Positions 1 to 30,148 of a stretch of 30,148 bases of DNA are shown here, piece by piece (position 1 is the stretch's first letter; each line of letters opens with the position of its first letter). The position numbers and the translations under genes are program-made. This DNA is from an uncultured delta proteobacterium. GTDB lineage: Bacteria; RBG-13-61-14; DRUE01. Below the pieces are notes generated by a model. It was given only the letters and a program-made list of their open reading frames with translations, was not told the DNA's origin and did no database searches. The stretch is taken from the NCBI GenBank assembly GCA_903930515.1, contig CAIYYW010000060.1, positions 1 to 30,148 of the forward strand, written 5' to 3'.

Positions 1-14
1 AAGGGCGATTGGGA

Positions 15-320
15 TCAGGCTGCCTGAATGCGACGGCGCTCGATCGGCTCTTCGGGAGTTCCCGACTGGTTGGCCACTTCCTGATACTTGTCCAAAACCG
101 CGTTCTCAATATAATCCCGCATCTCCTGATTGAGCGGATGAGCGATGTCCCGGATCACCCCGTCCTTGCGCTTCTTGTTGGGCATGGCCACAAAGTATCC
201 CTGTTGGGCCTTGATGATTTTCAGGTCGCGGACCACGAAACAATTGTCAAAGGTCAGGGTCACATACGCCTTTAGCTTGTCCTCGCTCACCGGGTAAATA
301 ACGATTTCTGTAATCTCCAT
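15..320 (-). CDS. spoVG: SpoVG family septation/RNA-binding regulator
   Basis: This 101-residue protein matches SpoVG over its whole length. It opens with MEITEIVIYPV, continues with the KLKAYVTLTFDNCFVVRDLKI core, and has the IAHPLNQEMRDYIENAVLDKY helix; these run-together family features are characteristic. SpoVG proteins are small nucleic-acid-binding regulators, studied in Firmicutes and spirochaetes, where they influence septation, envelope and virulence genes. They also occur in many diderms that do not sporulate, so the gene does not imply spores. The ATG start is supported by a GGGAGG Shine-Dalgarno (329-334) eight bases upstream. It is separated from the next minus-strand gene by a terminator and about 400 bp of AT-rich DNA, so it probably has its own promoter. 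The proline-glutamate and arginine-rich tail (EEPIERRRIQAA) is variable in the family. Confidence 0.95.
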   Translation of the reverse strand: MEITEIVIYPVSEDKLKAYVTLTFDNCFVVRDLKIIKAQQGYFVAMPNKKRKDGVIRDIAHPLNQEMRDYIENAVLDKYQEVANQSGTPEEPIERRRIQAA

Positions 321-363
321 ATCAACTACCTCCCTTCAGTTGTTTTGTAAAGAACATAAATTT

Positions 364-375
364 AATATGCATATT
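364..375. repeat. 12-bp perfect palindrome upstream of spoVG
   Basis: AATATGCATATT reads identically on both strands. It lies about 45 bp upstream of the spoVG start, in the area where a spoVG promoter would sit; a TTGATC / TATTAA pair with 16-bp spacing overlaps it on the minus strand. It could be an operator, but in AT-rich DNA a palindrome of this length can also be chance. Confidence 0.3.
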
Positions 376-606
376 GTATGCCTGATCAACTTCCGTATTT
401 CTTGCTTAATTTTCAATAAGTTATGCGATATGAAAAATTGCTTGTTTCTATAGGGGACTGATAAAATAAATTGGAGTTGTTGAATTCCAGAATAAGTTAT
501 TGAAAAATAAATGAAATTTTCAAATGAGTAGGTGGTTTCTAATAATGTTTAGTGACGCACTTTTGTTGCGCAAAAATTAAGTAATTGAAAAGATGCAGGA
601 ATAATG
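376..606. other. AT-rich gene-free stretch
   Basis: No convincing coding sequence is present on either strand between spoVG and the AMIN lipoprotein gene. The composition is strikingly AT-rich compared with the flanking genes. The only local structures seen here are short ones, such as TTGCGCAA at 565-572. If the candidate promoter at 607-634 is used, this is a long 5' untranslated leader of spoVG. Confidence 0.5.
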
Positions 607-634
607 TTTATAATTTAGGCAATTTCCGGGTAAA
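607..634 (-). promoter_or_regulatory. Candidate sigma-70-type promoter pointing to spoVG
   Basis: On the minus strand TTTACC (629-634) and TATAAA (607-612) are spaced by 16 bp, each matching four or five of six consensus bases. It directly abuts the palindrome at 635-652. In AT-rich DNA such matches arise by chance, so support is moderate at best. It would give spoVG a leader of about 280 nt. Confidence 0.3.
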
Positions 635-652
635 TGAATGAGTATTCATTCA
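635..652. promoter_or_regulatory. 18-bp palindrome resembling a FadR (TetR-family) operator
   Basis: TGAATGAGTATTCATTCA has perfect 7-bp arms around GTAT. It differs at one position from the Bacillus FadR/YsiA operator as I recall it (TGAATGAMTANTCATTCA). FadR/YsiA is a TetR-family repressor released by long-chain acyl-CoA. No TetR regulator or beta-oxidation gene is in this window. The site sits next to the candidate minus-strand promoter at 607-634. The palindrome is seen; the regulator is inferred. Confidence 0.45.
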
Positions 653-660
653 ATTAGCTA

Positions 661-694
661 TCACAAAAAGGTTACAAAAGTAACCGTTTTGTGA
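661..694 (-). terminator. Rho-independent terminator after the AMIN lipoprotein gene
   Basis: Arms at 661-675 and 680-694 pair over 15 positions with one mismatch around a 4-nt loop. Read on the minus strand, the inner stem GGTTAC-TTTT-GTAACC is followed at once by TTTTTG, as in an intrinsic terminator. It begins about 25 nt after the AMIN gene stop. The plus strand also has GGTTAC-AAAA-GTAACC-G-TTTT, so it may work in both directions. Confidence 0.7.
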
Positions 695-718
695 CTCAAG
701 ATAAGTTCCGGAAAATGG

Positions 719-1669
719 TTAGTAAACGATGCTTAAGAGGATTTTATTTTTCACATTGACGACTCTGGCGTCCTTGATTGGTCCCTTGAGTTCGACCACC
801 ACCCTGGTTTTATCCGGGTATTCACCGACGCGGATTTGTCGGACGGTTCCGGTATTTACCTGGAAGAAGTTATGAGGGAGCTTGGACTTTACGCCGAAGA
901 CATCCAGATAAATTCTGACCGGGTTGTTCAGGGAGTTGACCTTGAAATCAAGGAATTCTCCGTCGCCGGTCACGACCACTTCAAAGCTATGATCAACGGT
1001 TCTATAGGTGAGTCCGCTCAAGGCGGTGGCGGGGGCAATTTTTTCCGCGATGGCTTTTTCCGGGACAATCTCTTTGAGCATATCGCGGGCGGCTTTTTCA
1101 TCTTCCGCGGTCACCGGCGCCACGGCCACCCCGGTGGGGGTTCCTCCCGGGCCGACCGACATTTTCTGGATTTTGGGATAGAGCTCCTTGGGGATTTCAA
1201 TCTGGGTGGGTTCCAATCCTTTTTCCGCGGCCTTGATTTCCTGAAGCTCCACCTTGCATCCGGAATTGGAGTTGGTGATCTGGTAGGTGACATTCTTGGT
1301 CAGGTCCGCGGTGAGGCGGACGCTGTACATTGCTTTCAATTGCTTCCCTTCCATCCGTTGCCCCTTGACTACGGATAGCTGCCAGGTTTTGATCATCCCG
1401 TCAGTGGCTTCTCCGCTGGCTGGGATTCCCGCGACCAAGTCGGCGTTTTCAATAGTGAGGGACAATTTGGGAGGGGAGGGCTGGATATATACTCCGGCCT
1501 GAAGGGCTTGGTTGGCGAAGATATTGATCTGGTTGCCGCTGATCTCCACCTTGCGGATCTGGGCCGGAATGGCTTGGTCGGATTGTCCGAGTTGGCAGGA
1601 CCCGAGCAGGGCGGCCAAGGGAATTAAAACCGCGGCGGCCAGGGCCGGAAACATTTTCTTTATCTTCAT
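719..1669 (-). CDS. AMIN-domain lipoprotein (PilQ N-terminus-like)
   Basis: The 316-residue product begins with a lipoprotein signal (MKIKKMFPALAAAVLIPLAA) and a lipobox ending LLGSC, with Cys25 the predicted lipidated residue. Residues of about 217-316 form an AMIN domain, a beta-rich fold that binds peptidoglycan in AmiC and PilQ. Residues 38-145 look like a second, weaker AMIN-like unit. Two AMIN units at the N-terminus recall PilQ secretins, but the protein stops right after the second (NKILLSIVY), with no secretin domain. It is therefore a stand-alone periplasmic peptidoglycan binder or a truncated PilQ. The ATG has a GGAGG site that overlaps the stop of the upstream OmpA gene only 11 bp away, so the two are likely translationally coupled. 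A terminator follows at 661-694. Confidence 0.85.
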   Translation of the reverse strand: MKIKKMFPALAAAVLIPLAALLGSCQLGQSDQAIPAQIRKVEISGNQINIFANQALQAGVYIQPSPPKLSLTIENADLVAGIPASGEATDGMIKTWQLSVVKGQRMEGKQLKAMYSVRLTADLTKNVTYQITNSNSGCKVELQEIKAAEKGLEPTQIEIPKELYPKIQKMSVGPGGTPTGVAVAPVTAEDEKAARDMLKEIVPEKAIAEKIAPATALSGLTYRTVDHSFEVVVTGDGEFLDFKVNSLNNPVRIYLDVFGVKSKLPHNFFQVNTGTVRQIRVGEYPDKTRVVVELKGPIKDARVVNVKNKILLSIVY

Positions 1670-1680
1670 TTTTCAGCCTC

Positions 1681-3252
1681 CTATCGTGAAAGTACCTTGA
1701 ATTCCACCCGCCGGTTCAACTGCCGTCCCTCGTCAAGATCATTGGTGGCGATGGGGAAATGCTCGCCGTAGCCGTAGGAAACCAAGCGGTCGGGATCAAT
1801 TTTTCCTTCCATGACCACATAATCGAGCACCGACTTGGCTCTTGCGCGGCTGAGCCGGATGTTGTATTCATCCGAGCCATAGCTGTCGGTATGTCCTCGG
1901 ATTTCTATTTTCAGGGTGGGGTTGTCATTCATCAACCGGGTCAGGTTGTTGAGTTCGGCCTTGGACTCGGGCCTGAGCACGGCGCGGTCAAAGTCAAAAT
2001 AGACATTATGCAGGACCACCACGGCGCCGGCTTTAAGCGGGGTGAGCAGGATATTCTTCTCCACTTCCTGATAGGCCTGCTCGGTCGGGACCACGAACCG
2101 CTCGGAATGGAAAGAATATCCCTTGGCATAGGCGTTGATATTGTAGTCGGCGCCGGTGGTGAGGATGACTTTATAAGACCCGTCCGGCCTGGTCTTGGCC
2201 AGGAATTTTTCCTTGTCGGTCTTGCTGTCTGAAATCCGCACCACCGCCTCCACCGGCTTGCAGGTCTTGATGTCATAGACATTGATCTTGAGCGCCGGGT
2301 CAATGGTGGGCTTGGCGCAGGTGTCAATATCGGCCACAATTCCATAAACCAGGGTCAGCCCCTTGACATTGGCAAAGGCCGGGACCGGCACCACATACAG
2401 GTCTTCCTGTCCCAGGGTGTCGGAGCGGTTGGAGGAGAAATAGGCCAGGTCTCCGCTGGCGGGAATGGTGAAGTAAATATCTTTGTCCGTGGAATTCACC
2501 GCGGGACCGAGGTTGAGCGGAGGCGACCATCCCATGGCTCCCAACTGGCTCCGGAAGATATCCGCGCCCCCGAACCCGCCGTGTCCATCCGAACTGAAAT
2601 AAAGGGTAACCCCGTCCCAGTGCGCAAAGACGAAGATTTCGTCGGCCTCGGTGTTGATGGTGGGGCCGAGGTTTTTCGGGTCTCCCCAGGCGCCGTTGTC
2701 CTGTTTGGCGGAATACCAGATGTCAAACCCGCCCAGGCTGCCCTCCGGCCGGGTGGACACGAAATAGAGGATTTTTCCATCCGAAGAGATCGAGGCATTG
2801 GCGTCGGTGTACCTGGAATTGATCGGCTTGCCCAGGTTCTTGGGCTCAGTCCATTTGTCCCCGTCCCTGGTGGTTACATAGATATCGCACATTCCCAGGC
2901 CGCCCGGGAGGTTGCACCCGGTGAAATACATTGTCTGCTCGTCCGCGGTCAGGCAGTCCGGGCCGTCATTCATCTGGGTGTTGAACGGGGTTCCCATATC
3001 AACCGGCTCGATCCACTGCCCGGCCGTCTTATGGCTCATCCATCCGTCTTGGCCCCCGATCCCGCTCGGCCGGTCCGAGGTGAAGTAGAGGGTCTTGCCG
3101 TCCGCGCTCACGAACGGCCCGAAGTCGGAATACTTGCCGTTGACCACTTGCCCCAGGTTCTTCGCCACCTGCTCGTCCCCGCTCAGGCTCAACGTGATCG
3201 CCACCGCGACCAATCCCATCAACAATCCCAGTTTCGTCACCCGCTTATGCAT
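1681..3252 (-). CDS. PD40 beta-propeller / CarboxypepD-like / OmpA periplasmic protein
   Basis: The 523-residue protein has a signal peptide (about 1-25). A set of PD40/WD40-like blades follows, about 30-300, with repeated 'S.DGK.LYF.S.RP.G.GG.D.W' units. A beta-sandwich insert typical of carboxypeptidase-regulatory domains spans about 310-405 (KTRPDGSYKVILTTGADYNI). The C-terminal OmpA domain, about 415-523, carries the peptidoglycan-contact signatures GHTDSYGSDEYN and NRRVEF. OmpA domains bind diaminopimelate in peptidoglycan, so this is a wall-anchored periplasmic scaffold. The order propeller-CRD-OmpA resembles PorE of the type IX secretion system without its TPR part; whether it has that role is inference. 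The ATG has an AAGGAGG site. It lies 25 bp after its paralogue and 11 bp before the AMIN gene in one operon. Confidence 0.88.
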   Translation of the reverse strand: MHKRVTKLGLLMGLVAVAITLSLSGDEQVAKNLGQVVNGKYSDFGPFVSADGKTLYFTSDRPSGIGGQDGWMSHKTAGQWIEPVDMGTPFNTQMNDGPDCLTADEQTMYFTGCNLPGGLGMCDIYVTTRDGDKWTEPKNLGKPINSRYTDANASISSDGKILYFVSTRPEGSLGGFDIWYSAKQDNGAWGDPKNLGPTINTEADEIFVFAHWDGVTLYFSSDGHGGFGGADIFRSQLGAMGWSPPLNLGPAVNSTDKDIYFTIPASGDLAYFSSNRSDTLGQEDLYVVPVPAFANVKGLTLVYGIVADIDTCAKPTIDPALKINVYDIKTCKPVEAVVRISDSKTDKEKFLAKTRPDGSYKVILTTGADYNINAYAKGYSFHSERFVVPTEQAYQEVEKNILLTPLKAGAVVVLHNVYFDFDRAVLRPESKAELNNLTRLMNDNPTLKIEIRGHTDSYGSDEYNIRLSRARAKSVLDYVVMEGKIDPDRLVSYGYGEHFPIATNDLDEGRQLNRRVEFKVLSR

Positions 3253-3277
3253 TGGCTCCTCCTTGAGTATCCTTCAA

Positions 3278-4642
3278 TTATTCCCTCACGCTCAGTTCCA
3301 CCCTCCGGTTCTTCGGGTTGCCGGATTTCGGGTCGTTCGGCTCGGCCGGATTGCCGGCTCCGTAATAAGCGGTCTTGATCTGCTCCGGCTTGACCCCCCG
3401 GCTGACCAGGAAGGCCTTGACCGATTCCGCCCTTCTCTTGCTCAGGATCATATTATACTCCGGATCTCCCAAACTGTCAGCGTGCCCGGCCACTTCCACC
3501 TTCTTGGTTGGATCTTCCTTCAACAGCTTCACCCAGGGATCCAAATTCTTGGCGGCCTTATCGGTCACTGACGACTTGTCAAGTTGGAAATAGACCCGGT
3601 TCGCGAACTCCGGCCGTTCCACCGGAGGGGTCGCCACCGCCACCGGAATCGGCTCGCAGAATTTCTCCGCGCTCATCTCTTTGGCGATCGGCCCGAACGC
3701 CGGCACCATCGGCGGACAATTGTTCCGGTAGGCCGCGTCGCGCGTCAGGAGTTCCTTTTCCGTGAAGATATCCCGGACCGGGACCAGATACAGGTCTTCG
3801 TTCCCGCCGGCGTTGGAGCTGAAAAAGGCATAGTCGGAATGGGCGGACAGGGTGAAATAGGAATCGTTCCCGCTGGTGTTGATCTGCTCAAGCGGAATCA
3901 GTTGTCCCCATTTGCCCGGCCCGAGCTGCTTGATCTTGAAAAGATCTTCTCCTCCTTTGCCCCCGTGGCCATCGGAGGAAAAGAAAAACCAGCCGGTGGG
4001 GGCGTCGTAAGATATCTTCAGCTCGCTCTCCGGGGTATTGATCGGTTCTCCCAGATTGACCGGGTCGGCCCAGCTCCCGTCGGGATTTTGCCGGGAAGAC
4101 CAGAGGTCATAAGTGACTGATCCTTTTTTACCCGCCTCGCCCATCCCGCCCGGGCGGTCGGAGGCGAAGTAGAGGATTTTTTGGCTGCGGTCAAAAAAGC
4201 CGTTGGCCTCGCTGTATTCGGTATTGATCGGAGCGCCGATATTTTTCGGCTCGGTCCAGGAGCCGTCGGGCAGAAAGGTGGAAAGATACAGGTCGCATTT
4301 CCCCTTCCCGTCCGGCCGGTTGCAGAGGGTCAAATACATATAGATATTGTTTTGGTCATAAGTCAGGTCATCCGCGCCATCGTTGATTGCCGTGTTTAAT
4401 GGCTTGGGCAAGTCCACCGGGCTGGACCAGACCCCGTCCTTAAAATAGCTCGCCCAGAGATCCTGGCCGCCCATTCCGCCGGGCCGGTTGGAAGTGAAAT
4501 AGAGCGCTTGTCCGTCCGGGCTGATCACCGGGGCGAACTCCGCGTAGCCGGTGTTGATCTCTCCCGGCATTTTAGCGGCTGATCCCGGGAAATCCGCGGC
4601 AATAAACAAAAAAAATATGACCCCGGGCAATATCCTTTTCAT
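3278..4642 (-). CDS. PD40 beta-propeller / OmpA periplasmic protein
   Basis: A signal peptide (MKRILPGVIFFLFIAADF) leads into propeller blades with the pattern 'Y..FAP.ISPDG..LYFTSNRPGG.GG.DLW' over about 25-290. An OmpA domain follows at about 345-454, containing GHADSLGDPEYN and NRRVEL. It is a paralogue of the next gene but lacks the middle beta-sandwich. I place the start at the ATG 4640-4642 because GGAGG (4648-4652) precedes it by five bases and a normal signal sequence follows. An upstream in-frame TTG at 4660 would add six residues and bury the ribosome site. It is first in the envelope operon, behind the promoter at 4688-4716. The likely role is anchoring a propeller platform to peptidoglycan; no partner is encoded nearby except the AMIN lipoprotein. 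Confidence 0.88.
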   Translation of the reverse strand: MKRILPGVIFFLFIAADFPGSAAKMPGEINTGYAEFAPVISPDGQALYFTSNRPGGMGGQDLWASYFKDGVWSSPVDLPKPLNTAINDGADDLTYDQNNIYMYLTLCNRPDGKGKCDLYLSTFLPDGSWTEPKNIGAPINTEYSEANGFFDRSQKILYFASDRPGGMGEAGKKGSVTYDLWSSRQNPDGSWADPVNLGEPINTPESELKISYDAPTGWFFFSSDGHGGKGGEDLFKIKQLGPGKWGQLIPLEQINTSGNDSYFTLSAHSDYAFFSSNAGGNEDLYLVPVRDIFTEKELLTRDAAYRNNCPPMVPAFGPIAKEMSAEKFCEPIPVAVATPPVERPEFANRVYFQLDKSSVTDKAAKNLDPWVKLLKEDPTKKVEVAGHADSLGDPEYNMILSKRRAESVKAFLVSRGVKPEQIKTAYYGAGNPAEPNDPKSGNPKNRRVELSVRE

Positions 4643-4687
4643 TTTTTCCTCCAGGCGCAATTATTGAATATTACCTATTATTAGGAT

Positions 4688-4716
4688 TTAATAGCATCTT
4701 TTCCAATGCCTGTCAA
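4688..4716 (-). promoter_or_regulatory. Sigma-70 promoter of the OmpA/AMIN envelope operon
   Basis: On the minus strand a perfect TTGACA (-35, at 4711-4716) is followed by a 17-bp spacer and TATTAA (-10, at 4688-4693). It lies about 45 bp upstream of the first gene's ATG, facing away from the MBL-purBCF operon. Confidence 0.6.
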
Positions 4717-4861
4717 ATAAAAGCGGCCAATCGCGACTAACTAGTCCTTGGCGGATTTAGCGAAGAAGGAATTTGTTCTCACAATTAAGTTCGGATTTGA
4801 CAGAGGCGACAGACTGAATTACCTTCAGGTTGAAAAACGGAGTGGAATCAGGCGGAAAAAT

Positions 4862-5617
4862 TTGAAAGTTTCAGTATTGGCCAGCGGCAGCCGGGGAAAC
4901 GCGATCCTGCTTAGAAGTGGCCGTCATTCCCTTTTGATGGATTGCGGGATCAGTGTGCGGAAGTTGAAAATCCGGCTGGAACAGATGGGAGAAGAGCTTC
5001 CCCGTCTGGAGGCCATCTTTGTTTCCCACGAGCATACCGACCATACCTGCGGACTGGAGCATCTTTGCGAAAAAATGCCCGCGCCGGTCTTTGCCACAGA
5101 AGGCACCTGGGAGAAAATGTCGGCTTTGAACCTGGATGCGAAGGAGAAGCTGAGATGCGGGGACAAGATCAAGCTCAAGGGTTTCGTGGTTCAGGCCTTC
5201 CGGGTGCCGCACGACGCCAACGAGCCGGTCGGGTTCCTGATCGAGGCCGAGGAGAAGAAGATGGCCTTGGTTACGGACTTGGGCTCGGTCAACGGCTTGA
5301 TCCGGGAGCGGCTGAAGGGAGCGAACCTGGTAATCCTGGAATCCAATCACGATCCGGAATTGTTGCGGAACGGCCGATACCCCTGGCCGCTCAAGCAGAG
5401 GATTCTGGGGAAATATGGACACCTGTCCAACCAGGATTGCGCCTCGCTCTTGACAGGGATTCAATCTTGTGGTTTATCTTGGGCGGTGCTGGCGCATCTG
5501 AGCGATGACAACAATACGCCTGAACTGGCTTTTCAGACTTCGCGCGAACTCTTGGGCGGTCAAGTAAAATTGTTCCTTACCAGCCAGAAGCAGGCCGGGC
5601 CCAAACTGGAAATTTAG
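4862..5617 (+). CDS. MBL-fold metallohydrolase, YycJ/WalJ-like
   Basis: The protein has the metallo-beta-lactamase fold with the metal motif HEHTDH (residues 56-61) and a later ESNHDPELL segment. The N-terminus VSVLASGSRGNA matches YycJ/WalJ-type enzymes (SVLASGSTGNA), which are predicted nucleases linked to DNA metabolism and wall signalling. I choose a TTG start at 4862: AGGCGG lies six bases upstream and the product then begins as family members do, giving 251 residues. An earlier in-frame TTG at 4748 would add 38 residues with no family similarity. A TTGACA at 4797-4802 could be a -35 for this operon, but its -10 is poor. The stop is nine bases from the purB ATG, and the purB ribosome site overlaps it, so it is first in a pur operon. 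The link to purine synthesis is positional only. Confidence 0.88.
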   Translation: MKVSVLASGSRGNAILLRSGRHSLLMDCGISVRKLKIRLEQMGEELPRLEAIFVSHEHTDHTCGLEHLCEKMPAPVFATEGTWEKMSALNLDAKEKLRCGDKIKLKGFVVQAFRVPHDANEPVGFLIEAEEKKMALVTDLGSVNGLIRERLKGANLVILESNHDPELLRNGRYPWPLKQRILGKYGHLSNQDCASLLTGIQSCGLSWAVLAHLSDDNNTPELAFQTSRELLGGQVKLFLTSQKQAGPKLEI

Positions 5618-5626
5618 GAGGGAGCT

Positions 5627-6925
5627 ATGATACCCAGGTATTCCCGGGCGGAAATGTCTGAAATCTGGACGGAAGAGCAGAAGCTCAAGGTCTGGCTGGA
5701 GATTGAACTCCTGGCTATTGATGCCCTGGCGGAGTTGGGAAAAATCCCGGAGGCCGATGCCCGGGAGGCGCGGAGGCTGGCCGGGTTTTCGTTGGAAGAA
5801 GTCAAGGCCCAGGAAGAGATTACCAAACACGATGTGGCCGCGTTCGTGGATGTGGTCGGGTCCCGGATCGGAACCTTGGCCCGATACCTTCACCTGGGAA
5901 TGACCAGTTCCGACCTTCTGGACACCACTTTTTCCCTCCAACTGGTCCGGGCCGCGGCCCTCATCCTCAAGGATCTGGACCGGCTGCTGGCCGGCCTCAA
6001 AACCCGGGCTCTGGAGCATAAATACACGCCGATGATCGGAAGGACCCACGGCATCCACGCCGAGCCGATCACCTTCGGGCTGATGCTGGCGAGGTTCTAT
6101 GAGGAGTTCCGGAGAAACCGACTGCGGATGGAGAGCGCGCGGGAGGAAGTGCGGGTGGGAAAACTTTCCGGGGCGGTTGGGGATTATTTTCATCTGGACC
6201 CCCGGATCGAGGAATATGCGATGAAGAAGCTGGGCTTGAAGCCGGCTTACGGGGCGAGCCAGATAATTTCCCGGGACCGTTATGCCTATTATTTCCAGAC
6301 CCTGGCCCTGATCGCCTCCAGCATAGACCATCTCACCCTCCAGGTCAGGCATCTGCAGCGGACCGAGGTGCTGGAGGCCGAGGAATATTTTTCACCCGGG
6401 CAAAAAGGCAGTTCCGCGATGCCGCATAAGCGCAACCCGGTGCTGTCCGAGAATTTATCCGGCCTGGCCCGGCTGGTGAGATCATACAGCCAAAGCGCGC
6501 TTGAGGATGTTCCGCTCTGGCACGAGCGCGACATCAGCCATTCCTCGGTAGAGCGCATCATCGGCCCGGATGCGACCATCCTGGTTGACTTTATGCTCAA
6601 CCGCCTGGCCGGCCTGATCGAGCGGTTGATGGTTTACCCGGAGAAGATGGAAGAAAACCTTTGGCTCACCCGCGGGCTGGTTTTTTCCGAGGGCGTGATG
6701 CTGAAGCTGATGGAAAAAGGATTGGCGCGCGCGGACGCTTACGCCTTGGTGCAAAAGTCGGCGATGCAGACCTGGTCGGAAAAAGATTTGAGCTTTAGGC
6801 AGATGCTGAACGAGGATGGCGGGATCCGGAAATATCTGAGCGAGGACGAGATCAAGGAATGTTTTGACTTGGACCGGCTTCAGGTGAAAATAGATTTTAT
6901 TTTTTCCAAAATCTTTGAGGCGTAA
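5627..6925 (+). CDS. purB: Adenylosuccinate lyase
   Basis: The 432-residue length is typical. The fumarase/aspartase-superfamily signature GSSAMPHKRNPV is intact, as are GRTHGIHAEPITFG (catalytic His region) and the MTSSDLLDT substrate loop. The enzyme removes fumarate from SAICAR and from adenylosuccinate, acting twice in purine synthesis. The N-terminus MIPRYSRAEMSEIW is the usual one. The start has AGGAGG overlapping the stop of the MBL gene. purC follows after 14 bp with its own AAGGAGG, so the genes are co-transcribed in the order purB-purC-purF. Confidence 0.97.
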   Translation: MIPRYSRAEMSEIWTEEQKLKVWLEIELLAIDALAELGKIPEADAREARRLAGFSLEEVKAQEEITKHDVAAFVDVVGSRIGTLARYLHLGMTSSDLLDTTFSLQLVRAAALILKDLDRLLAGLKTRALEHKYTPMIGRTHGIHAEPITFGLMLARFYEEFRRNRLRMESAREEVRVGKLSGAVGDYFHLDPRIEEYAMKKLGLKPAYGASQIISRDRYAYYFQTLALIASSIDHLTLQVRHLQRTEVLEAEEYFSPGQKGSSAMPHKRNPVLSENLSGLARLVRSYSQSALEDVPLWHERDISHSSVERIIGPDATILVDFMLNRLAGLIERLMVYPEKMEENLWLTRGLVFSEGVMLKLMEKGLARADAYALVQKSAMQTWSEKDLSFRQMLNEDGGIRKYLSEDEIKECFDLDRLQVKIDFIFSKIFEA

Positions 6926-6939
6926 GGTAAGGAGGAAAA

Positions 6940-7644
6940 ATGGAACGGAAGGGATTGATCTACGAGGGCAAGTCCAAGGTGGTTTACGCCAGTTCGGACC
7001 CGCAAAAGGTGATCGTCCATTTCAAGGATGACGCCACCGCGGGGGACGGCGCCAAGCGGGGCACCATCAAGGGGAAGGGCGAGATCAATTGCATCTTCAC
7101 CAAGTTGATGTTCCGGATGCTGGAAAAAAAAGGCATCCCCACCCATTTCCTTGACCAGATCGGACCGGATGAGATGCTGTGCTGGAAGGTGAAGATTATT
7201 CCGATTGAGGTGATCGTGCGGAACTGGGTAGCCGGGTCATTGGCCAAACGGTATGGCAAGGAAGAGGGGGGGAAGCTGAGGAGCACATTGCTGGAGCACA
7301 ACTTGAAAGACGATTCCCTTCACGACCCGATGGTTAGCGAATATCATATCCAGGCCTTCGGATGGGCGAGCAAAAAAGAATACGATGCCATCAGCCGGAT
7401 GGCGCTCCAGGTGAACCGGATTTTGAAGCCGTATTTCGACCGGCGCGGAATTATGCTGGTGGATTTCAAGCTTGAATTCGGAAAAAAGGGATCCCAAATA
7501 CTATTGGCGGACGAAATCACTCCGGACGGATGTCGGCTCTGGGATAAAGCCACCAAAAAGAAGCTGGACAAGGATCGGTTCCGCCGCGACCTCGGCGGGG
7601 TGGAAGAGGCGTATCAGGAAGTGCTGGCCCGGGTTCAAAGCTAG
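6940..7644 (+). CDS. purC: SAICAR synthase (phosphoribosylaminoimidazole-succinocarboxamide synthase)
   Basis: This 234-residue protein has the SAICAR synthetase features. These are the N-terminal GLIYEGKSKVVY (nucleotide-binding loop), KDDATAGDGAKR, the IPIEVIVRNWVAGS motif and the C-terminal LADEITPDGCRLWD. It joins aspartate to CAIR with ATP, the step just before the PurB reaction, so the two neighbours act consecutively. The length matches the compact bacterial form. The ATG lies behind AAGGAGG. The stop precedes the TTG start of purF by 15 bp. Confidence 0.97.
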   Translation: MERKGLIYEGKSKVVYASSDPQKVIVHFKDDATAGDGAKRGTIKGKGEINCIFTKLMFRMLEKKGIPTHFLDQIGPDEMLCWKVKIIPIEVIVRNWVAGSLAKRYGKEEGGKLRSTLLEHNLKDDSLHDPMVSEYHIQAFGWASKKEYDAISRMALQVNRILKPYFDRRGIMLVDFKLEFGKKGSQILLADEITPDGCRLWDKATKKKLDKDRFRRDLGGVEEAYQEVLARVQS

Positions 7645-7659
7645 CCGGGAGGGGAAAAA

Positions 7660-9090
7660 TTGTTTGATCGCTTTCGCGAAGAATGCGGAGTGGTCGGAAT
7701 TTACGGCCATCCCGAGGCGAGCAATCTGGCGTACCTGTCCCTTTACGCACTCCAGCATCGCGGACAGGAAAGCGCCGGGATCGTGTCCGCGGACGGCAAG
7801 CGGATGTATTCCCACCGGTCAATGGGCCTGGTCCAGGAGGCCTTTAACGAAGAGATCCTGAAAAAACTCCCCGGCCATTGCGCCATCGGGCATGTCCGAT
7901 ATTCAACCTCCGGAGCCAGCTTCCTTAAAAACGCCCAACCCTTTGCCCTGGAAACCCACCGCGAACGGCTCGCGCTCGCGCACAACGGCAACCTGGTCAA
8001 TGCCCGCGAACTCCGGGACGAACTGGAGGAGCGGGGGGCGATTTTCCAGAGCAGTTCCGACACCGAGGTGATCGCGCATTTAATTTGCTCGGTCCATTCG
8101 GACAGCCTTTTGGAAAAAATCAGCTTCTCCCTGGACAAGATCAAGGGGGCCTTCTCTTTGGTGTTCCTCACCGAGAACACCCTGATCGCGGCGCGCGACC
8201 CCTGGGGGTTTCGGCCCCTGGTGTTGGGGAAGATGCGGGACCGGGATGGATTTGTGGTTGCTTCCGAGACCTGCGCCCTGGATCTGATTGAAGCGGATTA
8301 CCTGCGCGAGGTTGAGCCGGGGGAAGTCCTGATCATCAACCAGAACGGGGTTCAATCCTTCCGGCCGCTTTCTCCCCAGCCGAGAAGGTCGTGCATTTTT
8401 GAGCATATCTACTTTGCCAGGCCGGATTCCATTGTCTTCGGCGAGAGCGTTTACGAATCCAGGATCCGGCTCGGAGCGCAGTTGGCCCGCGAGCATCCGG
8501 CCGATGCCGATCTGGTGATCTCGGTGCCGGACTCCGGAAGGGTCGCGGCTTACGGATACGCGCGCCAGGCCCGGATGCCCATTGAGGAGGGCCTGATCCG
8601 GAACCATTATGTGGGCCGGACTTTTATCGAGCCGACTCACACCATCCGCCACTTCGGGGTCAAGATCAAACTCAACGCGGTCAAAAGCGTACTCCAGGGG
8701 AAACGGGTGGTGGTGATTGACGATTCCATCGTGCGCGGAACCACCTGCCGGAAAATCGTCACCATGGTCCGCGAGCTGGGGGGCGCCAAAGAAGTGCATA
8801 TGCGAGTCAGCTCTCCGCCCACCGCCTACTCCTGCTTCTACGGAATTGACACGCCCACCCGGGAAGAACTCGCTTACAACGCCCACAAGCAATCCCTTGA
8901 GAGCATCCGCCAGTTCATCACCGCGGATTCCCTCGGATATTTATCCCTGACAGGATTGGATCAGGCCGTCAATAACCAGAAAGGACTTTATTGCGACGCC
9001 TGCTTCTCCGGAGAATATCCCGTGGAATTCCCAGAGTCCATCCGCGAAAAACAAATGGAACTGTTCCTGCTGGAAATAGAAAAGCGCTGA
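7660..9090 (+). CDS. purF: Amidophosphoribosyltransferase
   Basis: The 476-residue enzyme catalyses the first committed purine step, transferring glutamine-derived ammonia to PRPP. Cys9 in MFDRFREECGVVGIYG is the glutaminase nucleophile, implying removal of an eight-residue propeptide as in Bacillus-type PurF. The PRPP loop VVVIDDSIVRGTT is intact. Cysteines in RRSCIFEH, AYSCFYG and YCDAC match the ligands of the 4Fe-4S cluster of the Fe-S class, which is oxygen-sensitive in known members. It starts with TTG, with GGGAGGGG a few bases upstream. It ends the pur operon and converges on nagA across 40 bp; I see no clear terminator in that gap. Confidence 0.96.
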   Translation: MFDRFREECGVVGIYGHPEASNLAYLSLYALQHRGQESAGIVSADGKRMYSHRSMGLVQEAFNEEILKKLPGHCAIGHVRYSTSGASFLKNAQPFALETHRERLALAHNGNLVNARELRDELEERGAIFQSSSDTEVIAHLICSVHSDSLLEKISFSLDKIKGAFSLVFLTENTLIAARDPWGFRPLVLGKMRDRDGFVVASETCALDLIEADYLREVEPGEVLIINQNGVQSFRPLSPQPRRSCIFEHIYFARPDSIVFGESVYESRIRLGAQLAREHPADADLVISVPDSGRVAAYGYARQARMPIEEGLIRNHYVGRTFIEPTHTIRHFGVKIKLNAVKSVLQGKRVVVIDDSIVRGTTCRKIVTMVRELGGAKEVHMRVSSPPTAYSCFYGIDTPTREELAYNAHKQSLESIRQFITADSLGYLSLTGLDQAVNNQKGLYCDACFSGEYPVEFPESIREKQMELFLLEIEKR

Positions 9091-9130
9091 AATATATTCC
9101 TGACTTGATCAATCTTCCGGATGGACGCGG

Positions 9131-10279
9131 TCAGGGATCGTCGGTGGCATCAATAATTTCTCCTTGCGCGATCACCTGCTTGAGCCGAAGATTTTCATCC
9201 GCAAGCAATACCACCGGTTCCGATCCCGGTTGAATCACGCCCAAACCATCCAACCCCAGGACCGATCCCGGCCAATGGCTCGCGCCCGCAACCGCGTCCG
9301 GGATGGACGCCCCGGTGAACTTGATCAGGTTCCGGACCGCCCGGATCAACCGCAACCTGCTCCCGGCCAGATTCCCGCTTGCCAGTCGCGGCGGCTCCCG
9401 GTCCAGCGGTTCCTCGTCCCCGACAAAATCCGTGATCAGGATCAACCTGCCCCGGGGCGCGCATCTCCAGATAAGTTTTACCGTTGCCGGATGCAGATGA
9501 TACCCGTCCACAATCGCCTCCCGGTAAAAGCGGTCGTCAACCAATCCGGCCAGGACCAGGCTCGGGTCCCGGTGATGGATCCCCCTCATCCCGCTGAACA
9601 GGTGGGTCAAATAATTCGCGCCCATTCCGCAGAATTCCTCGGCAAGCTCAAAGCTGGCAACGCTGTGCCCGAGCGCCGGGATAATGTTTTTCCGCTTGAG
9701 CAGATGGAGCAGCTCCCTGGCGCCCTTCCTCTCCGGCGCGAAAGTCATCATCCGGACCAAGCCCTCCCCGGCCTCAAATAATTTCTGCGTCAGCGCGGAA
9801 TCCGGATCATAATCCACAATCGCGTTTTCCGGCTGGGCGCCTTTGGCGTCTTTATTTAAAAACGGGCCCTCCAGATGAACCCCGAGCAACTTCGCGCCCG
9901 GCTCTTTGGGGGCGCGGACCTCCGCGCAGCCCCTGCTCTCTGCGCCCAACTCTTTCAGCGCAATCAGGCATTCAATCAAGCGGGGAATCGGCGTTGCCGG
10001 AAAAGTTGCCAGGAACCCGGATACCCCTCTCCGGAGCAACAGCTTCCGCATCCGCCGCAAACCCTGTTCCATTTTTTCCGGAACCGGAAACATAAATAAG
10101 CCGTGATAGTGAAGGTCAATCAAGCCGGGGAGCAGATATAAGCCGGAGCCGTCAATCAAATGATCGTAATCTTCCGCGGTCCCGATCCGCTCAATCTTTT
10201 CCGCCGAGATCAGCAGGTCGCTTTTTTCTATTTTCTCCGGCAAAACCACCATGCCGTTTTTAATCAGGATCTTTTTCAT
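9131..10279 (-). CDS. nagA: N-acetylglucosamine-6-phosphate deacetylase
   Basis: This amidohydrolase-fold protein (382 residues) has LPGLIDLHYHG (His57, His59), GVHLEGPF (Glu137), ALGHS (His205), THLFSGM (His226), DGYHLHP and a catalytic Asp284 in LITDFVG. NagA removes acetate from GlcNAc-6-phosphate in amino-sugar and wall recycling. Two positions depart from the family norm: THLFNAM is THLFSGM, and the usual VTDAM is ITDFV, so substrate preference may be shifted. Its ATG overlaps the TGA of the upstream ROK kinase (ATGA), showing tight coupling. A partner kinase making GlcNAc-6-P would fit; no NagB deaminase is in this window. Confidence 0.87.
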   Translation of the reverse strand: MKKILIKNGMVVLPEKIEKSDLLISAEKIERIGTAEDYDHLIDGSGLYLLPGLIDLHYHGLFMFPVPEKMEQGLRRMRKLLLRRGVSGFLATFPATPIPRLIECLIALKELGAESRGCAEVRAPKEPGAKLLGVHLEGPFLNKDAKGAQPENAIVDYDPDSALTQKLFEAGEGLVRMMTFAPERKGARELLHLLKRKNIIPALGHSVASFELAEEFCGMGANYLTHLFSGMRGIHHRDPSLVLAGLVDDRFYREAIVDGYHLHPATVKLIWRCAPRGRLILITDFVGDEEPLDREPPRLASGNLAGSRLRLIRAVRNLIKFTGASIPDAVAGASHWPGSVLGLDGLGVIQPGSEPVVLLADENLRLKQVIAQGEIIDATDDP

Positions 10280-11274
10280 TTATTTTTTTTCGGGGAGCAG
10301 GCGCTCTGGTCTGAGCGCCGTTCCACCATAAACACCGCCACCGGCCCGAGCACCGAATCCTCTTTGGTGAACCGGCTCAGGCAAAACTCCGGCAGTTTCG
10401 GGATCGGGAAATAATAATGCCGGGTCCATCTCACCACCAGGTTGACCATCTCCGGAACCGCCCGGCATACCCCTCCGGCTAAAATCACCAACTCCGGGTC
10501 CAATACCTTCATCACATTCGACACCAGCGCCCCGAACCGTTTCCCGAATTCATCCACCAACCGCGTAGCGTCCGGGTCTCCCTTTTGCCAGGCCTGAAAA
10601 ATCTCCTTGCTGGTCAACTTCTCCCGGTCCCCGCCAACCATCTTCAAGGCCAGGGATTCCCCCGGCAGTTCCTCCCTCCCGCGCTCCGCCAATCCCGCTC
10701 CTGAAATATATTCCCGCGCGCATCCATACCCGCCGCAAACGCACCTCTTCCCACCCAAGTCCAGTGTGAGATGGCCGAACTCCGCGGCGATAAAATCAGC
10801 CCCCCGATACAGCCTCCCGTCAATCACGATCCCGCCTCCCAAATCCGTGCCCAGCGAGAACACCACGAAATGTCTCTGCCCTTTGGCCACCCCGAACACC
10901 ATCTCGCCCACCGCGTCCGCGTTCACATCGTTCTCCACCGAAACCGGGAGCTGGAACTTTTGCTCGAAAATATCCTTCAGCCTCGCCCCGAACAACTCCG
11001 GCAAATTGCCCGCGGCGATTACGATCCCTTCCTGGGAATTGACTATCCCCGGAGAGCCGATCCCGATCCCGAGAACTTCTTTGCGCTCCGCTTCAGCCCT
11101 GCCCAGAATCTTTTCGGAAACCGAAAGCAGCCGGTCAATCAGCAAGGCCCCTTCAACCTTGCTCTGAATGATCTCCGGATAAAAAATCTTCCCATCCCAA
11201 GAGACCAGCCCGAACGCAGTCCGGCTGGCGCCGATGTCAATGCCCAGGATATATTGTTCGGCCGCGTCGCTCAT
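10276..11274 (-). CDS. ROK family sugar kinase (possible N-acetylglucosamine kinase)
   Basis: The 332-residue protein begins with the phosphate-binding LGIDIGASRTAFGLV. It has IGSPGIVN, the active-site VENDVNADAVGE, EFGHLTLD and the zinc motif CVCGGYGC, all hallmarks of ROK proteins. No N-terminal helix-turn-helix is present, so it is a kinase rather than a NagC/XylR-type repressor. Overlap with nagA suggests it phosphorylates GlcNAc or a related amino sugar, though glucose or other hexoses cannot be excluded. The start has only a weak GAAG site (GAAGCCGGATG). The last residues (SACSPKKNK) form a short variable tail. Confidence 0.88.
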   Translation of the reverse strand: MSDAAEQYILGIDIGASRTAFGLVSWDGKIFYPEIIQSKVEGALLIDRLLSVSEKILGRAEAERKEVLGIGIGSPGIVNSQEGIVIAAGNLPELFGARLKDIFEQKFQLPVSVENDVNADAVGEMVFGVAKGQRHFVVFSLGTDLGGGIVIDGRLYRGADFIAAEFGHLTLDLGGKRCVCGGYGCAREYISGAGLAERGREELPGESLALKMVGGDREKLTSKEIFQAWQKGDPDATRLVDEFGKRFGALVSNVMKVLDPELVILAGGVCRAVPEMVNLVVRWTRHYYFPIPKLPEFCLSRFTKEDSVLGPVAVFMVERRSDQSACSPKKNK

Positions 11275-11330
11275 CCGGCTTCAAATTTAACATAAGCGGT
11301 GCATCGCTTCAACCCGGCGCCGGGGCGCTT

Positions 11331-11948
11331 TCAATAAACCAGGGGGATGATCTTTTTGGTCCGTTTCATGTAATCCAGGTATTCGGCTCCGAAACATGCC
11401 ACCATCAGCTTTTCCTCCACCCGGATCCTCTTGTGCAGCGCGTAAGAGATCAAAGCCATGATCGCGACCACGCCCCAGACGCTGCCCATGGCCACGGCAA
11501 ATCCCAGATAAAACATCAGCCCGCCGGTGTAAGCCGGGTGGCGGAGAAACCGGTAGGGGCCGGTCTTGATCAATTTCTGGTTTTCCTGATGGGCCACCAC
11601 CGTGGTGAACCACGGCCCGAGCAGCGTGATCGCCCAGACCCGGAGCGAAAAACCGGCGAAGATCAGACCCGCGCCGGTGATGAACTGGAGATCGCGCCCG
11701 CCCGGGAGCGGAATGACGGGATAGAAAGCCGAAAGGATTCCGAGCAGGAACGACGCGTCGCGGCAGCGGCTGATCAGCTTCAGGCTGCCCGCATCGCCGG
11801 AGTCGTCCACCCCGGCCTGCCGGCGCCGGCCCAGAAATATCTCCAGCCCGAAAAACAATGCCAGGGAGATAATAAACAAGATCACCGGCAACCGGAACAG
11901 CGGTGCTCCCATGATTACCAGTATATCCCTTTCTTCCCATGCCTTCAT
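11331..11948 (-). CDS. Isoprenylcysteine carboxyl methyltransferase (ICMT)-family membrane protein
   Basis: The 205-residue protein has about five membrane segments and the ICMT/PEMT-like signature TGPYRFLRHPAYTGGL, followed by FAVAMGSVWGVVA and a C-terminal VEEKLMVACFGAEYLDYMKRTKKIIP. This superfamily uses S-adenosylmethionine within the membrane; bacterial members mostly have unknown substrates. The ATG at 11948 lacks a clear ribosome site. The internal ATG at 11912 (MGAPLFRLPV), just before the first membrane helix, is an alternative. The gene lies 56 bp upstream of the ROK kinase on the same strand, so it may share transcription. A GC-rich palindrome CCCGGCGCCGGG lies between them. Confidence 0.8.
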   Translation of the reverse strand: MKAWEERDILVIMGAPLFRLPVILFIISLALFFGLEIFLGRRRQAGVDDSGDAGSLKLISRCRDASFLLGILSAFYPVIPLPGGRDLQFITGAGLIFAGFSLRVWAITLLGPWFTTVVAHQENQKLIKTGPYRFLRHPAYTGGLMFYLGFAVAMGSVWGVVAIMALISYALHKRIRVEEKLMVACFGAEYLDYMKRTKKIIPLVY

Positions 11949-12008
11949 GTCCCGGGCGCCCGATCAGCCGGCTTGCAGCCCCGGTTCAAACCCGCTAAAC
12001 TGAAGCCG

Positions 12009-12920
12009 ATGCTGGTGATCCTGATCGCGCTGATTGGCCTGGCCGGGTGGTCGGAAATGGACGCGTCGGGATTCCAGGTTTGGTATCAGCCGGGGATGGA
12101 AAAATTCGCCCGGATGATCCGGAGCCAGGCCCCGGAGGCGAAAAAATATATGGAAGGCCGGTTGCAGCAGACCTTTGAGCAGCCGATCCGGATCGTGGTA
12201 TCATCAAATTCCGAGTTCGGAAAAATCCAGCCCGGGTCTCCTCCGGAATGGGCCTCCGCCACCGCGTATCCGGACCAAAACCTGATCTTCCTTAAACCCC
12301 TGGCCCGGCAGGATATTGAAAATTTCAACCAGACCTTCCTCCACGAACTCGCCCACCTGCTCATCCATCAGCGCCTGAACGGACGCCCGGTTCCGCACTG
12401 GTTCGACGAGGGCATGGCCGTGCTCGCAAGCGGCGAATTCAGCTTTGATCGTTTTCAGACCCTGGCCCGGATCGGCGTATCCGGCCAATACCTTCGGTTC
12501 AGCGAGCTTGACCAGGGCTTCCCGTTCAACACCAACCTGGCCCAACTCGCCTACCTGGAGAGCGAGGATATGGTCTCATTTATCATGGATACCCTGGGTC
12601 CGAAAAAATACGGGCAACTGCTGGGCCGGATTGCGGATGGGGATGATTTTTATACGGCCCTTGCAAAGCTTTCGGGTATGCCCTTCAGCGAGCTTGAGAA
12701 GAACTGGCTGCACCGGCTGAGATACCGGTACGGACTCGCGCTCGCGCTGGGCGGCTCCGGCTCGATCTGGTTTCTGGTTTCAATCCTATTCATCATCGCC
12801 TATATCAAGAAGAAGATTCAAACCCGGCAAAAAGCATTGGAACTGGATTCAGGATATAATATGGACCCGGAAGATGAAGAAGACGACGAGGAATTTGATG
12901 ATGAGCCCTATTGGCATTAA
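12009..12920 (+). CDS. Membrane-anchored zinc peptidase, peptidase MA-like
   Basis: The product, 303 residues, has a hydrophobic N-terminus (MLVILIALIGLAGW) likely acting as signal or anchor. Its gluzincin zinc site is HELAH (His112, Glu113, His116), with Glu134 in HWFDEGMAVLAS as third ligand. This arrangement is that of the peptidase MA-like family. Near the C-terminus a transmembrane helix (SIWFLVSILFIIAYIKKK) is followed by an acidic tail rich in Asp and Glu. The catalytic domain is therefore probably periplasmic and the tail cytoplasmic. The open frame extends far upstream, but that part is antisense to the ICMT gene and is not protein-like; ATG 12009 is where the signal begins. The ribosome site is weak. 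The substrate is unknown. Confidence 0.8.
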   Translation: MLVILIALIGLAGWSEMDASGFQVWYQPGMEKFARMIRSQAPEAKKYMEGRLQQTFEQPIRIVVSSNSEFGKIQPGSPPEWASATAYPDQNLIFLKPLARQDIENFNQTFLHELAHLLIHQRLNGRPVPHWFDEGMAVLASGEFSFDRFQTLARIGVSGQYLRFSELDQGFPFNTNLAQLAYLESEDMVSFIMDTLGPKKYGQLLGRIADGDDFYTALAKLSGMPFSELEKNWLHRLRYRYGLALALGGSGSIWFLVSILFIIAYIKKKIQTRQKALELDSGYNMDPEDEEDDEEFDDEPYWH

Positions 12921-12998
12921 ACCCGGCTGCCGGCCGATAGCGCCCGCCTGCTATCTCCTGCCTGCTCCCTGCTTTTTATCAAGCGAAAGGAGAGGTCT

Positions 12999-13793
12999 GT
13001 GCCGCTGAAGCCCCTGCACGACCCTGAGGACGGCCCGCTCCGGATCATCGGGTTGATGAGCGGGTCCGGGACTAATCTCAGGAAAATCCTGGAGCATCAG
13101 GAAAAAATGAAAGAGCAGGCAGGCAAATACCTTTTCCAGATGGTCGCGATTTTTTCGGACAACCATCAGAGCCAGGCCCCGGAAATCGGGAAGGATTATG
13201 ATCTTCCCGTGGTAATCCACGACCTGGGAGCATTTTATAAAAAGAGCAACGCCCCCAGAAGCAACCTCAATCTCAGAAGGAAATTTGACCAAATGACCGT
13301 CAAGATGCTTTCGCCCTTTAAGGCAACCGTGGCCGCTTACGGCGGTTATATGAGCCTGGCAACCAAGCCTTTGATCCAGGCCTTCATCGGCGTCAATGTC
13401 CATCCCGCGGACCTGTCGGTGGAACTAAACGGCAAGCGCAAATGGACCGGCGGGCACGCGGTCAAAGACCAGATCTCGGCCGGAGAAAAATTCCTCCGCT
13501 CATCCACCCACCTGATCGAGCCGGAATGTGATCTGGGAAAAATATTCATCATCTCCAATCCCATGCCGGTTGAAATTCCTCCCGGAACAGACCTAAAAGA
13601 TCCGGGTCAGCTCCAGAAAATTTCCGATTTCAACCAGGACCGGCTCAAGGAGTTAGGCGACTGGATCGTTTTCCCCAAGACCCTTGAAGAAATTTCCCGC
13701 GGCAATTTCCAAACCGACGAGTCCGGGAAATTCTATTACCAGGATCGGCCGATTCCCGGGGGGATTCGGCTGGAACAATTGGAATCGCCTTGA
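12999..13793 (+). CDS. Divergent PurN-type formyltransferase
   Basis: The fold signature GLMSGSGTNLRKIL (residues 18-31) and the catalytic residues of glycinamide ribonucleotide formyltransferase are present: Asn133 and His135 in GVNVHPADLS, and Asp178 in PECDLGK. At 264 residues it exceeds usual PurN (about 200). It has an insert around 75-100 and a C-terminal extension after 190. The usual loop after NxHP is replaced by a charged ELNGKRKWTGGH segment. It may be a variant PurN serving the pur genes upstream, or a formyl/hydroxymethyl transferase acting on another amine. A GTG start is used, with AAAGGAGAGG ending a few bases upstream. It is downstream of the peptidase by 78 bp and convergent with pfkA. 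Confidence 0.75.
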   Translation: MPLKPLHDPEDGPLRIIGLMSGSGTNLRKILEHQEKMKEQAGKYLFQMVAIFSDNHQSQAPEIGKDYDLPVVIHDLGAFYKKSNAPRSNLNLRRKFDQMTVKMLSPFKATVAAYGGYMSLATKPLIQAFIGVNVHPADLSVELNGKRKWTGGHAVKDQISAGEKFLRSSTHLIEPECDLGKIFIISNPMPVEIPPGTDLKDPGQLQKISDFNQDRLKELGDWIVFPKTLEEISRGNFQTDESGKFYYQDRPIPGGIRLEQLESP

Positions 13794-13802
13794 AAGGAAT
13801 AA

Positions 13803-13835
13803 GCTTGAGGCTTAATAATGAGGTTAAGCTTAAGC
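13803..13835. repeat. Intergenic hairpin 1
   Basis: GCTTAA (13810-13815) pairs with TTAAGC (13824-13829) around an 8-nt loop. An outer GCTT/AAGC pair (13803-13806 with 13832-13835) extends it through a small internal loop. It starts about 10 bp after the stop of the PurN-like gene and has no U-tract. Confidence 0.4.
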
Positions 13836-13839
13836 GACC

Positions 13840-13889
13840 AGAACCGGAGGAGCAGGGATTTGACTGCCGAATTCAAACCCTGCGGTTCT
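13840..13889. ncRNA. Intergenic hairpin 2 with purine bulge
   Basis: AGAACC (13840-13845) pairs with GGTTCT (13884-13889), and GCAGGG (13852-13857) pairs with CCCTGC (13878-13883). All twelve pairs are perfect and nested. The left strand carries a 6-nt GGAGGA bulge; the right strand has none. The 20-nt loop can add TTGA/TCAA pairs. It has no coding content, is not a tRNA, and has no U-tract. It could be a structured RNA, an mRNA 3' stabiliser or a protein-binding site; function is unknown. Confidence 0.35.
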
Positions 13890-13977
13890 CGCTCTCTCCC
13901 CATCAGGAATTTAAGGGCCTGATCATCCACGCCTGGAGGAACTGAGGGCGCCGCCATAATTTTTTTCCGGTTTTGCG

Positions 13978-14014
13978 TTCCGGGTTTCCGGTTGAAATTC
14001 ACCGGAAACCGGAA
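13978..14014. terminator. Strong hairpin between convergent genes, possible bidirectional terminator
   Basis: TTCCGG-G-TTTCCGGT pairs with ACCGGAAA-CCGGAA, giving 14 base pairs with a single bulged G and an 8-nt loop (13993-14000). It lies about 185 bp after the PurN-like gene and 60 bp after the end of pfkA (minus strand). Neither side has a real U-tract (only TAAAAATT on the plus side), so it is not a textbook intrinsic terminator, although location favours a transcript-end role. Confidence 0.45.
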
Positions 14015-14072
14015 GCTAAAAATTCTTGATGCCCTTTGCGGCGCAATAAATATTTAGGATTTGCATTTGAGC

Positions 14073-15179
14073 TTACTCGTCCCCGAATTGGATGCCGAGG
14101 GAACGCGCGACTTTGACCAGGGTGCCGGAGGGATAGATTTTTTTAGTCTCGCCGATGGCCTCGGTGATGGGCACGCTCTTGATCGCGGTCCCGCGAAGGG
14201 CGACCATTTTTCCGAAATCGCGGGCGGCGACCAGATGCACGGAGGCCTCTCCGTAGCGGGTTGCCAGGATTCGGTCAAACTCGGTCGGGGACCCTCCCCT
14301 CTGGATATGTCCGACCACCATCACCCGGGTTTCCAGGCCGGAAAGCTCTTCCAGGGCCTTTCCCACCTTATGTCCCATCCCGCCGAGATGAATGGTCCCG
14401 TCCGCGCTCTTTCCGATCGCGCTCATTTCTCCGCCTTTGGGGATGGCGCCCTCGGCCACCACCACGATGGAATATTTGTCTCCCTTCTCCGCGCGGTCAT
14501 TGAGGCCCTTGGCCAGGGATTCAATGTCAAAGGGGATTTCCGGGATCAGGATCGCATGGGCGGACCCGGCGATTCCGGAATGGAGCGCGATCCACCCGGA
14601 ATGTCTCCCCATCATCTCCACCACCATCACCCGGTGATGACTCTCCGCGGTGCTCCGGAGCTTGTCCAGAACCTCGGTCGCGGTCCGGACCGCGCTGTTG
14701 AAACCGAAGGTGATATCGGTGGCGCTCAGGTCGTTGTCAATGGTCTTGGGAACGCCCACCACCGGCATCCCTTTTTCAAAAAATTGCAGCGCGATTTTCT
14801 GGGTCCCGTCCCCGCCGATCACGATCAGGGCGTCCAGTCCCAAATGCTCGAAGTTTTCCATCACCCGGTCCGAATAATCCACGATCTCCACGGACCCGTC
14901 GGGTTTTTTCTTTTCCCACTTGAAGGGGTTGCCCTTGTTGGTGGTGCCGATGATGGTGCCGCCCTTGTAATGGATGTCCTTGACCTCATGGATCGTCAGC
15001 GGCATGATCTGGTCGGGATAGATCAGGCCGTTGAACGAATCCAGGATCCCGATCACTTCCCAGCCGTAGGTATTGGTGGCGGTGAGAACCACGGCCCGGA
15101 TCACGGCATTGAGGCCCGGACAGTCGCCGCCCCCGGTTGAAATCCCGATTTTTTTAATGTCCTTGTTTGGTTTCGCCAT
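14073..15179 (-). CDS. pfkA: 6-phosphofructokinase, group III type
   Basis: This 368-residue enzyme has STGGGDCPGLNAVIR, IGGDGTQKIA, PKTIDNDL, MGRHSGWIA and GHIQRGGSPTEFDR, the core of phosphofructokinase. Catalytic Asp148 and Asp150 lie in TIDND. Gly125 in GGDGT (the position of E. coli Gly104) points to ATP use, since pyrophosphate enzymes carry Asp there. Lys145 in PKTIDND (E. coli Gly124) is the residue of pyrophosphate and group III enzymes. The Gly/Lys combination is known from ATP-dependent group III enzymes, e.g. in actinomycetes, so ATP is the likely donor, and allosteric control may differ from E. coli. The ATG has GAGGGG five bases upstream and a promoter at 15216-15243. The gene is monocistronic. 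Confidence 0.94.
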   Translation of the reverse strand: MAKPNKDIKKIGISTGGGDCPGLNAVIRAVVLTATNTYGWEVIGILDSFNGLIYPDQIMPLTIHEVKDIHYKGGTIIGTTNKGNPFKWEKKKPDGSVEIVDYSDRVMENFEHLGLDALIVIGGDGTQKIALQFFEKGMPVVGVPKTIDNDLSATDITFGFNSAVRTATEVLDKLRSTAESHHRVMVVEMMGRHSGWIALHSGIAGSAHAILIPEIPFDIESLAKGLNDRAEKGDKYSIVVVAEGAIPKGGEMSAIGKSADGTIHLGGMGHKVGKALEELSGLETRVMVVGHIQRGGSPTEFDRILATRYGEASVHLVAARDFGKMVALRGTAIKSVPITEAIGETKKIYPSGTLVKVARSLGIQFGDE

Positions 15180-15215
15180 TTTTCCCCTCGTTTTTTTTAA
15201 TTCAGTTGATGTTTC

Positions 15216-15243
15216 ATTATGCCAATTTTGGAAAAAATCTCAA
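15216..15243 (-). promoter_or_regulatory. Promoter of pfkA
   Basis: On the minus strand TTGAGA (15238-15243) and CATAAT (15216-15221), five of six matches each, are spaced by 16 bp, about 40 bp before the pfkA start. Confidence 0.55.
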
Positions 15244-15302
15244 GGGATGGTTTGCTCGGGCGCGATTGAAAGGATTTTTATTCGGGCCGGGCCGGAACCG
15301 GG

Positions 15303-15331
15303 TTGAACGGATCCGGGAATTGATTTATTTT
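15303..15331 (+). promoter_or_regulatory. Candidate promoter of the thioesterase gene
   Basis: TTGAAC (15303-15308) and TATTTT (15326-15331) have a 17-bp spacer, four of six matches each, and end 36 bp before the ATG at 15368. Confidence 0.35.
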
Positions 15332-15367
15332 GGAAAGGAACTTTGATCGGCAAAGGGAGGTCTGGGG

Positions 15368-15835
15368 ATGACGGTGAAAAAGAAAAAGGGATGGCTGAAA
15401 TTTTTGCTCAAGGACTCGGTCCAGGGTTTTACCGAATATATCGGCCTGATCCCGGTGGCGATTGAAGCGGGCAAATTCGTCACCCGGGTCCGGCTGAAAA
15501 AGCAGTATCTTCAGCAGGACAATTTCGTTCACGCCGGCCTGATCTCTACCCTGGCCGACCATACCGCGGGCTACGCCTCTTACACCTTGGTCCCCCGGGA
15601 CCGGCGGATCCTGACCATTGAATACAAGATCAATTTCCTGAAGCCGGCCAAAGGGGAATACCTGGAATGCCGGGCCCGGGTGCTCAAGCCGGGAAAACAA
15701 ATCCTGGTGGCGGAGTCGGAAATCTTCGCGGTCAGCGGGAAGGAAACGGTCCTGGTGGCCAAGGCGTTGTTGACAATGGCCGCGGTTCCTAAAAATAAAC
15801 TGCCCCAGCCGACCATCCGTAAAAGCAAGAGGTGA
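15368..15835 (+). CDS. PaaI-type hotdog-fold thioesterase
   Basis: The 155-residue protein is a hotdog-fold acyl-CoA thioesterase of the PaaI/YiiD-like group. QDNFVHAGLISTLADHTAGYAS holds the catalytic segment (the family has 'HGG...ADxxxg'; here HAGLISTLADHT), followed by LTIEYKINFLKPAKGEYLECRARVLKPGK, the usual beta strands. It probably hydrolyses an acyl-CoA in the cytoplasm; the substrate is not predictable. GGGAGG lies seven bases upstream of the ATG. The first 15 residues (KKKKGWLKFLLKD) form a basic N-terminal extension. It stands alone between pfkA and the RNA-binding protein gene. Confidence 0.85.
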   Translation: MTVKKKKGWLKFLLKDSVQGFTEYIGLIPVAIEAGKFVTRVRLKKQYLQQDNFVHAGLISTLADHTAGYASYTLVPRDRRILTIEYKINFLKPAKGEYLECRARVLKPGKQILVAESEIFAVSGKETVLVAKALLTMAAVPKNKLPQPTIRKSKR

Positions 15836-16017
15836 CGCTTTTGGAGATGGAGCCAATCTTAATCAGGGTTGAATCAGGGAGGCTTTGGATGATAAATTTT
15901 CCCCGGACAGCCCCGGCCCCAGCTCTGGGATAACGCTCTGTTTTGCCTCGCGGCCTTGGAAGGGTTTGGTCGAAAAACACCTTTAGCAAAAAAATCGGGC
16001 GGGGCGGGGTTGCGTTT

Positions 16018-16046
16018 TTGACAAGTTTCTAAATTTGCGATATGCT
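16018..16046 (+). promoter_or_regulatory. Promoter of the RRM protein gene
   Basis: A perfect TTGACA (16018-16023) is followed after 17 bp by TATGCT (16041-16046). This predicts a leader of about 50 nt before the ATG at 16105. Confidence 0.65.
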
Positions 16047-16054
16047 TTTGATGA

Positions 16055-16071
16055 TCAGGAGAAAATCCTGA
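16055..16071 (+). promoter_or_regulatory. Leader hairpin of the RRM protein mRNA
   Basis: TCAGGA-GAAAA-TCCTGA is a perfect 6-bp stem with a 5-nt loop at the very start of the predicted leader. Location at the 5' end suggests mRNA stabilisation or autoregulation by the encoded RNA-binding protein; this is inference. Confidence 0.4.
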
Positions 16072-16104
16072 AATAAGAAAAGAAAAGGAGATATTGTAGG
16101 GAAA

Positions 16105-16383
16105 ATGAACATCTATGTAGGGAATTTATCGTACGAGGTCACCAGTGATGATTTGCGCGAGGCTTTTGGCGGATTCGGGCAGGTCGCCGTGGCCAATGTG
16201 ATTATGGATCGGCAGACCGGCAAATCCAAGGGCTTTGGTTTTGTGGATATGGCCAACCAAACCGAGGCTCAAGCTGCGATCGCCGGCCTGAACGGCTCGG
16301 ACTTGAAAGGCCGCAAGCTCAATGTCAGCGAAGCCCGTCCCAAGACCGAGCGTAGTCCCGGCTCCGAACGCGGCGGCCGTTAA
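16105..16383 (+). CDS. Small RRM-domain RNA-binding protein
   Basis: This 92-residue protein is a single RNA recognition motif. RNP2 is IYVGNL (residues 3-8) and RNP1 is KGFGFVDM (from Lys42), with Tyr4, Phe44 and Phe46 as the RNA-stacking aromatics. The short tail ends RPKTERSPGSERGGR. Such proteins occur in cyanobacteria, Deltaproteobacteria, spirochaetes and others, often as cold- or stress-induced RNA chaperones. The gene has its own promoter, a leader hairpin and a terminator at 16447. The ribosome site is ambiguous: AAGGAG lies 14 bases upstream and AGGG three bases upstream of the ATG. Confidence 0.95.
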   Translation: MNIYVGNLSYEVTSDDLREAFGGFGQVAVANVIMDRQTGKSKGFGFVDMANQTEAQAAIAGLNGSDLKGRKLNVSEARPKTERSPGSERGGR

Positions 16384-16446
16384 TCGCTCTGATGTAGATC
16401 CGCGGGACTAATCCCTGGTGAGATTTTAATCAGGACGCGATTGGTG

Positions 16447-16476
16447 CGCCCGGAGCAAGGCGGGTGTTTATTTTTT
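16447..16476 (+). terminator. Rho-independent terminator of the RRM gene
   Basis: CGCCCG (16447-16452) pairs with CGGGTG (16461-16466), with one G-U pair and an 8-nt loop. TTTATTTTTT follows directly on the plus strand. It lies 64 bp after the stop codon. Confidence 0.65.
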
Positions 16477-16515
16477 CAGCTCCAGCAGGTCGTAGAGCCG
16501 GCCGTCAATGAGGTT
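16468..16515 (-). other. In-frame, protein-like 15-codon tail after the amber stop of the receiver gene
   Basis: Directly after the TAG (16516-16518) of the receiver gene the same frame continues as NLIDGRLYDLLELKK and then TAA. Its composition looks like an amphipathic helix rather than random sequence. It may be a decayed C-terminus, a readthrough extension or chance. The receiver domain is complete without it. Confidence 0.3.
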
Positions 16516-16884
16516 CTAAGATCCCAATAGTTTTTTAACTTTGTTCCTTAATTCCTTGGGATCAAAAGGTTTCGGGATCAAGTCGTCTCCTCCGCTGGCC
16601 TTGGCAGTGGCTTCCACCGAGGCCTCGCCCCGGGCGGTAATGAATGCAATAATGATGTTTTTGGTTTCCGGGTTATTTTTCAGTTCCTTGCACACCCGGT
16701 ATCCGGTCATTCCCGGCATCATGATATCCAGGATAATCAAATCCGGATTGACGGTCCGGGCCAGATTCAGCGCTTCCACGCCATCGCCGGCCTCGTAAAA
16801 TTCATAAGGCTCTATTTGGAGGCAGATTTTAATCGCCTGCCGGATGAAGTCTTCGTCGTCCACAATCAAGATTTTTTTTGCCAT
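16516..16884 (-). CDS. Single-domain response regulator (CheY-like receiver) 1
   Basis: The 122 residues are a bare receiver. Asp9 and Asp10 form the acidic pocket and Asp53 in LIILDIMMPG is the phosphoacceptor; the Thr of FITARG and the Lys of PKPFDP complete the site. There is no output domain, so it acts by protein contact or in a phosphorelay. It aligns without gaps over its first 53 residues with the receiver at 17455-17826, a paralogue in the same operon. It is the last gene of the kinase operon, 61 bp after the ankyrin gene. The ribosome site is weak (GGGAT about eight bases upstream). An in-frame tail follows its TAG stop. Confidence 0.92.
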   Translation of the reverse strand: MAKKILIVDDEDFIRQAIKICLQIEPYEFYEAGDGVEALNLARTVNPDLIILDIMMPGMTGYRVCKELKNNPETKNIIIAFITARGEASVEATAKASGGDDLIPKPFDPKELRNKVKKLLGS

Positions 16885-16945
16885 ATTCTATCCCGCTCAG
16901 CGCTCAATTTTTTTCCCCATCTCTCCCCGGATAGCCCCCGGACCG

Positions 16946-17386
16946 TCATTCCAGGCCGCCTTTGCCGCGGAGCAGATCAATGAGTTCCTGGTTTTCATTC
17001 AAAACCGCGGTACGCAAAGGGGATATCCCGAAAATATCCCGGGCATTCACCTCCGCGCCCCGGTCCAGAAGCATTTTGGCAATCTCAACATCGCCGGTTA
17101 TGGCGGCCCAATGGAGCGGCGTTTCCCCGTCATGGTTCTTGCAGTTGAGATCGGCCTTATGGTTGAGCAAGAGTTCCACCACCTCCCGGTTGCACGAGAC
17201 CACGGCCCACAAAAGCGGGGTACTGCCATCCTCATCCTGGATATTTACCTTCGCCCCTTGGGCGAGCAATTGCTCGCAGCGTCGCTGGTCGCATTCGCCC
17301 GCGGTTTCTTTCAAGAGGCGCGCATCCTGCTCGGTCAAGCCTTTGCCCTTTGGGTTTTTTGGATCTCCGGGTTCTTGGTTTTCCAT
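16946..17386 (-). CDS. Ankyrin-repeat protein
   Basis: The 146-residue protein has about four ankyrin repeats after a hydrophilic first 20 residues. They fall at about 21-52, 53-85 (DGSTPLLWAVVSCNREVVELLL), 86-118 (DGETPLHWAAITGDVEIAKMLL) and 119-146. It has no signal peptide, so it is probably a cytoplasmic protein-protein adaptor. The ATG has GAGG six bases upstream. The 68 bp between it and the upstream receiver hold a 16-codon basic ORF (MKKEKRTNPSRRKKMR) ending on the ribosome site; I do not call it as a gene. Lying between two receivers, it is a candidate partner or scaffold for them. Confidence 0.9.
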   Translation of the reverse strand: MENQEPGDPKNPKGKGLTEQDARLLKETAGECDQRRCEQLLAQGAKVNIQDEDGSTPLLWAVVSCNREVVELLLNHKADLNCKNHDGETPLHWAAITGDVEIAKMLLDRGAEVNARDIFGISPLRTAVLNENQELIDLLRGKGGLE

Positions 17387-17454
17387 CTTTACCTCATCTT
17401 TTTCCGGCGGCTTGGATTTGTTCGCTTCTCTTTTTTCATCTTTGCGCCTGTGCC

Positions 17455-17826
17455 CTACTCTTGCTCCAGGAGTTTCCGGACTTTGGATCTAAGTTCCGCC
17501 GGAGTAAATGGTTTGACCAGGTAATCGTCTCCGCCTTTGAGTTCGCCGAGTCTTTGGGAAGGAGAACTTTTGCGGCCGGTCAGGAAGATCACCCGAATGC
17601 CTTGAGTCTCCGGGTCGGCTTTGATTTCCTCGCAGACCGCATACCCCCATTTATCCGGCAACATCAAATCCAGGATGATCAAATCCGGCTTGAGTTCCCT
17701 GGCCATCCTCAGGGTTGAATTGCCGTCCGCCGCTTCAAACATTTCGTAACGGTCGCTTTTCAGGCATTCCTTAACGGTTTTCCGGATGGTTTCTTCATCG
17801 TCCGCAATCAGGATCTTTTTAACCAT
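17455..17826 (-). CDS. Single-domain response regulator (CheY-like receiver) 2
   Basis: A 123-residue receiver with Asp9/Asp10, phosphoacceptor Asp53 (LIILDLMLPD), Thr in FLTGRK and Lys in YLVKPF. No output domain is attached. It follows the histidine kinase by 16 bp, with AAGGAG right after the kinase stop, so it is the most likely direct phosphate acceptor. It is a paralogue of the receiver at 16516-16884. The beta4-alpha4 region (GRKSSPSQRLGELKGGDDY) differs from its paralogue, so the two probably see different partners. Confidence 0.93.
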   Translation of the reverse strand: MVKKILIADDEETIRKTVKECLKSDRYEMFEAADGNSTLRMARELKPDLIILDLMLPDKWGYAVCEEIKADPETQGIRVIFLTGRKSSPSQRLGELKGGDDYLVKPFTPAELRSKVRKLLEQE

Positions 17827-17842
17827 TTGCGTGTCTCCTTTG

Positions 17843-20356
17843 CTATTTTTGCTCCTGGGCGAGCGGAACCAGGAAATAGAAATTGCTTCCCTTTCCCGGC
17901 TCGCTTTTCACCCCGACCCGTCCCCCGTGGAATTCCACGATCTGTCGGGCAAGGGCGAGGCCCAATCCGCTCCCCGAGAGCCTCTTCTCAGAAGGATTGT
18001 GCAATTGCGAGAATTTGTCAAATAATTTATCCTGCAGTTCCGCGGGAATGCCCGGACCGGTGTCGGAAACCGAAATCCGAGCCAAGTGGGCTCCGTCTTC
18101 CAAGGCCACCTCCAGTTCCACCAGAATCCGGCCTTGTTCCGGGGTGAATTTGATGGCATTGGACAGGAGATTGGCCAGGGCCTGAAGCATCCGGTCGCGG
18201 TTGCCCCGGATGATGATTTCCCGCTCCGGAACCTTCTTTTCCAATTTTAGGTTTTTTTCGCGGACCAGCCCCATAAAGGCCTCCACTGATTCATTGACCA
18301 GCCCCCTGAGCCCCAGATCGGTCAAGTCCATCTCCATCCTTCCCGCCTCAAAGCGCTGGATGTCTAGCAGGTCGTTAATGAGCCGGGTGAGCCGGTCGCT
18401 TTGCTGGAGAATTATATTGAGGTATTTTTTCTGGCTCTCTTCATCAATTTGGCCGATCTGTTCCCGCATGATTTCCGCATAGGCCTTGATCCCGGTCATG
18501 GGCGTGCGCAGGTCATGGGAGACCATGGACAGGAAATTGTCTTTCAATTCGTTGATCTTCTTGAGCTCCCGGTTGGAGATCTTCAGTTCCACCAATTTCT
18601 TTAATTCCTTGACCCGGTGGGCGTTCTCAATGGACATCGCGGTCTGCATCATCAAGGTCTGCAGCAACTCAATATCCTCGCTGGAATACCAGGCGCCGTT
18701 ATTTTTCGGCCCGAGCCCCAGTATTCCAGTCATCCGGATCTCATAATAAATGGGGATCAATAAAACCAGTTTCAGGTTTTTCATGAATTCAAGCATCGGC
18801 CCGCGTTCCGGATTGGGCGGTAACATCCGTTCCAGGTCATTGATCTGGATGCTTTTCCCGCTGGTTTCCATTAGATATTTTAAAAGATGATCGGTATTGG
18901 GCAGAACCTCAACCGGCAATTGGTCTTCCGGATTGTCCGCGTGGAGTTGCGCCCCTCGGGACGGGTCCCGAAGCACGGCCACCTTGAGGGAACCGCGATC
19001 CTTGTCCCGGAGCAGGATGCAGCCGTTTTGAATCTTGATTGAGTCCATCACCATATCCAGGATCTGCTTGAGCAGCGGCTCCAGCTCAATAATGCTGTTC
19101 AGGATCTTGGCGGCCCGGCGCAAAGTTTTCTGATATTCATATTTCTCGCCGAAAAACCTGCGCTCCAGAGCCTGATCAATCCTATTATGCAGGGGACGGA
19201 CCATGACCAGCATGATAAAAATGGTTATGACCGCGGCCACCTGCGAGGGCTGTCCGGTGATTTTTTCCAGGGACAGGCTCAGGCCGCTGATGAGCAGGAA
19301 CGAGACCACGATCACGAACATGCTGACGATGAGGTACCCGGCGCTCCTTCGGATCAGTACATCCACATCAAAAAGATTGTGTTTGATAATCGCGTAGGCC
19401 ACGCTCAGGGGAAAGGTCGCGAACAGAATGAACAACCAGAAGAAATTGAGGACCTTGAGGACCAGGGACGCGAACAGGCCGAAGCCGCCCAGGACTGCGG
19501 TAAGCGCAAAGGCGTAGACCACGATTTTGGCTCTTTGCCTGACCACCGCGTCCTGGGAGATGACAAAGGACCGGATCATAAGGATGGAGCCGAGCGCGAA
19601 GCCGAGTATGAGGTCGGCGAGGAAGATTTTATCCACGATCAGGAATTTGGAAAGCTGGGGCACATAGTGGATATAAAAGACGACCAGGGGAACGGTGGTT
19701 ACGACGATCAAAAAGATGACCGGTTTCTTGAATTTGAGTTCAACCGGGAAATAGAGGCTCAGCAGCAGGACCGTTGGTCCCAGAATGGTGAGAAAGACCA
19801 GGGGGAACAGGTTGGAATTGTCAATGCAATATCCGGGCGTGGCCACCATGGACAGGCCGGTGGTTCCCGCCAGGAGAAAGGCCCGGCTGGCGGAGTTGTT
19901 GGGTTTGAGAAAAAAGGCGGTCAGGCCGGCCAGGTAGTAAGCGGTGCCCATCAGCATCCAGATCAGGGTGATGGTCAGGTAATCCCGGAGGGTGAACAGT
20001 GGCACCGGGATGGTCAAACGGAACTCACGGTTTCCGCGCCTGATGGTATAGGTCAACGGGGTTCCCGGCCGGCTCGACCGTACCAAGGCCCGGACTTGTT
20101 CGGAATTGGATACCGGTTGCCCGTCCACCGCGAGCACAATGTCTCCGAATTTGACGCCCCGCTGAATGCCTTCCCATTGCGGCAGATAAATTACCGGCAC
20201 CAAATTATTGCGGAGCATTAAAAAACCAGGGAACGGGCGGTTAATGGAAGTGCGGGTGTGGAGGATGCAATGCAACGAAATAAAAACATAGAGGGCGGCC
20301 ATGCCCCCGATGACAATATTGCGGCCCCGATTCCCAATCTGGTATTTTCCAGTCAT
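17843..20356 (-). CDS. Multi-TM histidine kinase with PDZ and GAF domains
   Basis: This 837-residue kinase has a first membrane helix (about 13-33), an extracytoplasmic PDZ-like domain (about 54-116) with WEGIQRGVKFGDIVLAVDGQ, and about eight membrane segments to residue 370. A GAF domain (about 410-560) follows, then a HisKA domain with the phosphorylated His614 in SMVSHDLRTP. The HATPase domain has an N box near 735 (NLLSNAIKFTP), DTGPGIP and GSGLGLALA. I start at ATG 20354-20356 (MTGKYQIG), with AAGG upstream. An earlier ATG at 20380 overlaps the likely -10 box. The PDZ domain may sense an envelope ligand or peptide, while GAF adds a small-molecule or redox input. First gene of a kinase-receiver-ankyrin-receiver operon, divergent from the efflux operon. 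Confidence 0.92.
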   Translation of the reverse strand: MTGKYQIGNRGRNIVIGGMAALYVFISLHCILHTRTSINRPFPGFLMLRNNLVPVIYLPQWEGIQRGVKFGDIVLAVDGQPVSNSEQVRALVRSSRPGTPLTYTIRRGNREFRLTIPVPLFTLRDYLTITLIWMLMGTAYYLAGLTAFFLKPNNSASRAFLLAGTTGLSMVATPGYCIDNSNLFPLVFLTILGPTVLLLSLYFPVELKFKKPVIFLIVVTTVPLVVFYIHYVPQLSKFLIVDKIFLADLILGFALGSILMIRSFVISQDAVVRQRAKIVVYAFALTAVLGGFGLFASLVLKVLNFFWLFILFATFPLSVAYAIIKHNLFDVDVLIRRSAGYLIVSMFVIVVSFLLISGLSLSLEKITGQPSQVAAVITIFIMLVMVRPLHNRIDQALERRFFGEKYEYQKTLRRAAKILNSIIELEPLLKQILDMVMDSIKIQNGCILLRDKDRGSLKVAVLRDPSRGAQLHADNPEDQLPVEVLPNTDHLLKYLMETSGKSIQINDLERMLPPNPERGPMLEFMKNLKLVLLIPIYYEIRMTGILGLGPKNNGAWYSSEDIELLQTLMMQTAMSIENAHRVKELKKLVELKISNRELKKINELKDNFLSMVSHDLRTPMTGIKAYAEIMREQIGQIDEESQKKYLNIILQQSDRLTRLINDLLDIQRFEAGRMEMDLTDLGLRGLVNESVEAFMGLVREKNLKLEKKVPEREIIIRGNRDRMLQALANLLSNAIKFTPEQGRILVELEVALEDGAHLARISVSDTGPGIPAELQDKLFDKFSQLHNPSEKRLSGSGLGLALARQIVEFHGGRVGVKSEPGKGSNFYFLVPLAQEQK

Positions 20357-20379
20357 AAGCGCCTTTTTTCCCCTATTCA

Positions 20380-20408
20380 TATATATCAAACATAAATAGG
20401 TAAAGCAA
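20380..20408 (-). promoter_or_regulatory. Candidate promoter of the histidine kinase operon
   Basis: TTGCTT (20403-20408) and TATATA (20380-20385) are spaced by 17 bp on the minus strand, just upstream of the chosen kinase start. The -35 match is weak. Confidence 0.3.
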
Positions 20409-20584
20409 TTCCCCCAAAATCCGCGATGGTAATTTGGGTGGATTCGGGCCACGCCGAAAACTGTCCCCCCAGAGGGCATTGTCCCGGTTTTCAGACCCTG
20501 ATCAATGACTGGGAGAATTTCTTCAGCTACTACGGCTGCCAGGCCGGGTTTCGCGGCATCTATTCAAAAAGTCCCAAAATGTTT

Positions 20585-20590
20585 TATAAT
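20585..20590 (+). promoter_or_regulatory. Candidate -10 box of the efflux operon
   Basis: A perfect TATAAT lies 30 bp upstream of the membrane-fusion gene ATG. No good -35 is visible at normal distance, so an activator may be needed, or the match may be chance. Confidence 0.35.
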
Positions 20591-20620
20591 CAGTTCCAGT
20601 TGAAAAAGCGGGGGAGTTGG

Positions 20621-21769
20621 ATGATAAAATTAAAGGTCAGGATTATTGCAGGCTGCTTGGGCTGGTATTTGGCTGTTTCCGGGATGGCGGTTTTGTCCGG
20701 TTGTTCCCGAGGCCAATCCAACGCTTCGCTTCACGAAATGAAGGCCCCGGTCAAGGTCGCCGTGGTCCAGAGCAAGGACATCCCGGTGGAGGTCTCGGAG
20801 ATCGGCGCGGTTGAAGCGATTTCATCGGTGGAAATCAAGTCGCAGGTCACCGGTTATCTGACCGGGATCTATTTCCAGGAAGGCCAGGAGGTAAAGGGGG
20901 GGGATTTATTGTTTCAAATTGACCCGAGGCCGTATCAAAATAATCTCGCGCAACTCCAAGCCAACCTCGCCAAAGACCGCTCCCAGATGGAAAACGCGCA
21001 GGTGGAATCCGACCGGTACGATCAGTTGATCAAGAAGGACTTGATCTCCAAAGAGCAATCCGACCAGGTGCGCACCAACTGGGAAGCCCTGAAAGGGGTG
21101 GTTAAATCGGACCAAGCCGCGCTTAGGAACGCTTCTCTTCAGTTGTCTTACTGCGCCATTTCCGCTCCCATCGCCGGAAGGACCGGGGCCCTGTTCGCTC
21201 ACAAGGGGGACCTGGTGAAAGAGAACGATACCGGCTCATTGGTCGTGATCAACCAGTTGCAGCCAATTTATGTCAGCTTTGCGGTGCCGGAGCAATACCT
21301 TGCTGAAATCAGGAAATATAATGAAAGCGGAGAGCTGGAAGTGCTGGTGTCTATTCCAGGCCGGGGGTCTGCCGGGCCGGAGCTTGCGGGCAAGCTCAGC
21401 TTCATTGACAACGCGGTTGACCGCGCCACCGGGACCATCCGGCTCAAGGCCACTTTTGCCAACGAGCAAGAGCTGCTTTGGCCGGGGCAATTCGTGGACT
21501 CCAAACTGAAATTATCCACCAGGAAGAATGCCACGGTGGTTTCCGGACAGGCGGTCCAGACCGGACAGAACGGTCAATATGTATATGTGGTCAAGCCGGA
21601 CCTGTCCGTGGAAATGCGCCCGGTGGTATCCTCCGGAACGGTCAATGACGATGCGGTGATTGAGAAAGGGCTGGTTCCGGGGGAAAAAGTGGTCACGGAC
21701 GGACAACTACGATTATTCCCGGGGGCGAAAGTAGAGATCCAGGAACCCCAAACCCCCAAGGGCAACTGA
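20621..21769 (+). CDS. RND efflux membrane-fusion lipoprotein (HlyD/MdtA type)
   Basis: The 382-residue adaptor has a lipoprotein signal with lipobox VLSGC. A barrel-sandwich (lipoyl) half ending SQVTGYLTGIYFQEGQEV follows, then a helical hairpin rich in Gln and Lys (LAQLQANLAKDRSQMENAQVE...). The second lipoyl half is ISAPIAGRTGALF, and beta-barrel and membrane-proximal domains complete it. It links an inner-membrane RND pump to an outer-membrane channel. I start at ATG 20621: GGGGAG lies five bases upstream and a signal sequence follows. A 65-residue upstream in-frame stretch is not protein-like. The RND permease begins six bases after its stop. No TolC-type gene is in the window. Confidence 0.94.
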   Translation: MIKLKVRIIAGCLGWYLAVSGMAVLSGCSRGQSNASLHEMKAPVKVAVVQSKDIPVEVSEIGAVEAISSVEIKSQVTGYLTGIYFQEGQEVKGGDLLFQIDPRPYQNNLAQLQANLAKDRSQMENAQVESDRYDQLIKKDLISKEQSDQVRTNWEALKGVVKSDQAALRNASLQLSYCAISAPIAGRTGALFAHKGDLVKENDTGSLVVINQLQPIYVSFAVPEQYLAEIRKYNESGELEVLVSIPGRGSAGPELAGKLSFIDNAVDRATGTIRLKATFANEQELLWPGQFVDSKLKLSTRKNATVVSGQAVQTGQNGQYVYVVKPDLSVEMRPVVSSGTVNDDAVIEKGLVPGEKVVTDGQLRLFPGAKVEIQEPQTPKGN

Positions 21770-21775
21770 GACTCT

Positions 21776-24700
21776 ATGAATATCACGGAGCTTTTCATCC
21801 GCCGTCCCGTAATGACCACCCTGGTGATGTCTGCGATCCTGATCTTCGGCGTGGTCAGCTTCAGGCTGCTCCCGGTGAGCGACCTCCCCAATGTGGACTT
21901 CCCGACGATTTCCGTATCCGCCTCGCTGCCGGGCGCCAACCCGGACACCATGGCCGCGGCGGTGGCCACCCCTCTGGAGCGCCAGTTTTCCAACATCGCC
22001 GGACTGGACTCGATGAGTTCCTCTTCCGGACTGGGCTCCACCCAGATCGTGCTCCAATTCAATCTCAGCCGGAACATAGACGCCGCAGCCCAGGATGTGC
22101 AAGCCGCAATCGCAAAGGCCTCCCGCCAGTTGCCCCCGGAGATGCGCACCCCGCCTTCCTATCAGAAGGTCAATCCCGCGGATTCGCCCATCCTTTACCT
22201 GACGCTCGGCTCGGCGACCCTGCCGCTTTCCGCGGTGGACGAATACGCGGAAACACTGCTGGCCCAACGGATCTCAATGGTCAGCGGGGTGGCGCAGGTG
22301 CAGGTATTCGGTTCTCAAAAATATGCCGTGCGCATCCAGCTTGATCCGAATCTTCTTGCCGCCAGGGGTATCGGCATAGATGAGGTGGCCTCCGCGGTGG
22401 ACCAGCAAAATGTCAACCTTCCCGCGGGCGTGCTCCAGGGAAATTTCAAAGCCTACACCATTGAAGCGAACGGACAGCTTGCCACCTCGGCCGAGTATCG
22501 TTCCCTGATTGTCACCTACCGGAACGGCTCGCCGGTGAGGCTCCAGGACCTGGGGCAGGTGCTGGACTCGGTGGAAAACGATCGGGTGGCCAACTGGTAC
22601 AACGGCTCCCGCGCGATTATGCTCGCGGTTCAGCGCCAACCCGGAACCAATACCGTGAAGGTAGTGGACGGCATCCGGAAAATACTGCCCTCCTTTAAGC
22701 AGCAACTGCCCGCCTCAGTCAACCTGGACCTGATGTATGACCGGTCCCAGACCATCCGCCAATCCGTTAACGATGTTGAGTTCACCCTCCTGCTCGCCAT
22801 CGGCCTGGTGGTGCTGGTGATTTTCCTGTTCCTGAGAAATCTCTCCGCCACCATCATTCCCAGCCTGGCGCTCCCCATCTCCATCATCGGCACTTTCGCG
22901 GTGATGTATTTACTCGGGTTCAACCTGGACAACCTCTCCCTGATGGCCTTGATCCTGGCGGTGGGATTCATCGTGGATGACGCGATCGTGATGCTGGAAA
23001 ACATCGTGCGCCACGCCGAAGCCGGGCAGGGGATTATGGACGCGGCATTGGACGGCTCCAAGGAAATTACCTTTACCATCATCTCAATGACCCTATCCCT
23101 GGTCGCGGTGTTTGTGCCGGTATTGTTTATGGGAGGAATCCTGGGAAGATTGTTCCACGAATTCGCCATTACCATTGCCGTGGCCATTCTTGTTTCCGGC
23201 CTGGTCTCCCTGACCCTTACCCCGATGCTCTCCTCCCGGTTCCTAAAACACCAGACCCAGGCGGAGGGAGAGCGCCACAAGCTCTATCAAGTTTCCGAGC
23301 AGGCCTTCAACACCCTGCTCCGGGGATACGATTCAAGCTTGAAATGGGCGATCCGCCACCGCCTGCTCACGCTGATCGTGGCGATTATTTTCCTTTTCTT
23401 GTCCGGATACCTATTTCTGGTCGTCCCGAAAGGTTTTATTCCCAGCGAAGATGCCGGCTTGCTCCGGGGGGTCACCGAAGCCAGCCAGGGAATCTCGTTT
23501 GAGTCAATGAAAAAACATCAGTTGGAAATAGCCAAAATCATCAGCCAGGACCCGAATGTGGAATCGTTTATGTCCAATGTCGGCTCCGGCGGGGGAGCCG
23601 GCAACGCCGGGCGGCTTTTTCTCAAGCTCAAGCCGGCCAAGATGAGGAAATTGAACGCGGACCAGGTGGTTCAGGAACTTCGTCCCAAACTGGCCTCTGT
23701 TCCCGGGATCAAGGTTTATTTGCAAAATCCGCCCACCATCGCGATCGGAGGGATGCAGTCCAAGAGCCAGTATCAATTCACTTTGCAGAGCACCAGTTCA
23801 GAGGAGCTTTATAAATGGGAGCCGGTCCTGGAATTGAAACTAAAGGAATTACCCGCGCTCCAGGATGTTAACAGCGACCTCCTGATCGCCAACCCCCGGG
23901 TCAATGTGGCAATAGACCGGGACAAAGCCTCCAGCCTGGGAGTGACCGCGGAGCAGGTGGAAAACGCCTTTTATACCGCTTACGGCACCCGCCAGGTCTC
24001 AACCATCCTCACCGCCAGCAACGAGTACCAGGTGATCCTGGAACTGGAAGACCAATACCAGATGGACCCCTCCGCGATGTCGCGCCTTTATATCCGGTCC
24101 TCAAGCGGGGCCCTGGTGCCGCTGGAAAGCGTGGCCACTTTGAAATCTTCGGTCGGGCCGGCCACCGTCAACCATATCGGGCAACTGCCCTCGGTGACCA
24201 TCTCCTTCAACCTCGCCCCGGGAGCTTCCCTGGGAGACGCCCTTGCCGAAATTCAGAAAATCGCCAATCAGACCCTTCCCGGAACCATCGTCACCGGTTT
24301 CCAGGGAGCCGCCCAGGCCTTCCAAGCCTCGCTCCAGGGATTATGGGTGCTCCTGATCCTGGCCATCCTGGTGATTTACCTCGTGCTCGGAATTCTGTAT
24401 GAAAGTTTTATTCATCCCATCGTTATCCTCTCCGCGCTTCCCTTTGCCGGGGTCGGCGCCCTGATCACCCTGATGATCTTCCGGACCGACCTCAGCATCT
24501 ACGCCTTCGTGGGGGTGATCATGCTGGTCGGATTGGTAAAGAAAAACGGGATTATGATGATTGACTTCGCGCTCGCGGCTGAGCGGACGGAAAAAATGGA
24601 GCCGGCTGAAGCCATCTACCAGGCCTGCCTGATCCGGTTCCGACCGATTATGATGACCACTATGAGCGCCCTGATGGGGACCCTCCCCATCGCGGTCGGG

Positions 24701-24874
24701 TTCGGCGCCGGCGCCTCTTCCCGCCGCCCCCTCGGACTGGCCGTGGTCGGGGGCCTCTTGTTTTCCCAGGCCCTCACCCTCTATGTCACGCCCGTGGTTT
24801 ATATCTATATGGACGCGCTCCAGAGGCGCTTCCGTTCCCGGAAAAAATCTCCGCCCGAGAACCAGCCCGAATAG
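21776..24874 (+). CDS. RND multidrug efflux permease, MdtB/MdtC-like
   Basis: The 1032-residue length is typical of HAE1 permeases. The N-terminus NITELFIRRPVMTTLVMSA and the porter segment PPSYQKVNPADSPILYL resemble MdtB/MdtC closely. The proton-relay residues are present: Asp401 and Asp402 in VGFIVDDAIVMLEN, and Lys923 in GLVKKNGIMMIDFA. Twelve membrane segments and two large periplasmic loops can be traced. The pump uses the proton gradient to export lipophilic compounds such as bile salts or drugs; its substrate here is not predictable. Only one permease gene is present, whereas MdtBC uses two, so it is probably a homotrimer. It is co-transcribed with the adaptor gene. Confidence 0.96.
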   Translation: MNITELFIRRPVMTTLVMSAILIFGVVSFRLLPVSDLPNVDFPTISVSASLPGANPDTMAAAVATPLERQFSNIAGLDSMSSSSGLGSTQIVLQFNLSRNIDAAAQDVQAAIAKASRQLPPEMRTPPSYQKVNPADSPILYLTLGSATLPLSAVDEYAETLLAQRISMVSGVAQVQVFGSQKYAVRIQLDPNLLAARGIGIDEVASAVDQQNVNLPAGVLQGNFKAYTIEANGQLATSAEYRSLIVTYRNGSPVRLQDLGQVLDSVENDRVANWYNGSRAIMLAVQRQPGTNTVKVVDGIRKILPSFKQQLPASVNLDLMYDRSQTIRQSVNDVEFTLLLAIGLVVLVIFLFLRNLSATIIPSLALPISIIGTFAVMYLLGFNLDNLSLMALILAVGFIVDDAIVMLENIVRHAEAGQGIMDAALDGSKEITFTIISMTLSLVAVFVPVLFMGGILGRLFHEFAITIAVAILVSGLVSLTLTPMLSSRFLKHQTQAEGERHKLYQVSEQAFNTLLRGYDSSLKWAIRHRLLTLIVAIIFLFLSGYLFLVVPKGFIPSEDAGLLRGVTEASQGISFESMKKHQLEIAKIISQDPNVESFMSNVGSGGGAGNAGRLFLKLKPAKMRKLNADQVVQELRPKLASVPGIKVYLQNPPTIAIGGMQSKSQYQFTLQSTSSEELYKWEPVLELKLKELPALQDVNSDLLIANPRVNVAIDRDKASSLGVTAEQVENAFYTAYGTRQVSTILTASNEYQVILELEDQYQMDPSAMSRLYIRSSSGALVPLESVATLKSSVGPATVNHIGQLPSVTISFNLAPGASLGDALAEIQKIANQTLPGTIVTGFQGAAQAFQASLQGLWVLLILAILVIYLVLGILYESFIHPIVILSALPFAGVGALITLMIFRTDLSIYAFVGVIMLVGLVKKNGIMMIDFALAAERTEKMEPAEAIYQACLIRFRPIMMTTMSALMGTLPIAVGFGAGASSRRPLGLAVVGGLLFSQALTLYVTPVVYIYMDALQRRFRSRKKSPPENQPE

Positions 24875-24961
24875 TCAAAAAATTCACCCCGACAAATCCT
24901 GACTCAGACTGTTTGCTTTCCAATGGGGATGAATTAGGATGGCTGCGAGGAAAGGTTTTGA

Positions 24962-26179
24962 ATGGAAGGTTCGGGAATCAAAGTTTATCCATACCGCTGG
25001 GTGGTTTTGGGCGCGTTTATGGGCATCAACCTGACCATCCAGGTCCTCTGGATTTGCTTCGCGACCATCACCGGTCCGGCCGCGGAGCATTACGGCGTAT
25101 CGGACCTTCGGATCGGCTTTCTGGCAATGGTCTTTATGATCGTTTACATCCCCGCGGCCATCCCCGCGTCCTGGGTGATAGACCGCTTTGGGTTTAGAAA
25201 GGGAGTGGGCCTGGGCGCGGTCCTGCTCGGGGTGTTCGGGCTGCTCCGGGGAATATTTTCCCGCGACTACCATACAGTCTTGATCTTCACCATCGGCATC
25301 GCGCTCGCCCAGCCCCTGCTCCTGAACTCCTTCACCACCCTGGCCGCAAAATGGTTCCCGCCTGATCAGCGCGCCACCGTTTCCGGCCTGGCCATGGCCG
25401 CGAACTATATCGGCACCACCGTTGGCCTGATGCTGACCCCGGTCCTGGTCACCAGATATGGCATTGATTCCACGCAGATGATTTACGGCATAATCACCGC
25501 TCTCTCGGCATTGGTCTTTCTCGCCCTGGCCCGCGAGCAAGCGCCCACGCCCCAAAGCCCGCCCGGGTATCAGGAGAGGTCCCTGATGTTTGACGGGCTC
25601 CGGCGGATTCTCCGGCAACGCGACTTCTGGTTTTGTATGGTCATCTTTTTCGTGGGGTTCGGAGTTTTCAACGGGCTGGCCACCTGGATTGAGAATATCG
25701 TCCGGCCCCGGGGAATGTCCATCAACCAGGCCGGGATGCTGGGCGGGCTGTTGCTGATCGGAGGGATCGCGGGGGCTTTTGTCATTCCCACGCTTTCCGA
25801 CCATTACCGCAAACGCAAGCCCTTTATCCTGATCGGAATGGTCTGCGCCATTCCCGGCCTGCTCGGGTTTTCCTTTTTCCATTCCTACCGGATGTTGCTG
25901 GTCTCGGTCTTTGTCCTCGGTTTCTTTATGATGGGACTAGGGCCGATCGGATACCAATATGCCGCGGAGATAACATACCCCGCGCCCGAAGGCTCTTCCA
26001 ATGCCCTGCTGGTGCTGGCCGGACAGGTCTCGGTCGTCTTCATCTTCGGAATGGAATTTATCAATGCCAGGTTCGGATCCTTTACCCCATCCCTGCTCCT
26101 GGCCGCGGGACTGATGGCGCTGAACTGCGTCCTGATCTCGCTGCTCAAAGAATCAATGCCAAAAGGGATCAGGGTTTGA
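24962..26179 (+). CDS. MFS transporter, FLVCR-like
   Basis: This 405-residue protein has about 12 membrane helices. The MFS loop signature lies between helices 2 and 3 (WVIDRFGFRKGVG), and a second-half equivalent is TLSDHYRKRKPF. The N-terminal YRWVVLGAFMGINLTIQVLWICFATI recalls FLVCR-type carriers, some of which move haem, choline or similar compounds. The substrate in this organism is unknown. The ATG has GAGGAAAGG upstream. It follows the RND gene by 87 bp with no obvious terminator, so it may be in the same transcript. It converges on the acyl-CoA synthetase gene. Confidence 0.85.
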   Translation: MEGSGIKVYPYRWVVLGAFMGINLTIQVLWICFATITGPAAEHYGVSDLRIGFLAMVFMIVYIPAAIPASWVIDRFGFRKGVGLGAVLLGVFGLLRGIFSRDYHTVLIFTIGIALAQPLLLNSFTTLAAKWFPPDQRATVSGLAMAANYIGTTVGLMLTPVLVTRYGIDSTQMIYGIITALSALVFLALAREQAPTPQSPPGYQERSLMFDGLRRILRQRDFWFCMVIFFVGFGVFNGLATWIENIVRPRGMSINQAGMLGGLLLIGGIAGAFVIPTLSDHYRKRKPFILIGMVCAIPGLLGFSFFHSYRMLLVSVFVLGFFMMGLGPIGYQYAAEITYPAPEGSSNALLVLAGQVSVVFIFGMEFINARFGSFTPSLLLAAGLMALNCVLISLLKESMPKGIRV

Positions 26180-26180
26180 C

Positions 26181-26250
26181 TTTGGACTTAATGTGCCTCT
26201 GATTTATTATTTAGATTATTTTATGTTTTACAAAAACGCTTGAGTCCAGA
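26181..26250. repeat. Inverted repeat between convergent genes
   Basis: TTTGGACTTAA (26181-26191) can pair with TTGAGTCCAGA (26240-26250) over 11 positions, two of them G-U, with a 48-nt AT-rich loop. It nearly fills the gap between the MFS and acyl-CoA synthetase genes. It lacks a U-tract, so a terminator role is uncertain. Confidence 0.35.
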
Positions 26251-26261
26251 CCCGGCCCCTT

Positions 26262-27650
26262 TTACCTGCCGCGGGTCAGGGCGGAGATGATCCGGATGCC
26301 TTTGCCGATTTCGTCCACCACCGGGATTCCCCGCTTCTCCAGCTCGGCGGTCATCCGGGCCGCGGTCGCGGCGTGCCCGATGATCCAGGCGATGATCGGT
26401 TTCCGGTGTTTTTGGGCCAGGCCGGCGAGGTCGTCATAGTTCAATAAGGGTATTTCCGCGGGCGGCGCGAACAGGTGCACAAAAACCGCGTCCACCCCCG
26501 GGTCCTCCATCACCGCGACCAGGCTGACCCCGAAGGCCTTGAGCGGACCGAATTTTTCCATCGCCGGATACAGGTCCACCGGGTTTCCCGGGTCCATCCA
26601 TTCCGGGAAAACGGTTTTGATCCTGGCCAGGGTTTCGGGCTGGAGCTTAGACAGTTTCATTCCCCGGTCGTGAATATCATCGGAGGCCACCACGCCTGCT
26701 CCTCCGGAAAAGGTCAGCATCGCGATCCGGGGATCGGGGATGCGGTGGTTGGGCGCCACGGCCAGGCATCGCGCCAGGTCCATCAACTCGTTCATCTCAA
26801 AGCTGCGGATGATGCCCGCCTGCCGGAAGGCCGAGTCCAGGATTTGATCGTCCTGGGCCAGGGCCGCGGTATGAGATCTGGCGGCCTGGGCGCCGAAGTT
26901 GGTCCGGCCGGATTTAAGCACCACGATCGGCTTGTCGGTGGTCCGGGCCAGTTTGACAAATTTACGGCCCTGGTTCAAAGATTCCAGGTACATCGCCACC
27001 ACCCCGGTCTCGGGGTCGTCAATAAAATATTCCAGCAAGTCCGTCTCGTCCACATCCATCTTGTTCCCGACCGAGCAGACCTTGGACAGCCCGAACGGGG
27101 TCTTGCTCAGGATGTGCATCAGGAACCCGGCGGAGAGCATCCCGCTTTGAACCACCAGCGAGACCTTGCCCGGAATCAAACGGTCCTTCCACATACCCGG
27201 GTGCATAAAGGAGAGGATTTTGTTCCGGTGAACATTGAGCATCCCCATACAGTTCGGACCCCAGAGACGCATCCCGAATTTTTCCGCGAGCGCCAAACAG
27301 CTCCGGGTAAGGTGATCGCCCCCGGCGCCGACCTCGGAAAAACCGGCTGACTCTATGATCACGGCCCGGATCCCTTTTTCACCGCATTGGGTAAGCGCCT
27401 CGGGAATAGATTGAGCCGGGATGAAGATCACTGCCGCGTCTATTTTCGCAGGAACTTCCAGGATGCTCTTGTAACAGACCTTGCCTTCAATCCGATCCGC
27501 GCCGGGATTGACCGGATAAAATTTGTCCTTGAATCCCAACTCCATATTCTTGAACAGGAAATGGCCCGGCCGCATCGGATTGGCCGACGCCCCGATCAGG
27601 GCCACGGTCTCGGGATTAAAAAATAACTTGATCAAATCTTTACTGCTCAT
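26262..27650 (-). CDS. ADP-forming acyl-CoA synthetase alpha subunit (CoA-binding protein)
   Basis: The product, 462 residues, has an N-terminal CoA-binding domain (PETVALIGASANPMRPGHFL, GPNCMGMLNV) and two succinyl-CoA-ligase-like domains. The phosphohistidine segment AARSHTAALAQDD lies in the third. This is the alpha subunit of acetate-CoA ligase (ADP-forming), which makes ATP while cleaving an acyl-CoA to its acid, common in fermenting archaea and bacteria. The ATP-grasp beta subunit is absent from the window, so it must be encoded elsewhere. I start at ATG 27648-27650 (MSSKDLIKLF); an earlier TTG is less likely. It is third in a minus-strand group behind iolB, with a 97-bp gap containing two hairpins. 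It may use an acyl-CoA from that pathway. Confidence 0.88.
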   Translation of the reverse strand: MSSKDLIKLFFNPETVALIGASANPMRPGHFLFKNMELGFKDKFYPVNPGADRIEGKVCYKSILEVPAKIDAAVIFIPAQSIPEALTQCGEKGIRAVIIESAGFSEVGAGGDHLTRSCLALAEKFGMRLWGPNCMGMLNVHRNKILSFMHPGMWKDRLIPGKVSLVVQSGMLSAGFLMHILSKTPFGLSKVCSVGNKMDVDETDLLEYFIDDPETGVVAMYLESLNQGRKFVKLARTTDKPIVVLKSGRTNFGAQAARSHTAALAQDDQILDSAFRQAGIIRSFEMNELMDLARCLAVAPNHRIPDPRIAMLTFSGGAGVVASDDIHDRGMKLSKLQPETLARIKTVFPEWMDPGNPVDLYPAMEKFGPLKAFGVSLVAVMEDPGVDAVFVHLFAPPAEIPLLNYDDLAGLAQKHRKPIIAWIIGHAATAARMTAELEKRGIPVVDEIGKGIRIISALTRGR

Positions 27651-27695
27651 AATGGATGGCTGGATTTTACAGCACAATTATGGATTTTCAAGGAA

Positions 27696-27717
27696 GGACG
27701 CGCACACGGGTGCGTCC
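27696..27717 (-). repeat. Hairpin between iolB and the acyl-CoA synthetase gene (second)
   Basis: GGACGC (27696-27701) pairs with GCGTCC (27712-27717), and an inner CAC/GTG adds three pairs with one bulged G. On the minus strand TTCCTTG follows, which is a poor U-tract. It may be a leaky terminator or an mRNA processing site. Confidence 0.35.
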
Positions 27718-27721
27718 GTAA

Positions 27722-27743
27722 GGGCGGAGCAGGGTCTCTGCCC
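27722..27743 (-). terminator. Hairpin just after the iolB stop (first)
   Basis: GGGC (27722-27725) pairs with GCCC (27740-27743), and GAG with CTC inside after one mismatch. It begins five bases after the iolB stop codon, the usual place for a terminator, but no U-tract follows. Together with the hairpin at 27696 it could reduce read-through into the synthetase gene. Confidence 0.35.
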
Positions 27744-27747
27744 GTTC

Positions 27748-28521
27748 CTAAATATTATGCACCCAGGCGTGCCTGGGATCGTCAATGACTTTCATCAGCC
27801 GGACCGGTCCGGCCAGGACCCATAGGTAATAAAGCTGGTAACCGGCCGCGGCCACCACCGGATGATATCCTTCGCGGAAGATGACCAGATCATTATTCTC
27901 CACCACCCAGGCCTGGTCCAGGGTGCGCGCGTCATTATAGATCCTCTGGATGCCGAACCCCTGCTCGGGCTTGAGCTTGTAAAGATAGAATTCCTCCAGC
28001 CGGTACTGCTCGGGCGGATGATGCTGATCGTGCCGGTGGGGAGGGTAGCTCGACCATTGCCCGGGATAATTGAAAGTCTCGCCGATCAGGAGATGCTTCG
28101 CCTCCACCTGCGAGACCATAATATCCATCACCCGTCTTTGGAAATGATCCCGGCCCCGCTCGTGGACCGCGATTTCCTTGGGAGAGACCAGTTGGATCTT
28201 GGCCTGTTCCGGGCCCCCGGCGTAAGCCAGCGCCAACTCGGTCTTCTCAGCCGCCTTGGCTTTCCATTCCAAATCGCCCGGCAAATACAATCCCCAGGGC
28301 GGATCGGAAAAAACATCCTTTCTCGGCCCCAGCGAATATTCCTTGCCATCGGCCTGGATCGTGACTTTGCCCGAAAGCAGCACGATTCCCAGTTCATTTC
28401 CACCCAGCTTTTCAAGATATTCTTCCCCGGCCTCCAGCCGGACCAGGCTGAATTTCAACAACTCCAACTCTCCGTCCAAAAGACTGGTCTTGCCTTTCCC
28501 GATCGGTTTCCTGATTCTCAA
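27748..28521 (-). CDS. iolB: 5-deoxy-glucuronate isomerase
   Basis: The cupin-type IolB signature is clear. WSSYPPHRHDQHHPPEQY supplies metal-binding histidines, RLEEFYLYKLKPEQGFGIQRIY a Glu, and GYHPVVAAAGYQLYYLWVLAGP a further His, followed by DDPRHAWVHN. IolB converts 5-deoxy-D-glucuronate to 2-deoxy-5-keto-D-gluconate in myo-inositol breakdown. I choose a TTG start at 28519-28521. AAGGAG (28528-28533) lies six bases upstream, overlapping the stop of the preceding gene, and the product then begins MRIRKP like Bacillus IolB (LLRKP). The ATG at 28584 would overlap the upstream gene by 52 bp. The length is then 257, near the usual 270. No other classical iol gene is visible here. Confidence 0.9.
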   Translation of the reverse strand: MRIRKPIGKGKTSLLDGELELLKFSLVRLEAGEEYLEKLGGNELGIVLLSGKVTIQADGKEYSLGPRKDVFSDPPWGLYLPGDLEWKAKAAEKTELALAYAGGPEQAKIQLVSPKEIAVHERGRDHFQRRVMDIMVSQVEAKHLLIGETFNYPGQWSSYPPHRHDQHHPPEQYRLEEFYLYKLKPEQGFGIQRIYNDARTLDQAWVVENNDLVIFREGYHPVVAAAGYQLYYLWVLAGPVRLMKVIDDPRHAWVHNI

Positions 28522-28532
28522 GTTCGTCTCCT

Positions 28533-29348
28533 TCAGCTTATAATTCGCCGGGCGCGCAAAAAATCCGCGAACAGCTTCACGCATTGTTCCGGGTCCGGCT
28601 TGGGCAGATACTCTCCAGAAACCCAGCCCTGGTACCCGATTGATTTCAGGGTTTGGAACAGGGAGTCAAAATCCAGATGCCCCTGGCCGGGAGGCCAGCG
28701 GTTGGAATCCGCCAAATGGATGTGGCGGATCGAGCCGGAAGCCGAGGCGATGCTCTCAAAAATGTTCTTTTCCTCAATGTTCATATGGAAGCTGTCGGCC
28801 AGGATTCCCAGGTTTGCCGCGCCAATCTTCCGGATCAAATCCAGCGCCTCAAAAACCGTGTTGATGATGCTGGTCTCATAACGGTTGAGCGGCTCCAGGA
28901 TCAGGCCGGGAGAGCCCAAAGCCTTGGCCTTTTCGCAAAGCCATCCCAACTCTTCGGACAAAAACTCGAGCGCCTGCTCCTTCTCCTCCTTTTTCGGAAC
29001 CCCCCGGATCAGGCCGATGATCACATAGGACTGGAGACGCGCCGACAACTCCAGGTGCAAAACCAATCGCTCCCGCGCCTGCCTCCGGATTTCCGGGTCC
29101 GCACCGGTCAGGGACAATCCCTCTTCCACAAAGGCCTGTCCTGTGCCCAGGGCCGGGACCGACAACTGATTCCGATCCAGCAGGGATTTCACCGTATTGA
29201 AATCAAAATCAGCCGGGTTCCGGATCGCCAGTTCCGCGCCGGCAAAACCGAGATGATGGAGCAACTCCAAATTCCGCTCCAAATCTTCCCGCAAGGCCAG
29301 GGCCTGAAAGCGGGTCGCGCTCAAACTGACAACCATTGCAGCCTTCAT
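28533..29348 (-). CDS. TIM-barrel sugar epimerase, 5-keto-L-gluconate epimerase (IolO)-like
   Basis: This 271-residue xylose-isomerase-like TIM barrel has metal ligands Glu152 (LILEPLNRYE), Asp185 (LGILADSFHMNIEE), His211 (IHLADSNRW) and Glu246. From memory it is strikingly like Thermotoga IolO, sharing ALGTGQA, GLSLT, VIIGLIRG, EPLNRYET.IINT and ILADSFHMNIEE. IolO turns 5-keto-L-gluconate into D-tagaturonate in an alternative inositol route. It precedes iolB by 11 bp in the same operon. The ATG at 29348 is only a few bases from the predicted transcription start. The ATG at 29336, with GAAGG upstream, is an alternative. The family also includes tagatose epimerases and hydroxypyruvate isomerases, so the exact substrate is inferred. 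Confidence 0.85.
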   Translation of the reverse strand: MKAAMVVSLSATRFQALALREDLERNLELLHHLGFAGAELAIRNPADFDFNTVKSLLDRNQLSVPALGTGQAFVEEGLSLTGADPEIRRQARERLVLHLELSARLQSYVIIGLIRGVPKKEEKEQALEFLSEELGWLCEKAKALGSPGLILEPLNRYETSIINTVFEALDLIRKIGAANLGILADSFHMNIEEKNIFESIASASGSIRHIHLADSNRWPPGQGHLDFDSLFQTLKSIGYQGWVSGEYLPKPDPEQCVKLFADFLRARRIIS

Positions 29349-29357
29349 TTGAATCTA

Positions 29358-29385
29358 TTTATACCGGATTTTGGGCAACTGACAA
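29358..29385 (-). promoter_or_regulatory. Promoter of the epimerase-iolB operon
   Basis: TTGTCA (29380-29385) and TATAAA (29358-29363), five of six matches each, are spaced by 16 bp on the minus strand. The predicted start of transcription is close to the first ATG, implying a very short or absent leader. Confidence 0.55.
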
Positions 29386-29456
29386 ATGCAGGCTCCAAAC
29401 AGCGACTGACCGGCCTTTCTCCACGGTCCGCCGGAGCCTGGCCCACCCAGTCCGGT

Positions 29457-29477
29457 AATAGGTGGCTGTCCCCTATT
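29457..29477. repeat. AATAGG/CCTATT inverted repeat in divergent region
   Basis: Perfect 6-bp arms flank TGGCTGTCC between the two divergent promoters. The wording AGGTGGCTGTCCCCTATTTT recalls dispersed intergenic repeat families seen in some environmental genomes, but a second copy was not seen in this window. It could be an operator or a degraded dispersed repeat. Confidence 0.3.
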
Positions 29478-29520
29478 TTACTGAAAAGGGAAAGTGGTAA
29501 TCGGTCAGGGGGGGATGGTC

Positions 29521-29549
29521 TTGATTTTTTTGGCAAGGGGTTTTAAGAT
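29521..29549 (+). promoter_or_regulatory. Candidate promoter of the coiled-coil/GAF gene
   Basis: TTGATT (29521-29526) and TAAGAT (29544-29549) are spaced by exactly 17 bp, four of six matches each. Transcription would start about 29556, on the first possible ATG, which supports the downstream GTG as start. Confidence 0.4.
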
Positions 29550-29612
29550 ATAGCTATGAGCGGGGGTAATTCGGAATCCGGGCCGAGCAGCCCGAAAGAG
29601 AAGGAGATATTC

Positions 29613-30148
29613 GTGAAGGGCAAAGAATTTTTGCAGATGTATAACAAGGTGTCTCATTTCACCCAGGAACTGCTGGAACAGAATAAGGACCTGAGCGGTC
29701 AGATCAAGAAGTTGGAGGACGACCGGGATAAAGCCTTGAAAGAGTTTGCGGGGAAAGAGGAGCAGGGCCTCCAGAAGAAGATTGAGGAATTGAAGCGGGA
29801 AAAAGAGGAATTGCTGGGCAAGTATAAGGAAGTGAGCCAGGAGACCACGGATTTTTTAAAAAGGTATCATGACATTGAGACCGAGAATAATAATCTGGCC
29901 AATTTATATGTGGCGAGCTATCAGTTGCACAGCACTTTGGATTTTATGGAAGTGTTGGATGTGATCACCGAGATCATCATCAACCTGATCGGCGCGGGCA
30001 AGTTCGCGATTATGCTGCACCAGGAAAAACAGGGGGCGCTGAAGCCGGTGAAGAGCGAGGGGATTCCGGTGGACCTTCTTCCCTCGGTCCGGCTGGGGGA
30101 CGGGATGATCGGGGCGGTGGCGGAATCGGGCGAGGTTTATTATCGGGA
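29613..30148 (+). CDS. Coiled-coil/GAF domain protein, partial (right edge)
   Basis: An open frame runs off the right edge with no stop, giving 178 complete codons. Residues of about 10-100 are a long charged coiled coil (QIKKLEDDRDKALKEF, KKIEELKREKEELLGKY). A GAF domain begins near 105 with SYQLHSTLDFMEVLDVITEI and GAGKFAIMLHQE, the usual first helix and strands. GAF proteins bind small ligands or cyclic nucleotides and often control kinases, cyclases or sigma-factor regulators; the output domain lies beyond the window. I choose the GTG at 29613 because AAGGAG (29601-29606) is six bases upstream. An in-frame ATG at 29556 would add 19 residues but lacks a ribosome site and sits at the predicted transcription start. 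Confidence 0.8.
   Translation, partial: MKGKEFLQMYNKVSHFTQELLEQNKDLSGQIKKLEDDRDKALKEFAGKEEQGLQKKIEELKREKEELLGKYKEVSQETTDFLKRYHDIETENNNLANLYVASYQLHSTLDFMEVLDVITEIIINLIGAGKFAIMLHQEKQGALKPVKSEGIPVDLLPSVRLGDGMIGAVAESGEVYYR

What the first reader, a model, noticed from the sequence alone, without database searches (positions are those of the whole stretch)
16516..20356. Kinase-receiver-ankyrin-receiver operon with no DNA-binding output
A PDZ/multi-TM/GAF histidine kinase is followed by a bare receiver, a four-repeat ankyrin protein and a second bare receiver. The ankyrin protein may be the effector or scaffold that reads receiver phosphorylation, an arrangement I do not recognise as a described system.
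Basis: partly seen in the sequence, partly recalled or inferred. Interest (0 to 1): 0.6.

Follow-up and report, generated by a model that had tools for sequence, protein, structure and literature searches.

The report
Kinase-receiver-ankyrin signalling cassette in Coxosiota
In a barely known bacterial phylum, a membrane sensor kinase and its stand-alone receiver proteins travel together with a small ankyrin-repeat binding protein, so the signal may be passed on by protein binding rather than by a DNA-binding regulator; this part is inferred, not shown.

Summary
On the minus strand, 20356-16516, four co-directional genes encode a PDZ/10-TM/GAF histidine kinase, a bare receiver, a pure four-repeat ankyrin protein and a second bare receiver. 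No output domain is present and all phosphotransfer residues are intact.

The linkage is real beyond this genome. The only other genome of the phylum (Candidatus Coxosiota, RBG-13-61-14) with the ankyrin family has it twice, each time in the same cassette: kinase-receiver-ankyrin, and kinase-receiver-receiver-ankyrin-receiver. Proteins are 48-59% identical to the window's, and the flanking genes differ entirely. The conserved core is kinase + receiver 1 + ankyrin; the second receiver is optional. The nearest other ankyrins score 102 bits against 261-278. Among 104 control ankyrin loci from 56 genomes, none has a receiver gene beside it on the same strand.

The sensor half is common elsewhere, fused to cyclases or kinases; only here was it found with an ankyrin.

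Best model: the ankyrin is a dedicated, non-catalytic partner of receiver 1, a CheY-like protein-protein output or scaffold. Direct binding and its dependence on phosphorylation are untested, because no complex prediction was available. I call it a new variant of a known kind, of moderate interest.

The parts
17843..20356 (-). Histidine kinase, 837 aa: TM1, PDZ (probably extracytoplasmic), nine further TM helices, cytoplasmic GAF, HisKA, HATPase_c
   Evidence: Pfam; H/N/G1/F/G2 boxes; ten long helices in the model and hydropathy; orthologues L038 53% and L039 48%
17455..17826 (-). REC1, stand-alone receiver, 123 aa, intact phospho-acceptor site; conserved partner in all three cassettes
   Evidence: Pfam; REC1 clade, bootstrap 97 / SH-aLRT 91, with L038 and L039 REC1
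16946..17386 (-). Four-repeat ankyrin protein, 146 aa, no other domain, acidic (net charge -9)
   Evidence: Pfam; model pLDDT 90.6 with four helix pairs; family gap 261-278 vs 102 bits; charge
16516..16884 (-). REC2, second stand-alone receiver, 122 aa, intact site; variable member (absent in L038, other receivers in L039)
   Evidence: Pfam; tree places it with REC2/REC3 of L039, weakly

Best explanation
This is a self-contained two-component cassette. A membrane histidine kinase senses an unknown signal through its PDZ/10-TM/GAF module and phosphorylates the stand-alone receiver REC1 (REC2 as second target or phosphate sink). The signal is read by protein-protein contact: the small ankyrin protein is a dedicated, non-catalytic partner that binds REC1 depending on its phosphorylation, and so either carries the output to a third protein (adaptor) or holds kinase and receivers together (scaffold). 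Shown: the genes, intact phosphotransfer residues, absence of an output domain, the conserved linkage, and that the ankyrin is predicted to be a pure binding fold. Inferred: phosphotransfer within the cassette (standard for adjacent HK and REC genes), and that the ankyrin's target is the receiver.
For: The cassette is kept at three loci with 48-59% protein identity while all neighbours differ. The ankyrin (56/54%) is as conserved as HK (53/48%) and REC1 (59/54%). REC1 sequences form one clade (97/91) among receivers of the phylum, consistent with HK, REC1 and ANK inherited as a unit. All 3 ankyrins of the family are beside a receiver; of 104 control ankyrin loci in 56 genomes none has a co-directional receiver neighbour. 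ANK is a four-repeat fold without catalytic domain, whose nearest solved structures are designed binders (DARPins). Seven residues invariant in the family but rare (14% or less) at the same columns of other ankyrins (E52, W60, E88, W93, F119, R125, L129) lie mostly at ankyrin repeat positions that form the usual target-binding face (mapping by repeat consensus; inference).
Against: No direct evidence for ANK-REC contact. Only two genomes carry the cassette, so the three loci are not independent of common descent. The same-genus genome G001 lacks HK and ANK, though it is only 87% complete. ANK and receivers are all net acidic, so no simple charge complementarity supports binding. L038 and L039 have different genes after the cassette, so no common downstream effector is visible.
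Confidence: 0.5

Rival explanations
1. ANK acts on the kinase (inhibitor, activator or localiser of the HK) or modulates receiver dephosphorylation; it regulates the relay rather than being its output, and the receivers act on a distant target as in CheY- or MrrA-like networks.
For: HK, REC1 and ANK are equally constant, so linkage cannot tell which of them is the partner. The genome holds 42 receiver matches, many of them on ORFs over 200 aa, so distant outputs exist. Repeat proteins that act on receivers by dephosphorylation are known (Rap-Spo0F, PMC3601965).
Against: The ANK gene lies after REC1 and, in two of three loci, between receiver genes, which favours a receiver partner only weakly. 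No catalytic element is recognised in ANK.
Confidence: 0.25
2. ANK is co-expressed with the relay but acts on an unrelated protein; the receivers signal elsewhere and there is only a regulon-level link.
For: Nothing tested shows physical contact. In L038 a PI-PLC-like ORF overlaps the ANK stop codon (ATGA), so other genes can join the transcript.
Against: The operon has no recognisable transcriptional output of its own, and ANK has stayed with HK-REC through divergence and duplication while other neighbours have not.
Confidence: 0.17
3. Chance neighbourhood: an ordinary ankyrin gene inserted into an HK-REC-REC operon.
For: HK-REC-REC operons without ankyrin exist in this phylum (L057 in G001, L059 in G000). 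Ankyrin matches are numerous in the G002 genome (24 matches).
Against: The same ankyrin family is found at three loci in the same place; control ankyrins are not beside receivers.
Confidence: 0.06

Closest known systems
Single-domain response regulator pathways (CheY; EpsW-EpsZ of Myxococcus, PMC12802240; MrrA of Caulobacter, PMC5964349)
   Same: Histidine kinase signals to a bare receiver whose output is a protein contact, not DNA binding
   Different: Here the candidate contact partner is a dedicated ankyrin-repeat protein encoded beside the receivers; in EpsW it is a membrane glycosyl transferase, in MrrA it is kinases and phosphotransferases
Rap proteins acting on the bare receiver Spo0F (PMC3601965)
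   Same: A helical-repeat protein acting on a bare receiver
   Different: Rap proteins are TPR proteins with an N-terminal 3-helix bundle carrying a catalytic glutamine and a peptide-binding site; the protein here is a four-repeat ankyrin with no such part, and it is linked to the kinase
Receptor-type cyclases with the same PDZ/TM/GAF sensor (L040, L041, L043; truncated at the contig start in L048 and L050)
   Same: Homologous sensor half (L040 42% identical over the sensor) including the KHNLFDVD motif
   Different: Output is a class III adenylate/guanylate cyclase domain instead of a kinase with receivers and ankyrin

Membership tests
Two-component system (HisKA histidine kinase + receiver) | Kinase with H, N, G1, F and G2 boxes | tested here: met
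   Pfam HisKA/HATPase_c and motif positions
Two-component system (HisKA histidine kinase + receiver) | Receiver with acidic pair, phospho-acceptor Asp, Thr/Ser and Lys | tested here: met
   All six receivers of the three cassettes
Two-component system (HisKA histidine kinase + receiver) | Phosphotransfer from this kinase to these receivers | not testable with these tools
   Needs purified proteins
Single-domain response regulator | Receiver domain fills the protein, no output domain | tested here: met
   123 and 122 aa, one PF00072 match from residue 5 to 117
Ankyrin repeat protein | Tandem 33-residue helix-loop-helix repeats | tested here: met
   Pfam, AlphaFold model with four helix pairs, Foldseek to DARPins
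Rap-type receiver phosphatase | TPR domain plus 3-helix bundle with catalytic Gln | tested here: not met
   ANK consists of ankyrin repeats only

The most novel reading that the evidence does not exclude
An ankyrin-repeat protein is the direct, dedicated output of a bacterial phosphorelay: it binds the phosphorylated stand-alone receiver and passes the signal on, a way of reading receiver phosphorylation not described so far as I could find.
Probability: 0.35. Interest if true: 0.6.

Novelty: new variant of a known kind. Interest (0 to 1): 0.42.

Why it matters
How bare receivers pass on their signal is unknown in many cases, because the partner is encoded elsewhere. Here a small, soluble, easily expressed candidate partner is encoded next to the receiver and has stayed there through divergence to about 55% identity, so the question can be tested with three small proteins. 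It would also give a natural ankyrin binder of a receiver domain. The phylum (Candidatus Coxosiota, three genomes) has no described signalling system that I could find.

Tried and rejected
Chance or plain hitchhiking: rejected by conserved linkage in three loci and by control ankyrin loci. A catalytic ankyrin protein: rejected, no extra domain. A shared downstream effector enzyme: rejected, the following genes differ (PI-PLC-like in L038, a weak GH127-like match below its curated cut-off in L039, convergent RRM gene in the window). Conserved wider synteny: not found, flanking genes are scattered in G001 and G002. Orthologues in other phyla: none in the sampled genomes (386 mostly distant, 95 of the G086 phylum, 9 of the G266 phylum). 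Sensor fold: model too weak (mean pLDDT 63) for a fold search. Charge complementarity of ANK and receivers: none. Promoter and terminator scans were no better than shuffles.

Full report
WHAT IS THERE. The four genes lie on the minus strand, 20356 to 16516, in the order kinase, receiver 1, ankyrin, receiver 2, with gaps of 16, 68 and 61 nt. Pfam finds PDZ, GAF, HisKA and HATPase_c in the kinase, one receiver domain filling each of the two small proteins, and only ankyrin repeats in the third. Kinase boxes and the receiver active-site residues are intact. The sensor model shows ten long hydrophobic helices with the PDZ domain between the first and second; its confidence is modest (mean pLDDT 63). 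The ankyrin model is confident (90.6): four helix pairs, no further domain, and a disordered N-terminus of 15 residues. Its nearest solved structures are designed ankyrin binders.

WHERE IT COMES FROM. The window's genome has only two other genomes in its phylum. The cassette's relatives lie in MAG RBG_13_61_14. A review lists phylum RBG-13-61-14 = Candidatus Coxosiota with three genomes of 3.65-4.74 Mb from freshwater and subsurface sediments (PMC11382960), which fits the sizes here (3.65, 4.4 and 4.7 Mb). The assignment of the window to this phylum is therefore an inference from these two facts.

IS THE LINKAGE REAL. In RBG_13_61_14 the ankyrin family occurs twice, and both copies lie in the same kind of cassette: L038 kinase-receiver-ankyrin, and L039 kinase-receiver-receiver-ankyrin-receiver. 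Identities to the window are 53/48% (kinase), 59/54% (receiver 1) and 56/54% (ankyrin). In a tree of receivers from the three genomes, the first receivers of the three cassettes form a clade (bootstrap 97, SH-aLRT 91). The optional receivers group with each other and with one orphan receiver (support 90/45, weak). The neighbours differ: an amidase and a PI-PLC-like gene in L038, an acyl-CoA dehydrogenase-like gene and another gene in L039, an RND efflux pair and an RRM gene in the window. The window's flanking genes lie on other contigs in the relatives. A profile of the three ankyrins scores 261-278 bits on them and at most 102 bits elsewhere in 386 genomes, with no orthologue in two more phyla. 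Of 104 control ankyrin loci from 56 genomes, two contain any receiver: one on the opposite strand in a convergent kinase gene (L174), one over 3 kb away (L175); none has a co-directional receiver neighbour. These controls are mostly the best-scoring ankyrins, not a random sample, and most loci show only 1.5 kb on each side. The same-genus genome G001 has neither kinase orthologue nor ankyrin, but it is 87% complete and in 820 contigs, so its absence is not firm.

WHAT VARIES. The constant core is kinase, receiver 1 and ankyrin. The number of further receivers is 0, 1 or 2.

THE SENSOR HALF IS NOT SPECIAL. A profile of the PDZ-TM-GAF half finds matches in 89 of 386 genomes (shorter matches may be to the GAF part only). 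It is fused to a class III cyclase in L040, L041, L043, L048 and L050 and L146, and to kinases, some beside receivers with other outputs, in L147, L149, L150, L152, L159 and others. Within the flanks seen, only the Coxosiota cassettes pair it with an ankyrin. The input module is thus general and the ankyrin is the special part.

HOW IT MOST LIKELY WORKS. Adjacent kinase and receiver genes normally form a phosphorelay (established knowledge). With no DNA-binding or enzymatic domain in the operon, the signal most simply leaves by contact. The ankyrin protein has no catalytic part and is the only constant non-relay gene. Family-specific invariant residues (E52, W60, E88, W93, F119, R125, L129; rare in 213 control repeat stretches) fall mostly on repeat positions that usually face the target, which suggests a conserved partner. 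I therefore favour a receiver-binding adaptor or scaffold (0.5). Next come an ankyrin acting on the kinase or on dephosphorylation (0.25), a regulon-level link only (0.17) and chance (0.06). Direct binding was not tested: the tools fold single chains only, and three sequences do not allow co-variation.

COMPARISON. It works like single-domain response regulator pathways such as CheY or EpsW-EpsZ (PMC12802240) and MrrA (PMC5964349). The idea of a repeat protein acting on a bare receiver has a precedent in Rap-Spo0F (PMC3601965), but membership there fails because the domains differ. Five text searches found no described kinase-receiver-ankyrin system. The library holds open-access papers only, so this is not proof of novelty.

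Noticed in passing
L040 5941-8436, L041, L043, L048, L050; L146: The PDZ/multi-TM/GAF sensor with the invariant KHNLFDVD motif is fused to a class III adenylate/guanylate cyclase domain in several phyla; no Pfam model covers the TM part.
   Followed up: partly
L038 9406-10425: A PI-PLC-like ORF starts on the stop codon of the ankyrin gene (ATGA overlap), as if translationally coupled; its true start may lie further downstream.
   Followed up: partly
L057 (G001) and L059 (G000 contig C168): Other kinase-receiver-receiver operons with bare receivers and no ankyrin exist in the phylum.
   Followed up: partly
L083 and L091 (G355, G226), and L181 and others: Arrays of several tandem ankyrin genes of about 300 aa in one family of another phylum.
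   Followed up: no
window 20426-24874 (+): A divergently transcribed HlyD-type adaptor and AcrB-type RND pump gene pair starts next to the kinase gene; this neighbourhood is not kept in relatives.
   Followed up: partly
L126 1501-1983 (G002 contig C79): An orphan 161-aa receiver groups with the cassette's optional receivers (weak support), with no ankyrin nearby.
   Followed up: partly
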